Source: Gemmatimonadota bacterium
GTDB lineage: Bacteria > Gemmatimonadota > Gemmatimonadetes > Palauibacterales > Palauibacteraceae
Reading direction: 5' to 3'
Assembly (NCBI GenBank): GCA_022826685.1
Contig: JAJDUL010000020.1
Span: 1-64,000, forward strand
DNA: 64,000 nucleotides
Shown here: positions 1 through 64,000 of the stretch, one piece after another
Layout: each line of letters starts with the position of its first letter
How positions within the stretch are numbered: position 1 is the stretch's first letter
The notes under the pieces: model-generated
Told to the model about the DNA's origin: nothing
Databases searched by the model: none
Seen by the model: the letters and a program-made list of their open reading frames with translations, nothing else
Made by a program: the position numbers and the translations under genes

Positions 1-588
1 CCCCATGTTGTAGTGCGTGACGAAGTAGTCGCTGCTCTCCTGGACGAGATCGCCGCCCATCCCCTCCGGCATGTCCATCATCGCGCCGGCCGACATGGTC
101 TGGTCGGGCGTGTCGAGGTTGGCCACCATGCCCTTCAGCGCCCACTCCCCGTCCACGTTCTCGGCCACGCCCATGTAGTAGCCGGAGTTGCGCGCGTCCC
201 CGCCGGTCAGCACGTAGTGTCCGCGCGCGACGACCTGGTCGCCGAACCCCATCGCGGCGCCGGGGTGGATCGCGAGCTCCGAACTCCCCGCGTCCATCCG
301 CGACTGGAGGCCCTCGCCGATCGCTTCCCTTCCGTAGAGCATGGCCCCGGAGCTGCCCCAGAGGACTCCGTCCTCGACGAACTTGCTCGCGACCATGCTG
401 CCGTGACCCATGTTGTAGTGCGTCTGCCAGTAATCCGTGATCGTCGCCATCGCCGCATCGGCGTCGAGCATGGCGGGGGCGTCGTCCATCGCCTCCGTCA
501 TCTCCTCCGTCGCGGCCTCTTCCGTCTCCGCCCCGCCGCAGGCGATGCTCAGAGCCAGGGCAAAGGGAGCCAGGGTGCGGATGCGCAT
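1..588 (-). CDS. SnoaL/DUF4440-like lipoprotein (C-terminus cut by window edge)
   Basis: Reading frame on the minus strand, open through the window edge, so the 3' end is missing. It starts at ATG 588 behind a strong ribosome binding site (AAGGAGG, 596-602). The N-terminus has a lipoprotein signal peptide (lipobox LSIAC, Cys about residue 16) and an acidic linker. An NTF2-like fold of the SnoaL/DUF4440 type follows, beginning around YWQTHYNMG. At the truncated end the motif recurs as YFVTHYNMG, so the protein probably carries two tandem NTF2-like domains. This fold usually binds small ligands or has a scaffold role; no catalytic residues can be assigned here. It is divergently arranged with the metalloprotease gene. 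The family call is inference from pattern. Confidence 0.65.
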   Translation of the reverse strand, partial: MRIRTLAPFALALSIACGGAETEEAATEEMTEAMDDAPAMLDADAAMATITDYWQTHYNMGHGSMVASKFVEDGVLWGSSGAMLYGREAIGEGLQSRMDAGSSELAIHPGAAMGFGDQVVARGHYVLTGGDARNSGYYMGVAENVDGEWALKGMVANLDTPDQTMSAGAMMDMPEGMGGDLVQESSDYFVTHYNMG

Positions 589-823
589 TCGAGTACCTCC
601 TTCAAAGTAAGACGTCGCGCCCTCCGCACGCGTGCCTTTCACCGCGGGGACGGTCGACGAGACCGGGCGTAACTGCTGGAACCCTACGCGTTACAAGGCG
701 GATCCGTCAATGCGGATGGGCCGTCTGCGTTGGCCCGCCATTCCACCCCCGCTTACGTTGGGCGCCCGGGTCCATGATCGCCGAGACCCGCCCACACCAT
801 CTCCGAACCGGGAAGCCAACAGC

Positions 824-3349
824 ATGGTCCAGATCGCGCGCAGCACACGCCCTCTCGTCCTCATCCTGACGCTCTCGCTCCTCGTCGTGGTCACGGGCTG
901 CATCCGGCCCTTCGCCCGGCCGGCGCCCGGCCCGTCCGCCTCGAGCGGAGGTGGACCCGGCGCCCGCGGCGGCGGGGGGGACGACGACGACGGGCCGGAA
1001 CCGTACTCCGAAGTCGTCACGGAGGAGGCGGTCACGGACTCCGGGATGGTCCACGTCCACCGGGTGGACGACAAATGGCTGTTCGAGATTCCGAACGAGA
1101 TTCTGGGACGCGAGATCCTGCTCGTGAGCCGGCTGGCGTCGGTTCCCGAGGGGATGGGCTACGGCGGACAGAAGGCGAACACACAGGTCATTCGCTGGGA
1201 GAAGAACGGGTCCGACGACGAGCGGATCTTCCTCCGCGTCGTGAGACACACGAACGTGGCGGACGAAGCCCTTCCGGTGGCGCGGGCCGTGCGGGGCGCG
1301 AACTTCGAGCCGATTCTGCGGGCCTTCGACATCGAGGCGCTGAACGAGGACTCGACGAGCGTCGTCATCGACGCCACGCCGCTCTTCGAATCCGACATCC
1401 CGATGTTCGGACTGAGCCAGTCCCGCCGCGAGGCGTACCGGGTGCGCTCGCTGGATTCGAACCGCACCTACGTCGACTGGATCAAGAGCTTCCCCCGCAA
1501 CGTCGAGGTGCGGCACGTCCTCACCTACAACGCGCAGACGCCTCCGTCGAACGCGAGCACGAACTCGATCTCGATGGAGATGAACCAGTCGATGGTCCTG
1601 CTCCCGGACGAACCGATGCAGCCGCGGCTGCACGACGAGCGCGTCGGGTACTTCAACGTGGACCAGGTGGACTACGGCCTCAGCGACCAGAAGGTCGTCA
1701 CGCGCACCTATATCACGCGCTGGCGGTTGGAGCCGAGCGACACGGCCGCCTTCCGCCGCGGCGAACTCGTCGACCCGGTCAAACCCATCATCTACTACCT
1801 CGACCCGGCGACGCCGGAGAAGTGGCGGCCCTACCTGATTCAGGGCATCGAGGACTGGCAGGAGGCGTTCGAGGCGGCGGGGTTCAGCAACGCGATCCAG
1901 GGGCGCATGCCGCCCTCCTTCGAGGAGGACCCGGAGTTCAGCCCGGAGGACGTGCGCTACTCCGTGATCCGCTGGCTCCCCTCACAGGTGCAGAACGCCT
2001 CCGGGCCGCACGTCCACGACCCGCGCACGGGCGAGATTCTGGAGAGCGACATCCAGTGGTATCACAACGTCGCGAACCTGCTCCGGAACTGGTATCTGAT
2101 TCAGACCGGGGCCGTGAATCCGGCGGCGCGCCGGGCCCTCTTCGAAGACGAGGTCATGGGCGAGCTGATTCGCTTCGTCGCCGCGCACGAGGTCGGCCAC
2201 ACGATCGGGCTCCCGCACAATATGAAATCGAGTTCCGGCTTCTCGGTGGACTCGCTGCGGGCGCCGGGATTCGTGTGCCGCAACGGGGTCGCCCCTTCGA
2301 TCATGGACTATGCGCGCTTCAACTACGTCGCGCAGCCCGAGGACGAGGGCGCGTGTACGGACCCGCGGGTCGGCCCGTACGACCTCTTCTCGGTCAACTG
2401 GGGTTACCGGCCGATCCTGGACGAGGACACGGACGGGGAGCGCGCCACGCTCGACGCCTGGATTCGGGAGGTGGAGGACGACCCGGTCTACCATTTCGGC
2501 GACGGCAACCCGATCGATCCGACCTCCCAGACGGAGGCGATCGGCTCCGACGCGATGGAGGCGAGCGACCTTGGCATCGAGAACCTGAAGCGGATCCTGC
2601 CCAACCTGATCGAGTGGAGCAGCGACGGCCGCGAGGGCGAGAACTACGAGGAACTGGCGGAACTCTACAACAACCTCATCGGCCAGTGGAGCCGCTACAT
2701 GGGCCACGTCGCGACCGTGGTCGGCGGGGTGACGCGCACGCGGAAGCGCATCGGGCAGGAGGGCCCGGTGTACGAGTTCGTCGACGAAGCCACGCAGCGG
2801 CGCGCCATGGACTTCTTCGCGCGACAGGCCTTCGACCCGCCCACGTGGATGGTCGACGAGGACATCCTCTCGAAGATCGAGAACCCGTCGACCGTGGACC
2901 GCTTGCGCGGCATCCAGGTTCGGGTCGTGAACCTGATCCTCGACCCCGGCCGCATGCAGCGGCTGATCGAGGCGGAAGCGCGCAACGGGGACGACCACTA
3001 CAGCCTGGGCGAGATGTTCGAGGATCTGCGCGCCTCGATCTGGGGAGAGCTGGACACGGGCGCCTCGATCGGGGTCTACCGGCGCAATCTCCAGCGCGGG
3101 CACCTGGAGCGGCTCGAGTACCTGATGACGCAGGAACTCACGCTCCCGTTCTTCTTCTTCGGCGGCCTCTCCGACTTCTTCACCTCGGTGGACGTGTCCC
3201 AGTCGGACATCCGCGCCTTCGTGCGGGGTGAACTCCACGGGCTCCAGGACGCGATCGAACGCGCCCTCCGACGCCGCCTCGACCGCACGACGGACCTGCA
3301 CCTGCGTGACGCCCTGGCCAGGATCGACGACATCCTCGACCCCGACTGA
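824..3349 (+). CDS. Zinc-dependent metalloprotease lipoprotein (DUF5117/DUF4953 type)
   Basis: Predicted secreted, lipid-anchored zinc peptidase of about 841 aa. The frame is open further upstream, but ATG 824 is chosen because it places a clean lipoprotein signal at the N-terminus (hydrophobic core then VVVTGC). A Gly/Asp-rich linker follows (SSGGGPGARGGGGDDDDG). The catalytic site is a metzincin-type HEVGHTIGLPH: H455, H459 and H465 bind zinc and E456 is the general base. A Met-turn-like SIMDYARF follows at about residue 494. This layout, with a long N-terminal domain before the zinc site and a helical C-terminal region, fits the DUF5118/DUF5117/DUF4953 family of bacterial outer-membrane or periplasmic proteases. 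The substrate is unknown. It looks monocistronic. Confidence 0.85.
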   Translation: MVQIARSTRPLVLILTLSLLVVVTGCIRPFARPAPGPSASSGGGPGARGGGGDDDDGPEPYSEVVTEEAVTDSGMVHVHRVDDKWLFEIPNEILGREILLVSRLASVPEGMGYGGQKANTQVIRWEKNGSDDERIFLRVVRHTNVADEALPVARAVRGANFEPILRAFDIEALNEDSTSVVIDATPLFESDIPMFGLSQSRREAYRVRSLDSNRTYVDWIKSFPRNVEVRHVLTYNAQTPPSNASTNSISMEMNQSMVLLPDEPMQPRLHDERVGYFNVDQVDYGLSDQKVVTRTYITRWRLEPSDTAAFRRGELVDPVKPIIYYLDPATPEKWRPYLIQGIEDWQEAFEAAGFSNAIQGRMPPSFEEDPEFSPEDVRYSVIRWLPSQVQNASGPHVHDPRTGEILESDIQWYHNVANLLRNWYLIQTGAVNPAARRALFEDEVMGELIRFVAAHEVGHTIGLPHNMKSSSGFSVDSLRAPGFVCRNGVAPSIMDYARFNYVAQPEDEGACTDPRVGPYDLFSVNWGYRPILDEDTDGERATLDAWIREVEDDPVYHFGDGNPIDPTSQTEAIGSDAMEASDLGIENLKRILPNLIEWSSDGREGENYEELAELYNNLIGQWSRYMGHVATVVGGVTRTRKRIGQEGPVYEFVDEATQRRAMDFFARQAFDPPTWMVDEDILSKIENPSTVDRLRGIQVRVVNLILDPGRMQRLIEAEARNGDDHYSLGEMFEDLRASIWGELDTGASIGVYRRNLQRGHLERLEYLMTQELTLPFFFFGGLSDFFTSVDVSQSDIRAFVRGELHGLQDAIERALRRRLDRTTDLHLRDALARIDDILDPD

Positions 3350-3350
3350 G

Positions 3351-3369
3351 CCGACGGGCGTTATTGGCG
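3351..3369 (+). repeat. 19-bp direct repeat copy 1 flanking hsp20
   Basis: The sequence ccgacgggcgttattggcg lies one base after the metalloprotease stop. It matches 4142-4160 at 17 of 19 positions in the same orientation. The two copies bracket the hsp20 gene. Function unknown. Confidence 0.5.
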
Positions 3370-3398
3370 TAGGGGATCCTGACAACGGGCCCCAAAAT

Positions 3399-3430
3399 GA
3401 AGAGGGCCGGGTACGCTCCCGGCCCTCTTC
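3399..3430 (-). terminator. Intrinsic terminator of hsp20
   Basis: Perfect 13-bp inverted repeat (gaagagggccggg, 3399-3411; cccggccctcttc, 3418-3430) with a 6-nt loop. Read on the minus strand it is followed by TCATTTTGGGG, giving a short U-run. It sits about 40 nt after the hsp20 stop. The plus-strand side lacks a T-run, so it mainly serves hsp20. Confidence 0.8.
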
Positions 3431-3470
3431 GCTTGAGCGGCGCCCGCGCCCGGAAGGCGCTGCGCGATGC

Positions 3471-3902
3471 CTACTTCGCGGCGCCGACCGCGACGCGGTG
3501 CGGCTTCGCCTCCGGTGACTTCGGCAACTCGACCGTGAGCACGCCGGCGTCGAGGTGCGCGTGGACGTCCTCGCCCCGGATGGAGGCCGGGAGCGAGAAG
3601 CTGCGCGTGAACCGCTCGTTTCGCCGCTCGCGCACGTGGTACGTGCGGCCCTTCTCCTCTTCCTCCTCCGAACGCGCGCCCGAGATCGTGAGCACGCCGC
3701 GATCCACGGTCACGTCGATCTCGGCCTCCGTGAATCCCGGCAGCTCCAGCTCGAGGCCGTAGCCCTCCTCGGTCTCGTACAGATCCGCGGCCGCCGCGGA
3801 ACGGCTCGAGCGATCGAGATCCAGCAGTCCGTTGAACAGCCGGTCGAAGTCGAAATCCCCCCGGCGACGGCTCGGCGCGCGGTGAATGATGGTCGGTAGC
3901 AT
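3471..3902 (-). CDS. Small heat shock protein Hsp20 (alpha-crystallin family)
   Basis: ATP-independent holdase chaperone of 143 aa that binds unfolding cytoplasmic proteins. The frame is open upstream, but ATG 3902 is chosen because GGAGGAG lies just before it and the protein then has normal family length. A short basic N-terminus (about residues 1-40) precedes the alpha-crystallin domain. The domain is recognisable by ELELPGFTEAEIDVTVDRG, the strand GVLTISGARS, and the terminal A-x-x-x-x-GVLTVELPK signature. The C-terminal tail is short and lacks a clear IxI motif. It has its own terminator, so it is probably monocistronic. I saw no CIRCE element or clear heat-shock promoter upstream. Confidence 0.93.
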   Translation of the reverse strand: MLPTIIHRAPSRRRGDFDFDRLFNGLLDLDRSSRSAAAADLYETEEGYGLELELPGFTEAEIDVTVDRGVLTISGARSEEEEEKGRTYHVRERRNERFTRSFSLPASIRGEDVHAHLDAGVLTVELPKSPEAKPHRVAVGAAK

Positions 3903-4141
3903 GGCGATACTCCTCCGTGTCTGTGGAACGGTGTTCGTGATCCGCCGCGGCGGCCTGACGGCCTGGCTGGCAGCCCGTGCCGGACCGCGGCACTGGAGGA
4001 GTACTGCAACCGCCGTGCCCGAACCCGGGTTTCGGTCCCCGACGGTCGCTGCCATCGGTGCGGGTCGGGATCGCGGAGACTGACCGTCCCGACGGAGTTG
4101 GCTCGAAGCCCCCGCCGGAGCTACGCCAAATTGGCAGCCGG

Positions 4142-4160
4142 CCGATGGGCGTTATTGTCG
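4142..4160 (+). repeat. 19-bp direct repeat copy 2 flanking hsp20
   Basis: The sequence ccgatgggcgttattgtcg matches 3351-3369 at 17 of 19 positions. It lies 12 bp beyond the stop of the minus-strand lipoprotein gene, in the gap upstream of hsp20. Confidence 0.5.
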
Positions 4161-4171
4161 GGGGGTGTCTG

Positions 4172-4732
4172 TCAGGGCCTCAGGCCGAGGAGCGAGGGGA
4201 GGGCGCGGCCGAACCATTGTCCGATCGAGGTCACCGGTACGGAAACGCCCACTGCGGTGGACGCCTGGGGGGCATCCGAGCCCGGCCCGGCGCCGGCGTC
4301 GCCTCCCCCGACACCCGCCGCGGCGGCCGCGAGGGCCGCGGTGCCCGCCACGATTCCGGCGCCGAGCAGGACGCTCTTCGTCGTCGAGAATTCGCGCACC
4401 TCGATACTCACGAGACCGTCCCGGGCCAAGCTCAGGGTGTCGTACTGCACGACATCGCGGAACATGCCAACGGTGTGACGCGTGCTCGCTTCGAACCGGA
4501 TCGAATCTCCCACGCTGATGATCTTCCCCTCGATCGCGACGGTCCCGGGAGGCGCGTTGGGATTGGCGACCGCGGACTGGAGCGGCACGCGCATTCGCGC
4601 CACGGCGCCCACGGGGGCCTCTTCCGTAAGCCGATAGGAGTAGCAACCCGGGACCGCGAGCACCGCGCACAGGAGGGCGACGAGCCGGCGCCGCCACGCT
4701 CGGCCGGCCGGCGGAGAGTCAGAATGCGACAT
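4172..4732 (-). CDS. Putative lipoprotein, last gene of the SusCD operon
   Basis: 186 aa, function unknown. The N-terminus has arginines, a hydrophobic stretch and lipobox LAVPGC, so the mature protein is probably membrane-anchored from about Cys30. The mature part has a beta-rich segment with GTVAIEGKIISVGDS and SIEVREFSTTKSVLLG. A Gly/Ala-rich, probably membrane-inserting or flexible stretch follows (about residues 123-150). It overlaps the end of the upstream lipoprotein gene by 14 bp, which puts it in the SusC-SusD operon. It may be an accessory surface or periplasmic component, but no domain could be named. Confidence 0.7.
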   Translation of the reverse strand: MSHSDSPPAGRAWRRRLVALLCAVLAVPGCYSYRLTEEAPVGAVARMRVPLQSAVANPNAPPGTVAIEGKIISVGDSIRFEASTRHTVGMFRDVVQYDTLSLARDGLVSIEVREFSTTKSVLLGAGIVAGTAALAAAAAGVGGGDAGAGPGSDAPQASTAVGVSVPVTSIGQWFGRALPSLLGLRP

Positions 4733-5189
4733 CGAGATCTCGCGTCAGAAGCTGGTTGAAGGAGTAGACGAAGTGCCAGGGCTCGCCCGGAAAGATCCCG
4801 CCGGCTTCGTCCACGAGGCCCCGGTCGTCCACATTCACGATGACTTGAACCGAAAGCGTATCCCCGTCCACCGACTCCGCCTGGACGAACCACCGCCGGT
4901 CGATGGAGATATTCATCGCTCGCTGGAAGGGGATCTCGTGAACGACGGTATCGGCCCGGACCACCTGCACCCGCGTCACGCCGAACTCGTTGAGGCCGGC
5001 CACGAATTGCGTGGAGTAGATCGCCCGGACCCGCGTGCCCGCCTCGCCCCGCATCGCGAAATGGATGTTCTCGGGCGTCGGGTCATCGAGAATCGCCGAG
5101 CAGCCGCCAAGGGTGACGGCCGCCAGCAGGAGCGGCAGACCCGGGAGGGGGGAGGCGGCCGGGGATGGCCGCCTCCCCCGCGGACTCAA
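4719..5189 (-). CDS. Putative lipoprotein in SusCD operon (TTG start)
   Basis: 156 aa, function unknown. TTG 5189 is chosen because it overlaps the susD stop as TTGA and yields a well-formed lipoprotein signal (AAVTLGGC, Cys about residue 28). No ATG or GTG fits. The mature domain looks beta-rich, with TRVRAIYSTQFVAGLNEFGV and a repeated valine pattern (QVIVNVDD). It is coupled to susD and overlaps the next lipoprotein gene. Position in the operon suggests a helper of the SusCD import complex; that is inference. Confidence 0.65.
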   Translation of the reverse strand: MSPRGRRPSPAASPLPGLPLLLAAVTLGGCSAILDDPTPENIHFAMRGEAGTRVRAIYSTQFVAGLNEFGVTRVQVVRADTVVHEIPFQRAMNISIDRRWFVQAESVDGDTLSVQVIVNVDDRGLVDEAGGIFPGEPWHFVYSFNQLLTRDLDVAF

Positions 5190-6517
5190 CCTCCGCAACC
5201 CAGGCCGTTCAGGTGGCAGTTCGCCCGCAGCTCGATGATCGAGATCGGGAGCATCGTACCCGGCTGCGACAACGCGGCCGAGGCACCCTGCCACTGGGGA
5301 TCGGTCATTCCCCACCGGTACATGTCCGCCAGGCGCAGGCCCTGCAGCAGCACGTTCACCCGCCGCGTGTGCTGGAGCATCTCCATCTCGGAGATCTGGC
5401 CGGAGTACGGCGTGCTGCCGTCCAGCGCGCGGATGTGGTTGATGTGCATGGCGAAGCCGTTGGAATCCCCGCCCGCCAGCGCGTTCTCGGCCAGAATCAG
5501 GTGCATCATCCGGGCGGAGGTCAGCGTCAGGGGCGGATAGACCCCGCCCTTGTCGAGGTAGTTTCCGCCCTTCCACTGATTCAGCCACTTGATGACCGCC
5601 GGGTCGTCGACGCCATCGATGGGATCCTTGAGCGCGATCCCGTTGATGTCGTTCTGGTCGTCCACCGTGGCGATCGAGAGATCGATCTGGTTCTCCTTGC
5701 GGTCGTTGACCCACGACGCCATCGAGTTGGTGCGGCTGGCGCTCGAGAACGTCAGGTTGTGCGTCCAGTCCGCCTGGACGCTCGCGAGCACCGCGGCGGC
5801 GTCCGCGCCCGCGTCGGCCGAGGACACCAGCCCGCTTCCGGATGGCGACGGGTTGATCGCGTCCCATATCGCGCGGGACTGCCTGGCGCGGGCGCGAAGA
5901 GCCCTCGCCCGGGTCGCCATGTCCATGTCTCCCACTTCGTTGAAGCCGGACATGGCCGAGGAGAACCTGTCGATCGCACCGTCCAGCACCGAGGACATGT
6001 TGCCCGGTCCGATCGGAGGTCCGCTCTCCGTCTTGTCCGAGAACGCGAAGTCCTCCTGGATCTCTCCGATCACCATGTAGATGATGCCGGAGTACATGTA
6101 CGCCCGAGCCAGGTCGGTCTTGATCGAGTTGGACGGGTTGTTGCCGTGATGCTCCTGGAGGATTTCGATGGCTTCATCGCTCATCCACCGGGCCTGTCCC
6201 ATGGCCGGGAACGGGCCATCGATGAACTCGTTCAGCGGATCATCCACGAATCCGAGGTCGAGCGAGAGCCAGGCATCCCTGGAGCCGATCCAGCGCATCT
6301 CGTCGGACGCGACCAGGTACGGCTGCCAGGATTGTGAAACGGAAGACGCCACGAGCGTGAGCGTTCCGTTCACGACGGCGGACGCCGCCGCCTCCTGGCG
6401 GACATCCTCTTCGACCAGGTCGTTGGGGTTGTTGACGTCCAGCAGGTCGCCGCATCCGAGCGCGAAAACGGCCAGAAGAGGCGTGGCCAAACAGGCCTTG
6501 AGATATCGATTCTTCAT
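5186..6517 (-). CDS. SusD/RagB-family substrate-binding lipoprotein
   Basis: 443 aa surface-exposed lipoprotein that acts as the lid of a SusC-type TonB-dependent importer. It has a lipoprotein signal (AVFALGC) followed by the family-typical GDLLDVNNPNDLVEEDV. The TPR-like helical core continues with AIEILQEHHGN and a YSGIIYMVIGEIQEDF segment. The C-terminal part has the usual RRVNVLLQGLRLADMYRWG helix found in SusD proteins. Length is at the short end for the family. It lies 21 bp after susC and is followed by a coupled lipoprotein gene. Substrate is not deducible; no glycan-degrading enzyme is adjacent. Confidence 0.88.
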   Translation of the reverse strand: MKNRYLKACLATPLLAVFALGCGDLLDVNNPNDLVEEDVRQEAAASAVVNGTLTLVASSVSQSWQPYLVASDEMRWIGSRDAWLSLDLGFVDDPLNEFIDGPFPAMGQARWMSDEAIEILQEHHGNNPSNSIKTDLARAYMYSGIIYMVIGEIQEDFAFSDKTESGPPIGPGNMSSVLDGAIDRFSSAMSGFNEVGDMDMATRARALRARARQSRAIWDAINPSPSGSGLVSSADAGADAAAVLASVQADWTHNLTFSSASRTNSMASWVNDRKENQIDLSIATVDDQNDINGIALKDPIDGVDDPAVIKWLNQWKGGNYLDKGGVYPPLTLTSARMMHLILAENALAGGDSNGFAMHINHIRALDGSTPYSGQISEMEMLQHTRRVNVLLQGLRLADMYRWGMTDPQWQGASAALSQPGTMLPISIIELRANCHLNGLGCGG

Positions 6518-6538
6518 GGTTTTCCTCGCTTGGATGAT

Positions 6539-9500
6539 CTAGAGAGTGAGCCGCACGGACATCGTGAAGCGCCGCGGGATCGGAATGCCCCACCCTTCCG
6601 TCGAATTCAGGAAGTTGCAGTTGAGGCCGCCGTTGCAGCGCCCGAGGACGTTGCCCTCCGGGTCCATGCCCGGGTAATCGCCGAGCATGAAGAGCATCAG
6701 GTTGCGCACGCCCATGTTCACCGTCGCGGCCGAAAAGCCCCAGCGCTCGATGACCCCCGCCGGCACGCGGTAGCTGAGCGACAGCTCGCGCCAGTGGATC
6801 GAATCGGCGTCGTAGATCCCGTTCATGCCGCTCATCGGCGAGAGACCCTCGACCTCGTGGGCCCAGGCGATCGCCGCATCAAGCCGCTCGTCCGCCGAGG
6901 AGCCCGGGTTCAGCATCGTGGCGTAGAGTTCGGACGAGCGCGGCGTGTTGCGCCCGATGAAGTTGTTGGCGCGCCGGAACATGCCCGAGAGGTCCTGCAC
7001 CTGGTGGCCGAACTTGTACTCCATGAGCGTCGTCAGCTGGAAGTTGCCCAGGAACGCGAGGTCGAAGCCGAAAGAGCCCGCGTAGTCCGGGGTCGGGTTG
7101 CCGAGGTGCGTGTCGAGCAATCCGGTCCCGCAGTTGTGCGACGCCAGCCCGCCGTTGGGCATCCCGAAGTCCTCGTTGCCGATCGCAAGCGGCTTGAAGC
7201 TGTTGGGGTTGCGCGGCTGGCTGAAGTACGCGAGCGCCTGATCGCGCGTCGGCACGACGCAGGTGCCGTCGACCGGAGCGAGGATGTTCAGCGGGATCGC
7301 CACATCGGCGACCTTCGCACCGAAGAAGGCGCCCGGCGTGAAGCCCTCGACGAGGTAGTTGCGGTAGCGCGGGTAGCTGCCGCCGGTCTTGAGCGGAGGC
7401 GCTCCCCCCATGTCCGAGATCTCCTCGGAGAGGAAGGCCGTGTTCGCGAAGACGTTGAGCGAGATGTCCCGCGCCTGGATCAGGTTGCCGCGGATCCCGA
7501 ACTCGATTCCGGAGGCGAGCACTTCGCCGATGTTGTCGAGCTGGGTCTGCGTGAATCCGCCCGTGACCGGGAACTGCCGCGCCACCATGGCGTCGGTGAC
7601 CGTGCGATCCCACCAGGTCGCCTCGACCGACCACCGGTCGTTGAACAGACCCAGGTCGATCCCGAACTCCAGCTCCGTGGACACCTCGGGCTTCAACTGT
7701 TCGTTGCCGAGATTCGACGGCTGGACGCCGGGACCCACCTCGGTGCCCAGCGACGAGAACGTCGTGAATTTGTCGAAGGCGCCCGGCTGCAGCCCTGACG
7801 TTCCGTAGGCACCCTTGATCCGCATCGACGAGAAGACCTCGCTGTCCCACTGTTCGCTCGGGACGATGGCGAAGTTGGCCTTGGGGTAGAAGGCGGTGTT
7901 GAAGGCCTCACCGAATGCCGAGTTGGCATCCCAGCGCCCCCCCACCGTGACGAAGAGCCAGTTGTCGTATCCGGTCTGGTTCTGCACGTAGCCGCCGATC
8001 TGCGTCACGCGCAGCCAGTTCTCGAACGAGGACTCGGAACCCAGCGCCGAAAGCGTCTCCAGGCCGGGGCCCGGGAAGTCGCGTCCGCTACCGCCCGCCG
8101 ACTGCGCCTGGCGCAGGAATCCCTGACCGCCGAAGAGCAGCGTGTTCTCGATCCGGTCGGTGCTGAAGACGTAGGAGCCCTTGATGTCGGCCGTGATTTC
8201 CCGGCTGCGATTCTCGTTGACGTTCCGGCTCCCGTCGGGGGTCGAGCCCGAGAAGCCATCCACGTTCCACCGATAGGGCCGGAAGCTCACCGCGTCGTCG
8301 GACGTGAAGTCGATGCCGAAGGTCCCGTTGAGGTTGAACTCTTCGGTCGGCGAGAAGTCGAGGTTCGCGGATCCCGCGAAGTGCTGCGAGTTCACGAAGT
8401 TCAGCTGGTACGCGTTCTCGCGCAGCGTGGCGAACGCCGGCTGGCCGTACTGGTTGATCTGTCCGAGCTCCGGGTCGTTGTTGGCGAGCCGAAGCTGCGA
8501 CATGAGCGCCGATGAGAACACGCCGTAGATGTTGTTCGAGTTGTCGGGCGTGTGGTGCTCCATGTCCGAATAGAGCGTCGTCACGCCGATGCGCAGATCG
8601 CTGCTCGGGATCAGCGTGAAGTTGGTGTGGATCGATGCGCGGCGGTTGGTGTCGTTCTCGGGGTCGATCCCCTCCACCGGGTCGAAGTTCCGCGACGCGT
8701 CGTAAGGGCCGTCCTCGGTGGCGAGGCGCCCGGAGGCGAAGTACTGGAACACGCTCGTTCCACCCTGGAGGGATCCGGAGTACGTCTGGCCAAATCCGGT
8801 CGTGAGCAGATCGGGAATCAGATCGCGCTCGACCGGGGTCCAGGGCGACACGGACTCTCCCCAGCGGTTCGACATCAGGTTGACGGCGTCCGCCAGTCGC
8901 TGGGCGTCTCCGTCTCCCGTGCATCCGGGACTCGCGCAGGCCCGCCCGGCGAAGTCGGCGACCGGCAGGATGCGGTTCGTCGGCACGGAGATCCCGGTCA
9001 GGTCGGCACGAAGCGTGAAGCGCGGCGTTCCGATGTTGCCCCGCTTCGTGAAGATCTGGATCACGCCGTTCGAAGCCTCCGTCCCGTAGAGCGTCGCGGC
9101 CGCGGCGCCCTTCAGGATCTCGACGCGCTCGATGGACTCGGGCGGAATGTCGTCGAGGCGGGAGGGGTTCCCCTGCCCGTTGAAGTTCTGAACCGCCGAG
9201 CGGTCCACGCGGATTCCGTCAACGTAGATGATCGGTTCGTTCAGCTGCGACAGCGACGCCGACCCGCGGATGCGGATTCGGGCGCCCTCGCCCGTGTAGC
9301 CCGAGGAGGGCAGCGCCACCACGCCGGGTTCGCGGCCCGCGATGAGCTGGCTGAAGTCGGCGATCGGCGCGTTCTCGAGCTCCGCCGCGTCCAGCGTCGC
9401 GATCGTGTGGCCGAGCCGGCGTTTCTCCGTCGCGACGCCGGTCCCCGTCACGACGATCTCGTCCATCTGGACCGCGGTGACGATGAGGGCGAAGTCGACC

Positions 9501-9811
9501 GTCTGCGTCTCGCCGGCGGTGACGGTCACGGTCTCGGAGGCCTGCCGATAGCCGACCAGGCGGACCGTAAGCGTCTGCTCGCCGGCGGGGACGTTGAGCA
9601 GGACGAAGTCTCCGCTGGCGTTCGTGAAGGTCCCGATTCCGGTGCCTTCGATGAACACCTGCACGGACGACAGCGGTCGGAGGGAGCCCTCTTCCGTCAC
9701 CTGGCCCGCGATGCTGCCCGCACCCTGGCCGCTCAGGCCCGGCGCGAGGCATGCGAGCGCGAAGACGGCGGCTCCCCATGCTCCGATAGTGCGACTAGCG
9801 ATGCCTTTCAT
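6539..9811 (-). CDS. SusC/RagA-family TonB-dependent outer-membrane transporter
   Basis: 1090 aa outer-membrane importer energised by TonB. In order: signal peptide (about 1-29), carboxypeptidase-D-like regulatory domain (about 31-115, SIAGQVTEEGSLRPLSSV through AGEQTLTVRLVGYR), plug domain (about 130-255), then a long beta-barrel. The plug shows the SusC signature segment EPIIYVDGIRVD and the ILKGAAAATLYGTEASNGV motif. MDEIVVTGTG resembles the TonB box region. The chain ends in a strand-like RRFTMSVRLTL. With SusD downstream it forms a two-protein uptake complex. A promoter is visible at 9904-9932. Imported nutrient unknown. Confidence 0.92.
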   Translation of the reverse strand: MKGIASRTIGAWGAAVFALACLAPGLSGQGAGSIAGQVTEEGSLRPLSSVQVFIEGTGIGTFTNASGDFVLLNVPAGEQTLTVRLVGYRQASETVTVTAGETQTVDFALIVTAVQMDEIVVTGTGVATEKRRLGHTIATLDAAELENAPIADFSQLIAGREPGVVALPSSGYTGEGARIRIRGSASLSQLNEPIIYVDGIRVDRSAVQNFNGQGNPSRLDDIPPESIERVEILKGAAAATLYGTEASNGVIQIFTKRGNIGTPRFTLRADLTGISVPTNRILPVADFAGRACASPGCTGDGDAQRLADAVNLMSNRWGESVSPWTPVERDLIPDLLTTGFGQTYSGSLQGGTSVFQYFASGRLATEDGPYDASRNFDPVEGIDPENDTNRRASIHTNFTLIPSSDLRIGVTTLYSDMEHHTPDNSNNIYGVFSSALMSQLRLANNDPELGQINQYGQPAFATLRENAYQLNFVNSQHFAGSANLDFSPTEEFNLNGTFGIDFTSDDAVSFRPYRWNVDGFSGSTPDGSRNVNENRSREITADIKGSYVFSTDRIENTLLFGGQGFLRQAQSAGGSGRDFPGPGLETLSALGSESSFENWLRVTQIGGYVQNQTGYDNWLFVTVGGRWDANSAFGEAFNTAFYPKANFAIVPSEQWDSEVFSSMRIKGAYGTSGLQPGAFDKFTTFSSLGTEVGPGVQPSNLGNEQLKPEVSTELEFGIDLGLFNDRWSVEATWWDRTVTDAMVARQFPVTGGFTQTQLDNIGEVLASGIEFGIRGNLIQARDISLNVFANTAFLSEEISDMGGAPPLKTGGSYPRYRNYLVEGFTPGAFFGAKVADVAIPLNILAPVDGTCVVPTRDQALAYFSQPRNPNSFKPLAIGNEDFGMPNGGLASHNCGTGLLDTHLGNPTPDYAGSFGFDLAFLGNFQLTTLMEYKFGHQVQDLSGMFRRANNFIGRNTPRSSELYATMLNPGSSADERLDAAIAWAHEVEGLSPMSGMNGIYDADSIHWRELSLSYRVPAGVIERWGFSAATVNMGVRNLMLFMLGDYPGMDPEGNVLGRCNGGLNCNFLNSTEGWGIPIPRRFTMSVRLTL

Positions 9812-9903
9812 GAGGCACTCCTTGGGCTGGAGGGTCGGAAACGACCGAACGGTCCGGTTTCCGGTTTTCCTTCAACTCATCCCACCGTTTAAACGTTCCA
9901 AGA

Positions 9904-9932
9904 TTTATACATCCGCACACAATCGCGGTAAA
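9904..9932 (-). promoter_or_regulatory. Sigma-70-type promoter of the SusCD operon
   Basis: On the minus strand TTTACC (9932-9927) and TATAAA (9909-9904) are separated by exactly 17 bp. The start of transcription should fall near 9897, leaving an 85-nt leader before susC. The surroundings are unusually AT-rich for this genome. Confidence 0.6.
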
Positions 9933-9941
9933 GGGGGGGGG
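9933..9941. repeat. Nine-G homopolymer next to the susC -35 box
   Basis: An uninterrupted run of nine G (nine C on the transcribed minus strand) directly abuts the -35 element. Such tracts can slip during replication; here it lies upstream of, not inside, the promoter spacer. Confidence 0.6.
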
Positions 9942-9966
9942 CGGGAAAGCGGCGGCCCTCAGACCG

Positions 9967-12900
9967 CTAGAAGCGGACGCGGATCCCGAGTTGCGCCCGC
10001 CGCGTGTCACCGAGGCCGCTCCGGATGGTCCCGTCGAAGTTGAACAGGAGTCCGGTCTGCGCGGTGTCGAGGTAGTTGTCCGCGCCCGTCAGATTGAAGA
10101 CCTCCAGAATCGGCTCGACCGTGCGCCCGCCCCCGACGTCGAAGGCCTTCGAGAGTCGCAGATCCCATGTGAAGAAGTCGTTATCGCGCCGGAGCGTGTT
10201 GCGCCGGAGGACGGAGCCATCGGCGCACACGCGGTCCGCCGGGGCTCCCACGCGCTGCCCGGCGGGGGCCGCGAGGGGATTCGCCGCGGTCGGGCCGCAA
10301 CTCTCCGACATCGGCGATGCGGAGAGGTATCGGAAGACGTGGTTGAGGACGACGCCACCCCCGAGATCGAAGAGCGCGAAACCGGTCAGCTGGTGCCGCC
10401 GATCCCGGATCGACCAGTTGTACTCGGGCTCCAAATCGGTTGCGGTCGCATAGAAGAAGTTGAACGGGTCCCGTTCGTTATCGTCGTCCGACCTGTCGAA
10501 GCCCAGCGTGTAGTTCGCATCGAAACTCAGCCTCCCGCCGAGCGCGGCCTCCCCGCGCAGTCCGAGCGTGATCGCGTTGTAGCGGGAGCGGGCGCTGCTC
10601 TCCGTCACGGTGACCGTCCCCAGCGCGCTGGCCCCCTCGGCGAAGGGCGCGCCGAGTTCCGCCGCGTTTCGGTCCACGAAGCGGAACAGCTTGTCCGTGC
10701 GGGCGTGCTGCAGCGAAAGCGTCACCGCCGTGTTCTCGCTCAGCGCCTGCTCCACGGCGACGTTGAAGGACCAGGTCCGCGGCAGTTCGAGGTTGCGGTC
10801 CGCGATGTTCACGCCGGGCTGGAAGGGCGGCGTGCCCGGCGGGGGCGGCGTCAGGAACTCCCCGATCTGCGGCGGCGGCGGAAGGAAGGTCGCGTCGCTG
10901 GCCGCGAACTGCGTGCCCTGGAAGGCGCCGTTCGTCGTCCGGTGCTGCGCGAACACCAGCATCGGGATCCGTGAGAAGTAGGACCCGGCGTTCAGGCGGA
11001 CGAGGGTGCGCCCATCATCCCGTGGATCCCAGGCGAGCCCGAAGCGCGGCTGGAAGTTGTCGAGGTCGTCCGGAATCGTCCCGTCCGACGGGAAACCCGG
11101 GGTCCCGATCCATGGTCCGTAGAAGGTGTCCCCGGGCTCGATGAACATCCCCGGGTGCCACGACCCTTCCCAGCGCACGCCGAGGTTCAGGGTGAGGTTG
11201 TCGCGCGGGCGCCACGTGTCCTGGATGAAGAGCCCGAGTTCGTGCATCGAGAAGTCCTGCAGGCCCAGCTGGTCGGCCGGGGTGTTCCCCAGCGTGAGGG
11301 CCTGCAGGTAGAGCAGCACGGGGCCGGTGATCGCGGCCCCCGGCGGACAGACGCCTTCCGCGCTGTCGGAACCGTCGGAGCAGGTGACGTACCGGTTCCC
11401 CTGCGTGACGAAGTTCATGAACCCGTCGACGGAGGAGAACTTGTAGAGACCGTTCGCGAAGCCGATGAACTGCTGGCCGACCCCCGTACGATTGTACTCG
11501 ACGCCGACCTTGAGCAGGTGGTCCCCCGCGAGGAAGGAGAGGTTGTCGACGAGCTGGACCCGGGTGTCGTAGCCCGGGTCGATGGGGAGGAAGAAGGGCA
11601 GCCCGATGCGGAACCCGTCCGCGAAGTCCATCGCGATGTCCGGGAAGGGGCGGCCGCCGATCGTGGCGAATGCCGGCTGCGGCGGCGGGGCGGAGCCCGG
11701 AAGCAGGGGTCCGTCGTAGCCCCGGGGCCGATCCTCGCGCGCATACTGGAAGCGGAACTCGTTGGAGACGGTGTTGGAGAGCTGCGATCTGAGGCTCGCG
11801 TTGATCGCGTGGGAGAAGTCCTCCTCCAGGCCGTTGGCGCTGAGACCCCAGGAATCCACGTCGAATGTCCCGTTCACCTGCTGGGACCAGGTGTAGTTGT
11901 ACTTGAAGGACGCCTGGTGGCGGTCGCTGAGGTGGAAATCGAGCTTGGCGATCAGCGCGCGGTTGTCGTCGGTGCGGTGGATCGGGCCGAACTCCTCGTC
12001 GAACAGACCGGGCCACTGCGCCTGGAGAAAGCTCTCCAGCTTCTCGAGTTCGGCCCGGTTCACGACGTTGCGCGTGAACTGCTTCGTCTCGTTCGCTTCC
12101 TGCTGGTCGTAGGCGACGAAAAAAAACGCCTTGTCGCGCACGATCGGGCCGCCGAAGGTGAAGCCGAACTGGCCGCGTCCGAACTCGGGCTTTCCACCCC
12201 CTCGCTCGCTCGGGTAGGCCGTGGAGATCGCGTCCCACTGGCCGAAATAGTGCGCGGAGCCCGTGAACTCGTTCGTGCCCGACTTCGTGACGACGTTCAC
12301 GAAGCCGCCCGCGGAGCGCCCGAACTCCGCGGACGCTCCCTGGTTCACGACGACGATTTCCTCGATCGCGTCCTGGTTGAAGGTGAAGGCGGGCCGCTGG
12401 CCGCCCCGCTGCTCGCCGAAGAAGGGGTTGTTGAAGTCCGCTCCGTCCACGGAAACGTTGTTGAAGATCCCCCGCTGTCCGGCGATGTTGAGGACTTCGC
12501 CGTCCGGACCCTGCGAGACGGAGACGCCCGGCGTGAGGAGCGTGTAGTCGAGGAAGTTGCGGCCGTTGTTGGGCAGGTTGTCGACGACCTCCTCGGCGAG
12601 CCGGTGGGAACTCGACGAGTCCTCGGTGTCGACGAGCGGCGTCCGGTCCGCCGTCACGGTGAGCTCGGCCACCGCTACGGGCCTGAATTCGAGTACGAGG
12701 TCGACGATCTCTCCCACCCGGAGTACGAGCCCCTCGGTACGCTCGTCACCGAACTGGCCCACGGCCCGGGCGGTGACGTCGTAGACCCCCAGCGGAAGGA
12801 GCGTCCGCACGAACGCCCCGTTGGACCCCGTCACGACGGTCGTCGCGAAGCCGGTCGCGCGATGCTCGATGATCACGGCGGCGCCGGCGACGGGCGCTCC

Positions 12901-13047
12901 CACGGGATTGCGGACGACCCCTCGGATGACGCCGGTGGTCGCCTGGGCCTGCGCGGCCGCGTCCGCCGCGGCGGCGCAACACAGCGTGAGCACGGCGAAC
13001 AGAAGGGTGGACCCGCGTCGGGAGACCGGAACCCGGCATGGCCGCAT
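9967..13047 (-). CDS. TonB-dependent receptor, Oar-like, with carboxypeptidase regulatory domain
   Basis: 1026 aa predicted outer-membrane protein. A signal peptide (to about residue 34, ending ADAAAQAQ) precedes a carboxypeptidase-regulatory-like domain (GVIRGVVRNPVGAPVAGAAV, about 38-125). Next comes a plug with LPNNGRNFLDYTLLTPGVSV and EFGRSAGGFVNVVTKSGTNE, a pattern typical of Oar-like receptors. The barrel follows and the chain ends in aromatic F (QLGIRVRF), the usual outer-membrane assembly signal. It lacks a SusD partner. It reads in the same direction as the SusCD operon but is separated by that operon's own promoter. Ligand unknown; Oar-like proteins have been linked to protein or siderophore traffic. 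Confidence 0.88.
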   Translation of the reverse strand: MRPCRVPVSRRGSTLLFAVLTLCCAAAADAAAQAQATTGVIRGVVRNPVGAPVAGAAVIIEHRATGFATTVVTGSNGAFVRTLLPLGVYDVTARAVGQFGDERTEGLVLRVGEIVDLVLEFRPVAVAELTVTADRTPLVDTEDSSSSHRLAEEVVDNLPNNGRNFLDYTLLTPGVSVSQGPDGEVLNIAGQRGIFNNVSVDGADFNNPFFGEQRGGQRPAFTFNQDAIEEIVVVNQGASAEFGRSAGGFVNVVTKSGTNEFTGSAHYFGQWDAISTAYPSERGGGKPEFGRGQFGFTFGGPIVRDKAFFFVAYDQQEANETKQFTRNVVNRAELEKLESFLQAQWPGLFDEEFGPIHRTDDNRALIAKLDFHLSDRHQASFKYNYTWSQQVNGTFDVDSWGLSANGLEEDFSHAINASLRSQLSNTVSNEFRFQYAREDRPRGYDGPLLPGSAPPPQPAFATIGGRPFPDIAMDFADGFRIGLPFFLPIDPGYDTRVQLVDNLSFLAGDHLLKVGVEYNRTGVGQQFIGFANGLYKFSSVDGFMNFVTQGNRYVTCSDGSDSAEGVCPPGAAITGPVLLYLQALTLGNTPADQLGLQDFSMHELGLFIQDTWRPRDNLTLNLGVRWEGSWHPGMFIEPGDTFYGPWIGTPGFPSDGTIPDDLDNFQPRFGLAWDPRDDGRTLVRLNAGSYFSRIPMLVFAQHRTTNGAFQGTQFAASDATFLPPPPQIGEFLTPPPPGTPPFQPGVNIADRNLELPRTWSFNVAVEQALSENTAVTLSLQHARTDKLFRFVDRNAAELGAPFAEGASALGTVTVTESSARSRYNAITLGLRGEAALGGRLSFDANYTLGFDRSDDDNERDPFNFFYATATDLEPEYNWSIRDRRHQLTGFALFDLGGGVVLNHVFRYLSASPMSESCGPTAANPLAAPAGQRVGAPADRVCADGSVLRRNTLRRDNDFFTWDLRLSKAFDVGGGRTVEPILEVFNLTGADNYLDTAQTGLLFNFDGTIRSGLGDTRRAQLGIRVRF

Positions 13048-13104
13048 GGACGACTCCTTGCTTCCTCGGTGGAACTGCGCGTCGGGACTCGGGGATTCTG
13101 AAGA

Positions 13105-13178
13105 TGGGCCCGGCAGGATTCGAACCTGCGACCTTGGGATTATGAGTCCCCTGCTCTAACCAGCTGAGCTACGGGCCC
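13105..13178 (-). tRNA. tRNA with CAT anticodon (Ile2 or elongator Met)
   Basis: A 74-nt cloverleaf: acceptor GGGCCCG/CGGGCCC, D-stem GCTC/GAGC, anticodon loop CTCATAA with anticodon CAT, T-arm GCAGG-TTCGAAT-CCTGC, discriminator A. No CCA is encoded. The anticodon stem GGGGA/TCCCA has a G-A mismatch at its base. CAT can mean elongator Met or, when lysidine-modified, Ile(AUA). The overall look resembles tRNA-Ile2, but sequence alone does not settle this. It lies 85 bp after selD on the same strand. Confidence 0.95.
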
Positions 13179-13263
13179 GACGGAGGGTGAAACGTACGCG
13201 CCGCGACGCTTCGCACCAACGTCCCGGCGGCCGCCACGGGATGGCCACGCTTCGGCGGCGCGA

Positions 13264-14325
13264 TCACGGTGCGACCTCGACCCCGACCTCGGGACCGTCC
13301 CGCTCGATGACCTCTCCGATCACGGCGGAGGCGTAGCCCGCAGCGGCGAGCGCGGACGACGCGGACGACGCCTCGCCCGCGGGGACGGCCGCCAGCAGCC
13401 CGCCCGATGTCTGCGGGTCGAGAAGGAGGGTCCGCCAGTCGTCGGGGACGGCATCATCCCACCGCACCTGCGACGCGTAGGCGTCCCGGTTCCGGGTCGT
13501 GCCGCCCGGGACGCACCCCTCCCCTGCGAGGCGCAGCGCGCCGGGGAGGAGTTGCGGCGCCGAAGCCCGGATCCGGGCGCTCGCGTCCGAGGCCCCGCAC
13601 ATCTCGAGCAGGTGGCCGACGAGTCCGAAGCCGGTGACGTCGGTCGCCGCGTGAACGTCGAAGCCGGTGAGGACGGCCGCCGCCTCGCGGTTGAGTTGCC
13701 GCATGGAATCGACGGCGACGCGGAGGTCGGCGGGGTCCGTCACGCCGCGCTTGATCCCCGTCGTGACGACGCCCGTGCCGAGCGCCTTGCCGAGCACGAG
13801 CGCATCCCCCGGCCGCGCACCGCCCTTCCTCCAGAGGCGGTCGGGATCGCCGAGTCCGATGGCCACGAGTCCGAACTTCGGCTCCGCGTCGTCGATCGAG
13901 TGTCCCCCCGCAACGGCGATGCCGGCCTCGCGGCACACTTCCCCCGCGCCGCGGAGGATCGCGCCCACGATCTCGTCCGAGAGCGTTCCGGCCGGAACCG
14001 CGAGGATGTTGAGCGCGAAGATGGGGCGGGCCCGCATCGCGTACAGATCGCCGAGCGCGTTCGCGGCCGCGATGGCGCCGAAGTCCGCCGGATCGTCCAC
14101 GAGCGGAGTGAAGAAATCGAGGCTCGCGACGATGGCTTCCCCGTCGTCGAGCAGATACACCGCGGCGTCGTCCGGACCCTCGAGTCCCACGAGGAGCCGG
14201 TCATCGGGAACGAGCGGAACGTGCTGCAGGATGCGGCCCAGATCCTCCGGGCCGAGCTTGCACGCTCAGCCGGCTCCGTGAGAGTACTGGGTCAGGCGGG
14301 CCGCTTCGGCCGAGGGCGAGTTCAT
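13264..14325 (-). CDS. selD: Selenide, water dikinase SelD, itself a selenoprotein (in-frame UGA)
   Basis: SelD makes selenophosphate from selenide and ATP, the selenium donor for selenocysteine and selenouridine. The frame runs from ATG 14325 (MNSPSAEAARLTQYSHGAG) through a TGA at 14268-14266 into ACKLGPEDLGRI and on to the normal C-terminus. That gives 353 aa, a standard SelD length. The TGA is codon 20, precisely the catalytic Cys/Sec position of the family (GAG-C/U-x-C-K), with C22 and K23 retained. The main SelD domain follows (DDAAVYLLDDGEAIVASLDF, AGGHSIDDAEPKFG). A SECIS-like hairpin lies just after the UGA. A conventional gene call would begin at 14190 and lose the active site. It is 43 bp downstream of the Bat operon. 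No selA or selB is in this window. Confidence 0.93.
14234..14254 (-). promoter_or_regulatory. bSECIS-like hairpin for selD UGA recoding
   Basis: In the mRNA, 11 nt after the UGA, CGGCCCGG pairs with CUGGGCCG (8 bp including one G-U) around a 5-nt loop AGGAU. The loop lies 19 nt from the UGA, inside the spacing range known for bacterial SECIS elements, and starts AGG like the E. coli fdhF loop. Confidence 0.65.
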
Positions 14326-14368
14326 GGCGACCGAAGCTATGGCGACGCGAGGCGTCTCGCAGGGATTC

Positions 14369-15079
14369 CTACCAGTTCCGCTCCACGACGGGATCCTGGA
14401 AACGGTTGCGGCCCATCACGCGGTCGCGAATCGCCGCTTCCGCGTCCCCCGCCTGTTCGAGAAGCGCGGCCGCCTGTTCGGGCGACAGCATCTCCATCTC
14501 GCCGGAGCCCGCGGCCGCGGCGGCGCCGGCGCCGGCCCCCTGTGGAGACTGTCCCTGCCCGCCCTGCTGCTCATCGCCGCCGCTCTCCCCCTCCTCCTCG
14601 AGCCAGCGCTCCACGAGTTCGAGGTTCCAGCGCGCGTCCTCATCCTCCACGCGGCGGCGGAGGACTTCGCGGAAGGCTTCGCGCGCCGCCTGGAGGGCGT
14701 TCCGACGCGCCGAGGGGTCGCTCTGGGCGAAACGGCCGTCGAGGGCCGTGCTGAGTCCGAGGTTGTAAAAGCCGCTCTCGCGCACCTCGTCCCGCTCGCT
14801 GCCGATCGAGAGTTCAAGGGGGGCCTGCGCCTCCGCGACCTGTCCGTCATGGAGGAGAGCCGTCCCGTAGTTGTAGTGGTCGATCGGGCGGTCGGAGGAA
14901 GCGGCTCGCTCCCGGTAGCGCGCGACGGCCTCGGATTCGGTCGCCTGCGGCTCGCCGGCGCCGGCCTGGCCGGCCGCCTGACCCGGCGCGGCCTGCGGCC
15001 CGCCCCCGGCAAACGCCGCGAGCGAGGCGGCCGCGGCCGCGAGCCCGAACATCGCAACCCTCCGCGTCGATTCAACCAC
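14369..15079 (-). CDS. TPR-containing BatC/BatE-like protein
   Basis: 236 aa, last gene of the Bat cluster. A signal peptide or membrane anchor (about 1-25, Ala-rich) is followed by a Gln/Ala linker and TPR-like helices (about 65-165: DHYNYGTALLHDGQVAEAQ, FYNLGLSTALDGRFA). A Gly/Gln-rich low-complexity segment and a short helical end with LSPEQAAALLEQAGDAE complete it. In Bat operons such TPR proteins are thought to scaffold the von Willebrand-domain proteins in the periplasm. It overlaps the BatB stop by 8 bp, so it is in the same operon. Sequence identity to named BatC or BatE was not testable. Confidence 0.75.
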   Translation of the reverse strand: MVESTRRVAMFGLAAAAASLAAFAGGGPQAAPGQAAGQAGAGEPQATESEAVARYRERAASSDRPIDHYNYGTALLHDGQVAEAQAPLELSIGSERDEVRESGFYNLGLSTALDGRFAQSDPSARRNALQAAREAFREVLRRRVEDEDARWNLELVERWLEEEGESGGDEQQGGQGQSPQGAGAGAAAAAGSGEMEMLSPEQAAALLEQAGDAEAAIRDRVMGRNRFQDPVVERNW

Positions 15080-16061
15080 GTGGCAACAGGAACCCTTCTC
15101 CCCAGAGGCTGACGAAGGCGAGCAGAAGCAACGCCGCCACCGCCGCGTCGTCGGTCGACGTCAGGGGTTCCCGGCCGCCCTGCGCCAGTTCCCGCTCGAT
15201 CGCGTCGATCCCGTCCGCGCCGTCAACATAGCGACCGCCCGTGCCGAGAGACATCTGCCTCAGCGACGCGGCGTCCAGCCGCGTGATGACGGGGCGCCCG
15301 TCCGGCCCCTGGAGCACCGAGGCCCCGCCCCGCCGTCGCGCGGCCATCGTCGGGTCCAGCGACGCCTCCCGCGTCAGGGGAATCTGCCCTCCGAGTTCGG
15401 TTCCGATCCCCACGGCATGGATCACAACCCCCGCGTCCCGGGCCCGCCCGATCGCCTCCCCGAGGGGCGCGCCGGCGGTTTCCTCGCCATCGGAGAAGAC
15501 CACGATCGACTTGCGCGCGCCGTCCTCTCCCCCCGCGAGCAGATCGATCGCCTGCGTGAGGCCGGAGGCGAGCGAGGATCCGCCGAGCCCCACCGCCGCG
15601 GGTCGCACGCCCTCCGCCAGCATCTCGATCGCGCTCACGTCCGTCGTCAGCGGTGAGAGCACGTACGCGCGGCCCGCGAAGTAGACGACGCCCATCCGAC
15701 CCTCCGTGCGCGTCGCGAGGTGGGCGGCCAGTTGCCGCTGCACCTCCAGCCGGCTCGGCTCGACATCGCCCGCGAGCATCGAGTTCGACGCGTCGAGCAC
15801 CAGGATCGTCTCCGCTCCCCCTTCGTCGAGACGCCGCGCCTCCGTCCCGCCGGAACCGGAGGCGAGCGCGATCGCGACGACGCCCGCTCCGAGCAGGGCC
15901 AGCCGAAGGGGGGGAAGGGCGTGGGCCGGCAACCGCACGTAGCGCTCGAGCAGCGACGTTTCGGCGAGCTTCTCGCGGTCGGCGCTCGACCGCCGCGAGG
16001 CGAGCAGCCTGAGCCCGATGGCCAGCGCTCCGAGCAGGAGAGCGACGGGGAGCGGGGCCAC
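15072..16061 (-). CDS. VWA-domain membrane protein, BatB-like
   Basis: 329 aa with an N-terminal membrane segment (PVALLLGALAIGLRLLA), a second one (ALLGAGVVAIALASG) and a C-terminal one (VAALLLLAFVSLWGEGFLL). Between them lies a von Willebrand factor A domain with an intact metal-binding MIDAS start DASNS and the downstream FSDGEETAG. Start is GTG 16061, two bases after the BatA stop. Family members bind partner proteins through the metal site and are associated with stress tolerance. Paralogous to the preceding gene. Confidence 0.85.
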   Translation of the reverse strand: MAPLPVALLLGALAIGLRLLASRRSSADREKLAETSLLERYVRLPAHALPPLRLALLGAGVVAIALASGSGGTEARRLDEGGAETILVLDASNSMLAGDVEPSRLEVQRQLAAHLATRTEGRMGVVYFAGRAYVLSPLTTDVSAIEMLAEGVRPAAVGLGGSSLASGLTQAIDLLAGGEDGARKSIVVFSDGEETAGAPLGEAIGRARDAGVVIHAVGIGTELGGQIPLTREASLDPTMAARRRGGASVLQGPDGRPVITRLDAASLRQMSLGTGGRYVDGADGIDAIERELAQGGREPLTSTDDAAVAALLLLAFVSLWGEGFLLPRG

Positions 16062-16063
16062 GG

Positions 16064-17050
16064 TCAGGCCCAGACCCGGCGGGAGCGTGTCGCCGCCAGG
16101 AGGAGTTCAAGCATGACGAGCGCGAGTGCCGCGATGAGAAGTTCCCGGCGCATCCCGACCCTCTCCTCCGTCCGCACTTCCTTGATCGGGGTGGTCTCGA
16201 GTTCGTTGATCCGCTCGTAGATCTGCGTCAGTCCCTCGGGATCGGTCGCGCGGAAGTAGATGCCGCCCGTGCGGGTCGCCATGCGATCGAGGAGTTCGTC
16301 GTTTACATGGACGCGGATATTGGCGTACTGGTACCCGAAGGCGGTCCGGGCTACGGGCACGGGGGCGACGCCGTCGCGGCCGACGCCGATCGTGTAGACG
16401 CGGATGCCGAGGGAGGCGGCCGCGGCCGTCGCTTCCTCCGGCGAAATACCGCCGCTGTTGTTGTCTCCGTCGGTGAGCAGGACGACGATGCGCGATTCAG
16501 GCTCCAGGTCGCGGAGCCGGTTCGCCGCCGTGGCGAGCGCGACGCCGATGGCCGTCCCGTCCCGGAGCTGTCCCGCCTCGAGCCGCTCCACCGCGCTCTC
16601 CACGACCGCGTGGTCCAGCGTCCCCGGGACCATCGTGAGGGCCTCTCCGGCGAACGAGACGAGACCGATCCAGTCCGACTCCCTTCCCTCCACGAAGCGG
16701 ATGACCTCCCGCTTCGCGACTTCGATGCGGTTGTCGGGCCGGAAATCCTCCGCCAGCATGGAGCTTGAGATGTCGACGGCCAGCATGATCGCCACGCCCT
16801 CGCGCTCCGATTCCACGCGCTCCCATACCCGCACGGGGTTGACGAGCGTGATGATGACGAGAGCGAGGGCGAGCGAGCGAAGGGCGGCCGGGAGCCACCA
16901 CCAGAACCGTCCCCGACCCCGGGACACGGTGAGACGGGCGATGTCCGGATACGGGAGACGGATCCGGCCCGAGCTCATCAGCGCCCACCCCAGCGGCAGC
17001 AGCGCTAGCAGGAGGAGGAACGGCCAGCCGGGGAGCGCGAATTCGCTCAC
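16064..17050 (-). CDS. VWA-domain membrane protein, BatA-like
   Basis: 328 aa. N-terminal membrane anchor (PFLLLLALLPLGWALM), a second segment around LRSLALALVIITLV, then a VWA domain with MIDAS motif DISSS and the later TDGDNNSGG. A C-terminal transmembrane helix (ELLIAALALVMLELLLA) closes it. GTG 17050 overlaps the upstream stop as GTGA. With the next gene it forms the BatA-BatB pair that normally assembles downstream of a MoxR chaperone ATPase. Confidence 0.87.
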   Translation of the reverse strand: MSEFALPGWPFLLLLALLPLGWALMSSGRIRLPYPDIARLTVSRGRGRFWWWLPAALRSLALALVIITLVNPVRVWERVESEREGVAIMLAVDISSSMLAEDFRPDNRIEVAKREVIRFVEGRESDWIGLVSFAGEALTMVPGTLDHAVVESAVERLEAGQLRDGTAIGVALATAANRLRDLEPESRIVVLLTDGDNNSGGISPEEATAAAASLGIRVYTIGVGRDGVAPVPVARTAFGYQYANIRVHVNDELLDRMATRTGGIYFRATDPEGLTQIYERINELETTPIKEVRTEERVGMRRELLIAALALVMLELLLAATRSRRVWA

Positions 17051-18006
17051 GCGCCACCTCCGTTCCCGCTCGGGCCGGCCTCACCGACGCCGTCCCGGTC
17101 CGCACGACCCTCGGCGGCGCCCGTCTCGCCGGACCCATCGGCCGGGGGAGAATCCTCCATGTCCGCGCGCACGAACGCCTCGCCGACGTCCAGGTCGCCG
17201 AGCGGACCTTCCCACTCCGTCCGCATGCGCGCGAAACGGGCCAGAATCGAGTGGCGGAGAGCCGCGACGAGCCCGGAATCGGAACCGCCGAGTCCGAGGA
17301 GTTCCTTCGAGGGCGCCCATCCGCGCGTCACATCCGCATAACGTCTAAGCGTGTCCTCGTAGCCATCGTAGAATCGGTCGCCGCTCATCTCCTGCCCGAC
17401 CCACCCCTCGCGAAGGCGCGCGAGTTCGCGAAGCGCGAGATCGCCGGGGCCGAGGGGGACTTCGGCGGCGGTCGCCGCGCCCCGGCGACCCCAGGTCCAC
17501 CAGGCGAGGCCGGCGAGCGCCGCGGCCAGCAGGAGCAGCCACCAAGGCAGCGCCCGCAGACTCAGCAGGGGCCGGGCATCCCGCAACTCGAGCGGATCCT
17601 CCGCGGCCGGAAGCACGCTCACGACGGGGACCGGCGGGGGCTGCAGCCGACGGGTCACGCCGCCCGCGGACGCGAGTTCCACCTCCACCGGCGGGATGAC
17701 GAGCGTATCCGCGCGCCACGCGCGCATCGGGTACTCCGCTTCCCAGCGCCGACCCTCTTCCACGGACCGGATCTGCACCGGTCCCGTCTGCTCGATCGAC
17801 TCCGGCCCGTCGATGAGCGCGGGGAAACGGATCTCTCCGGATCTCTCCTGCCCGACGATGAGGCGGACCGTGAACTCCTCGCCGACCCGGACGGACGGCG
17901 GGAGGACCGTCGCCTCGAGGTCGACCGCCGACTGCGCGGCCAGACCCGGGGCGAGTCCCAGCCCCAGGCCCAGGGCAATCCGGGCCGTCCGCCGGGATCG
18001 CCTCAC
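17047..18006 (-). CDS. BatD/DUF4381-like membrane protein
   Basis: 319 aa. The frame extends further upstream, but GTG 18006 is chosen: it overlaps the DUF58 stop as GTGA, GGAGG sits 5 nt before it, and it begins a signal peptide (RIALGLGLGLAPGLAAQS). A beta-rich periplasmic domain follows (VDLEATVLPPSVRVGEEFTV, about 28-150), typical of BatD-type oxygen-tolerance proteins. One transmembrane helix (LPWWLLLLAAALAGLAWW) and a cytoplasmic tail like that of DUF4381 proteins complete it. It probably sits with BatA and BatB in the inner membrane. Confidence 0.75.
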   Translation of the reverse strand: MRRSRRTARIALGLGLGLAPGLAAQSAVDLEATVLPPSVRVGEEFTVRLIVGQERSGEIRFPALIDGPESIEQTGPVQIRSVEEGRRWEAEYPMRAWRADTLVIPPVEVELASAGGVTRRLQPPPVPVVSVLPAAEDPLELRDARPLLSLRALPWWLLLLAAALAGLAWWTWGRRGAATAAEVPLGPGDLALRELARLREGWVGQEMSGDRFYDGYEDTLRRYADVTRGWAPSKELLGLGGSDSGLVAALRHSILARFARMRTEWEGPLGDLDVGEAFVRADMEDSPPADGSGETGAAEGRADRDGVGEAGPSGNGGGA

Positions 18007-18931
18007 CGGAGCCTCCGCCGGCCGCGGGCCGCGAAGAAGCCGGAGAGCCGGGACTCGTACGGGGTGTCGGTGCGCAGCCGCATGAGGTCGACATGGCAGT
18101 GCGCGCACAGCCGTTCCAGCGTCCGCGCATCGGTGGTCGCGTGCTCCGCGAGCCGCTGCCGAAGCGCCGCGTCTCCGAGGTCGACCACGGCGCGGTCCCC
18201 CGTTTCCGGGTCCACGACTTCCACCCAGCCCGATGCGGGGATCGTCGTTTCCGCGGGGTCATCGATCGCGAGCGCGATGACGTCGTGGCGACCCGAGAGC
18301 CCCAGCAGCGGTCGGGCCAGGTTCCCGGCGCCCACGAAATCCGAGATCACGAACACGAGCGAGCGGACGGTCAGCATGCGCGCCGCGGTGACGAGCGCGA
18401 GGTCGAGGTCCGTTCCCTTCCCCTCCGGCCGGACGGAAACCAGTTCATGCAGGAGGCGGAGGTTGCGGTTGCGGCCCCGCGCCGGCCGCGCGTAGCGCTC
18501 GATCCGGTCGGAGAAGAGAAGCATGCCCACCGGATCCCCCGCACGCATCGCCGCGAGGGCGAGGGTGCTCGCCACCTCCGCGACGAGGTCGCGTTTCAGC
18601 GCCTTCCGCGTGCCGAACTCGTTCGAGGCCGAGACATCGACGACGAGGAGAACGGCGAGTTCCCGTTCCTCGACGAAACGCTTCACGTACGGGCGGCGCA
18701 TGCGGGCGGTCACCTTCCAGTCGATCGCCTGGAACGGGTCGCCCGGCTGATACTCGCGGACTTCGGAGAACTCGATGCCGTGCCCGCGGAAGAGCGACGG
18801 GTAAGGTCCGAGAGCCGGGTTGTCCATGAACCGCCGGCTCTTCAACTCCAGCCGCCGAACCTCTTTCGACGCGGCACCGGAGTCGGCCGTCGGCGCCGGC
18901 CGTCGCGGGCGCCACAGGAAGTCGGGCAGCC

Positions 18932-18935
<4 letters not shown>
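18003..18935 (-). CDS. DUF58 domain protein of the MoxR/Bat cluster
   Basis: 310 aa cytoplasmic protein with the DUF58 core (FSEVREYQPGDPFQAIDWKV, about residues 55-75) and a degenerate VWA-like fold after it (LLVVDVSASNEFG). It is always found beside MoxR ATPases and is thought to be their client or adaptor. GTG 18935 overlaps the moxR stop as GTGA. A CAHCHVDLMRL segment near the C-terminus contains Cys and His that could bind metal; this is speculative. Confidence 0.88.
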
Positions 18936-19954
<1,019 letters not shown>

Positions 19955-20003
19955 GCGCCTTCTCGCTGTCGCGGTGATGGTCGGTCTGTCAGCCGCCCGA
20001 TGT

Positions 20004-20744
20004 TCACTCCAGAACCGCCCCGGAGCAAGCGGGGCCCGCCGCACGCTCGAGCGCCGCCCGCTCCTTCGGAGACAACTCACGGGTCGCTCCCGCTGCCAGA
20101 GCGCCCAGTCGAATCGGACCGAACGAGGTCCTGCGCAACCTCAGCAGCGTGACGCCGAGCGAGGCGAGCATGCGTCGAATCTCCCGGTTTCTTCCTTCCG
20201 CCAGGACGATCTCGACGGTGGGCGACGACGTATGCGGAGGCGTGATCCAGCGTGCGCGGCGGGCTCGCGCGGGTCCGTCTTCGAGCGCCACGCCGGCCCG
20301 CAGCCGATCCGGAAGCTCGGCCGTCACGGGTCCGCGCAGTCTCGCGTGGTAGACCCGCTCGATTCCGGTCCGGGGGTGGAGGAGCCGATGTACGACGTCT
20401 CCTTCATTCGACAGGAGGAGGAGGCCCTCGCTCATGAAATCCAGCCGGCCGACGTGAGGCAGGTGGCGGACCTCGGCGGCGAGCAGGTCGTAGATGATCG
20501 GACGCCCGCCGGGATCATGCCGCGTGCACGTGTACCCCGGCGGCTTGTGGAGCGCCAGCCAGAGTACCGGCTTCAGGCGGACGCGGCGGCGGTCCAGTTC
20601 GACGTGTGCGGAATCCGGATCCACCGTCGTCCCGAGCTTCGTCACGACTTCGCCGTTCACGCGGACGCGGCCGCTGACGATGAGATCTTCGCTCCCGCGG
20701 CGGGAAGCCACCCCTGCCCTGGCAAGATACTTCTGCAGTCGCAT
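20004..20744 (-). CDS. rluB: 23S rRNA pseudouridine synthase, RluB/RsuA family
   Basis: 246 aa enzyme that isomerises a uridine in rRNA. ATG 20744 is chosen because it begins the S4 RNA-binding domain (MRLQKYLARAGVASRRGSED); the longer frame overlaps scpB. The catalytic aspartate is D102 in GRLDFMSEGLLLL. The end of the fold carries EGRNREIRRMLASLG, typical of the RsuA/RluB/E/F group. It lies 22 bp behind scpB, the common scpA-scpB-rluB order. RluB is preferred over RsuA because of this context. Confidence 0.9.
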   Translation of the reverse strand: MRLQKYLARAGVASRRGSEDLIVSGRVRVNGEVVTKLGTTVDPDSAHVELDRRRVRLKPVLWLALHKPPGYTCTRHDPGGRPIIYDLLAAEVRHLPHVGRLDFMSEGLLLLSNEGDVVHRLLHPRTGIERVYHARLRGPVTAELPDRLRAGVALEDGPARARRARWITPPHTSSPTVEIVLAEGRNREIRRMLASLGVTLLRLRRTSFGPIRLGALAAGATRELSPKERAALERAAGPACSGAVLE

Positions 20745-20766
20745 GAGCCGTCGGCACCCGGTGTGG

Positions 20767-21348
20767 CTAGCTGTCGCCAGGTTCTTCCGGCGGCGGCGCG
20801 CCATCGGCGAACGCCTCCGAGTCGGTGCGCACGAGCGCCACGGACAGCTCCTCCGGCGCCGGGAGGTCATCCAGCGACTGCAGGGCGAAGTGATCCAGAA
20901 AACGGGCTGTCGTCCCGTAGAGGAGCGGCCGCCCGAGCCCCTCCCCCCGCCCGGTGACCTCGATCAGCTCCCAGTCCTGGAGAGTGCGCAGCACCGAAGT
21001 GGACGCCACGCCCCGGATCTCCTCGACCTCGATCCGGCCGATGGGCTGCCGGTACGCGATGATCGCGAGCGTCTCGAGCGCGGCCCGGGAAAGCGTCGGA
21101 GGCCGGGGCACCGACTCGAACCGCTCGAGGTACGGCACGAATTCCGGACGCGTGAGGATCTGGAATCCGTCCCCCAGCTGGTAGACCTGGAAGGCCCGTC
21201 CGTCCGTGTCGTAGTGCTCGCGCAACGCGGCGAGCGCCTCCCGGACGCGCCGGACGTCGAGCGCGTCGTCCGCCCGGGCGAGTTCGCGCGCGGTGAGCGG
21301 CGTCTGGCTGGCGAACAGCGCGGCTTCCACGATCTGCTCGGGACTCAC
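20767..21348 (-). CDS. scpB: Segregation and condensation protein ScpB
   Basis: 193 aa winged-helix kleisin-partner that with ScpA and SMC compacts and segregates the chromosome. It shows the family's two winged-helix domains, including LSRAALETLAIIAYRQPIGR and VRGVASTSVLRTLQDWELIE-type sequence. GTG 21348 overlaps the scpA stop as GTGA. The C-terminus is a short acidic tail (PPPEEPGDS). Length is normal. Confidence 0.93.
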   Translation of the reverse strand: MSPEQIVEAALFASQTPLTARELARADDALDVRRVREALAALREHYDTDGRAFQVYQLGDGFQILTRPEFVPYLERFESVPRPPTLSRAALETLAIIAYRQPIGRIEVEEIRGVASTSVLRTLQDWELIEVTGRGEGLGRPLLYGTTARFLDHFALQSLDDLPAPEELSVALVRTDSEAFADGAPPPEEPGDS

Positions 21349-22121
21349 GCCGTCCCCTCTCCCCCGTTATCCCGCGAGCGGGATCCGAACAGCCAGATCG
21401 CACCGAATCGCTTCACCTGCTCCAGCCTCAGGAGCTGCTGTCTGGCGAGTTCCAGACAGGCGAGCAGCGCCGCGACGACGTGCTGACGCTCCTGCCACGA
21501 ATCGAACAGCCGGTTGAACGGCACCCGGCGGCTCTCGCCCAGCAGACGTCGGATGACGACGATCTTGTCCTCGACCGGGACGATGCGGATGGGGGCGACA
21601 TGCGTCGTGACGGGATCCGGGCCCCGGATATCGCCGAGCACCGCAAGGAAGTCGTCGGGCGTCGTCGCGAGTTCGAGGTCCTCGGCCTCGCGCGGAGGCC
21701 GCGGAGGCAGGAAGCCCTTCGACATGTGTCGCCGCCGCTCCAGTTCGGCCGCGCCCAGCGTCCGCGCAATCTCCTGAAACAGCTCGTACTCCAGGAGACG
21801 CCGCACGAGTTCGGCCCGCGGGTCATCTTCCCATTCCGTGTCGCTGCGCCCCGGCAGCAGGAGTTGCGCCTTGATGTGGACCAGGGTCGCGGCGAGTTCC
21901 AGAAACTCCCCGGCGCGATCGAGTTCCAGGCGGTCGAGGCCCTCGGTGAGGGCTTCCTGGAACTGCCGGGTTATGGTGGAGATCGGGATATCGAAGATGT
22001 CGATGTCCTGCGAACGGATGAGGTGCAGGAGAAGATCCAGGGGACCCTGAAACCGGTCGAGCTCCACGACGAACGGCTGCGCCGCCCGCTGGCTTGGAAG
22101 TCGGTTGGGAACCGCCGTCAA
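21345..22121 (-). CDS. scpA: Segregation and condensation protein ScpA (kleisin)
   Basis: 258 aa kleisin bridging SMC heads. N-terminal signature FQGPLDLLLHLIRSQDIDIF and STITRQFQEAL are clear, as is LELAATLVHIKAQLLLP. TTG 22121 is chosen because AGGGAGG (22127-22133) precedes it at a workable distance. GTG 22136, five codons earlier, is possible but has no ribosome binding site. The C-terminal winged helix ends RFGAIWLFGSRSR. First gene of scpA-scpB-rluB, divergent from rpsT. Confidence 0.92.
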   Translation of the reverse strand: MTAVPNRLPSQRAAQPFVVELDRFQGPLDLLLHLIRSQDIDIFDIPISTITRQFQEALTEGLDRLELDRAGEFLELAATLVHIKAQLLLPGRSDTEWEDDPRAELVRRLLEYELFQEIARTLGAAELERRRHMSKGFLPPRPPREAEDLELATTPDDFLAVLGDIRGPDPVTTHVAPIRIVPVEDKIVVIRRLLGESRRVPFNRLFDSWQERQHVVAALLACLELARQQLLRLEQVKRFGAIWLFGSRSRDNGGEGTA

Positions 22122-22267
22122 GGAACCTCCCTGCACGCTCGGGCCGGCGGAAACCGAGGATCGCCGACCGATCCGTGCCTAATGTAGCACGGGCGTACCG
22201 GCGGCGCGTACCCCCGACACACGCCTTTCCCCGAATATGCCGATCGCCTTTCGCCGGACATTCCGAG

Positions 22268-22296
22268 TTGGAGGTATCGGGCAAGTCTCGTATGTT
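22268..22296 (+). promoter_or_regulatory. Predicted promoter of rpsT
   Basis: TTGGAG (22268-22273) and TATGTT (22291-22296) are separated by 17 bp, 41 bp before the rpsT start. The leader contains AGAAGGA, the ribosome binding site. Confidence 0.5.
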
Positions 22297-22337
22297 CCCG
22301 CGTTGATTTTCGGACGGAAGAAAAAAGAAGGAATCGA

Positions 22338-22592
22338 ATGCCGAATAACGAGAGTCAGAAGAAGCGGCTGCGCCAGTCGCGCGCGAGGAGACTCCGGAAC
22401 CGCCAGGTGCGGTCGGAGATCCGGACGAGGACCAAGCACCTCCTCGCGACGGAATCGCCGGACGAGGCCACGCCGGCGCTGTCCGAACTGTACCGCATTC
22501 TCGACAGAGCGACCCGGCGAAACGTCATCAAGGCGAACACCGCGGCACGGCAGAAGGCGCGAGCGGCGCGGCACGTCAACAGCCTGGGGTAG
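22338..22592 (+). CDS. rpsT: 30S ribosomal protein bS20
   Basis: 84 aa basic, all-helical protein binding the 5' domain of 16S rRNA. It begins with the typical MPNNESQKKRLRQSRARRLR and ends NTAARQKARAARHVNSLG. AAGGA lies 6 nt before the ATG. It stands alone, convergent with pyrC, 13 bp from the pyrC stop. Confidence 0.96.
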   Translation: MPNNESQKKRLRQSRARRLRNRQVRSEIRTRTKHLLATESPDEATPALSELYRILDRATRRNVIKANTAARQKARAARHVNSLG

Positions 22593-22605
22593 CGCCGGCG
22601 CGGGG

Positions 22606-23904
22606 TCAGTCCCGGTAGCGGGTCTCGCCGCCGACGATCGTGCGCTTCACGCGTCCCGTCACCTCCCAACCGCTGAAGGGCGTGTTCCGGCTCTTCGAGC
22701 GGAAGCTCGCGGGGTCGACCGTCCACTCCTCCTCCGGGTCGAAGAGGACGATGTCCGCTCGACTGCCGGGGCGCAGGGAGCCGCCTTCGATCCCCATCAA
22801 CCGGGCCGGCGCCGTGGACATCCGCTCGACGAGATCGAAGAGCGGGAGATCCCCCGGCTTCACGAGTTCGCCGATGCACACGGCGAGCGCGGTCTCGAGA
22901 CCGACGATGCCGAACGGCGCATCGTCGAACTCGCGTTCCTTCTCCTCGTAGTGGTGCGGGGCGTGGTCCGTGGCCACGCACTCCAGCACGCCGTCGATGA
23001 GCCCCTGCCGCACCGCCAGGCGGTCGGCCGCGGACCGGAGCGGCGGGTTCATCTTGGCCTCCGTGCGGTAGCCGCGCACCGCCTCTTCGGTCAGCGCCAT
23101 GTGGTGAGGCGAGGCCTCGCCGCTCACCCGCACGCCGCGCTCGCGCGCGAGGCGGATGAGTTCGACCGCTTCGCGGGTCGAGACGTGCTGAACGTGTACG
23201 TGCCCGCCCGTGAGTTCCGCGAGGTAGATGTCCCGCGCGACGACCGTGGCCTCCGAGGCGTTCGGGATCCCGCGCAGGCCGAGCGCGGTGGCCACGGCGC
23301 CTTCGTTCATCACCCCTCCGGCCGAGAGCGCCATGTCCTCCGCATGCTGAAGGACGGGGATCCCGAAGGACTGCGTGTACTCGAGCAGGCGCCGCATGAG
23401 CGCCGGATCATGGATCGGGTGTCCGTCGTCGGTGATCGCGACCGCGCCCGCCTCGACCAGGCCGCCGATTTCGGTCATCTGCTTGCCGGCGAGGCCGAGC
23501 GAGGCGGCGGCCACGGGACTCACGCGCGCCCCGCCCTCCCCCTTCCGGGCCCAGCGCCGCGCCTCTTCCCGCACGAAGCCGACCGCGGCGGGGTCGTCGA
23601 GCGGCGGGTCCGTGTTCGGCATCGCCCAGATCGTCGTGAAGCCGCCCGCCGCCGCGGCCTGCGCGCCCGTGCGGATCGTCTCCTTGTGCTCGGCGCCCGG
23701 CTCCCTCAGGTGGACGTGCACGTCGATCAGTCCCGGCGCGACGACGAGTCCCTGCGCGTCGATCAGGGGGATGCCCTCCGGCCCGGCCACGCCCCGCTCG
23801 ACCGCTTCGACCCGTCCATCCCGCACGAGGACGTCCCGCACCTCGTCCAGCCCCGCGGAGGGATCGATCACCCGGCCGCCGGTGAGAAGGAGCGATCCGC
23901 TCAC
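22606..23904 (-). CDS. pyrC: Dihydroorotase PyrC
   Basis: 432 aa amidohydrolase that cyclises carbamoyl-aspartate to dihydroorotate, third step of pyrimidine synthesis. Metal ligands appear in [17 protein letters not shown] and ATDHAPHH; substrate-binding MNPPLRS is present. GTG 23904 overlaps the pyrB stop as GTGA. The much longer open frame upstream of it is antiparallel noise inside pyrB. Sequence and length fit the class I bacterial dihydroorotase that works with PyrB. End of the pyrR-pyrB-pyrC operon. Confidence 0.95.
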
Positions 23905-24875
23905 GGTGCCCCCGCCTTGGCGTCTTCGGCCAGCTCCGGGCGTCCGCCCGCGAGCAGGTAGAGGACGGCCATCCGCACGGCGACCCCGTTCGTCACCTGC
24001 GGAAGGATCACCGAGCGCGGACCGTCCGCCACGTCGGAGTCGATCTCGACGCCCCGATTCATCGGCCCGGGGTGGAGGACGATCATCTCGTCGCCGGCGC
24101 GACCGAGGCGCTCGGAGCTGACGCCGAACACCCGGTTGTACTCGCGCAGCGAGGGGACGTAGCCGCCCTCCATCCGCTCCAGCTGAAGCCGCAGCACGTA
24201 GAGGACGTCGCACCACTCGATCGCCTCTTCGATCGACCCCAGCCGCTGCACGCCCAGCTCCTCGATCCCGGCCGGGATCAGGGTGCGCGGCCCGCACACG
24301 GCGACGTCGGCCCCGCATTTCAAGAGGCCCCAGATGTTCGAGCGCGCGACCCGCGAGTGCAGGATGTCGCCGACGATGCAGACGCGCCGGCCCGCGATGG
24401 CCCCGAACCGGTCACGGATCGTCAACAGGTCGAGGAGGGCCTGCGTGGGATGCTCGTGCTGACCGTCGCCGGCGTTGATGACGTTGGAGGGAATCCGGTC
24501 CGCGAGGAACTTCGCCGCCCCGGACGATCCGTGACGCACGACGACCATGTGAATCCTCATCGCCTCGAGGTTCCGCGCCGTGTCGACGAGCGTTTCGCCT
24601 TTCTGCACCGCGGAGCCCGCGGAGGAGATGTTCACCGTATCGGCCGAGAGCCGCTTCTCCGCGAACTCGAAGCTGATGCGGGTCCGGGTCGAGGGTTCGA
24701 AGAAGAGGTTGACGATGGTCTGCCCGCGGAGGACCGGCACCTTCTTGATCTTGCGCTCGCTGATCTCCTTGAAGGGCTCCGCGGTATCGAGAATCGCCTC
24801 GATCTGGCCCCCCGTGAGGGATTCGAGTCCGATGAGGTCCTTTCCGAACCCGGGTTCCCGGCCCTGGGTCGTCAT
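23901..24875 (-). CDS. pyrB: Aspartate carbamoyltransferase catalytic subunit PyrB
   Basis: 324 aa enzyme joining carbamoyl phosphate to aspartate. Carbamoyl-phosphate motif [24 protein letters not shown] and LHPGPMNRG are intact. ATG 24875 overlaps the pyrR stop as ATGA. No pyrI regulatory subunit is nearby, which fits the PyrB-PyrC type assemblies of many bacteria. Confidence 0.96.
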
Positions 24876-25423
24876 GCTCCCGCCTCCGGAGCGGTGGGGA
24901 GGGCGACGATGTCGACGCCCCAGTCGCCGTCCGTGTCCGATACGCGCACCGCCACGTCCTGGTTGGGGCCGACTTCGATCACGCGGCCGACGTAGTCGGG
25001 CTGGATCGGGAGCTGGCGCCCCCCGCGATCCACGAGGACGCAGAGCTGGATCCGGCGCGCCCGCCCGAAGTCCGACAGCTCCCGGAGCGCGGCCCGGATC
25101 GTTCGTCCGGTGTGCAGCACGTCGTCGACGATGACGATGTGCGCGTCTTCGATCGACTCCGGGATGCGGGTCGTCCCGACGAGAGGGAGCGCGCCGACCT
25201 GCCCGAAATCGTCGCGATAGAGGGTGATGTCGAGCGAGCCGATGGGGACGGGGCCGCGCGTCGGCTCGAGGTGGCGGCCGATCTCGGCCGCGATCGAATC
25301 GCCGCGGCGGTGGATGCCGATGAGGATGAGGCGGGCGTCGGGCTCGATCGCCCGGTCAAGCTGCGCGGAAAGCTCGGCAAGGAGCCCTCGGGCAGCGGCC
25401 TCGTCGAGGACGTTGTGCGTCAG
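24872..25423 (-). CDS. pyrR: PyrR, pyrimidine operon regulator / uracil phosphoribosyltransferase (apparent CTG start)
   Basis: PyrR senses UMP/UTP and controls pyr mRNA, and can act as a uracil phosphoribosyltransferase. The whole family sequence is present: [41 protein letters not shown], the PRPP loop [17 protein letters not shown], and [18 protein letters not shown]. No ATG, GTG or TTG exists in frame between the upstream stop (25468-25466) and the conserved core. CTG 25423 gives 183 aa and an N-terminus matching other PyrR proteins (L-THNVLDE). A usual gene caller would start at GTG 25120 and lose half the protein, including the LYRDD segment. First gene of pyrR-pyrB-pyrC, behind a strong promoter. 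Confidence 0.85.
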
Positions 25424-25505
25424 TGTCGTCTCGGCTTCGCTCGATCCGTCGCGGGCGGCTCGGCGTCAGCAGCCCGTGGCTGCCGAGCGGCCCCGGTCGG
25501 GCGGG

Positions 25506-25534
25506 AGTATAGATCGCGCCCCTGCCGCGATCAA
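25506..25534 (-). promoter_or_regulatory. Predicted promoter of pyrR-pyrB-pyrC
   Basis: On the minus strand TTGATC (25534-25529) and TATACT (25511-25506) have a 17-bp spacer. The leader of about 75 nt can fold: CTCGGC pairs with GCCGAG around an inner AGCC-ACG-GGCT stem. I could not match this to a known PyrR-binding loop. Confidence 0.65.
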
Positions 25535-25570
25535 CGTCGCCCGCCTCCCCTCTTCCCGCGCCAACCTGCG

Positions 25571-25600
25571 TTGACCCTCGCAAGATCGCTCTGGTAGGTT
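25571..25600 (+). promoter_or_regulatory. Possible promoter of the NhaC-type gene
   Basis: TTGACC (25571-25576) and TAGGTT (25595-25600) with an 18-bp spacer. The -10 fits a TANNNT pattern and ends only 5 nt before the ATG at 25606, so the transcript would be leaderless or nearly so. GGTAGG in the same stretch could instead be a ribosome binding site. Confidence 0.35.
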
Positions 25601-25605
25601 CGGGC

Positions 25606-27567
25606 ATGCGCATACGATCCGACGTCTTCCGGCGCGCCGGACGGTGGCTTCTGTTGCCGGCGCTCGTCCTGCCCGCCTCACTCCCCGCCACCGCCTTTGC
25701 GCAGGATGGCCCCTCGCTCACCGTGGAGGGGCCCGCCGTCGTCCTCACGAATGTTCCCTTCTCTCTCACACTCCATACGGAGGACGGGGAGAACGCCCGC
25801 TATCGTGTGACATCCGCCTCGGGACGCGAACTCGCCGCCGGGAATCTGCCTATCCGCTCCGAGACCTCCGTCAGCGGGCTGCGGGCCGCGGAAGGGGACC
25901 TCCCGCTCTCCGTGCAGATGACCTCGGATCAGGGATCGGCGAATGCAAGCGTGGATCCGCCGCAATTCCCGGGCTGGATCAGCCTCCTTCCGCCGATCAT
26001 CGCCATCGCCCTCGCGCTCATCTTCCGCCACGTCGTCGTGTCGCTCTTCTTCGGCATCTGGCTGGGCGGGTTCTTCATCGCCGGCCTCGACCCGCTCGCC
26101 GGGCTGGGCCGCACCGTGGATACGTTCATCGTCCCTTCCCTCGCCGACACCGACAACGCCTCGATCCTCATGTTCTCCGCGCTGCTGAGCGCAATGGTGG
26201 GGGTGATCTCGCGCTCCGGGGGCACGCGCGGGATCGTCGAAGCCCTGCGGCCGCTGGCCACCACGCCGCGCCGCGCGCAACTCGCCACCTTCTTCGCGGG
26301 CGTCGGCATCTTCTTCGACGACTACGCGAACACGCTCATCGTCGGAAACACCTTCCGCCCCGTCACGGACAAGCTGAAGGTGTCGCGGGAGAAGCTGGCC
26401 TACCTCGTGGATTCGACGGCCGCCCCCGTCGTTACGATCGCCTTCGTGTCGACGTGGGTCGGTTTCGAGATCTCGCTGATCCGCGACGGACTCCGGATCG
26501 CCGCCGAGCAGACCGCCGACCCCGCGCTGGCCGGGGCGCTTGCCTCCGCGAGTCCCTTCACGGTCTTCCTTAGCAGCATCCCGTACCTCTTCTATCCGAT
26601 CCTCGCCCTGGTCATGGTCGCGGCGGTGATCGCCTCGCAGCGGGATTTCGGCCCCATGCACGGCGCGGAAGTGAGGGCACGCACCGGCGGCGGCGTCTTC
26701 CGGCCGGGGTCGCAGCTGATGGTGAACTCCGAGGAGACGGGACTCGATGCGCCGGAGGGCGTGCCTCTGCGCTGGTACAATGCGGCGATCCCCGTGCTGA
26801 CGGTGGTCCTTACGGTCCTTTTCGGGCTGTATTTCGACGGCCGCAGCGCCGTAGGGCCGGCGTCGCTCTGGGACACGTTCGGCGCGGCGGACCCGTTCAA
26901 GGCGATCCTGTGGGGTTCGCTCGCCGGCTGCCTGGTCGCGATCGGGCTGGCCGTGACGCAGCGCATCCTGACGCTGAGCCAGGCGCTCGACGGCTGGCTC
27001 GCCGGCATCCGCGCGATGACGATGGGGTTCGTGATCCTCACCCTCGCGTGGTCGCTCGGCGAGGTCACGAGTCAGCTCGCGACGGCGCCGTACCTGACCC
27101 AGATCCTCGAAGGCAACCTCGCGCCGGAACTCGTCCCGGTCATCACCTTCGTGACGGCCGCGATCGTCAGCTTCTGCACCGGCACTTCATGGGCCACTAT
27201 GACCATCCTGCTCCCGCTCGTGGTCCCGCTCATCGTCGCCCTCGGCGGCGCCACCGGCTTCGAGGCCGGAGGCGGCGAACTGCTCGTGAGTTCGGTCAGT
27301 TCGGTCCTCGCCGGGTCGATCTTCGGGGACCACTGCTCGCCCATCTCCGACACCACCGTGCTCAGTTCGATGGCGTCGGCGTGCGACCACATGGACCATG
27401 TGCGGACGCAACTTCCCTATGCGCTCGTCGTGGCGGTGGCCGCGATGCTCTTCGGCCATGTGGGGACGTCGTACGGACTGTCGCCCTGGATCGCCCACCT
27501 GCTGGGCATCGGCACGGTCATCGTCGTGTTGCGCTTCGTGGGAAGGCCCGTTTCCGCGGGAAGCTGA
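25606..27567 (+). CDS. NhaC-family Na+/H+ antiporter with N-terminal periplasmic domain
   Basis: 653 aa integral membrane protein. A cleavable signal peptide (about 1-32, ends ATAFAQ) is followed by a beta-rich, Ig-like periplasmic domain of about 90 residues (SLTVEGPAVVLTNVPFSLTL). About a dozen transmembrane helices follow, starting at WISLLPPIIAIALALIF. Antiporter-family motifs include GIFFDDYANTLIVGNTFRPV and SFCTGTSWATMTILLPL, plus FGDHCSPISDTTVLSS near the end. It probably exchanges Na+ for H+ or an organic acid. The extra N-terminal domain is not part of classical NhaC. Divergent from pyrR. Confidence 0.85.
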   Translation: MRIRSDVFRRAGRWLLLPALVLPASLPATAFAQDGPSLTVEGPAVVLTNVPFSLTLHTEDGENARYRVTSASGRELAAGNLPIRSETSVSGLRAAEGDLPLSVQMTSDQGSANASVDPPQFPGWISLLPPIIAIALALIFRHVVVSLFFGIWLGGFFIAGLDPLAGLGRTVDTFIVPSLADTDNASILMFSALLSAMVGVISRSGGTRGIVEALRPLATTPRRAQLATFFAGVGIFFDDYANTLIVGNTFRPVTDKLKVSREKLAYLVDSTAAPVVTIAFVSTWVGFEISLIRDGLRIAAEQTADPALAGALASASPFTVFLSSIPYLFYPILALVMVAAVIASQRDFGPMHGAEVRARTGGGVFRPGSQLMVNSEETGLDAPEGVPLRWYNAAIPVLTVVLTVLFGLYFDGRSAVGPASLWDTFGAADPFKAILWGSLAGCLVAIGLAVTQRILTLSQALDGWLAGIRAMTMGFVILTLAWSLGEVTSQLATAPYLTQILEGNLAPELVPVITFVTAAIVSFCTGTSWATMTILLPLVVPLIVALGGATGFEAGGGELLVSSVSSVLAGSIFGDHCSPISDTTVLSSMASACDHMDHVRTQLPYALVVAVAAMLFGHVGTSYGLSPWIAHLLGIGTVIVVLRFVGRPVSAGS

Positions 27568-27639
27568 CGGCCCCTCCGTCGCGCGCAGACGCGGGGTCGT
27601 CTCCCGGGGCCGGCGGGCAGCCGCCGTGACGCGGATTTC

Positions 27640-27668
27640 GTGACACGCGATTGATAATCCATTATCAT
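27640..27668 (+). promoter_or_regulatory. Promoter with overlapping Fur-box-like palindrome, merC-fur operon
   Basis: GTGACA (27640-27645) and TATCAT (27663-27668) are separated by 17 bp. Perfect palindrome TGATAAT-CC-ATTATCA (27652-27667) covers the -10 region. It equals a Fur-box 7-1-7 repeat except for a 2-nt centre. A Fur-family gene is in the operon it controls, so autorepression is likely. The -10 ends 9 nt before ATG 27678, implying a leaderless or nearly leaderless mRNA. Confidence 0.75.
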
Positions 27669-27677
27669 CTGGCCCTG

Positions 27678-28127
27678 ATGAAAAACTCTCTCGCAACTCT
27701 CGCAACGGCCCCGTCGAGGGTTCCGTCGGGTACGTCTCTGGCTTCAGGATCGCGCGTGGTGGCGTGCGCTGCGGTATGGTGTGGCGTGCATTGTGCGCTC
27801 ACGCCGTTTCTCGTCGCGGCGGCACCCGCATTCGCGCTCTCCGAAGGCGTCGAGCGAGCGGTCTGGGCCGGGACCTTCGTCCTCGGCGCGGTCATGCTCG
27901 TCCTGGGCCCGGCCCGCAGGAACGCGGCGGTGATGCTCATTTTCCTGGGGGGGACCGTACTCTGGGCGGCCTCCCTCGCCGGTTGGCTCGAGCCGCTGCC
28001 CGAGACCGCGACGTCGACCGCCGGCAGCCTGGTCCTCGCAGGAGCGCTCTTTCAAGGCGCCCGCATCTGCCAGGCCGGCCCATGCGAGGTATGTGACGAA
28101 GAGGAGCCCACCGATCAACGAGGCTGA
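27678..28127 (+). CDS. MerC-like membrane protein
   Basis: 149 aa protein with four predicted transmembrane helices: GVHCALTPFLVAAAPAFAL, TFVLGAVMLVLGPA, VMLIFLGGTVLWAASLAG and AGSLVLAGALFQGAR. The Cys in the first helix (WCGVHC) and the Cys-rich tail (CQAGPCEVC) resemble MerC metal-uptake proteins. ATG 27678 is chosen; an earlier TTG would overlap the operator. There is no Shine-Dalgarno sequence, consistent with leaderless translation. Co-transcription with a Fur-family regulator and absence of merR/merA suggest zinc or iron handling, not mercury; that is inference. Confidence 0.75.
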   Translation: MKNSLATLATAPSRVPSGTSLASGSRVVACAAVWCGVHCALTPFLVAAAPAFALSEGVERAVWAGTFVLGAVMLVLGPARRNAAVMLIFLGGTVLWAASLAGWLEPLPETATSTAGSLVLAGALFQGARICQAGPCEVCDEEEPTDQRG

Positions 28128-28162
28128 CGCCGACCGCCCCCTCCGGTCCGGGTAGGCTGCCA

Positions 28163-28531
28163 ATGCAACGAGACACCCGTCAACGCAGGGCGATTCGGGA
28201 CGTGTTCATGAGCGTCGAGCGCCCCCTCACGGCGGATGAGGTCCTCGAGCACGGCCGGCGGATCGTGCCGTCGCTCGGGATTGCGACCGTCTATCGGAAC
28301 GTGAAGGCCCTCGTCGCGGAGGGGTGGTTGTCGGAAGTCAAGCTTCCGGGCGGTGGGCTTCGGTACGAGTTGGCCGGGGGCCCGCATCACCACCACTTCC
28401 TCTGCCGCACGTGCGATCAGGCGTTCGATGTGGACCTGTGTCCGGATGAAATCGAGGAACTGGCGCCCGAGCGCTTCGAGGTCGAGAGCCATGAACTGGT
28501 GCTCTTCGGCCGCTGCGAAGAGTGCGTCTGA
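28163..28531 (+). CDS. Fur-family metalloregulator (Fur/Zur/PerR type)
   Basis: 122 aa DNA-binding repressor. N-terminal winged helix with the signature IATVYRNVKALVAEGWL (about 40-56). The dimerisation/metal half has HHHHFLC (residues 75-81), the CxxC pair C81/C84, C93, and a second CxxC at C118/C121. Such paired CxxC form the structural zinc site. The sensed metal cannot be fixed from sequence. The upstream palindrome over the operon promoter is its probable target. It starts 35 bp after the MerC-like gene. Confidence 0.92.
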   Translation: MQRDTRQRRAIRDVFMSVERPLTADEVLEHGRRIVPSLGIATVYRNVKALVAEGWLSEVKLPGGGLRYELAGGPHHHHFLCRTCDQAFDVDLCPDEIEELAPERFEVESHELVLFGRCEECV

Positions 28532-28532
28532 C

Positions 28533-29000
28533 CTAGCGCCGCTGGCGGAAGAAGTCCCGCAGGAGACGCGCGGATTCCTCGGCGAGCACGCCGGACACGA
28601 GTTCCACTCGATGGTTCAGCCGCGGGTCGCAGACCAGGTTCTCGATCGAGCCGCACATCCCCGCCTTGGGATCCGCGGCTCCGAACACGACGGTGCGGAC
28701 GCGCGCCAGGACGGCGGCGCCGGCGCACATCGCGCACGGTTCGAGGGTGGCGTACAGAGTGTGTCCGTCCAGGCGCCAGTCGCCGAGGCGGGCGGCGGCG
28801 GCGCGCAACGCCAGGACCTCCGCGTGCGCCGTAGGGTCGGAGTCGGCGCGCGTCCGGTTGTGCGCCTCCGCCACGATCTCGCCCTTCGAATCGAGGACGA
28901 GCGCGGCGACGGGCACCTCCCCCCTCTCCCCGCCGAGGGCCGCGAGTTCGAGCGCCCGCCGCATCGGCGCCTCGTGCTCCGCCGGCCACGTCCGGTTCAC
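28533..29000 (-). CDS. tadA: tRNA-specific adenosine deaminase TadA
   Basis: 155 aa zinc deaminase converting A34 to inosine in tRNA-Arg(ACG). Active site: H59-A-E61 (TAHAEVLAL) and PCAMC with C89 and C92. The NRTRADSDPTAHAE stretch is typical TadA. GTG 29000 overlaps the gltX stop as GTGA. It is convergent with the Fur-family gene, with one base between stops. Confidence 0.94.
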   Translation of the reverse strand: MNRTWPAEHEAPMRRALELAALGGERGEVPVAALVLDSKGEIVAEAHNRTRADSDPTAHAEVLALRAAAARLGDWRLDGHTLYATLEPCAMCAGAAVLARVRTVVFGAADPKAGMCGSIENLVCDPRLNHRVELVSGVLAEESARLLRDFFRQRR

Positions 29001-30472
29001 GCCGTGGCCATCCGGGCGTCGAGGGCACGGACCGCGGCGAGAAGCCGGGCCAGGGTCCGCTCCCGTCCCATCGCTTCGAGCACCTCGAAGATGCCGGGAC
29101 TCACGCCCTGGCCCATGAGCGCGACGCGGAGGGGGTTGATGACCCGCCCCGCGCCGACCTCGAGTTCCGCCGCGAGCCCCCGCACTTCGGATTCCAGCGT
29201 CTGCACGTCGCGGAACGCGGCCTCCCCGGCGAGACGCTCCGCGAGACGCCGGAGGTGGAAAGCCGTCTCCTCCGGCCGCTTCCAGAAACGCTTCACTGCA
29301 TCCTCGTCGTAGCGGATGGTCGCAGCGAAGAAGGGAGAGACCTGCCGCGCGAGCGCGGAGAGCGTCCGGGGGCGTCCCTTCACGAGATCGATGATTCGCG
29401 CCAGGCGCTCCGGCGAGGAATCGAGTCCGGGGTGGGCCTCGGAAAGATTCCGCCCCTCCTCCCGCGCTTCCCGGCCGAGAATTTCGACGACGGCGCCGGC
29501 CAGCTCGGCCGCCGGAGCGTCGGCGATGTGGCGCCCGTTCAGCCAGCCGAGCTTCTCGAGGTCGAACACCGCGCTCTTCTTCAGGACGCGGCCGATCGAA
29601 AACGCCTCGATCAGGCCTCCGACGTCGAACACCTCCCGGTCGTCTCCCGGAGACCAGCCGAGGAGCGCGAGGAAGTTCACCATCCCGGCGGGCAGGTAGC
29701 CCTTGTCGCGGTACGCGAGGACGGACATCGCGCCGTGCCGCTTGGAGAGTCGCCTGCCGTCCGAGCCGAGGATCAAGGGCACGTGTCCGAAGGCGGGGAG
29801 CGGCCGGCCGAGGGCGCGATAGAGGAGGATCTGCTTCGGCGTGTTCGAGAGATGGTCATCGCCGCGGATCACATGGGTCATCCCCGCCTCCGCGTCATCG
29901 GAGACGACGGCGAGATTGTAGACGGGCGTCCCGTCGGAACGGAGGATGATGAAGTCGTCGATCGACCCGGCCGGAAACGACATCGTCCCGTGGATCATGT
30001 CTTCCCACTCGATCGCCTCCTCCGGCGCCCGCACCCGGACGGCGAACGGCTCCCCCGCAGCGGCCCGTGCGTCCGAGACGGCGGGGTCCAGTCGCCCGCA
30101 GCGGCCATCGTACCCGTATCCCGCCCCGGCCCGCTTCGCCTCCTCGCGCCGCGCGGCGAGTTCCGCCGCAGTGCAGAAACACCGGTAGGCGGCGCCCTGA
30201 TCGAGCAGCTTCAGGGCATCGCGCCGGTGGCGCTCGACGCCGTCCGCCTGAAACACGGGACCTTCGTCCACAGCCAGACCCAGCCATGCGAGGCCGTCCA
30301 GGATGGCCTGCGTGTGCTCGGGGCGGGAACGCGCCCGATCCGTATCCTCCACGCGCAGGAGGAACGTCCCGCCCGCGCGGCGAGCATACAGCCAGTTGAA
30401 CAGCGCCGTGCGCGCGCCGCCCACGTGCAGGAAACCGGTGGGGCTGGGGGCGAACCTCACCCGGACCGTCAT
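28997..30472 (-). CDS. gltX: Glutamyl-tRNA synthetase GltX
   Basis: 491 aa class I aminoacyl-tRNA synthetase. ATG 30472 is chosen because GAGGAG precedes it and the protein begins MTVRVRFAPSPTGFLHVGG. The HIGH-equivalent is LHVGG and the KMSKS-equivalent is RRLSKRHG. The catalytic domain carries the usual VRGDDHLSNTPKQ. The C-terminal anticodon-binding half is present, so the length is normal. Bacterial type (GltX1-like); whether it charges tRNA-Gln too cannot be told. Confidence 0.95.
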   Translation of the reverse strand: MTVRVRFAPSPTGFLHVGGARTALFNWLYARRAGGTFLLRVEDTDRARSRPEHTQAILDGLAWLGLAVDEGPVFQADGVERHRRDALKLLDQGAAYRCFCTAAELAARREEAKRAGAGYGYDGRCGRLDPAVSDARAAAGEPFAVRVRAPEEAIEWEDMIHGTMSFPAGSIDDFIILRSDGTPVYNLAVVSDDAEAGMTHVIRGDDHLSNTPKQILLYRALGRPLPAFGHVPLILGSDGRRLSKRHGAMSVLAYRDKGYLPAGMVNFLALLGWSPGDDREVFDVGGLIEAFSIGRVLKKSAVFDLEKLGWLNGRHIADAPAAELAGAVVEILGREAREEGRNLSEAHPGLDSSPERLARIIDLVKGRPRTLSALARQVSPFFAATIRYDEDAVKRFWKRPEETAFHLRRLAERLAGEAAFRDVQTLESEVRGLAAELEVGAGRVINPLRVALMGQGVSPGIFEVLEAMGRERTLARLLAAVRALDARMATA

Positions 30473-30573
30473 GAACGCTCCTCTTCCGTTGGGGAACCGG
30501 TCGAACTCCGCGCGCCCGCGCATCCGAGCCGGGATTGTTCCATCTTGGATGGACGGCCGATAGGATGCCACGC

Positions 30574-31863
30574 ATGAGCCCCGGATCCGCCTTCGTCCTC
30601 CCCGGCCTCCGCAGTCCGTTTGCGAAGATCGATCGCGAACTCTCGCGCCTTGACGGTCTGGCGCTGTCCGCCCCGGTCATCCAGCAGACGGTGGCGGGAG
30701 ACGGGGGTCCGGGCCGCGAACACGCGGGGCGGATCGATCTCTTCCTGTGGGGCGCGGTCATCCCCTCGCTCACGGTGAGCAACTGGGGCCGCGAGGTGTG
30801 GTTCGACGCGGGTCTCGAGCCGCGCGTCCCGGCCCAGGGCATCGTTCAGGCGTGCGCCACCTCCATCGCCGCCGCGACCCTCGGCGCGGGTCAGGTGGCC
30901 GCGGGCCGGGCGGACCTCGTCCTCTGCGGCGGGGTGGAGTCGACGAGTCACACGCAGATCGGACTCTCGCCGGGACTCAGCCGGACGATCCGGCGCGTGG
31001 GGAGCGCGGGCAGCCCGCCGCGCATGGTGCGGACGCTGGCGGGGATTCGCCCCCGCGACCTCCGGATCTCGGCGCCGGCGGTGAAGGAGCGGACGACGGG
31101 GAAGACGATGGGAGGGCACGCCGAGGAGATGGCCCGCGAATGGGACATCTCGCGCGAGGCCCAGGATCGCTTTGCGCTCGCGAGTCACGAGGGCGCCACC
31201 CGGGATGAGGGTGCGTTCTTCCGGCGGCTCCTCGTCACGCCCGGCACCTTCCCCGTCGACCGCGACACCCTCCCGCGCGCCGGGACGTCGATGGAGAAGC
31301 TCGCCGGCCTTCGCCCCGCCTTCTCCCGTTCCGGGGGGACGCTCACGGCGGGCAACTCCACGCCCCTGACGGACGGAGCCGCGGCGTGCTGGGTCGCGTC
31401 CGAGACGGGACTCTCCTCGCTTCCCGACTCCCTGCCGCGGGCCCGCCTCCTCGACTGGCGGCAGGCCGCCATCGATCCGGACCGCGAGGGGCTCCTCATC
31501 GCCCCGGCCATCGCGATCGCCGAACTGCTGCACCGCCACGGACTCACGCTCGAGGACATCGGGCTGTGGGAGTTCCACGAGGCGTTCGCGGCGCAGGTCC
31601 TGTGCACGGTCGCGGCCCTCGAGGATTCGAGGTGGCTCGCCGCCCGCTCCTCCGTGAAAGACGGCCTCGGCGCGTTCCCGCGCGACCGCATCAACCCCAA
31701 CGGCGGGAGCGTCGCGCTCGGACACCCGTTCGGCGCCACCGGGGCGCGCATCCTCTCCCAGACCGTACTCGAACTCGCGGAACGGCCGGCCGGGACGCGG
31801 GCGATCGTCAGCGTGTGCGCCGCGGGCGGCCTCGGCCACGTGGCGCTCCTGGAGGCCGTCTAG
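30574..31863 (+). CDS. Thiolase family protein (acetyl-CoA C-acyltransferase)
   Basis: 429 aa enzyme that cleaves 3-ketoacyl-CoA or condenses acyl-CoAs. Nucleophile C94 in VQACATSIAA, WEFHEAFAAQ histidine, GGSVALGHPFGATGARI histidine and the second cysteine in VCAAGGLG are all present, so it should be active. It resembles the FadI/trifunctional beta-subunit side of the family more than PhaA. ATG 30574 was chosen (AGGA 8 nt upstream); ATG 30565 is equally in frame. It stands without fadB-like partners here. Its stop overlaps the ctaA stop at CTAG. Confidence 0.9.
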   Translation: MSPGSAFVLPGLRSPFAKIDRELSRLDGLALSAPVIQQTVAGDGGPGREHAGRIDLFLWGAVIPSLTVSNWGREVWFDAGLEPRVPAQGIVQACATSIAAATLGAGQVAAGRADLVLCGGVESTSHTQIGLSPGLSRTIRRVGSAGSPPRMVRTLAGIRPRDLRISAPAVKERTTGKTMGGHAEEMAREWDISREAQDRFALASHEGATRDEGAFFRRLLVTPGTFPVDRDTLPRAGTSMEKLAGLRPAFSRSGGTLTAGNSTPLTDGAAACWVASETGLSSLPDSLPRARLLDWRQAAIDPDREGLLIAPAIAIAELLHRHGLTLEDIGLWEFHEAFAAQVLCTVAALEDSRWLAARSSVKDGLGAFPRDRINPNGGSVALGHPFGATGARILSQTVLELAERPAGTRAIVSVCAAGGLGHVALLEAV

Positions 31864-32912
31864 CGGCGGAGTTCGAAGGTCAGGCCCAGGAGCGCGGTGA
31901 AGAGGACGAGCGCGTTCGCCTGGTGCAGCGCGGCCAGCGGGATGGGGACGAAGAGCAGCAGCGTCGCGACCCCCAGCGCCGCCTGCGCCCACGCAGTCGT
32001 GAAGCCCGCATGCGCCCACGTTCTCGCCGGGGCCGGGACGCGCCGCGCGCAGACCCACCAGAGCGCCGTCACGCCCGCGAGCAGGAGCACGGCGAGGATG
32101 CGGTGGTTGAACTGCGCCGTCGTCCGGTCCTCGAAGGGGCTCAGCCACCAGGGAGATGCCCCGAAGAGGTCCGGGGGGATCCAGCCGTCCCCCATCCTCG
32201 GGAAGGTGTTGTAGACGAGTCCCGCGTCCAGACCGGCCACGAACCCGCCCGAGAGCAGGGTGAGCGCGGCGAGGCCGAGGACCGCGGCGGACCCGCGGGG
32301 GAGGCCGGCGCCCCACGCGGGCTCGAGGTCCCCGTCGTCCGCCGCGGGGCGCAGCAGCGAGAGCGCCGTCCAGAGCGTGAGGGCGTAGACGAGCACGGCA
32401 AGCGCGAGATGCGCGGTCAGGCGGTAGGGACTCACGCGCGGGATGTCGACGAGCCCGCTCTGTACCATCCACCAGCCGAGCAGCCCCTGGGCACCGCCCA
32501 GCGCGAGAAGGAGCAGGAGGCGCGGGATGAGAGACGGCGGGATCATCCGGCGGAGGAGGAACACTGCGAAGGGGATGATGAAGACGAGTCCGATCACGCG
32601 TCCGAGAAGCCGGTGGGCGTACTCGAACCAGAAGATGCGCTTGAAATCGGCCAGCGACATCCCGCGGTTCACGAGCCGGTACTCCGGAGAGTCGCGGTAG
32701 GCGGCGAACTCGCGCTCCCACCCCTCGGCGCTCATCGGAGGAACGACGCCGCTCACCGGCTCCCAGTCGACCATCGAAAGGCCCGATCCGGTCAGGCGCG
32801 TCACGCCTCCCACGACGAGCGTCGCCGCGACGAGGGCGCAGCCGACGAGGAGCCAGGCCGCGATGACCCGCGAGTGGCGTCGCGGCATGCTCTGGAGGGA
32901 AGGCGATGGCAT
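31860..32912 (-). CDS. ctaA: Heme A synthase (CtaA/COX15)
   Basis: 350 aa eight-helix membrane enzyme that oxidises heme O to heme A for cytochrome aa3-type oxidases. The two heme-ligand motifs are EYAHRLLGR and FNHRILA, and the typical GGVTRLTGSGLSMVDWEPVSG opens the first half. The layout (GLVYNTFPRMGDGWIPPDL) matches the alphaproteobacterial/mitochondrial COX15 type without the Cys pair of Bacillus CtaA. Start is uncertain: ATG 32912 and ATG 32888 are both possible and neither has a good ribosome binding site. No ctaB or oxidase genes are in view. Confidence 0.92.
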   Translation of the reverse strand: MPSPSLQSMPRRHSRVIAAWLLVGCALVAATLVVGGVTRLTGSGLSMVDWEPVSGVVPPMSAEGWEREFAAYRDSPEYRLVNRGMSLADFKRIFWFEYAHRLLGRVIGLVFIIPFAVFLLRRMIPPSLIPRLLLLLALGGAQGLLGWWMVQSGLVDIPRVSPYRLTAHLALAVLVYALTLWTALSLLRPAADDGDLEPAWGAGLPRGSAAVLGLAALTLLSGGFVAGLDAGLVYNTFPRMGDGWIPPDLFGASPWWLSPFEDRTTAQFNHRILAVLLLAGVTALWWVCARRVPAPARTWAHAGFTTAWAQAALGVATLLLFVPIPLAALHQANALVLFTALLGLTFELRR

Positions 32913-33024
32913 GAGGGGTTCCGGGGTGCGTTTGCGCCGGTTTCGTGACCCGTGCGAACTTCGGTCCCTCCCGGAGTCGCCGGGGCGCGGAAGATAGACG
33001 GGGACGGTGGAGAGGCCAAGCGCG

Positions 33025-34791
33025 ATGTCGGACTCCGGACGACGCGGCAGATCACGGATTTCGCTGTTCGCCGTGAAGCGGTTGGCCCCCCGGTTGCGGG
33101 CCCATCGGCCGGCGCTCGCCGGGGCCGGGGTCTGCCTCCTCCTGAGCACGGCGATCGGGCTGGCCTTCCCTCTCATCGTCCGTTACCTGATGGACGCGGC
33201 CTTCGGCAGCGGCGACGCCGCGCTCCTCGGCACGATCGCGCTCGGGCTGCTCGGCCTCTTCGTGCTCCAGGGCGTATTCAACTTCGGCGAGACGTACTGG
33301 CTGGGGGCGACGGGCGAGCGCGTCGTGACGCAGCTGCGCGACGAACTCTTCTCCAAACTCGTCGCGCTCTCGCCCGGCTTCCACGCGGGCCGAACGAGCG
33401 GCGAACTCACCTCGCGGCTCGCCTCCGACTGCTCGACGCTGCAGCAGATCATGGGGCACCAGATCGCCGAACTCGTGCGACAGGTGCTCTTTCTCGTCGG
33501 CGCCGCGATCCTCCTCGCGCTGCTTCACTGGCAACTGATGCTGACGACGCTGGCCGTCGCGCCGGTCGTCGTCCTCTCCGGCTTCGCGCTCGGCCGCCTG
33601 CTGCGGCGCCGGAGCACCGAGGTGCAGGATCGTCTCGCCGCCGCGCACGCGGTCGCGGACGAGGCGTTCGGCCAGATCGAGGTCGTGCAGGGGTTCGTGC
33701 GTGAGGAATGGGAGCGGGAGCGGTATCGCGCCGGGATCGGCACGGCGCTCGAAGCGGCGCTCTCGCGGGCGGTGGTACGCGCGCTGCTCTTCGGCATCCT
33801 CACGGTCGTCGCCTTCGGCGGCATCGTGGTCGTCCTGTGGCAGGGCGGACGGCTTGTGCTGGCGGCGCAGATCACGGCGGGACAGCTGGTGTCGTTCCTC
33901 CTCTACGCCTTTTCCGTCGCGGCGGCGATCATGGCGCTCGCGTCGCTGTGGGGTTCGTACCAGGAGGCACAGGGCGCCGCGCGCCGAGTCTTCGATCTCC
34001 TCGACCGCGACAGCGACATCGTGGACCCGGAAGCCCCGGAATCGATTTCGGGAGACGGGCCGCCGGAGATCGCCTTCGAGGGTGTCTCGTTCCGCTACGG
34101 CGAGGACGAACCGTGGGCCCTGGAGGGGCTCGGGGCGACGATCGCGCCGGGAGAGGTCGTCGCGCTCGTGGGTCCGAGCGGCGCCGGGAAGACGACCTTC
34201 GCGTCACTCATCCCCCGCTTCTGGGACGTAACCGAAGGAAGGGTGCGCGTGCGCGGGATCGACGTCCGGGCCTGCGGCGTCGCGGAGCTGAGATCGCGGA
34301 TCGGCATCGTGCCGCAGGACCACCCGCTCTTCGCCGGCACGATCGGGGAGAACATCGCGTACGGGCGGCCGGACGCGGACCGTCCGGCGATCGAGACGGC
34401 AGCGGAGGCGGCGCACGCGCGCGAGTTCATCGAGCGGCTGCCGGACGGCTATGACACGCGGGTCGGCGAGCGGGGGGTCCGGCTCTCCGGCGGACAGCGT
34501 CAGCGGATCGCGATCGCCCGCGTCCTCCTCAAGGGACCTGAAATCCTCATCCTGGACGAGGCCACGAGCGGCCTCGACGCCGAGAGCGAGGCGCTGGTCG
34601 AGGAGGCGTTGCAGCACGCCTCGGCGGGACGGACGACCGTCATCATCGCCCACCGACTGCGCACGGTGCGGCGCGCCGACCGGCTCTTCGTCCTGGATCG
34701 GGGACGCCTCGTCGACAGCGGCCCGCACGACGCCCTGATCGCTCGCTGCGAACTCTACGCCCGCCTTTACGAGGGCCAGCAACTGGCCTAG
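33025..34791 (+). CDS. ABC exporter, fused membrane and ATPase domains (MsbA-like)
   Basis: 588 aa half-transporter working as a homodimer or heterodimer. Six transmembrane helices (about 30-320) are followed by a nucleotide-binding domain. Walker A GPSGAGKT, Q-loop VPQDHPLFAGT, signature LSGGQRQRIAIARV, Walker B ILILDEATS and switch His IIAHRL are intact. ATG 33025 has GGAGAGG upstream; an in-frame GTG at 33007 is less likely. Similar to MsbA/BmrA multidrug or lipid exporters; the cargo is unknown. Isolated from other transporters. Confidence 0.9.
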   Translation: MSDSGRRGRSRISLFAVKRLAPRLRAHRPALAGAGVCLLLSTAIGLAFPLIVRYLMDAAFGSGDAALLGTIALGLLGLFVLQGVFNFGETYWLGATGERVVTQLRDELFSKLVALSPGFHAGRTSGELTSRLASDCSTLQQIMGHQIAELVRQVLFLVGAAILLALLHWQLMLTTLAVAPVVVLSGFALGRLLRRRSTEVQDRLAAAHAVADEAFGQIEVVQGFVREEWERERYRAGIGTALEAALSRAVVRALLFGILTVVAFGGIVVVLWQGGRLVLAAQITAGQLVSFLLYAFSVAAAIMALASLWGSYQEAQGAARRVFDLLDRDSDIVDPEAPESISGDGPPEIAFEGVSFRYGEDEPWALEGLGATIAPGEVVALVGPSGAGKTTFASLIPRFWDVTEGRVRVRGIDVRACGVAELRSRIGIVPQDHPLFAGTIGENIAYGRPDADRPAIETAAEAAHAREFIERLPDGYDTRVGERGVRLSGGQRQRIAIARVLLKGPEILILDEATSGLDAESEALVEEALQHASAGRTTVIIAHRLRTVRRADRLFVLDRGRLVDSGPHDALIARCELYARLYEGQQLA

Positions 34792-34807
34792 CCGGGGCCA
34801 CGACCTG

Positions 34808-35359
34808 CTAGCGGAGGAGGGCTTCGATCTCCGCCGTCAGAGATGCGGCGGTCTGGGGACCGAGAAGTTCCTTCCGGATCCATCCCTCCCGATCCACGAT
34901 CACCGTGGTCGGAAAGCCCACGGCGCCGAAGGTCGCGACCGCGTCATCCATCCCCATCATCCAGTTCGGGTACTCGACGCCGAACTCCTCGAGGAAGGCA
35001 CGGATCTCGTCGACGTCGCCGGAATCGACGGCGAGTCCGAGCATGACCACGGGCCGGCCGTCGTAGATGCGGGCCAGTTCCACGAGTTCCGGAAGCTCGT
35101 CGCGGCACGGGAGGCACCAGGTGCCCCACAGGTTCGCGACGACGACGTTGCCCCGCAGGTCGGGGAAGCTCGCCTCGCCGCCCTCCAGGGTGCGGAAGAC
35201 ATCCTCCGGCGCCGGTTTCGCGCCTGAGGGCACGGCGTCCATGTAGCTGCTGACATCGGCGCCGCGGTCCGCCGCTCCTCCGTCCGCCTCGCCGCCGCCC
35301 GGGCCGCACGCGTAGCCGGCCAGCGCGACGAGGGCGACGGCGCCCCGCCCGGTCAGCAT
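34808..35359 (-). CDS. TlpA-like thioredoxin-fold lipoprotein
   Basis: 183 aa redox protein predicted to be lipid-anchored outside the cytoplasm. Lipobox LAGYAC (Cys18) follows a short signal peptide from ATG 35359. The TlpA/AhpC-TSA fold has active-site WCLPC (C82, C85) and the cis-proline region GFPTTVIVD. It overlaps the upstream deacylase gene by 7 bp. The role may be thiol reduction of exported proteins or in cytochrome c maturation, but no ccm gene is near. Confidence 0.87.
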   Translation of the reverse strand: MLTGRGAVALVALAGYACGPGGGEADGGAADRGADVSSYMDAVPSGAKPAPEDVFRTLEGGEASFPDLRGNVVVANLWGTWCLPCRDELPELVELARIYDGRPVVMLGLAVDSGDVDEIRAFLEEFGVEYPNWMMGMDDAVATFGAVGFPTTVIVDREGWIRKELLGPQTAASLTAEIEALLR

Positions 35360-37098
35360 CCCGCTGCCTCTTCGGCGTTCGATTCCCCGCCGCCACCCGG
35401 CGTCAGAACAACGCCGGGGAGCGCCCATGTGAGTTCGCCCCCGTCGACGACGAAGGTGCCGGCCACGAGCACGTAATCGACGCCCGATGGATACCGGTGC
35501 GGCTCGAAGAAGGTCGCGTGGTCCTGCAGTTCGTCGAGGTCGAGCACCGCAATGTCCGCGACGAGCCCCTCCCGTATGAGACCGCGGTCGCGGAGGCCGA
35601 GCAGCTGGGCCGGCAGCGTCGTCATCGAGCGGACCGCGCTCTCCACCGACAGCACGCCCAAGTCCATCGCATACCTTTTGATCTTTCGCGGGAAGGTGCC
35701 GTAGAAGCGGGCGTGCACGGGTCCGTCGTCCGGGAGCGCGATCCCGGCGTCCGAGGCGGTCACGAGCCACGGGTGAGCCGAGAACTCCTCGACATCGATC
35801 TCGGAGAGGGAGAAGCCGCGTACGCGGGCGCCGCCCGGTCGCGTGCGGTACCCTTCCAGCTGCAGGCGGATCGCGACGTCCACGGGGAACGCGTTCCACT
35901 CCGCCGCCAGTTCGGCCACCGTCTTTCCCACCAGCGTCTCGTCGGGATGGTCCATGATGACGAGGTTCTCCGGCCCGCCGCGGCGTCCGATCTCGTGGGC
36001 GATGTCGAGCCGCACCTCTTCGCTCCGCAGGGGATCGCCGAGCGCTTCCGTGAGCCTCGAGGCGTAGTCGACCGCTTCCCGGCTGCGCGGGCCGCCGCCG
36101 AATCCGCCTCCGGGGAAGATCCACCGGGGGAGGAGTACCGTGTTCCCGTCGCTTCCGGTCGTGTTGTACGGGTACTGGTCCGCCCAGATCGGCACGCCGC
36201 GCGCCCGGGCCCGCTCGATCAGATCCACAAGCGCCCGCCCCGCTCCCCAGAAATCCGAGCCGCGGGCCTTGATGTGGGTCGCCACCGTCGTCACGCCCGT
36301 GCGCTCCGCGACCTCGATGTTTTCGATGACCGTCTCGATCATGGTCGGCGGCCCCGGATCGTCCTGGCTCGGCCAGAACCACATCGGCGTCATGCCGGAG
36401 CTGCGCTCGTGCACGATGTAGAGACCGCCGCCGCGACCCGCCGCCTCGACGAGGGGGAAGAGTTCGGAGGTCTCGCTCCAGATCCCCGGGAAGTACTCGA
36501 GCCCCGCGCTGAGGCCGTAGGCGCCCTCGGCCATCCCCTGCTCCACGAGTGCCGTCATGCGCTCGACTTCGGCCGGCGTCGAAGGGCGCATGACGTCGTC
36601 GCCGAGCGCCATGGCGCGGATCGTGTTGTGCCCGACCATGAGCGCCGCGTTGGGCCCGTGGCCGCGCGACTCCAGGCGTGCCCGCTGATCGGCGATCGGC
36701 CACGGCGACCGGCCGTCCTGGTTCACGACGACGGTCGTCACGCCCTGGCTCACGAGGTTCGGGGCGGCCCGGCGGCGCGCGCCCTCGCTGCCGGCATCTC
36801 CCGCCTCGTCGAGTCCCTGGTCCGCGTGCGAATGAATGTCGATGAATCCGGGGACGACGTAGCGGCCGTCGAGTTCGATCACGCGGCCGGCCGTGGCGTC
36901 GGCGAGGTCCCCGACCCGGACGATGCGTCCGTCACGGATTCCCACATCGGCGCGGAACCACGAATTCCCCGTGCCGTCCAGCACGCGTCCGCCGCGCAGC
37001 AGGATGTCGAAGGCGGGCTCCTGCGCGGCCACGATCGCCGCGGGCAGGAACCCGAGGACGGCCGCAACAAGGAGCATGCGAAGGTCACGGCGGTTCAT
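35353..37098 (-). CDS. Secreted N-acyl-D-amino-acid deacylase (D-aminoacylase) family amidohydrolase
   Basis: 581 aa with a signal peptide (LLVAAVLGFLPAAIVAAQ), so it is probably periplasmic. The metal site begins PGFIDIHSHAD, later HERSSGM, TVATHIKARG and SDAGIALPDD, in the usual order of D-aminoacylases. KRYAMDLGVLSVESAVRSMT near the C-terminus is also typical. Start ATG 37098 has GGGAG in front. The family hydrolyses N-acyl-D-amino acids or related amides. It is upstream of and overlaps the TlpA-like gene. Confidence 0.88.
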   Translation of the reverse strand: MNRRDLRMLLVAAVLGFLPAAIVAAQEPAFDILLRGGRVLDGTGNSWFRADVGIRDGRIVRVGDLADATAGRVIELDGRYVVPGFIDIHSHADQGLDEAGDAGSEGARRRAAPNLVSQGVTTVVVNQDGRSPWPIADQRARLESRGHGPNAALMVGHNTIRAMALGDDVMRPSTPAEVERMTALVEQGMAEGAYGLSAGLEYFPGIWSETSELFPLVEAAGRGGGLYIVHERSSGMTPMWFWPSQDDPGPPTMIETVIENIEVAERTGVTTVATHIKARGSDFWGAGRALVDLIERARARGVPIWADQYPYNTTGSDGNTVLLPRWIFPGGGFGGGPRSREAVDYASRLTEALGDPLRSEEVRLDIAHEIGRRGGPENLVIMDHPDETLVGKTVAELAAEWNAFPVDVAIRLQLEGYRTRPGGARVRGFSLSEIDVEEFSAHPWLVTASDAGIALPDDGPVHARFYGTFPRKIKRYAMDLGVLSVESAVRSMTTLPAQLLGLRDRGLIREGLVADIAVLDLDELQDHATFFEPHRYPSGVDYVLVAGTFVVDGGELTWALPGVVLTPGGGGESNAEEAAGC

Positions 37099-37214
37099 GG
37101 TCGCTCCCTCTGTGAGAGATCCCGGGTCGTGGGACCGCAAGCTAAGACAGGTCGCACACGAGTCCAACCGGGCGGTTTGGCGAGCGGCGCGCGACGGGGT
37201 AACATCGGCGGGCC

Positions 37215-38237
37215 ATGAACGACCTTCTTCTGCGCGCGCTCGCGCGCGAACCCGTCGAGCGGACCCCGGTGTGGTTCATGCGGCAGGCGGGACGCTCCCT
37301 CCCCGCCTATCGCGAACTTCGACGGGCGCGCGGGTTCCTCGAACTCGTGCGCGACCCGGAGGCGGCGGCACAGGTCACCCGACTCCCGCTCGAGTACTTC
37401 GATGTGGACGCGCTCGTCCTCTTCATGGACCTGTCGACGCCGTTCGAGGCCGCCGGGATCGAGATCGAACTGAGGGCGGGCGTCGGGCCCGTTCCCCTGC
37501 CCCCCTGGGGCGGCCTCGAGGATGTGGACCGCCTGCGTCCCTTCGAGCCACGGGAGCGGCTCGCCTTCGTGCTCGAGGCGATCCGCCTCCTCGCCGCGGA
37601 CGAGGAGCGCCCGATCCTCGGCTTCGTGGGGGCCCCCTTCACGCTGTGCTCCTACCTCGCCCGCGGCACGCGCGACAGCCGGCTCGCCCAGCTTCGGGCC
37701 TTCATGCTCCGGTCTCCCGGACTCTGGGACCGGCTCGCGGGGTTCTGGGCCGAGCACCTGGCGGAGTTCGCGGTCGCGCAGCACGAGGCCGGCGCCGACG
37801 CGATCCAGGTGTTCGATTCGTGGTCCGGCATCCTCGATCCGCACAGCTATCGGGCGCATGTGCTCCCGTACTCGCGCCGCCTGTTGGAGCGGCTCCGCGA
37901 GAGGGGAGTCCCCACCGTGCACTACGGCGCGACGCACGCCGCGGTGGCGGAGGCGGGAGGCGATGCGATCAGCGTCGATTGGCGCACGCCCCTCGACGAG
38001 GCATGGAAGATCGTCGGCCCGGAGCGCGCGATCCAGGGGAACCTCGACCCGGCCTGCATTCTCGCGGGCGAGGAGGCGGCGTGCGCGGGGACGCGCGACG
38101 TGCTGCGCCGGGCGGGTGGCAGACCCGGCCACATCTTCAACCTCGGGCACGGCCTCCATCCGGATTCCGATCCAGCGGTGATCGCCGCCGTCGTCGACGA
38201 GGTGCGGCGCTGGAGTCCTCCGGGAGAAAGCCGCTGA
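37215..38237 (+). CDS. hemE: Uroporphyrinogen decarboxylase HemE
   Basis: 340 aa cofactor-free enzyme turning uroporphyrinogen III into coproporphyrinogen III. Substrate-binding PVWFMRQAGRSLPAYRELR at the N-terminus, the FDSWSGILDP loop and the end GHIFNLGHGLHPDSDP are all present. Start ATG 37215 has a GGCGGG-like site. First of three heme genes (hemE, hemG, hemH), although hemG is on the opposite strand. Confidence 0.96.
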   Translation: MNDLLLRALAREPVERTPVWFMRQAGRSLPAYRELRRARGFLELVRDPEAAAQVTRLPLEYFDVDALVLFMDLSTPFEAAGIEIELRAGVGPVPLPPWGGLEDVDRLRPFEPRERLAFVLEAIRLLAADEERPILGFVGAPFTLCSYLARGTRDSRLAQLRAFMLRSPGLWDRLAGFWAEHLAEFAVAQHEAGADAIQVFDSWSGILDPHSYRAHVLPYSRRLLERLRERGVPTVHYGATHAAVAEAGGDAISVDWRTPLDEAWKIVGPERAIQGNLDPACILAGEEAACAGTRDVLRRAGGRPGHIFNLGHGLHPDSDPAVIAAVVDEVRRWSPPGESR

Positions 38238-38276
38238 GGACGTTCCCGCGGGACGGCCGGGAGCCGTGACAGGATT

Positions 38277-39542
38277 CTATGCGTGCGCGGCGAGACGCTC
38301 CGCCACCGACTCGGCTTCGGCGATTCGACTGGAAATGCCCAGCCGCCCGGTATAGCCGGCGGCGAGCGTGATGCCGGGAGGAAGATCGAGGCCGTCGAGC
38401 GCCGTCCACGAGCCGTCATACGCCGGGAGCCGCGGCCGGGCCGTGCAGAGCGGAGTCGCCGCCACCCCGTGGATCGCCTCGTACTCGTCGGCCGCGGTCC
38501 GCTCGAGCCGTGCTGAATTCCATGCGGCCACATCGGGGTCGAGGCCACCGCCCAGGTAGGCCGTGCAGAGGCCGTCTCGCCCGAACAGCGAGGCGTTCCA
38601 CGTCACGCCGCGCGTGCGCCACCGTTCCCCCAGCGCGACCTGGAATCCGAACCCTTCCGGCGCGCCCTCCACTTCCAGCGGCACCACGACCACGCGGTGA
38701 TACCGCAGCCCCGCGAGCCGGTCGGCGGCCGCCGGTGCGACGTGCCCCAGGAGGTCCGCCGCGGCGGGCGCGGGCGTCGCGATCGCCACATGGTCCACGG
38801 TTTCGGAGTCCGGGCGCACGCCCCCGAAGCCGATCTCGAACCGCCGGCCGGAGCGGCGGATCTTCTCGACCGGGGCGGACACGCGGACCCGTTCCGCATG
38901 CCGCCGCGCGATCGCGCGCGGGAGCGTGCCCATGCCCTCCCGAAAGGTGAAGGCGGGCGGGGTGGCGCCGGGCTCCCGGCGCTGCGCCGCGGCGAGCAGG
39001 CTGCGCTTCACGCCCAGCGGATCGAGGAACAGCGGAAGGACCCGCGCCGCCGGCATCGTCTCCGGGTCGGATCCGAAGGTCGCGGAAACGAGGGGGCCGA
39101 AGAGCCGGACGTACGCCTCGCGGCCGAGCTTGCGGCGGAAGTAGCGGGCCACGGACTCCCCCGGCCGAATCCCCCCGGTGAGGGGTTCGAGGGCGGCGCG
39201 GGCGCGTCCGGCCAGCGAGAGCAGATCGCCCGTCAGGAGCCCGCGCGGCCGGGTCGGCACGACCCGCAAGCGGCCGCGGGCCCAGATGAACAGCCGCGCT
39301 CCGGGCCGCGCCTCCAGGATCTCCTCTCGAAGCTCCAGTTCATCGACAAGTCGCCGCACCGGAGGGGAAAGCCGCGTCCGCTGGGGGCCGAGTTCGACGA
39401 CCCGGCCGTCGTGGAGGGAGGTGCGAATCACCCCGCCGACGTCGTCGGATCCCTCGAAGAGGATCGAGTCGACGCCACGCCGCGCCAGGGCGTGCGTGAG
39501 CGCCAACCCCGTGATCCCTCCGCCGATGATTCCGACCCGCAT
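38277..39542 (-). CDS. Protoporphyrinogen/coproporphyrinogen oxidase (HemY/HemG family)
   Basis: 421 aa FAD flavoprotein. N-terminal dinucleotide-binding motif GIIGGGITGLALTHALARRG and DDVGGVIRT are intact. The C-terminus has AGYTGRLGISSRIAEAESVA, the second FAD contact. It oxidises either protoporphyrinogen IX (classic pathway) or coproporphyrinogen III (coproporphyrin pathway); without hemN, hemF or hemQ in view the branch is undecided. ATG 39542 is chosen with GGGGGAGG directly upstream. Divergent from hemH and convergent with hemE. Confidence 0.9.
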   Translation of the reverse strand: MRVGIIGGGITGLALTHALARRGVDSILFEGSDDVGGVIRTSLHDGRVVELGPQRTRLSPPVRRLVDELELREEILEARPGARLFIWARGRLRVVPTRPRGLLTGDLLSLAGRARAALEPLTGGIRPGESVARYFRRKLGREAYVRLFGPLVSATFGSDPETMPAARVLPLFLDPLGVKRSLLAAAQRREPGATPPAFTFREGMGTLPRAIARRHAERVRVSAPVEKIRRSGRRFEIGFGGVRPDSETVDHVAIATPAPAAADLLGHVAPAAADRLAGLRYHRVVVVPLEVEGAPEGFGFQVALGERWRTRGVTWNASLFGRDGLCTAYLGGGLDPDVAAWNSARLERTAADEYEAIHGVAATPLCTARPRLPAYDGSWTALDGLDLPPGITLAAGYTGRLGISSRIAEAESVAERLAAHA

Positions 39543-39567
39543 GCCTCCCCCTTCCGGCCTCCCGCGA

Positions 39568-39632
39568 GGAGGCGGCGACGTTGCGAAGCTTCCCGCGCCG
39601 GGAGGCGGCAACGTTCCGAACCCTCCCGGCGC
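39568..39632. repeat. Tandem 33-bp-period repeat with large palindrome between hem genes
   Basis: Two imperfect copies of GGAGGCGGC(G/A)ACGTT(G/C)CGAA start at 39568 and 39601. The second copy lies inside a perfect 11-bp inverted repeat, gcgccgggagg (39595-39605) and cctcccggcgc (39622-39632), with AACGTT in the loop. It lies in the divergent hemG/hemH gap and could be an operator or mRNA leader structure. Confidence 0.6.
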
Positions 39633-39667
39633 GGGCAAGCGGGGGACCGCGCCGATATGTTCGAGCG

Positions 39668-40732
39668 ATGGCGAACTCCGAACCCCGACCCGCCGTCCTC
39701 CTCCTGAACTTCGGCGAACCGAGAGGACGGGATCCGGGCGCCGTCACCCGCTTCCTGGAGCGGATCTTCCTGGCGAACGCCCGGCTGGAGCCGCACATGG
39801 ACGCGGCGGCGGCCCGTGCGCGAAGCCGCGAACTCGCGCGGCGGCGGGCGCCCGGACTGCTCGAGGTTTACGAAAGGATCGGCGGCTCACCGCTCGACCC
39901 TCAGGCGGAGGCGCAGGGTACCGCGCTCAAAGGGGCGCTGAAGGCCCGCGGGCACCCGATGAGCGTGACCGTGGGGATGCAGTTCACCGAGCCGTCGATC
40001 GAGGAAGCACTGCGCCACCTGCGTGAGACGGGGGCCTCGGCGCTCGTGCCCCTGCCCGTGTACCCCCTGTGCGGTCCTTCGACCACCGTCGCGGCGCTGG
40101 ACGAGGTCGAGCGAGCGCTCGAGCGTATCGGGTGGCGCCCCGAGGTGCGCACCGTGACCGGGTGGCATCGTCATCCCCGCTACGTACGCCTTCGCGCCGA
40201 CGCGATCCGCCGCACCGCCGCGGAAGCCGGCTGGAGCCTGGCCGACCCGGGCGTCCGCCTCGTATTCAGCGCCCACGGCACCCCGCTTCGGTACCTCGAA
40301 GAGGGCAGCCGCTACGTGGAATACGTCGAGGAGTGGTGCGCGACGCTGGCTCGCGCGCTCGGCGTGGACACTTGGACGCTCGGCTACCAGAACCACTCGA
40401 ATCGACGGATCGAATGGACGCCGCCGGACATCGAGACGGCGCTGGAGCGCCTCCCGGGCGTCGCGAAGATCCTGGTCGACCCCGTCAGCTTCATGCACGA
40501 GCAATCCGAGACGCTGATGGAACTGGACGTGGATCTCGCCGGGCACGCCGCCGGACTCGGCCTCGAGTTCCGCCGCGTCGGCATACCGCACGACGACGGA
40601 GCGTTCGCCGAGGTGCTGGGTGACCTGGCGCTGGCGGCGCTGGGCCTCGACCTCCCGGACCTGCCTCCGCGGACTTCGTGCCGGTGTCGCCCGGGAACGG
40701 CCGTCTGCTTCAACGGAGAGCCGGCCGCCTGA
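39668..40732 (+). CDS. hemH: Ferrochelatase HemH with possible [2Fe-2S] cysteines
   Basis: 354 aa enzyme inserting iron into porphyrin. ATG 39668 gives MANSEPRPAVLLLNFGEP, the normal family start. Catalytic His is in VFSAHGTPLRYLE and the acidic HEQSETLMELD motif follows. The C-terminus has SCRCRPGTAVC (C338, C340, C347) and an internal C135 (VYPLCGPSTT). This number and placement resembles the four Cys ligands of [2Fe-2S] ferrochelatases, though the C-terminal spacing is different. Without hemQ the final pathway branch (coproporphyrin or protoporphyrin) is open. Confidence 0.94.
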   Translation: MANSEPRPAVLLLNFGEPRGRDPGAVTRFLERIFLANARLEPHMDAAAARARSRELARRRAPGLLEVYERIGGSPLDPQAEAQGTALKGALKARGHPMSVTVGMQFTEPSIEEALRHLRETGASALVPLPVYPLCGPSTTVAALDEVERALERIGWRPEVRTVTGWHRHPRYVRLRADAIRRTAAEAGWSLADPGVRLVFSAHGTPLRYLEEGSRYVEYVEEWCATLARALGVDTWTLGYQNHSNRRIEWTPPDIETALERLPGVAKILVDPVSFMHEQSETLMELDVDLAGHAAGLGLEFRRVGIPHDDGAFAEVLGDLALAALGLDLPDLPPRTSCRCRPGTAVCFNGEPAA

Positions 40733-40786
40733 CGTCCGCCGCGACGCAGGGGGCCGCCGCAACGCAGCTGGCTGTCGAACCCTCGC

Positions 40787-41383
40787 TCAGCCCTCCGGGC
40801 TCGCGGTCAGGTCTTCGATCACGCGGCCGCCGACGCTGTCCACCTGCCCGCGGATGACACACGCCAGCATGTCGGCGGCTTCGCGCAGCATCGACGCCGG
40901 TTCCCGCCGGTCGCCCTCGAAACGCACGACCTCGCCGAGGAAGATCCCGACCAACTGAGTGGACCCGGAGTCGCCGCCGCCCGCCTTGATCGCGTCGTCG
41001 TACGCCGCGCCGGGGACGCTGGCCCTCCACGGCTCATCCCGCTCGGATCCGCCCGGCGACGCCCGGTCCATCGGCACGAGCGCGAGAAGGCTGCCCTCCA
41101 TGCCGGGACCACCCTTCCGGACGTTCAGCGCGAGCGAAACCGGCCGGTCGAAGAGGTCCATCTCGAGGAAATCCTTCACGCTGTCGTGGGGGATGGCGCA
41201 GCGCCCGATCGGCCTGTCTTCGTGAAAGGTCCCGATGCAGATGCTGCCCCGGGGCGTCAAGTGGTGCTCGACCGGTCGGACATCGAGCTTGAGGGGGGTG
41301 GCGGTGCCGACGAGGACGTGTTCGCGACGATTCTCGGCTTCGCGAGGCGGGGGGAGCATGTCTCCGAAGAACAGTGTCGTCAT
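40787..41383 (-). CDS. Hypothetical protein
   Basis: 198 aa, not recognised. ATG 41383 is chosen because GGAGGTG stands in front of it; the longer frame is less likely. No signal peptide or membrane segment. It starts MTTLFFGDMLPPPREAENRR and contains a run of short beta-like stretches (LKLDVRPVEHHL, GSICIGTFHEDRPIGRCAI) and a helix ASMLREAADMLACVIRG. It has a predicted cytoplasmic, mixed alpha/beta character. Convergent with hemH and divergent from the dehydrogenase gene. Confidence 0.6.
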   Translation of the reverse strand: MTTLFFGDMLPPPREAENRREHVLVGTATPLKLDVRPVEHHLTPRGSICIGTFHEDRPIGRCAIPHDSVKDFLEMDLFDRPVSLALNVRKGGPGMEGSLLALVPMDRASPGGSERDEPWRASVPGAAYDDAIKAGGGDSGSTQLVGIFLGEVVRFEGDRREPASMLREAADMLACVIRGQVDSVGGRVIEDLTASPEG

Positions 41384-41514
41384 CCCAGCACCTCCCGGTC
41401 GGTCGCAGCCGTCTTTCCTCCCGAGCACCGATACGCGATCGCGTCCCTCATGTTCCAATGTCGCCCGGGCGGGCAGCGCGCGATAGTCTCACCGCGCTCG
41501 CGCACCCGATGGCG

Positions 41515-41536
41515 TACGAATCGAATACGAATCGAA
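41515..41536 (+). repeat. Exact 11-bp tandem repeat upstream of the dehydrogenase gene
   Basis: TACGAATCGAA occurs twice head-to-tail (41515-41525, 41526-41536), ending 12 bp before the ATG at 41549. A one-helical-turn period is typical of paired regulator half-sites. Confidence 0.6.
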
Positions 41537-41548
41537 CACGGAGAGTGT

Positions 41549-42622
41549 ATGACCCGCGGCTTTTTCGACGTCATGGAGGCGTGGGACGGCGAGTCCGTCG
41601 TCACCGCCTTCGACTCCGCCACCGGCGCCTGGATCTTCGTCGCCCTGCACGATACGCGGCTGGGGCCGGCCGCCGGAGGAACCCGGATGACCTCCTATCC
41701 CGCGCCCGTGGACGGCCTGATCGACGCCATGCGCCTCGCCGAGGGCATGACCTGGAAGTGGGCGGGCGTCGGCATTCGGTACGGCGGCGGCAAGGCGGTC
41801 ATCGCCGTCCCGGACGGCCTGGGCGACGAAGCCCGCGCCGGCCTGATCGATCGCTACGCGGCGCATCTCATCTCGCTCCGGGGCGCCTTTCAGACCGGCG
41901 TGGATCTCGGCACGACGCCGGAGGACATGGCCCGGATCGGAGCCATCTCCGGGCACGCCGTCGGCCTCGTGGACGGGAAACCGGGCGACCCCGGGCCGTA
42001 TACGGCGCGGGGCGTGCTCGCCGGGATCCGGGCCGCGCTCGAACACCGGTTCGGCGAGGCGGACTTCGGCGCCCTCTCGGTGCTCATCCAGGGGCTCGGC
42101 GACGTCGGCCTCCCGCTCGCCGGGCTCCTGGCCGAGGCCGGGGCGACGCTCTACCTGGCGGACCTGCGCGAGGACGCCGCCGAGCGGGCGCGGACGCGCT
42201 TCGGAGGCGTCGTCATTCCCGCCGACGAAATCCGGGATGTGGATGTGGACGTGTATGCGCCCTGCGCCGTCGGGGCGACGCTCAATCCCGTCACGATCCC
42301 CCGCCTCCGGTGCCGGATCGTGGCCGGTTCCGCGAACAACCAGCTCCTCTCGGAGACCGATGGAGAGAGACTGCTCGAGCGCGGGATCCTCTACGCCCCC
42401 GACTACGTGATCAACGCCGGCGGCGCGGCCGCCTTCGCCGCCATCCACCGGGGCGAGCGGGACGAGGCCCGGCTCCGGGCCCGCGTCGACGAGATCGGGT
42501 CGTCGCTGCGGGAGATATTCGAGGAGGCGGCCGCCGCCGGAGAATCGCCGCTTCACGCGGCCCGGCGGCGGGCCCGACGGTTCCTCGACGCCGCCGGCGG
42601 ACCGCCCCCCGCCGCCGGCTAG
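41549..42622 (+). CDS. Leucine dehydrogenase-like Glu/Leu/Phe/Val dehydrogenase
   Basis: 357 aa NAD-dependent amino-acid dehydrogenase, deaminating branched-chain amino acids if it follows Bacillus leucine dehydrogenase. ATG 41549 with GGAGAG upstream begins MTRGFFDVMEAWDGE. The substrate domain has LGPAAGGTRM, the catalytic lysine in RYGGGKAVI, and GVDLGTTPEDMA. The nucleotide domain has VLIQGLGDVGLPLAGLLAEAG. VAGSANNQL is also typical. The C-terminus ends in a low-complexity GGPPPAAG tail. Confidence 0.9.
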   Translation: MTRGFFDVMEAWDGESVVTAFDSATGAWIFVALHDTRLGPAAGGTRMTSYPAPVDGLIDAMRLAEGMTWKWAGVGIRYGGGKAVIAVPDGLGDEARAGLIDRYAAHLISLRGAFQTGVDLGTTPEDMARIGAISGHAVGLVDGKPGDPGPYTARGVLAGIRAALEHRFGEADFGALSVLIQGLGDVGLPLAGLLAEAGATLYLADLREDAAERARTRFGGVVIPADEIRDVDVDVYAPCAVGATLNPVTIPRLRCRIVAGSANNQLLSETDGERLLERGILYAPDYVINAGGAAAFAAIHRGERDEARLRARVDEIGSSLREIFEEAAAAGESPLHAARRRARRFLDAAGGPPPAAG

Positions 42623-42640
42623 CCCCCCGGCGCCCGCCGG

Positions 42641-43315
42641 TTAGCGGCGAGAGGCGATGCGGTCCAGCGGCTTCTTCGTGATCTCCGGGACGAGCGCGTC
42701 GTCCGCGGGATAGCCCACGACGAGCAGCAGGAAGGGCCGCTCGTTGGGAGGGCGGTCGAGGACCTTGTTGAGGAAGCCCATGGGGCTCGGCGTGTGGGTG
42801 AGGGTGGCGAGCCCCGCGTGGTGCAGCGCCGTGATGAGGATCCCCGTGGCGATGCCGACGGATTCCGTCACGTAGTAGTTCTTCAGCTTCTCCCCGCCCC
42901 GCACCTCGTAGCTCTCCGCGAAGATCGCGATGAGGACGGGCGCCCTCTCCAGGAACGGCTTGTGCTCGTCCGTTCCGAGGTGGGCGAGCGCCTCCAGCCA
43001 CGCGGCGGGCGCCCGGTGCGCATAAAAATCACGCTCCTCCTTCTCCGCCTCCGCGCGGATCCGGCGCTTCACCTCGGGGTCGCGCACGACGACGAAGTGC
43101 CACGGCTGCCGGTTCGCGCCGTTGGGCGCCGTCCCCGCCGCCTCGATGCAGGCGTCGATGACCTCCGCGGGGACGGGTTCGCCGGAGTACTCGCGGACCG
43201 TCCGGCGACGTCGCACCTCGTCGCGGAAGGCCCGCGCGCGGCGCACCATCTCCGCTTCCTCGCGCCGCGTGAACGTCGTCAGCGGCACCGGGCGGTACGC
43301 ACCGCCGTCCGTCAT
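42641..43315 (-). CDS. Nitroreductase-family flavoprotein resembling iodotyrosine deiodinase
   Basis: 224 aa FMN protein. The N-terminal [15 protein letters not shown] and [15 protein letters not shown] mark the nitroreductase fold. The central part aligns with iodotyrosine deiodinase (IYD). E94, Y98 and K119 have the same spacing as human E157, Y161 and K182, which close the active site around the substrate zwitterion. The C-terminal [21 protein letters not shown] also follows IYD. IYD reductively removes halogen from halotyrosines. It lies 37 bp after two amidohydrolase genes on the same strand. Confidence 0.85.
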
Positions 43316-43352
43316 CGGATCGACACGCGAGTCACGGGAACCGCAGCGGAAT

Positions 43353-44819
43353 TCAGCGGATCCCGACGAGGCCCCGCGTCGCCTGCACCAGCTCGCGGGA
43401 ATCGTATCCGACGCCGTCCTTGAACACCCAGCGGACCGCGCGAATCGCGCTCGGATCGCTCCCGGGATCGCCGTTCAGCACGATGAGATCGGCGATCTTC
43501 CCGGCTTCGACCGTGCCGAGTTCGTCATCGACCCCGAGAATCCTGGCGCCGTTGGCGCTCACGACCTGCACGGCCTGCACCGGCGTGAGTCCGGCCTCGA
43601 GCAGAAGCTCGAAATTCCGCTGGTTCCCGAAGCCGGGGAGCGCGCCGCCGTTGCCCGTGGGATCGACGCCCGCGGCGAGCAGGCCGCCAGCGTCGACGAA
43701 CGCCTTCTCGAAGCGCAGTTCGTTCCGGAAGTTCTCGGGATCGGGTCCCATCTCCTGGATGCGTCCGCGCTCGTCCAGGTACGCTTCCCGAAGGTCCGGA
43801 GCCATCAGCTCGAGCGTCCGCTCATCCACGACCGCGCGGTCCGGGAAGAAGGCCTCGTAGACCGCGAGCGTGGCGGTGAGCCCCACGCCGGCCTCCACCA
43901 TCGCCTCGATCGTCTCCTGCGCGATGGGCCCCGTGGGGTCCGAGCCGCCGGCCCGCTGCATGATGTTGCCGGGACAGCGGTCGGGCTCCTTCTCCGGCAC
44001 GAAATCGGACGCCGTGAGCATCCCGTGCTCGAGGTTGTCGATCCCGAGCGCGACGGCCTCCTGGAAGCTCACCGAGCACAGGTGCCCGGTGACGCGGAGA
44101 CCCAGGCGGTGCGCCTCCTCGATCGCCGCCCCGAGTTCGGCGCTTCCGATCGACGTGTACGCCTTCACCCACGTGGCCCCCTCCTCGGCCCAGTACTCGA
44201 CGAAGCGCCGAGCCTGTTCGGGGGAGGTCATGCGTGCCTGGTGGGGCGAACCCGTCGAGCCGGTGATGTACGGCGCCGTGATGTGGATGCGGGGGCCCGG
44301 CGAATCACCGCGGTCGATCGCGTCCTTCAGGTGGACGTCCGCGTAGGGAGTGAAGCTCCCGGTCGTGCGGATCGTCGTGACGCCGGAGCCCAGGTAGAGC
44401 CGCGGCGCGCTGAAGCCGAGCTGCACGCGCCGTCCCCCCACGGAGGTGTAGAACAGGTGGTCGTGCATGCCGACCATCCCGGGGATCACGGTGTGGCCGC
44501 CCAGATCGTGACGGTCCGCGCCCTCCGGGACGGCGACGGACGAGGCGGGGCCCACGGCGGCGATCCGCCCGTCGCTCAGCAGCACCGTCTGATCCTCGAG
44601 CACCGGGCCGCCGGTGCCGTCGATGACGCGGACGTGTTCGAGCGCGACGACCGGCCCTTCCACCGCGACATAGGAGCGGGTCTGCTCGGACAGCCGGTCG
44701 TAGCTCTGCGCGGCGGCCGGCGCGGCGAGCCCCGCCCCCGCGACGGCGAGCCCGGCCCCCGCGACCACGGCCATGGCGAAGGCGACAATCTCGGTGCGGG
44801 CACGGCGATAATCGATCAT
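43353..44819 (-). CDS. Secreted amidohydrolase (imidazolonepropionase/prolidase-like), copy 2
   Basis: 488 aa with a signal peptide (to about residue 38, ending APAAAQ). Amidohydrolase metal motif VGMHDHLFY replaces the usual HxH (HDH), the carboxylated lysine is probably in WVKAYTSIG, later VTGHLCS and IDNLEHGM, and [13 protein letters not shown] near the end. These features match the Xaa-Pro dipeptidase/imidazolonepropionase-like group common in Gemmatimonadota and Acidobacteriota. Paralogue of the gene before it, whose stop it overlaps as ATGA. Substrate unknown; peptide or amide hydrolysis is likely. Confidence 0.85.
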
Positions 44820-46252
44820 CGGATCCCTACCATTCCTTTCGCGGAGTCGATCAGCTTCTCCGAGTCGTAACCCACGCCGTCCTTGAACACGACCGTGACG
44901 TTCCGGATGATCGCGGAGTCCGATTCGAGATCGCCGTCGAGCACGATGAGGTCCGCGAGCTTCCCGGCCTCGATCGTCCCCAGTTCGTCATCCACGCCCA
45001 TGATGCGGGCGCCGTTCGCGCTCACGATCCGAACCGTCGTCGGCGCATCGAACCCCGCCTCGACGAGAAGCTCGTAGTTGCGCTGGTCCCCGAAGCCCGC
45101 GATCGCGCCCCCGATCCCCGTCGGGTCCACGCCCGCCGCGAGCACGCCCCCGGCCTCGACGAAGCCGCGCTCGAACGCCATGTGCTTCTGGAGGTGCGCC
45201 TCCGTCATCGGCCAGTCCGGGTTCGCCTCGATCGCGTCCACCGTCTCGAGGTAGTCCTCCCGCACCTCGGGAGCCATCGCCTCGAGCGTCCGCTCGTCGA
45301 GGACCGCCCGCCCCTTCGTCATGGGCTCGATCACGGCCATCGTCGAGGTCATTCCGACGTCGTTCTCGACCATGGAGAGGATCAGCGCCCGGGCGGTCTC
45401 CCCGCTCGGGTCCCCCTCCTCTCCGACGGTGACCATGGAGTTCGGCGGACACTCGTCGGGCCGCTTGCGCGGGTCGAAGTCCGTCGCGGTTCCGAAGCCG
45501 TGCTCGATGTTGTCCATCCCCATGTCGACGGCTTCCTGGAAGGTGATCGAACAGATGTGGCCCGTGACCCGAAGGCCCTGCGCGTGCGCCTCCTCGATGA
45601 CGGCGGCGAGTTCCGCGCGGCGGATCGTCGTGTACGCCTTGATCCAGGAGGCGCCCTCGCCAGCCCAGTAGCGGACGAAGCGGCGCGCTTCCTCGGGCGA
45701 GTTCACCTGCGCCATGTCCCCGAGCGCCGGATTGGGTCCCGTGACGTACGGCGCCGTCACGTGCATGCGGGGGCCGGGCGCCAGCCCGCGCTCGATGTTC
45801 GACTTGACGTTGAGGTCCGCGTAGGGCGAGACGCTGCCCGTCGTACGGATCGTCGTAACCCCCGCCGCGAGATAGAGACGCGGGGAGGAGATGTTGCCCT
45901 GGGCCATCCGGCCCCCGGCGCCCATGAAGAACATGTGGTTGTGGAGCCCGATCATTCCCGGGATCACGGTGTGTCCCGGCAGCTCATGGACCTCGGCGCC
46001 CGACGGGATATCCACCATGCCCGACGGACCGACCGCGGCGATGCGGTTCCCCTCGATCACGACCGTCTGGTTCGTCCGGCCGGCGGCGCCGGTCCCGTCG
46101 ATGACCTTCACGCCGACGAGCGCGACGGTCGGGCCGGCGATGGATACGAACTCGGAGGTCGCGTCGTCGAGTTCGGCCGCGGACTGCGCGGGCAGGTGGA
46201 CCGGGGCGAGAAGGGCCGCGAGCGCGACGGGGGCCGCGATGAACTTTCTCAT
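44816..46252 (-). CDS. Secreted amidohydrolase (imidazolonepropionase/prolidase-like), copy 1
   Basis: 478 aa, signal peptide MRKFIAAPVALAALLAPVHL then PAQSAAE. Metal-site residues IGLHNHMFF (here HNH), SWIKAYTTI lysine, VTGHICSITFQEA, MDNIEHGFG and GVDPTGIGGAIAGFG follow the same order as copy 2. Many stretches are identical or nearly so between the two, so they arose by tandem duplication. GGAG lies 7 nt before the ATG. It is 49 bp after the multicopper oxidase gene. Confidence 0.85.
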   Translation of the reverse strand: MRKFIAAPVALAALLAPVHLPAQSAAELDDATSEFVSIAGPTVALVGVKVIDGTGAAGRTNQTVVIEGNRIAAVGPSGMVDIPSGAEVHELPGHTVIPGMIGLHNHMFFMGAGGRMAQGNISSPRLYLAAGVTTIRTTGSVSPYADLNVKSNIERGLAPGPRMHVTAPYVTGPNPALGDMAQVNSPEEARRFVRYWAGEGASWIKAYTTIRRAELAAVIEEAHAQGLRVTGHICSITFQEAVDMGMDNIEHGFGTATDFDPRKRPDECPPNSMVTVGEEGDPSGETARALILSMVENDVGMTSTMAVIEPMTKGRAVLDERTLEAMAPEVREDYLETVDAIEANPDWPMTEAHLQKHMAFERGFVEAGGVLAAGVDPTGIGGAIAGFGDQRNYELLVEAGFDAPTTVRIVSANGARIMGVDDELGTIEAGKLADLIVLDGDLESDSAIIRNVTVVFKDGVGYDSEKLIDSAKGMVGIR

Positions 46253-46301
46253 GGGAGACTCCTGTGAGTTGGGCCGTTCCGGGCCCGAAAAACCTACCGC
46301 G

Positions 46302-48581
46302 TCACGGCTCCACCGTGAACACCATCTTCATGCCCGCCTCCAGGTGCTCGGCGATGTGGCAGTGCAGCATCCAGTCGCCGGGGTTCGAGAGCTCGAGCAG
46401 GAGGTCGAGCGAACCGCCCACGGGGACGACCGCCGTGTCCTTCCAGGCGAGATTGTCGTGCGCCACGCCGTTCGTGGCGAGGACGAGGAAGCGCTGCCCG
46501 TGGATGTGGATCGGGTGCTGCATCTGGTGCAGCGTCTCCCGGCGGCTCCGGATCCTCAGCTTGACGACGTCGCCCACGCGGAAGTTCCACCGGATCGCCT
46601 CGTTCTCGAGCCCCGTCGAAGGTTCGCGCAGCGTCCACGACACGTTTTCCGGCGTCGACATCAGGTTCATCATCGGCATCGTTCCCGACCACTCGATCGG
46701 GTGGAAGTACGCCGAGTCCACCTGCATGAGACGCTCGACGACGAGTGGGAGGCCCTGCGTCGTCATGTCGAGTTCCAGCTCGAGGTCCACCGGCCCATCG
46801 AAGAGGGGGCGGTACGGCGCGATCTCATCCTGAGCGCGCCCGTTCCCCCGCAGCGCCTCGAAGGTCGCGGTCAGCTCCGGCGCCGCGTCCGCCGCGCCGA
46901 CGCGGACGACGCCCAGCGTGTCCTCTTCCGGGAAGAAGGCGCCGTTGATGTGGTCGATCCCCTGCACCCGGTTCAGCAGCGGAACCTCCCCGCTCTCGGG
47001 GAAGGCGACGTGCACGATGTAGCGCTCCGCCGGCGCCATGACGACGCTCTCGACCCACTCCTCCCGCTCGAAGTTGCCCACGTCGGTGCCCACGAGCTTC
47101 ATCGGCGCCCCGCCGAACGAGAGGTTGAAGGTCCTCGTGTTCGACGCGTTCGTGAAATGGAAGCGGACGACGGACCCGCGCTCCACCTCCAGGGCGTAAT
47201 CGGGCTTGCCGTTCACGAGCATCGTGTTGCCGAAGCGGCCCATGAGCGCGTGCGTGGCGCGTTCGAACCCGAAGGGGACGACCCCGTGCTCGCCCACGAG
47301 CAGGTCGTCGAGCATCACGATCTCCTCGCGGTGGACGGGGCCGAAGTAGTCGGGATCTTCCGCCCGGACCATGATGTTGCCGGCGAGCCCCAGCTCCTGC
47401 TGGACGTCCTCGCGGTGGTGGGGGTGGTACCAGTAAAGGCCGGGGTCGGGGAAATGCAGGGTATAGCGGAAGCTCCCGCCGGGGGGCACCACGTCCTGCG
47501 TGAGGCCCGGGACGCCGTCGAAGCGGTTGTCGAGCCGGAGTCCGTGCCAGTGGATCGCGGTGGGCCAGTCGATCCGGTTCGTGAAGTCGATCGTGACGGT
47601 CGCGGCCTCCGGGACCCGGAGGAGGGGCCCGGGGATCTGCCCGTTGAAGCCGTAGCCGAGGATTTCGCGGCTCCCGATGCGGTGGCGCACGTAGACGGCG
47701 TCGAGGGAGAGCGAATCGCCGTCGCCGAGTTCGACCAGCTCGCGCGGGCGCGAGTCCACGATCTCGCCTTCCCAGCCGTCTCCCGGCAGCCAGGGTTGGA
47801 CGTCCGGCCGAAGCTCCATGAGGGACGGGAGCATCATGACCCCGTCGGGCATCGGCACACCGCCCCACGCGTCGTCCATCGCCATCTCGCCGGGGGGAGT
47901 CCGCGAGGCGCCGAGCGCGAACTCGAGGAAGTCGGCGGGCTGCATGCGACTGGAAGGCGACTGGGCCCGCAGCACGTAGGGACCCGCCGGCTCCGCGTCC
48001 GCCCCGTCGGCCGCGCCGGATTCCGCGCCGGGCCCCGCACCGGATTCCGCGCCCGATTCCGCGCCGGACTCCGCCGTGACCAGGATGAGGAACTTGTTGA
48101 ACCCGACCTGCCCCACCTCGGTGCGTCCGCGCGCCGGGACCTCCCCGAGCCGCTCGATCGGCCACAGCACCTGGGTAGACGCCCAGGCGACGTAACGGTC
48201 GTACGGACCGAGCGAGGAGGGCGGCGGGAGGTCCGTCGAGATCACCGCGTCGTACAGGAGTCGTCCGTCCGGCGTCACCCCCATCGAGAACGGCCCGGGC
48301 GGGCGGCGCAGTTCGACCGTGCCGGTCGCGCCGGGCACGCGAGGCGTCGGGAACAGGGCCATGCAGTACAGGTCGCGGTTCGCCGCGCCCCCCGGTTCCG
48401 CGCCGGGCGTGCAGGCCGCGGCTTCCTGCGGCGGCGGCATATCCGCGGGCGCGCACGCCGACAGCCAGAGCGCCCCGCCGGCGACGAAAGCCGCCGCGAC
48501 GCCCCGGACGGCGCGCGGCCCGGAAAGGCGCCGTCCAGATGGCCCGGATGGGCGCGGGGCGCTGGAGGTCACCGGGGTCAC
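46302..48581 (-). CDS. Multicopper oxidase lipoprotein with N-terminal extension
   Basis: About 759 aa. GTG 48581 is chosen because it overlaps the SDR stop as GTGA; the open frame further upstream lies inside the SDR gene. A long basic N-region leads to a lipobox-like ALWLSAC (about 44). Next come about 200 residues of no known domain, containing repeats of AESG. The laccase-type core has all copper sites: HWHG (H344, H346), HPHH (386-389), HPIHIHG (689-694) and HCHIAEHLEAGM (H740, C741, H746, M751). Met at the axial site suggests medium redox potential. It could oxidise phenols or metal ions in the periplasm. Confidence 0.9.
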   Translation of the reverse strand: MTPVTSSAPRPSGPSGRRLSGPRAVRGVAAAFVAGGALWLSACAPADMPPPQEAAACTPGAEPGGAANRDLYCMALFPTPRVPGATGTVELRRPPGPFSMGVTPDGRLLYDAVISTDLPPPSSLGPYDRYVAWASTQVLWPIERLGEVPARGRTEVGQVGFNKFLILVTAESGAESGAESGAGPGAESGAADGADAEPAGPYVLRAQSPSSRMQPADFLEFALGASRTPPGEMAMDDAWGGVPMPDGVMMLPSLMELRPDVQPWLPGDGWEGEIVDSRPRELVELGDGDSLSLDAVYVRHRIGSREILGYGFNGQIPGPLLRVPEAATVTIDFTNRIDWPTAIHWHGLRLDNRFDGVPGLTQDVVPPGGSFRYTLHFPDPGLYWYHPHHREDVQQELGLAGNIMVRAEDPDYFGPVHREEIVMLDDLLVGEHGVVPFGFERATHALMGRFGNTMLVNGKPDYALEVERGSVVRFHFTNASNTRTFNLSFGGAPMKLVGTDVGNFEREEWVESVVMAPAERYIVHVAFPESGEVPLLNRVQGIDHINGAFFPEEDTLGVVRVGAADAAPELTATFEALRGNGRAQDEIAPYRPLFDGPVDLELELDMTTQGLPLVVERLMQVDSAYFHPIEWSGTMPMMNLMSTPENVSWTLREPSTGLENEAIRWNFRVGDVVKLRIRSRRETLHQMQHPIHIHGQRFLVLATNGVAHDNLAWKDTAVVPVGGSLDLLLELSNPGDWMLHCHIAEHLEAGMKMVFTVEP
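48011..48074. repeat. In-frame repeat coding AESGA units in the multicopper oxidase
   Basis: Imperfect copies of about 12-15 bp (minus strand GCGGAATCCGGC and relatives) code for ESGAESGAESGAGPGAESGA. Linker-like low complexity; copy number could vary among strains. Confidence 0.6.
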
Positions 48582-49369
48582 TGGAGGGCCCGCGAGCGCC
48601 CCCCGTCCACGGCGATGGAGACGCCCGTCACGTAGCTGGCGCGCTCGGAGGCGAGGAACGCCACGACCGCGGCGAACTCGCGCGGGGCGCCGAGACGATT
48701 CGCGGGGATCGCGGCGTTCCACCCTGCTTCCACCTCCTCCGTCGAGATCCCCGCGGTTTCGGCGCGCACGGCGGCCAGCTCCTCCAGCCTCGCGGTGCGC
48801 GTGAAGCCCGGGAGCACGTTGTTCACGGTGATCCCGAACGACGCGACCTCGTTCGAGAGGGTCTTGGCGAAACCCGTCACGGCGGCGCGCACGCTGTTGG
48901 AGAGGATCAGGCCGTCCACCGGCTCTTTCACGGCCACCGACGTGATGTTCAGGATCCGCCCCCACCCGCGCTCCTTCATGCCGGGCAGAACCTCGCGCGT
49001 GAGGTCGAGGGCGCTCTCAAGGTTGAGGCGGACGGCCGCCTTCCACGCCGCCCGGTCGTGGTCCTCGAACTTTCCCGCCGGCGGCCCGCCCGCGTTGTTC
49101 ACGAGGATGTCCACGCGTCCGAAGCGGGCCATCGCCGCTTCGGCCAGACCGGCCACGTCCGCGGGATCCGACAGGTCGGCCGGGATGGCGACGACGTCGC
49201 CCGGTCCCCGTGCGTCCGCGGAGGCCGCGGCTTCCTCGAGCGCCGCCTTCCCGCGCGCGCACATGAGAAGATGCGTCCCCTCCGCCGCCAGTTCCTCCGC
49301 CACGGCGCGGCCGAGCCCCTTGGAGGAGGCGGCGACCAGGGCGACCCGGCCTGCGATCCCCAGGTCCAT
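48578..49369 (-). CDS. Atypical SDR oxidoreductase lacking the catalytic Tyr/Lys
   Basis: 263 aa Rossmann-fold protein related to 3-oxoacyl-ACP reductase. The nucleotide motif is ASSKGLGRAVAEELA, not TGxxxGxG; LVNNAGG is kept. Where classical SDRs have YxxxK, this one reads SNSVR, so Tyr is replaced by Ser and Lys by Arg. This fits the known BKR-like subgroup with imperfect motifs, often carrying LSNS-x-RA. It may act by another route or be a binding protein. It shares one base with the cupin gene stop. Confidence 0.83.
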   Translation of the reverse strand: MDLGIAGRVALVAASSKGLGRAVAEELAAEGTHLLMCARGKAALEEAAASADARGPGDVVAIPADLSDPADVAGLAEAAMARFGRVDILVNNAGGPPAGKFEDHDRAAWKAAVRLNLESALDLTREVLPGMKERGWGRILNITSVAVKEPVDGLILSNSVRAAVTGFAKTLSNEVASFGITVNNVLPGFTRTARLEELAAVRAETAGISTEEVEAGWNAAIPANRLGAPREFAAVVAFLASERASYVTGVSIAVDGGRSRALQ

Positions 49370-49749
49370 CAGTCGTCCGAGTCGTGGAAGTAGGAGTCCG
49401 TCCCGTCGAGCCAGTCCGTGCGGGGAGGGCAGAAGATGTCGAGGTCCAGCGTCTTCTCGAGTGCGATGGCCTTGTGCGGGACGTGAGAGGGAATGTGAAG
49501 GATCTCGCCCGCACGCACGACGACCTCCTCGCTCCCGTCCTCGCCCAGCCAGAAGTGCAGCGCGCCCTCGAGGATGTATGTGAACTGTTCATTCTCGTGC
49601 GAGTGCGTGGGAACGACCGCGCCCTTCTCGAGCAGAACCTGCGCGATCATCGCCCGGTCTCCCGTCACCATGCGCCGGCCCAACTGGTCGGTCACGCGCT
49701 CCCAGGGCAACTCCTCCCAGCGGAAGTGCCGGGGCTTCGCTTCGCTCAT
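49369..49749 (-). CDS. Single-domain cupin protein
   Basis: 126 aa beta-barrel protein. The first cupin motif is PTHSHENEQFTYILEG (H, H, E ligands) and the second is HIPSHVPHKAIALE (H ligand), so a metal site is possible. ATG 49749 follows GAGGAGGAAACG. Ends DGTDSYFHDSDD. TGA and the SDR ATG share one base. Often such proteins are dioxygenases, isomerases or sensors; the neighbours (SDR, multicopper oxidase) suggest a small-molecule oxidation pathway. Confidence 0.85.
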   Translation of the reverse strand: MSEAKPRHFRWEELPWERVTDQLGRRMVTGDRAMIAQVLLEKGAVVPTHSHENEQFTYILEGALHFWLGEDGSEEVVVRAGEILHIPSHVPHKAIALEKTLDLDIFCPPRTDWLDGTDSYFHDSDD

Positions 49750-49819
49750 CGTTTCCTCCTCGCGGGGTCGCTCCCGGACGCCGTGCCGGGGCCTGTAGGG
49801 TGGACGGAGGATGTGCCGC

Positions 49820-50755
49820 TCATGGGTCTCCGGCAAGCGTCCAGGCGACGCCCGCGCGCACGTTCCAGTCTCCGCTCATTTCGGTGGTTCCGTGCCCGAG
49901 CGCGGCGTCGATGGACAACGGTCCCCGTCTCCACTCCACCATGGCCCGGAGTTCGCCGAGGTCGCCGGTGCCGGGCGGAGACACGCTCCTCGTGCTGGCA
50001 CGCCCCCGGGTCCCGACGGATAGCCGCCAGCTCGGAGCCGCGTCCCACAGAGCCTCGAACGCCCAGGCGAACGCATCGTTCTGCTCGAAGGGCTCGGCCG
50101 GCACCTCCAGGATGGAGACGCCGAACCAGCCGGTCGCGCGCCAGCGGGCGGAGGCCCACGAGAAGAGAGCCGCCATCGTGACGTCGGTCGTGTTCGTGCC
50201 GATTCCCATCGATTCGTCGGAGTTCGGCAGCTTGACTCCCAGGTGCCCGCCGGCCGAGAAGCCCCCCGGTCCCCTGAGGGGAACGATCGAGATGCCGATT
50301 TCGAAATCGCCCACATCGCGCGTCGTCCCGTCTCGAACGGAGGGGTCGAGCGCGATGGCGGGGGCCCGATCCCGCGCCTCGATCGAGAGCACCTTCCGGA
50401 CCGCCCCCTTCAGTTCGGCGACCGCGTGCGGCCCGATCGCCCAAGCGGCGTGGAGCACCGGGAAGGCGGTCAGATCTCCTCCGTGTCCGGCCAGCGGGAA
50501 GGCGGCGTTCGTCGTGCGGGTGAAGCCGACGCCGATCAGGGCTTCGCTGCGCTCCAACCCCACGGGCTGCACGAGAGCGTCGCGCTTCAGCTGCGCGGCC
50601 GCCGGACCGGGGAGGACGACGCCGAGCGCCGCGGCCAGAAGCGCGGCCGGAAACGCGGCCGGAAACGACGAGAGCCCGACGCGTGGACGCCGGGCTCTCG
50701 GGAACTGCGGCGAAGCGGACCGCCGGCGGGGGGCCGGCCGGCCGGTGCGACTCAG
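49820..50755 (-). CDS. Predicted outer-membrane beta-barrel protein (non-canonical start)
   Basis: Function unknown; repeated amphipathic beta-strands (AELKGAVRKVLSIEAR, DFEIGISIVPL, WRLSVGTRGRAS, WNVRAGVAWTL) suggest a barrel. The first usual start, GTG 50572, leaves no signal peptide. Upstream in frame is a clear signal peptide (LLAAALGVVLPGPAAAQ) with no ATG, GTG or TTG before it. CTG 50755, overlapping the previous stop as CTGA and preceded by AGGCGG, would give 311 aa. A hairpin at 50669-50700 lies inside this putative N-terminus. Both start and membership in the previous operon remain unsure. Confidence 0.6.
   Translation of the reverse strand: MSRTGRPAPRRRSASPQFPRARRPRVGLSSFPAAFPAALLAAALGVVLPGPAAAQLKRDALVQPVGLERSEALIGVGFTRTTNAAFPLAGHGGDLTAFPVLHAAWAIGPHAVAELKGAVRKVLSIEARDRAPAIALDPSVRDGTTRDVGDFEIGISIVPLRGPGGFSAGGHLGVKLPNSDESMGIGTNTTDVTMAALFSWASARWRATGWFGVSILEVPAEPFEQNDAFAWAFEALWDAAPSWRLSVGTRGRASTRSVSPPGTGDLGELRAMVEWRRGPLSIDAALGHGTTEMSGDWNVRAGVAWTLAGDP
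50669..50700 (-). terminator. Hairpin after the tandem-domain gene, possible terminator
   Basis: 10-bp perfect stem CGAGAGCCCG/CGGGCTCTCG with a 12-nt loop, 52 bp after the stop of the tandem-domain gene. On the minus strand it is followed by TCGTTTCC, a poor T-run. May instead mask the start of the outer-membrane protein. Confidence 0.4.
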
Positions 50756-51405
50756 TTTCGAGCCGCCTGCATGATGTCGTCCACGTAGCCGTCCAGCCGC
50801 GCCATGACCTCGATCGTCTCGGCCTGCGTCCCGGCGTTGGCCAGTTCTCTCGCGAGGCTGAGAAGCAGTCCGCGAACGGCGGCCGCGTCCCCGTCCCCCA
50901 CCGATGGCGCCTCGGCCACGACCGGCGCGGCAGGTGCCGGAGCCGGGGCGGGTGCCGGAGCCGGAGCGGGCTTCGGAGCCGGCGCAGCGGCGGCCAGGCG
51001 CCGCTTCACCTGGAGCGGGTACTTCGCATGGAACTGTCGGGCCGACAACTCGGCGACGGAGGCGTCGATCTCGCAGGCGCCCTTGAACAGCTCCGCGTTC
51101 TTGACGTCGGGATTCCTCTTGAGCACGCGCGTCACGTACGCCAGAACCGCCGCACCGTCATCGCCCTTCGGGGCACGCGGCCGCCGCGCCGCCTTCGCCT
51201 TCGCCGGCGCTCGAACCTTCCTGCGAGGGGCGGCCCCCGCCAAACGACGCTTGACCTGCAGCGGATACTTCGCGTGGAACTGCCTCGGGTTCAGCTTCCC
51301 GATGGCCTCGTCTATGAGTTTCGCCCCCTCAAAGAGCGTCGCATTCGAGACTTCGGAGTTCTTCTTCAACTCCGCCTCTATGAATTTCATGACGTTCTCG
51401 CTCAT
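50752..51405 (-). CDS. Basic protein with two copies of an unnamed RQFHAKYPLQVKRRL domain
   Basis: 217 aa, not recognised. Two helical domains (about 5-56 and 88-138) align at 26 of 41 positions by eye and share the exact C-terminal block RQFHAKYPLQVKRRL. Between them is a Lys/Arg/Ala/Pro-rich linker of histone-H1 or AT-hook character (APRRKVRAPAKAKAARRPR). A proline-alanine stretch (about 143-160) and a C-terminal helical segment follow. This looks like a DNA- or RNA-binding protein with a pair of small winged-helix-like modules; that is inference. ATG 51405 has a strong AGGAGGAGG site, implying good expression. No signal peptide. Confidence 0.75.
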   Translation of the reverse strand: MSENVMKFIEAELKKNSEVSNATLFEGAKLIDEAIGKLNPRQFHAKYPLQVKRRLAGAAPRRKVRAPAKAKAARRPRAPKGDDGAAVLAYVTRVLKRNPDVKNAELFKGACEIDASVAELSARQFHAKYPLQVKRRLAAAAPAPKPAPAPAPAPAPAPAAPVVAEAPSVGDGDAAAVRGLLLSLARELANAGTQAETIEVMARLDGYVDDIMQAARN

Positions 51406-51636
51406 TGTGCCTCCTCCTGCGGACTTTTGCGCCCGACGATAGATGCCGGTGGCGCGCGCTTATGGTGTGGTAGTGAACCATGATCTACCCCGACGCACCG
51501 CGAGTCAACTGTCGGTCAAGCAATAGATGTACGACCCTGTCCGAAAGGAGGCGGAGGAGCACCCGTGCGCGACCGAGCTACCGGTCGCGGGCGTCGCGCT
51601 TTCTGGGGTTGCCGCGCGGACGTAGCTTCCCGCCCC

Positions 51637-54339
51637 ATGCAGCTTCGATCGACGTCCACCCTGATCGCCGCCGTGGCGTGCTGCCTGCTCCCGGCGCTCG
51701 CACACGCCCAGGGGTCGCGCCTCCCCGGCGCGATCGAAGCGGGACTCATCCTCCGGCAGCTCGATGGAGTGAAGCGGGTGCTCGTCGTGGCGGCGCACCC
51801 GGATGACGAAGACACCGCCCTGCTGACCACGCTCGCGCGCGGATGGGGGGTGGAGGCCGCCTACTTTTCATTCACGCGAGGCGAGGGAGGCCAGAACCTC
51901 ATCGGCACGGAACTCGGCGAGGGGCTCGGAATCATCCGCTCGGGCGAACTGCTGGCTGCCCGAACGATCGACGGGGCGCAGCAGTTCTTCGGCCGCGCCT
52001 TCGACTTCGGCTACTCGAAGACGGCGGACGAGACCTTCTCGAAGTGGCCGCGCGAGCGCATCCTCTCCGATCTGGTGTGGACGATCCGGCGCTTTCGTCC
52101 CCATGTGTTGATCAGCATGTGGAGCGGGACGGAGCGGGACGGCCACGGGCACCACCAGGTGTCCGGCCTTCTCACGCGCGAGGCCTTCGACGCCGCGGGA
52201 GACGCGACCCGCTTCCCGGAACAGTTGGCGGCGGGCGCGGCACCCTGGGCGCCGCTGAAGCTGTACCGCCGCCCCCTCTTCGAGCTGGGCGCGACCTCGA
52301 TCGAGATCGAGACGGGCAGGCTCGACCCCCTGTTCGGTCTCACGCACCACCAGGTCGCGATGGACAGCCGCAGCCAGCACCGCTCGCAGGACTTCGGCAC
52401 AGCGCTGCCGCTCGGTCCGCGCGTCACCCGCCTCTCGCTCGTCTCCTCGCGGGTCGGCGGCTCTCCGACGGAGCCGCTGTTTACGGGGGTGGACACGACG
52501 CTCGCAACTCTCGCCGCCGACCTCGGCGAGTCCGCAGGGGCGGACGTTCAGGCGGACCTTCGTGCGTACCGGGAGGCGATCGGCGATGCCGGCGGCTCGC
52601 TCAACGCGACGAGGCCGGGGACCGCCCTGCCCTTCCTCGCCGAAGCGCTGCGGCGACTGGAGCGGCTCCGCGCCGCCGCACGCGACGGGGGGGAGAGCGA
52701 GCTGCGACGCGAACTCGACCGCCGGGCCCGCCTGTTGATGCGCGCGATCGCCGCCGTGGCCGGAGTGCGGGTCGAACTGCGCGCGCGGGACGATGTCCTG
52801 GTCCCGGGACAGACCGTACTCGTCGAAGCGCGCGTCTGGAGCGGCGCCGACGCGGCCGTGGAGCTCGACCCGCCGGTCATCGAGGTCCCCTCCGGGTGGT
52901 CGGTGGAGGGCATCGGCCCGGATGTCGAGACGGAGCCCGACGATCTGGGTCCGTTCGCCCGCTTCTTCCGGCAGGAGGACACCGTCTTCGATCCAGCGGC
53001 CCGTGCGCGGATCGGGCCGGGGGAGCTCGGGATGTGGCGCTATGCCGTCACCGTGCCCGCGGGTGCGGCGCCCGTTTCCCCGTGGTTCCTCGAAAATCCG
53101 CGCGACGGCGACCTGTACGACTGGCCCGCGGCGCCGAACCTTCGCGCGCTCCCGTTCCGTCCTCCACCCGTTCACGGCCGCGTGGCCGCGGTCGTGTCGG
53201 CGGCGGGTGAACGATTCGACATCGAGGTCGAGGATCCGGTGCGTTACCGGGCGGTCGATGGCGTGACGGGAGAAAGCTGGCGACCGCTGCAGGTGGCTCC
53301 GCGCGTATCCGTCGCACCGATGGCGCCTGCGATGATCTGGCCGGTCGGCCGCTCGGATTCGCGTGACATCGCCTTCCGGATTTCAAGCTTCGCCCGGGAC
53401 GGGACGGCCGGAGAGGTCGGGCTCGACCTGCCGTCCGGCTGGCGCGTGACGCCCGAGACGACGGCGTTCGAACTCGCTGGAGAAGGATCGGTTCAGACGG
53501 TCAGCTTCGCGGTCGAACCCCCGGCGGGAGACGCGGAAGGCGAGTTCTTCGCCCGGCCGCAAATCCGCATCGCCGGAGCCGCGGTTCCCGCCACACACAC
53601 GACGATCATCGATTATCCGCACCTCGAGCCGCGGCTCCTGTCCAGCGACGCGGCCGTGCGGATCGTGCGGTTCCCCGTCCGGGTCGCGGATCGGCGCATC
53701 GGATACGTCATGGGTTCCGGCGACGACGGACCCGAGGCCATTCGGCAGCTCGGGCTCGATGTCGAACTCATCGAACCGGGAGACTGGGAGGCGGAGAGGC
53801 TCGACCGGTTCGATACGATCGTGCTCGGGATCCGCGCCTACGAGGTGCGCGAGGACCTCATCGCGGCCAACGCGGAATTGCTCGCGTGGGCGGAGCGCGG
53901 AGGCACGGTCGTCGTCCAGTACAACCGCTACGAGTTCAACGAGGGGGCCTACGCACCGTACCCGATCGCGATCGGCCGTCCCGCGCCCCGCGTCACCGAG
54001 GAGGACGCCTCCGTCACGCTCGTCGACCCGCGGGCGCCCGTTCTGGCGGAGCCCAACCGTCTCGGCCCAGCCGACTTCGAGGGCTGGGTCCAGGAGCGCG
54101 GGCTGTATTTCCCCGACGCGTGGGACGAAAGGTACCAGGCGCCGCTGGAGATGGCCGACACGGGAGAACCGCCGAGTCGCGGCAGCCTGCTCGCCGCCCC
54201 GGTGGGCCGCGGACTCTACATCCACACATCGCTCTCCTTCTTCCGGCAGCTGCGCGCGGGCGTGCCCGGCGCCTTTCGCCTATGGGCGAACCTGCTCTCT
54301 CTCGACGGGAGCCGCTGGCGGGAGATCGCCGCCCAGTGA
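51637..54339 (+). CDS. Secreted PIG-L (LmbE-like) deacetylase with C-terminal GATase-like domain
   Basis: 900 aa. ATG 51637 gives a signal peptide (LIAAVACCLLPALAHAQ). The PIG-L domain (about 45-280) has AHPDDED (H54, D56, D57) and the HxxH-type GHGHHQ, its zinc site, and removes acetyl groups from N-acetyl sugars or similar. A middle beta-rich portion (about 390-660) resembles Ig/NEW3-like domains. The end (about 680-860: RIGYVMGSGDDGPEAIRQLG, IVLGIRAYEVRED) resembles a class-I glutamine-amidotransferase-like fold. It is coupled to a small membrane protein and a symporter, suggesting that the product is taken up. Confidence 0.87.
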   Translation: MQLRSTSTLIAAVACCLLPALAHAQGSRLPGAIEAGLILRQLDGVKRVLVVAAHPDDEDTALLTTLARGWGVEAAYFSFTRGEGGQNLIGTELGEGLGIIRSGELLAARTIDGAQQFFGRAFDFGYSKTADETFSKWPRERILSDLVWTIRRFRPHVLISMWSGTERDGHGHHQVSGLLTREAFDAAGDATRFPEQLAAGAAPWAPLKLYRRPLFELGATSIEIETGRLDPLFGLTHHQVAMDSRSQHRSQDFGTALPLGPRVTRLSLVSSRVGGSPTEPLFTGVDTTLATLAADLGESAGADVQADLRAYREAIGDAGGSLNATRPGTALPFLAEALRRLERLRAAARDGGESELRRELDRRARLLMRAIAAVAGVRVELRARDDVLVPGQTVLVEARVWSGADAAVELDPPVIEVPSGWSVEGIGPDVETEPDDLGPFARFFRQEDTVFDPAARARIGPGELGMWRYAVTVPAGAAPVSPWFLENPRDGDLYDWPAAPNLRALPFRPPPVHGRVAAVVSAAGERFDIEVEDPVRYRAVDGVTGESWRPLQVAPRVSVAPMAPAMIWPVGRSDSRDIAFRISSFARDGTAGEVGLDLPSGWRVTPETTAFELAGEGSVQTVSFAVEPPAGDAEGEFFARPQIRIAGAAVPATHTTIIDYPHLEPRLLSSDAAVRIVRFPVRVADRRIGYVMGSGDDGPEAIRQLGLDVELIEPGDWEAERLDRFDTIVLGIRAYEVREDLIAANAELLAWAERGGTVVVQYNRYEFNEGAYAPYPIAIGRPAPRVTEEDASVTLVDPRAPVLAEPNRLGPADFEGWVQERGLYFPDAWDERYQAPLEMADTGEPPSRGSLLAAPVGRGLYIHTSLSFFRQLRAGVPGAFRLWANLLSLDGSRWREIAAQ

Positions 54340-54500
54340 CGGAACGCCGGGACGAGGCGGAGGACCGGGACGAGGCGGAGGGGCGGATCGGCCCCTTCCG
54401 TAGCTGGCGCGCGCTCTATGTGTCGGTGATCGCCTATACGGCCGGACTCATTCTCCTCCTCTATCTCGCCACGCGCCTGCTCGACTTCAGCGTGCCGTGA
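54336..54500 (+). CDS. 54-aa single-span membrane protein next to the symporter
   Basis: A small gene between the deacetylase and the symporter. GTG 54336 overlaps the deacetylase stop as GTGA, and its TGA overlaps the symporter GTG in the same way. It has a charged N-terminus with a repeated RDEAE (ERRDEAEDRDEAEG) and one transmembrane helix (VSVIAYTAGLILLLYLATRLL). Possibly an accessory subunit of the SSS transporter. Only about 55 codons, so it would be missed by size filters. Confidence 0.7.
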   Translation: MTERRDEAEDRDEAEGRIGPFRSWRALYVSVIAYTAGLILLLYLATRLLDFSVP

Positions 54501-56200
54501 GCGGCCTCGACTGGATCGTCTTTGGCGTCTACTTCGGCGCGGTCGTCGCCTTCGCCTGGCGCCAGAGCCGAAAAAACCGCGGCGTCGAGGGCTTCTTTCT
54601 CGCCAACCGCCGGCTGGGCTGGGGGGCCATCGGCCTCTCCGTCATGGCGACGCAGGCGAGCGCCATCACGTATATCGGCACCACCGGGCAGGCCTTCGAC
54701 GACGGCATGGAGTTCGTCCAGTTCTACCTGGGTCAGCCGATCGCGATGGTCATTCTCTGCGTCGTCTTCGTCCCCTTCTTCTATCGCTCGAAGGTCTTCA
54801 CCGCCTACGAGTACCTCGAACGCCGCTTCGACCCCAGAACCCGCTCGCTGACGAGCTTCCTCTTTCTCGTGTCGCGCGGACTCTCGGCAGGGATCGTCCT
54901 CTACGCCCCGGCCATCGTCCTCTCCGTCATCATGGGCTGGGACGAGCGCGTGACGATTCTCGTCATGGGACTCATCACGGTGGCCTATACGATCATGGGG
55001 GGCATCACGGCCGTCATCTGGACGGACGTACTGCAGATGATCGTGATGTTCGCCGGCATCGGGATCGCGATCGTGGCGCTGTTCGCGACGCTGCCGGAGG
55101 GAGTGGGCGTCGGCGACGTGGCGTATATCGGCGGGATTCATGAGATGTGGCGCAGCATCGACCTCTCCTGGGACCCGACGAATCGTTATACGCTCTGGTC
55201 CGGACTCATCGGAGGACTCTTTCTCGCCCTCGGCTACTTCGGGACCGACCAGAGCCAGGTGCAGCGCTATCTGACGGCGAGTTCGCTCCGCCAGAGCCGT
55301 CTTTCGCTCATCTTCAACGCCTTCGTCAAAGTCCCGATGCAGGTCTTCATCCTCGCCATCGGCGTCCTCCTCTATGTCTTCTATCACTTCGAGCGCCCCC
55401 CGCTCGTCTTCAATTCGGCGGAGGCCGCCATGGTCGCCGAAAGTCCGCGCGCCGACGACTTCGCCGCGCTGGAGGCCGAACACGAGCGGGCGCACGAACT
55501 GCGCCGGGAGAGCACGCTCGCGGTGCTGGAGGCGCGCCGCGCCGGCGAAGACCCCACGGTGCTGCAGGGCCGGATCGCCGCGTACGATGATGAACTCGCG
55601 CGGCTGAGGGAGGAATCGAAATCGCTCGTGTCCGAAGTACGGGGGGCGTCTTCGAACGACGTGAACTACGTCTTCCCGTCCTATCTCATCGCCTATGTCC
55701 CCGCCGGCATCCTGGGACTGTTGATCGCCGTCATCTTCGCGGCCGCCATGTCCTCGCTGGACTCCGAACTCACGGCCCTGTCGAGCGCCACGGTCATCGA
55801 CTTCTACCGGAGGTACGTGAAACCTGAGGGGACGGACGCCCACTATCTGCTCATCTCGCGGCTCGCCACGCTGGGCTGGGGCGGATTCGCCGTCCTCTTC
55901 GCGCTCTACGCGGGCCAGTTGGGGTCGCTCGTCGAAGCGGTCAACGAAGTCGGCTCGATCTTCTACGGCGCACTCCTGGGCGTCTTCCTGCTCGCCTTTC
56001 TCGTGAAGCGGGCGACGGCGGCGGGCGCCTTCTACGGGCTCATCACCTCGATGCTCGCCGTGCTCGCCGTGTCGCGCTTCACGGAGATCGCGTGGCTGTG
56101 GTACAACGTCGTCGGGACGCTGGCCGTTCTTGTGGTCGGCCTCGCGCTCCGCAGGCGGGAGCCGCCGGCGCCTGGCGGGTCCGCCGCCACGGCGGGCTGA
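54497..56200 (+). CDS. Sodium:solute symporter (SSS family)
   Basis: 567 aa with about 13 transmembrane helices. The SSS core is clear: NRRLGWGAIGLSVMATQAS, GGITAVIWTDVLQMIVM and GTDQSQVQRYLTASS, then PAGILGLLIAVIFAAAMSSLDSEL. Between helices (about residues 310-385) there is a charged, coiled-coil-like insert (EAEHERAHELRRES, DDELARLREESKSLV). GTG 54497 is coupled to the small gene. Sodium-driven uptake of sugars or sialic acid-like compounds is common in the family; the link with the PIG-L enzyme suggests an amino-sugar product. Confidence 0.9.
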   Translation: MSGLDWIVFGVYFGAVVAFAWRQSRKNRGVEGFFLANRRLGWGAIGLSVMATQASAITYIGTTGQAFDDGMEFVQFYLGQPIAMVILCVVFVPFFYRSKVFTAYEYLERRFDPRTRSLTSFLFLVSRGLSAGIVLYAPAIVLSVIMGWDERVTILVMGLITVAYTIMGGITAVIWTDVLQMIVMFAGIGIAIVALFATLPEGVGVGDVAYIGGIHEMWRSIDLSWDPTNRYTLWSGLIGGLFLALGYFGTDQSQVQRYLTASSLRQSRLSLIFNAFVKVPMQVFILAIGVLLYVFYHFERPPLVFNSAEAAMVAESPRADDFAALEAEHERAHELRRESTLAVLEARRAGEDPTVLQGRIAAYDDELARLREESKSLVSEVRGASSNDVNYVFPSYLIAYVPAGILGLLIAVIFAAAMSSLDSELTALSSATVIDFYRRYVKPEGTDAHYLLISRLATLGWGGFAVLFALYAGQLGSLVEAVNEVGSIFYGALLGVFLLAFLVKRATAAGAFYGLITSMLAVLAVSRFTEIAWLWYNVVGTLAVLVVGLALRRREPPAPGGSAATAG

Positions 56201-56271
56201 GGGTTTCGCGGCGGGCACGATCCGCGCGACGGTTTTCCGCGGGCGGCGCGTGCGGTAGAGTCTCCGACGGT

Positions 56272-56299
56272 TTTCAAGCCACGACAGCTTTCAAGCCAC
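56272..56299 (+). repeat. Pair of direct repeats upstream of fhs
   Basis: TTTCAAGCCAC occurs at 56272-56282 and 56289-56299 (17-bp period), ending 9 bp before the start. Further upstream GACGGTTTTC appears twice (near 56229 and 56266). May be regulatory. Confidence 0.45.
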
Positions 56300-56308
56300 C
56301 TCATCGGG

Positions 56309-57985
56309 ATGATACGGATGCTCACGGACGTACAGATCGCCGAGGCCGCGACGCCCCGGCCCATAAAGGAGATCGGGGAGAAGATCGGACTGGGGCTCGA
56401 GGAACTCGTGCCCTACGGTCACTACAAGGCGAAGGTCGCCCCGGAATCCATCTTCGAGCGCGAGCCCGGATCGGGCCGGCTCGTCCTCGTCACCGGCATC
56501 ACTCCGACGGCCGCGGGCGAGGGCAAGACGACCGTCTCCGTGGGGCTCGCCGACGGCCTGCGCCGCGTGGGGGCGAACTCGGTGCTCTGCATTCGCGAGC
56601 CGAGTCTCGGCCCGGTTTTCGGCGTCAAGGGCGGGGCCGCCGGCGGAGGGTACTCGCAGGTGATCCCGATGGCGGACATCAACCTCCACTTCACGGGGGA
56701 CCTGCACGCGATCACGTCGGCGCACGCGCTCCTCTCCGCGGCGCTCGACAACCACCTGCAGCAGGGGAACCGGCTCGGGATCGACACGCGACAGATCACG
56801 TGGCGCCGCGCCGTGGACATGAACGACCGGGCGCTGAGGAACATCGTCGTCGGGCTCGGGGGACGGATCAACGGGGTGCCGCGCGAGGACGGCTTCATGA
56901 TCACGGCCGCCTCGGAGGTGATGGCGATTTTCTGCCTCGCGGCGAGCCTCGAGGACCTCGAGGAGCGGCTGAGCAGCATCATCGTGGGGTACGACTACGG
57001 CGGGAAGCCGGTACGGGCGCGCGAACTGAACGTGGCGGGCGCCATGACGCTGCTGCTGCGGGAGGCGATCGGACCGAACCTCGTGCAGACGCTCGAGGGG
57101 ACGCCCGCCTTCGTCCACGGCGGGCCGTTCGCGAACATCGCCCACGGCTGCAACTCGCTCATGGCGACGCGGGCCGGACTGGCCTTCGGAGACGTCGTGA
57201 TCACGGAGGCCGGCTTCGGCTCGGACCTCGGGGCCGAGAAGTTTTTCGACATCAAGTGCCGGACCGGCGGCCTCAACCCTGAGGCCACCGTGCTCGTGGC
57301 CACGATCCGCGCCCTCAAGCTGCACGGCGGGGGCGACCGCACGGCGCTCTCCACGCCGGATCCCGATGCCGTCCGCGGCGGGCTCGCGAACCTCGGCGCG
57401 CACGTCGAGAATATCCGCGGCTTCGGCATCGAGCCGGTCGTGGCGATCAACGTGTTCGCGACGGACTCCGACGAGGAGATCGCGGCCGTGGCCGAGGAGT
57501 GCGAGGAACTGGGGGCGCCCTGGGCCCGCTCCGACGGCCACGCGCAGGGTGGCGCCGGCTGTGAAGACCTCGCCCGCGCCGTTCTGGCGGCGCTCGACGA
57601 GGGCGGGGCTGCCTTCAAGCCGAAATACGACGCGGAGGCTTCGATCCGGGACAAGATCGAGGCGATCGCCCGGAAGGTGTACGGCGCGGACGGGGTCGAC
57701 TACACGCCGCGCGCCTCGAAGGACATCGCCCAACTCGAGGCGGCGGGGATCGGGGACACGCCGGTCTGTATCGCGAAGACGCCGAACAGCCTGAGCGACG
57801 ACCCGGCGCGCCTCGGACGGCCGACCGGCTTCCGGATCACGGTTCAGGACGTGCGCCCCTCGGCGGGGGCGGGTTTCGTCGTGGCCCGGGCCGGCACCGT
57901 CATGACGATGCCGGGACTTCCGCGCGTGCCCGCGGCGGAGGGGATCCGGATCGTCGAGGACGGGAGCGTGGTCGGGCTCTTCTAG
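56309..57985 (+). CDS. fhs: Formate-tetrahydrofolate ligase Fhs
   Basis: 558 aa enzyme forming 10-formyl-tetrahydrofolate from formate, THF and ATP. ATP-binding GITPTAAGEGKTTVSVGLAD, then LREPSLGPVFGVKGGAAGGG-like sequence (here CIREPSL) and the GNRLGIDTRQITWRRAVDMNDRALRN stretch in parts are typical. FVHGGPFANIAHGCNS also fits. ATG 56309 and ATG 56318 are both possible; no strong ribosome binding site. It may supply C1 units for purines and fMet, or run in reverse. No neighbouring folD or acetogenic genes. Confidence 0.95.
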   Translation: MIRMLTDVQIAEAATPRPIKEIGEKIGLGLEELVPYGHYKAKVAPESIFEREPGSGRLVLVTGITPTAAGEGKTTVSVGLADGLRRVGANSVLCIREPSLGPVFGVKGGAAGGGYSQVIPMADINLHFTGDLHAITSAHALLSAALDNHLQQGNRLGIDTRQITWRRAVDMNDRALRNIVVGLGGRINGVPREDGFMITAASEVMAIFCLAASLEDLEERLSSIIVGYDYGGKPVRARELNVAGAMTLLLREAIGPNLVQTLEGTPAFVHGGPFANIAHGCNSLMATRAGLAFGDVVITEAGFGSDLGAEKFFDIKCRTGGLNPEATVLVATIRALKLHGGGDRTALSTPDPDAVRGGLANLGAHVENIRGFGIEPVVAINVFATDSDEEIAAVAEECEELGAPWARSDGHAQGGAGCEDLARAVLAALDEGGAAFKPKYDAEASIRDKIEAIARKVYGADGVDYTPRASKDIAQLEAAGIGDTPVCIAKTPNSLSDDPARLGRPTGFRITVQDVRPSAGAGFVVARAGTVMTMPGLPRVPAAEGIRIVEDGSVVGLF

Positions 57986-58000
57986 TCCCGTGACCAACTC

Positions 58001-59758
58001 ATGATCGAGATCGAACTCTCCGCGGGTCCCCACACGGAGGACGTGGATCGCCGGCTTCGGGAATGGGCCGCCGGGGACGCGGTGGCGCGGCTCTGGCGGC
58101 GGGACCCGACGCTGTGGAGCGCGGACCCGGACACGCCGGAGCTGGCCGACCGGCTCGGGTGGCTGGACCTCCCGGAGATGTCTCCCGCCCTGCTCGGTCC
58201 GCTCGAGGAGTTGCGCGCGAGCGTGCCCTTCTGGTTCACCGATCTCGTCCTGCTCGGCATGGGGGGCTCCAGCCTCGCGCCCGAGGTCATCGCGCACACG
58301 ATGCGGGGCGAGGGGCTGCCGCTCACGCTCGTCGACACCACGCACCCCGCGGCGCTCCGCGACCTCGAGTGGCTGCGCCCGGCGAACACGATCTTCGTCG
58401 TCTCCAGCAAGTCCGGCACGACCGTCGAGACGCTCTCGCTCTTCCGCCACTTCTGGTCGCGGACCGCGGAAGTCGTGGAAGATCCCGGGGAACACTTCAT
58501 CGCGATCACGGACCCCGGGTCCCCGCTCGCCGAACTCGGCCGTGAGCGCGGATTCCGGGCGGTGTTCGAGGCGCCCCCGGACGTCGGCGGACGCTTCTCC
58601 GCCCTGAGCCCCTTCGGTCTCGTGCCGGCGGCTCTGGCCGGCGCGGATCTCCCGGCCCTTCTCGCGGAGGCCGGGGAGGCCGCGGACGCCTGCAGGGACG
58701 ACGTGCACCTCAACCCGGGCTTCCTCCTCGGAGCGGCGCTGGGAGAACTCGCGCTCTCGGGGCGCGACAAGGTCACCTTCGTCGTGGCATCCGACTGGGC
58801 GGCGTTCCCGGACTGGGCGGAGCAACTCCTCGCCGAAAGCACCGGCAAGGAGGGCCGGGGCATCGTCCCGGTCGTCGGCGAGCCCCCGCGACCTCCGGAC
58901 GAATACGGCGAGGATCGGGTCTTCGTCGGCCTCCTCCTCGGCGGAGACGCGGCGCGCGAAGCGGAGCAGTGGGGAGAGGCCGACGAGACGCCGGATCTCC
59001 TCGACGCGCTCGAAGCGGCCGGCCACCCGACGTTGCGCATCCGGCTCGAAGGATCCGAGGAACTCGGCGCTCTCTTCTTCGTGTGGGAGGTGGGCGTGGC
59101 GATGGCCGGAGCCGTCCTCGGCATCCATCCCTTCAACCAGCCCGACGTGCAGCTCGCCAAGCGCCTCGCGCGTCGAGCGATGGCGGGCGGCGGCGCGCCG
59201 GAGGGAGGGTCGCCGGACGCGGAGCCGGCGGAAGACGCGCAGGTCTCCGACGCGGACGAGATCGACCTCGTCTGGGAGCTGCCGCAGTTCGGACACGCTC
59301 CGCCCCGCACGCCCGTGGCCCCGGACGTGGATGGAATCCGGGCGCGGGTCGAGGATTTCCTGGCCGCGGTGGAGCCGGCGGACTACATCGCCGTGCAGGC
59401 GTTCCTCGCGGGCGGCGAGGAGGAGGAAGGGCTCCTCGGGACGCTGCGCGCGGTGCTCGCCGGAGCCACGGGGGCGTCGACCACGCTGGGCTACGGCCCG
59501 CGCTTCCTCCACTCGACCGGGCAACTGCACAAGGGGGGCGGGGACAACTGCGTCTTCCTCCAACTCGTCGACGACGCCGGAGAGCACGTTCACGTCCCCG
59601 AGACGGACTTCACCTTCCGTCGACTCATCCGGGCCCAGGGCCTGGGGGATCTCGAGGCGCTCGGTCAATCCGAACGCCTGGCGCTCCGGGTCCGTGTCGG
59701 CGGCCCGGAGGGCCTCGGCCTACGTCGCCTGATCCAGCTCGTCGAGGAGTCCGCCTAG
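58001..59758 (+). CDS. Glucose-6-phosphate isomerase, similar to the Pgi half of Tal-Pgi fusions
   Basis: 585 aa. The SIS-type sugar-isomerase motifs are present: LLGMGGSSLAPEVIA, VVSSKSGTTVETLSL, AESTGKEGRGIVPVVGE and GIHPFNQPDVQLAK with its catalytic Lys. The C-terminal third (residues about 450-585, TTLGYGPRFLHSTGQLHKGG) matches the part seen in bifunctional transaldolase/Pgi proteins. The transaldolase half is absent. ATG 58001 is 15 bp after fhs and lacks a ribosome binding site. It likely interconverts glucose-6-P and fructose-6-P. Confidence 0.87.
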   Translation: MIEIELSAGPHTEDVDRRLREWAAGDAVARLWRRDPTLWSADPDTPELADRLGWLDLPEMSPALLGPLEELRASVPFWFTDLVLLGMGGSSLAPEVIAHTMRGEGLPLTLVDTTHPAALRDLEWLRPANTIFVVSSKSGTTVETLSLFRHFWSRTAEVVEDPGEHFIAITDPGSPLAELGRERGFRAVFEAPPDVGGRFSALSPFGLVPAALAGADLPALLAEAGEAADACRDDVHLNPGFLLGAALGELALSGRDKVTFVVASDWAAFPDWAEQLLAESTGKEGRGIVPVVGEPPRPPDEYGEDRVFVGLLLGGDAAREAEQWGEADETPDLLDALEAAGHPTLRIRLEGSEELGALFFVWEVGVAMAGAVLGIHPFNQPDVQLAKRLARRAMAGGGAPEGGSPDAEPAEDAQVSDADEIDLVWELPQFGHAPPRTPVAPDVDGIRARVEDFLAAVEPADYIAVQAFLAGGEEEEGLLGTLRAVLAGATGASTTLGYGPRFLHSTGQLHKGGGDNCVFLQLVDDAGEHVHVPETDFTFRRLIRAQGLGDLEALGQSERLALRVRVGGPEGLGLRRLIQLVEESA

Positions 59759-59789
59759 AAGGACTCCCGACGCGGAGCGGCTGCCCGGC

Positions 59790-60749
59790 TCAGTGGACCA
59801 GGCGCACCTGCAGGCCCAGGCCCCCACCGACCCAGGCCGCCGACGGCGCGAGAAGCCGCGGGCGCTGCGACCTCAGCGCGCTCGCGAGTCCCGTTTCGGA
59901 CCCGGACGCGGCAGGCTCATCCGGGCGGGACCGCAGGAGGCTCAACGCCGTGTATCCGGACACGAGCGCCAACGCGGAGTTGGCGACGGTGGAGAGTTCG
60001 GCTCCTATGCTCGAATCCTGCCACTCGCGCACCGCGTTCCACGCAAAGCCCGCGTGTGCGACGGCAAAGGCCCCGTTGATTGCGCCAAATACGGGTCTCC
60101 TCCACCCTTCCGGTCTCTCAAGGTGACTGACAACGGCCGACAGCGCCGACAGCGGCACGACGTAATGCCAGGTGTTGGACGCCTCATCCCGGGGGCAGAG
60201 GCAACCGTCGGCGTAGGCGGGCTGGATCCTCGCGGCTTCGTCCAGCGTGAGACCCGTCTCATCGAGCCACTCGGAGAAGCGTGCGTCGCCGGCAAGCTCC
60301 CACGCGTACACGTTGTTGTCCGCGCTCGCGATCTCCCGGACGAGGTCTTCGCGACCGGACCTCTGAAGCAGGTAGGCCACGGCGCACGGCGTCCCATGTT
60401 CGTCGACGAAGACGGGCACACGGCCGGCATGCGTATGGTTGCGGGGGAACTCTCCCCGTTCCCGGTACTCGCGCAGCCAGTTCAGGGCAGCGTTCCGTCG
60501 CTCCCGCTGCGCCGCGCTGAGCGCGTCCGTCACCCTTCGCCTCAGCACCCCCTCGACGTCGAGCAGGTGCCCCTGAATCCGCCGCGTCTCCAGCACTCCC
60601 GGCTCGGCCCGCGCGAACGTGGCCGCCGGGGGCGACGCCGTCGCGGTGCGGCCGGACGCCTCGTCGCCGGCGTCCCCGGGACCCCCGGAGGCGGCGAGGA
60701 ACATCGACAGAACTCCAATGGCGGCAACGGCTTTCGATGAAGCGGACAT
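59790..60749 (-). CDS. Secreted protein of unknown function
   Basis: 319 aa. Signal peptide-like N-terminus (AVAAIGVLSMFLAASGG), then an Ala/Pro linker. A globular part (about 55-180) reads like a conserved domain with NHTHAGRVPVFVDEHGTPCA, AYLLQRSGREDLVREIA and DNNVYAWEL, and carries His and Cys that might bind metal. YADGCLCPRDEA adds a CxC pair. C-terminal hydrophobic stretches (ALSAVVSHL, FAVAHAGFAW, ALALVSGYTALSLL) suggest one to three membrane passes. Not recognised. No operon partner. Confidence 0.7.
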   Translation of the reverse strand: MSASSKAVAAIGVLSMFLAASGGPGDAGDEASGRTATASPPAATFARAEPGVLETRRIQGHLLDVEGVLRRRVTDALSAAQRERRNAALNWLREYRERGEFPRNHTHAGRVPVFVDEHGTPCAVAYLLQRSGREDLVREIASADNNVYAWELAGDARFSEWLDETGLTLDEAARIQPAYADGCLCPRDEASNTWHYVVPLSALSAVVSHLERPEGWRRPVFGAINGAFAVAHAGFAWNAVREWQDSSIGAELSTVANSALALVSGYTALSLLRSRPDEPAASGSETGLASALRSQRPRLLAPSAAWVGGGLGLQVRLVH

Positions 60750-60897
60750 GGCTGCGACTCCCGTGAAGATCCCCCCCTCCCCGGCGTTCGCCCGGAAGGC
60801 GCGGCGCCGGGACCCTATCTCGGGAGGTACCGGCGGCGGCAGCCGGAGTTCCGCGCCGCGGCGGCGGTCGGAGTTCCGCGCGCGGCCGAGCCCGCGG

Positions 60898-61620
60898 TCA
60901 GGCGAGCGGGATCTCCGTCTGGGCGTGCGAGCCGAGGAGATCGGTCCGGCCCTCGATGTCGAGGAGGGTGCGCTTGTAGCGGAGCCCGCCGGTGTATCCG
61001 CCCAGGGTTCCGTCGGTGCGGACGACCCGGTGGCACGGCACGATGATCGGGACCGGGTTCCGGCCGAGCGCGTTGCCCACCGCGCGCGAGGCCTTCGGAC
61101 GCCCGATCCGGCGCGCGATCTCCGTGTACGTCACCGTCTCGCCGAAATCGAGTCCGGAGGCGGCATCCAGCACGGCGCGCTGGAAGTCGCCCAGGGCCGT
61201 GAGGTCGACGAAGAGATCGAAGCGGGGGCGTCGGCGGCCGAAGTACTCCGTCAGTTGCTCTTCCGCGGGGGCGAGTCGGTCCGTGTCGCACACCACGGGG
61301 GTCGACGGATATCGGCGCTCGAGGCCGGCGACGAACGCATCATCGCTCTCGTCCTGCCACGAGAGCGCGACCAGACCGGCGGCGCTCGCCGCGACCCGCA
61401 TGACGCCGAAGGGCGAATGGAAGCGGCGCCAGCGGATGACGGGGCCGTCCCGGAGGCCTTTCGCGGAACGATGCAGCAGCCGGTACTCCGCCGCCCGCTC
61501 CCGGAGGTCCGGGCTCGCCGCCAGGTCCTCGGTCATCGCATTGGCAGCCTCCGCATCCAGATCGCCCAGAATCCATGCGAGCACATCCTCTTCGCCCCGG
61601 TTCGTGCGGCGTCCAGTCAT
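60898..61620 (-). CDS. Anti-sigma-like domain fused to O6-alkylguanine-DNA alkyltransferase (Ogt)
   Basis: 240 aa. The C-terminal 170 residues are a full Ogt/MGMT: FQRAVLDAASGLDFGETVTY, EIARRIGRPKASRAVGNALG and the alkyl-accepting IVPCHRVV (C196), plus GYTGGLRYKRTLL. This part suicidally removes alkyl groups from O6-guanine. The first 60 residues (LAWILGDLDAEAANAMTEDL, ASPDLRERAAEYRLL) look like the N-terminal helices of anti-sigma factors, without zinc ligands. ATG 61620 overlaps the sigma-factor stop as ATGA, with GAGGAGG in front. The obvious model is that it restrains the coupled ECF sigma factor and releases it when alkylated; this is inference. Confidence 0.85.
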   Translation of the reverse strand: MTGRRTNRGEEDVLAWILGDLDAEAANAMTEDLAASPDLRERAAEYRLLHRSAKGLRDGPVIRWRRFHSPFGVMRVAASAAGLVALSWQDESDDAFVAGLERRYPSTPVVCDTDRLAPAEEQLTEYFGRRRPRFDLFVDLTALGDFQRAVLDAASGLDFGETVTYTEIARRIGRPKASRAVGNALGRNPVPIIVPCHRVVRTDGTLGGYTGGLRYKRTLLDIEGRTDLLGSHAQTEIPLA

Positions 61621-62129
61621 ATCGGTCCCTCCTCGCGCCATACCTCGGCGAGGTCGCGGCGCAGCTTTTTCATCCCCTGGTAGACGTTGGCCCTCGCGGC
61701 CTCGGGAGAGGACCCCATCCGGCGCGCGATCGTCGCGTAGTCCAACTCTTCGATCCAGCGGAGCCAGACGGCGTCCCGCTGCCGCCGGGGAAGCTCCGCC
61801 ACACTCTTCCGGACGCGCGCCGCGGCGGCCTCCGAGAGCCGGTCCAGCGCCGCGTCGGCCACGGGAAGAGCGCCGGGCTCCAGTTCACCGGAATGGGCCG
61901 CGACCAACTCCGAGCGGCGGCGGCGCATCGAGATGCGGTCGAGCGCCCGGCGCGTCGCGACCCGGTACAGCCACGCGCGGACGTTCACGGCGTCTCCCGC
62001 CTCGGGCCGCGCGCGAAGCGCCGTCACCCACAGCTCCTGCACGATGTCGCGCGCATCCTCCGCGTCTCCCAGCATCGCGGCCACATGGCGCTCCAGTTCC
62101 CCGCCGTAACGTTCGGACCAGTCGTTCAC
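61617..62129 (-). CDS. ECF-type RNA polymerase sigma factor
   Basis: 170 aa. Region 2 (DARDIVQELWVTALRARPEA, VRAWLYRVATRRALDRIS) and region 4 (LPRRQRDAVWLRWIEELDYA, SSPEAARANVYQGMKKLRRD) are both clear. GTG 62129 is chosen with GGAGAGG upstream; the long open frame beyond it is noise. Translationally coupled to the anti-sigma-like/Ogt gene, as sigma and anti-sigma genes often are. Target promoters not known. Confidence 0.9.
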   Translation of the reverse strand: MNDWSERYGGELERHVAAMLGDAEDARDIVQELWVTALRARPEAGDAVNVRAWLYRVATRRALDRISMRRRRSELVAAHSGELEPGALPVADAALDRLSEAAAARVRKSVAELPRRQRDAVWLRWIEELDYATIARRMGSSPEAARANVYQGMKKLRRDLAEVWREEGPI

Positions 62130-62255
62130 CCGCCCCCTCTCCTTCGTTCTCACCCCGTGGAACGTATCATTTCGGAATCCGTGAAACGGGACATCTGGCC
62201 TCGCGCGCACGCGAGCCGTACCGTGTGGCCCCGCAGCCCCCACCGGGAGGTTTTC

Positions 62256-63404
62256 TTGACCGCTTTCATGAAGCCAGAGCTTTCTGTTTCGGCGTCCTCG
62301 CCGACCCGCGCCGGGTTCACGCTCATCCTCGCGTCGGTCGCGGCGGCCTGCGTCGGCGCTGCCGGAGACGGGAGCGGCGCCGCGGAAGATGAGGACCATG
62401 CGGAGACGAGTGCCGTGAGTCGCGATCCGCTCCCGGAAGAGCGGCGCTTCGCGAGCCTGATCCAGCTCACCTTCGAGGGCGAGAACGCCGAGGCCTATTT
62501 CTCCTCGGACGGACAGCGGCTGATCTTCCAGCGCCGGCACGAGGGCGAGTACGAGTGTGACCAGATCTTCACCATCAGCGTCGAGGGGGGCGACCGGCAG
62601 CTCGTTTCGACGGGACTCGGCCGGACCACCTGCTCGTACTTCTTCCCGGACGACTCGCGGATCGTCTACAGTTCCACGCATCACGCGGCGCCCGAGTGTC
62701 CTCCACCGCCGGACATGCGCCGCGGCTACGTGTGGGCGCTCTACGACTACGACATCTACACGGCGAACCCCGACGGTTCCGACGTCCGGCCGATCTTCTC
62801 GAGTCCCGGCTACGACGCGGAGGCGACCCTCTCGCCGGACGGATCGCGGATCGTCTTCACCTCCTCGCGCGGCGGAGATCTGGACATCTATACGATGAAC
62901 CCCGATGGCTCCGACGTCCGGCAGCTCACGCACGAACCGGGGTACGATGGCGGGCCCTTCTTCTCGCCGGACGGAACGAAGATCGTCTACCGGGCGAGGC
63001 ACCCCGAGAGCGAGGAAGAACTCGCGGACTACCAGGGGCTCCTGGCCGACGGTCTCGTGCGGCCCGGCGTGCTCGACATATACGTGATGGACGTGGACGG
63101 CTCGAACCGGCTGCGCCTCACGAACAACGGGGCGGCGAACTTCGCCCCCTTCTTCCACCCGAGCGGCGAGAAGGTGATCTTCTCGTCGAACCTGAACGAT
63201 CCGAGCGGCCGCGACTTCGACCTCTTCCTCGTGAACCTGGACGGGACGGGGCTGGAGCAGGTGACGTTCGGCGAGGAGTTCGAGAGCTTCCCGATGTTCA
63301 GCCCGGATGGCCGCTATCTCGTGTTCGGCGCGAACCGGCACGGGTCCCACGAGGGGAACACGAACGTCTTCATCGCGGAGTGGATCGACGACCTCGCCGA
63401 GTGA
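62256..63404 (+). CDS. TolB-like beta-propeller lipoprotein or secreted protein
   Basis: 382 aa. TTG 62256 is chosen because GGGAGG precedes it by 5 nt; ATG 62268 in the same frame has no such site. The start region is hydrophobic (TLILASVAAACVG), perhaps a lipoprotein signal. PD40/TolB-type repeats are clear: AEATLSPDGSRIVFTSSRGG, DLDIYTMNPDGSDVRQLT, GGPFFSPDGTKIVY, DIYVMDVDGSNRLRLT and SFPMFSPDGRYLVFGANR. About six blades. Function probably protein or ligand binding in the periplasm. Divergent from the sigma factor. Confidence 0.85.
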   Translation: MTAFMKPELSVSASSPTRAGFTLILASVAAACVGAAGDGSGAAEDEDHAETSAVSRDPLPEERRFASLIQLTFEGENAEAYFSSDGQRLIFQRRHEGEYECDQIFTISVEGGDRQLVSTGLGRTTCSYFFPDDSRIVYSSTHHAAPECPPPPDMRRGYVWALYDYDIYTANPDGSDVRPIFSSPGYDAEATLSPDGSRIVFTSSRGGDLDIYTMNPDGSDVRQLTHEPGYDGGPFFSPDGTKIVYRARHPESEEELADYQGLLADGLVRPGVLDIYVMDVDGSNRLRLTNNGAANFAPFFHPSGEKVIFSSNLNDPSGRDFDLFLVNLDGTGLEQVTFGEEFESFPMFSPDGRYLVFGANRHGSHEGNTNVFIAEWIDDLAE

Positions 63405-63441
63405 CCGACTTCCCGCGCGGACCGTCTAGTCTCTGAAGACA

Positions 63442-63470
63442 GCCCCGGCGGCGAGCCTGCCGTCCGGGGC
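63442..63470 (+). other. Hairpin between the TolB-like and FecR-like genes
   Basis: GCCCCGG-CGGC, loop GAGCCT, then GCCG-T-CCGGGGC: 11 bp with a single bulged T. It sits 38 bp after one stop and 27 bp before the next start. No T-run follows, so it may be leader structure, not a standard terminator. Confidence 0.4.
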
Positions 63471-63497
63471 AGGGACCGGAGAACACGGGAGCTTGGG

Positions 63498-64000
63498 ATG
63501 CGGTTCACAAAGGCATTGCGGGGCCGGCGGCGGGTGTGGGCGGTCGGGGTGGCGTGGGGCGTCTCGTTCGCCGCGCCCCCGGTCTCCGCCCAGGAGGTGG
63601 GAACCCCGATCGACTACGACGCCGCGATCGCGCAGAGCGGGATCGACGGCAGCTACGGGTACCTGCGCGCGCTGGACGGGTCCGCGACGCTCATTCAGGG
63701 AGACACCCGGGAGCGCGTCCAGCTCTCGGTGAACGAACCCGTCCTCGTCGGCGACCGGATCTTCGCGTCCGGCGAATCGCGCGTCGAAATCGTGCTCGCC
63801 GACGGAAACCTCGTTCGAATCGGGGACCGGGCGGAACTTCTTTTCCGCGCGCTCGCCAACTCGGCGGACACGAGCGACCCCGCCTCCATCCTCGAACTCG
63901 CGCGCGGGTCGCTGCAGCTCGTGGTGGGCGCGAACGCGCCGAGCGCCGAACGGCCCGCCGTCATCACGCCGAACGCGACGATCCGGCCACAGGGCGCGGG
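63498..64000 (+). CDS. FecR-domain protein, DUF6600-like (cut by window edge)
   Basis: The frame is open to the window end, 167 codons visible. ATG 63498 has GGGAG upstream. Signal peptide (VWAVGVAWGVSFAAPPVSAQ), then a beta-rich stretch with SATLIQGDTRERVQLSVNEP. A FecR-like segment follows, VLVGDRIFASGESRVEIVLADG and RIGDRAELLF. In DUF6600 proteins this precedes a His/Pro/Arg-rich C-terminus, which would be outside the window. Exported; role unknown. Confidence 0.75.
   Translation, partial: MRFTKALRGRRRVWAVGVAWGVSFAAPPVSAQEVGTPIDYDAAIAQSGIDGSYGYLRALDGSATLIQGDTRERVQLSVNEPVLVGDRIFASGESRVEIVLADGNLVRIGDRAELLFRALANSADTSDPASILELARGSLQLVVGANAPSAERPAVITPNATIRPQGA

Follow-up and report, generated by a model that had tools for sequence, protein, structure and literature searches.

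The window analyzed here, a stretch of 64,000 nucleotides, is part of a 3.28-Mb Gemmatimonadota MAG whose nearest named relatives are Candidatus Palauibacter. At 50752..51405 on the minus strand it carries an ATG-initiated open reading frame of 217 aa, which the initial annotation had described as a two-domain protein and which represents type A of the family described below. Domain copy 1 (aa 4-57; 51235..51396, minus strand) was delimited by alignments and profile matches and is modeled with a pLDDT of ~90 within the full-length protein, and copy 2 (aa 83-139; 50989..51159, minus strand) matches the family profile at 5.1e-30 and is all-helical in an AlphaFold2 model with a pLDDT of 85.7. The copies are joined by a Lys/Arg/Ala/Pro inter-domain linker (aa 58-81; 51163..51234, minus strand) of 24 aa with a charge of +10 and a pI of 12, which is predicted to be disordered (pLDDT <50 at aa 62-79). 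A Pro/Ala-rich linker follows (aa 140-172; 50890..50988, minus strand; predicted disorder at aa 156-171) and leads into an acidic C-terminal tail (aa 173-217; 50755..50889, minus strand) that is conserved family-wide and has three predicted helices, placed by the full-length model at aa 174-190, 194-202, and 204-216. Linker, PA stretch, and helical tail were thus all found as first described. The RQFHAKYPLQVKRRL blocks of the two copies begin at residues 41 and 123, a spacing of 82 residues. A gapless alignment of the copies spans 51 aa with 29 identical residues (57%, E=3e-21), and a longer comparison gives 33 identities in 59 residues; the 26 of 41 identities originally reported were of the right size, the best 41-residue stretch having 28.

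Upstream of the gene lies a Shine-Dalgarno sequence, AGGAGGAGG (51410..51418, minus strand), within which GAGGAGG is kept in nine orthologues. The perfect AGGAGG is locally rare, being found before 2 of the 67 mechanically called genes on the contig, in agreement with the very strong ribosome binding site noted at the outset. Further upstream, a promoter-like site, TTGACT - 17 bp - GATCAT (51480..51508, minus strand), is a putative promoter kept among orthologues, with a TTGAC and a GAT(C/T/A)A(T) box in 9/9 aligned upstream regions and slight variation in the second box. Codon usage of the gene gives no sign of high expression, and codon adaptation is uninformative in this genome because its ribosomal genes do not differ from background. 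Among nine Palauibacter-type orthologues, the dN/dS ratios of 0.22 for copy 1, 0.20 for copy 2, and 0.25 for the tail indicate purifying selection on the folded parts, and the linkers evolve fast (0.70 for the inter-domain and 0.43 for the Pro/Ala-rich linker). The dN/dS values of ~0.2 in both domains and tail, together with the recurrence of the domain in 65 of 395 Gemmatimonadota genomes, argue that neither the reading frame nor the domain is a product of chance.

The gene stands alone on the chromosome beside metabolic genes. Its neighbors encode a multicopper oxidase, an SDR, a cupin, a PIG-L deacetylase, and a sodium:solute symporter, and were set aside as a functional clue, having no evident link to the protein. 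Directly downstream is a 250-aa open reading frame (49820-50572, minus strand) with no Pfam match. At the same chromosomal locus in a relative (L056), the family member has a single domain and a linker of charge +8, flanked by a PIG-L-like reading frame upstream and cupin- and SDR-like ones downstream, as recognized by eye. Another single-domain orthologue (L037:5593-6399) resembles domain 1 in its first half and domain 2 in its second, the layout expected of a deletion via recombination between the two copies.

The domain had not been recognized from the sequence, and the searches bear this out. Scans of Pfam-A, NCBIfam, and PHROGs with the window protein, 16 single domains, 19 full-length proteins, and 27 diverse single-domain members gave scattered weak matches and none above the curated cut-offs, and PDB sequences yielded no significant match to the domain even with the family profile. 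Matches to MmdC, PopZ, PspA, and DEC-1 involved just the low-complexity PA/charged stretch, and a match of the C-terminal tail to the C terminus of a tetrapyrrole methylase (E 0.1) was judged to be chance. The single-domain model (pLDDT 85.7, pTM 0.67) is all-helical, with helices at residues 4-16, 22-32, 34-37, 41-47, and 49-59, and in the full-length model both domains take this form and, like the three-helix tail, have a pLDDT of ~90, the linkers being disordered. A small all-helical domain with its basic block in the last two helices agrees with an HTH or winged-helix layout and is non-diagnostic. The fold comparison proposed with that layout in mind was unproductive, as Foldseek searches against PDB and viral models returned nothing at E<=0.001 (best E 3.0 for the domain and 3.3 for the full-length protein), and the weak matches were to HMG boxes, Lrp-type HTH proteins, homeodomains, and unrelated helical proteins alike. 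No paper containing the motif, and none on such a protein in Gemmatimonas, was found in the literature.

A profile search with the single domain located the family in 65/395 Gemmatimonadota genomes and 31/138 genera. The distribution is patchy, two small genomes of the window's own genus lacking the family. When 84,980 species genomes were scanned with the pattern FHA[KR]YPLQ alone, 48 loci were confirmed, almost all in genomes named Gemmatimonadota; since divergent forms of the motif, such as RQFNARFPLQ and LRSFHGTYV, exist inside Gemmatimonadota, absence from other phyla holds for the canonical motif. Several MAGs named Gammaproteobacteria or Bryobacterales by NCBI also carry the family (L049, L050, L060, L070, L072, L074, and L075). 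One of these loci, L075 (VXNP01000100), coincides by contig coordinates with a genome placed in the window's class (G128), and the NCBI names are therefore probably wrong or the contigs misbinned. Viral contigs and phage records contained no relatives, on which ground a phage origin of the gene was rejected. A plasmid search found the 1.1-Mb plasmid of Gemmatirosa kalamazoonensis KBS708 as sole carrier; its member (L117, L149; NZ_CP007129.1 ~1064097) is divergent and single-domain, with the motif FHATYRLPALR. As judged from these searches, this is a genuine and previously undescribed domain family, so far found, in its canonical motif form, in Gemmatimonadota only.

Family proteins have one to three copies of the ~55-aa domain and a linker, and almost all end in a shared helical tail of 45 aa; a few divergent members (L123-L125, L138) have a different C terminus. 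The majority are single-domain proteins whose linker is strongly basic and H1-like, sometimes with an AT-hook. The domain tree, which has few columns and many open forks, places separate duplications in the Palauibacter lineage and in a BD2-11-like lineage (both copies together, 100/97), with a third, less firmly supported, in the L059 lineage. It thus supports at least three origins of multi-domain members, the last of them less firm.

The charge of the domain is strictly polarized. The C-terminal third is basic in 108/108 domains, with a mean of +5.2 over ~18 residues, and the N-terminal two thirds are acidic on average (mean -2.5 in the same 108 domains). Most invariant positions fall within the basic C-terminal block; the conserved block of the domain reads RQFHARYPLQVKRR, with a K/R-bearing RQFHAKYPLQVKRR block. 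No characterized domain was matched and the domain is polarized rather than negative, so neither of the outcomes that were to speak against the initial reading was seen. Linker charge separates the architectures: single-domain members average +8.1 and reach +33, whereas multi-domain members average -3.7 and are mostly neutral or acidic (Mann-Whitney p=3e-10, an optimistic value because the members are related). Some multi-domain proteins are net acidic, down to -33. Among the 41 single-domain linkers, 4 contain the AT-hook core RGRP, where 0.5 would be expected (p=0.0012). The linker charges and the independent duplications fit a scheme in which domains and basic linker would be interchangeable sources of polyanion affinity. 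The results establish a new domain family with strict charge polarity, gain of tandem copies, and linker exchange.

A second form, type B, is a two-domain paralogue whose domain 1 ends in YRLPATRR rather than YPLQVKRR and whose linker is acidic (L039:5692-8242 and L046:5749-8142; also L040-L045, L049, L052, and L055). At 11 of the 12 type-B loci with enough downstream DNA, the next gene, in the same orientation, is a Phage_integrase gene (PF00589). Among the 52 other members such a gene lies downstream of one, an interrupted type B, and of none of the ~51 otherwise. At L048:235-2339, a type-B gene is broken by a ~1.3 kb insertion within domain 1. The pair is common to Palauibacter and another Gemmatimonadota family, and between distant loci homology covers the gene, the upstream 100-200 bp, and the recombinase and stops just outside; type B and recombinase therefore behave like a single unit of transfer. 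The recombinase family itself occurs in 71/395 Gemmatimonadota genomes, often in >=4 copies each, and most copies have other upstream DNA. Of the 30 top-scoring loci of the recombinase (L155-L184), just 4 carried type B, which makes it a passenger or accessory of some recombinase copies. Type B is absent from the window genome, and so is any such recombinase at E<=1e-60. Tyrosine recombinases are a setting in which DNA-architecture proteins frequently occur.

Taken together, the basic block in 108/108 domains, the H1-like linkers, the AT-hook cores, the stand-alone gene, and the promoter-like site point to nucleic-acid binding and possibly to a nucleoid role. This much of the function originally proposed is supported; that the ligand is DNA rather than RNA is presumed. 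We favor an accessory nucleoid-type protein of Gemmatimonadota, architectural or globally regulating, that binds DNA, to which we give a probability of roughly 0.52; it probably coats or bridges DNA. The coupling of the type-B paralogue to a tyrosine recombinase supports this reading, and against it stand the lack of significant likeness to known DNA-binding domains in the searches above, the net-acidic members, and the patchy distribution. The conserved basic block would bind a polyanion, most likely DNA, the basic face RQFHA[KR]YPLQ[VI]KRR of the last two helices meeting the phosphate backbone and the acidic first helices of each domain, on the presumed assignment of faces, pointing away from it. 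Extra affinity would come from the basic linker in the ancestral single-domain members or from the second domain in the window protein, where the tandem domains would give avidity. Two DNA contacts, as suggested initially, are plausible for this protein, but most relatives have one domain. The acidic three-helix tail may join molecules into dimers or larger assemblies, by which separate DNA segments would be bridged. Such a function would be additional to that of HU. PF00216 (HU/IHF) has no match in the window protein and two elsewhere in its genome, HU is present in 60/60 relatives, YbaB is encoded in the window genome, and the H-NS family (PF00816 C-terminal DNA-binding motif) was found neither in the protein nor anywhere in that genome.

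The main rival has structured RNA, be it in the ribosome, an mRNA, or a small RNA, and not DNA as the ligand of the basic block and the tail. The charge pattern would be the same, basic disordered segments would suit RNA or polyphosphate no less than DNA, and copy 2 as a single sequence weakly matches bS21 (E 0.09 in PDB; phrog_21469, E 0.085). These matches vanish under the family profile, some members have AT-hook cores, and type B is linked to an integrase; DNA is preferred on these grounds. No linkage to translation genes was seen, and RNA binding seems to us rather unlikely. We consider it quite improbable that the protein is a sequence-specific transcription factor in which tandem HTH-like domains read two half-sites and the tail dimerizes. 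The domain is indeed all-helical and HTH-sized, LrpC, CENP-B, and homeodomains are among the weak fold matches, and HTH_Tnp_Tc5 (Pfam) was matched by 2 of 19 members (best E 4e-4), but this last match is absent from 27 others, the fold matches are all non-significant, there is no ligand domain, and the linker drifts freely in composition and length. Least probable is a polyphosphate-granule protein like the H1-like AlgP, which helps the even spacing of such granules in Pseudomonas aeruginosa (PMC9239181) and would here place them on the nucleoid, for the single-domain linkers are similarly Lys/Ala/Pro rich but conservation in the window protein lies in the folded domains and tail, and the basic linker is mostly lost in multi-domain members.

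Nucleoid organization in Gemmatimonadota seems almost unstudied, a full-text search for nucleoid-associated protein having returned no related paper. The family is a compact, recurrent candidate, and its natural one-, two-, and three-domain variants bear on the weight of avidity versus linker charge in DNA binding. The mobile type B bears on the idea that mobile elements bring along variants of their host's DNA-binding proteins, as plasmids do with H-NS-like ones. A broader proposal, which we regard as speculative and somewhat unlikely as a whole, is that the new domain founds a Gemmatimonadota class of nucleoid proteins in which a histone-like basic tail was repeatedly swapped for extra domain copies, and that the partly degenerate, acidic type B of a mobile recombinase element would help its recombination or interfere with the host's protein.

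Several known systems resemble parts of this protein. CENP-B and HTH_Tnp_Tc5 are alike in size and helical make-up, and 1hlv is among the weak Foldseek matches at a non-significant E of 5.3. HMG-box proteins (SOX, HMG-D, and the tandem boxes of Abf2) recur among these matches and likewise use small helical DNA-binding boxes, in tandem in places, but E-values of 3-10 and rmsd values of 9-18 Å amount to no real superposition. AlgP and the chlamydial Hc1/Hc2 are small proteins with long Lys/Arg/Ala/Pro disorder, and many single-domain relatives are alike in this H1-like character (the linker of L078 reaches +33); in contrast, conservation here falls on a folded helical domain of ~55 aa and on the helical tail, and the window protein has just the 24-aa, +10 linker, a PA-rich second linker, and a doubled domain. 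H-NS and Lsr2 are similar in working principle alone, with a small DNA-binding domain, a flexible linker, and a separate helical part, presumably oligomerizing, and with mobile elements that bring their own paralogue; there is no sequence relation, and in the present family the domain order is reversed and the domains may stand in tandem.
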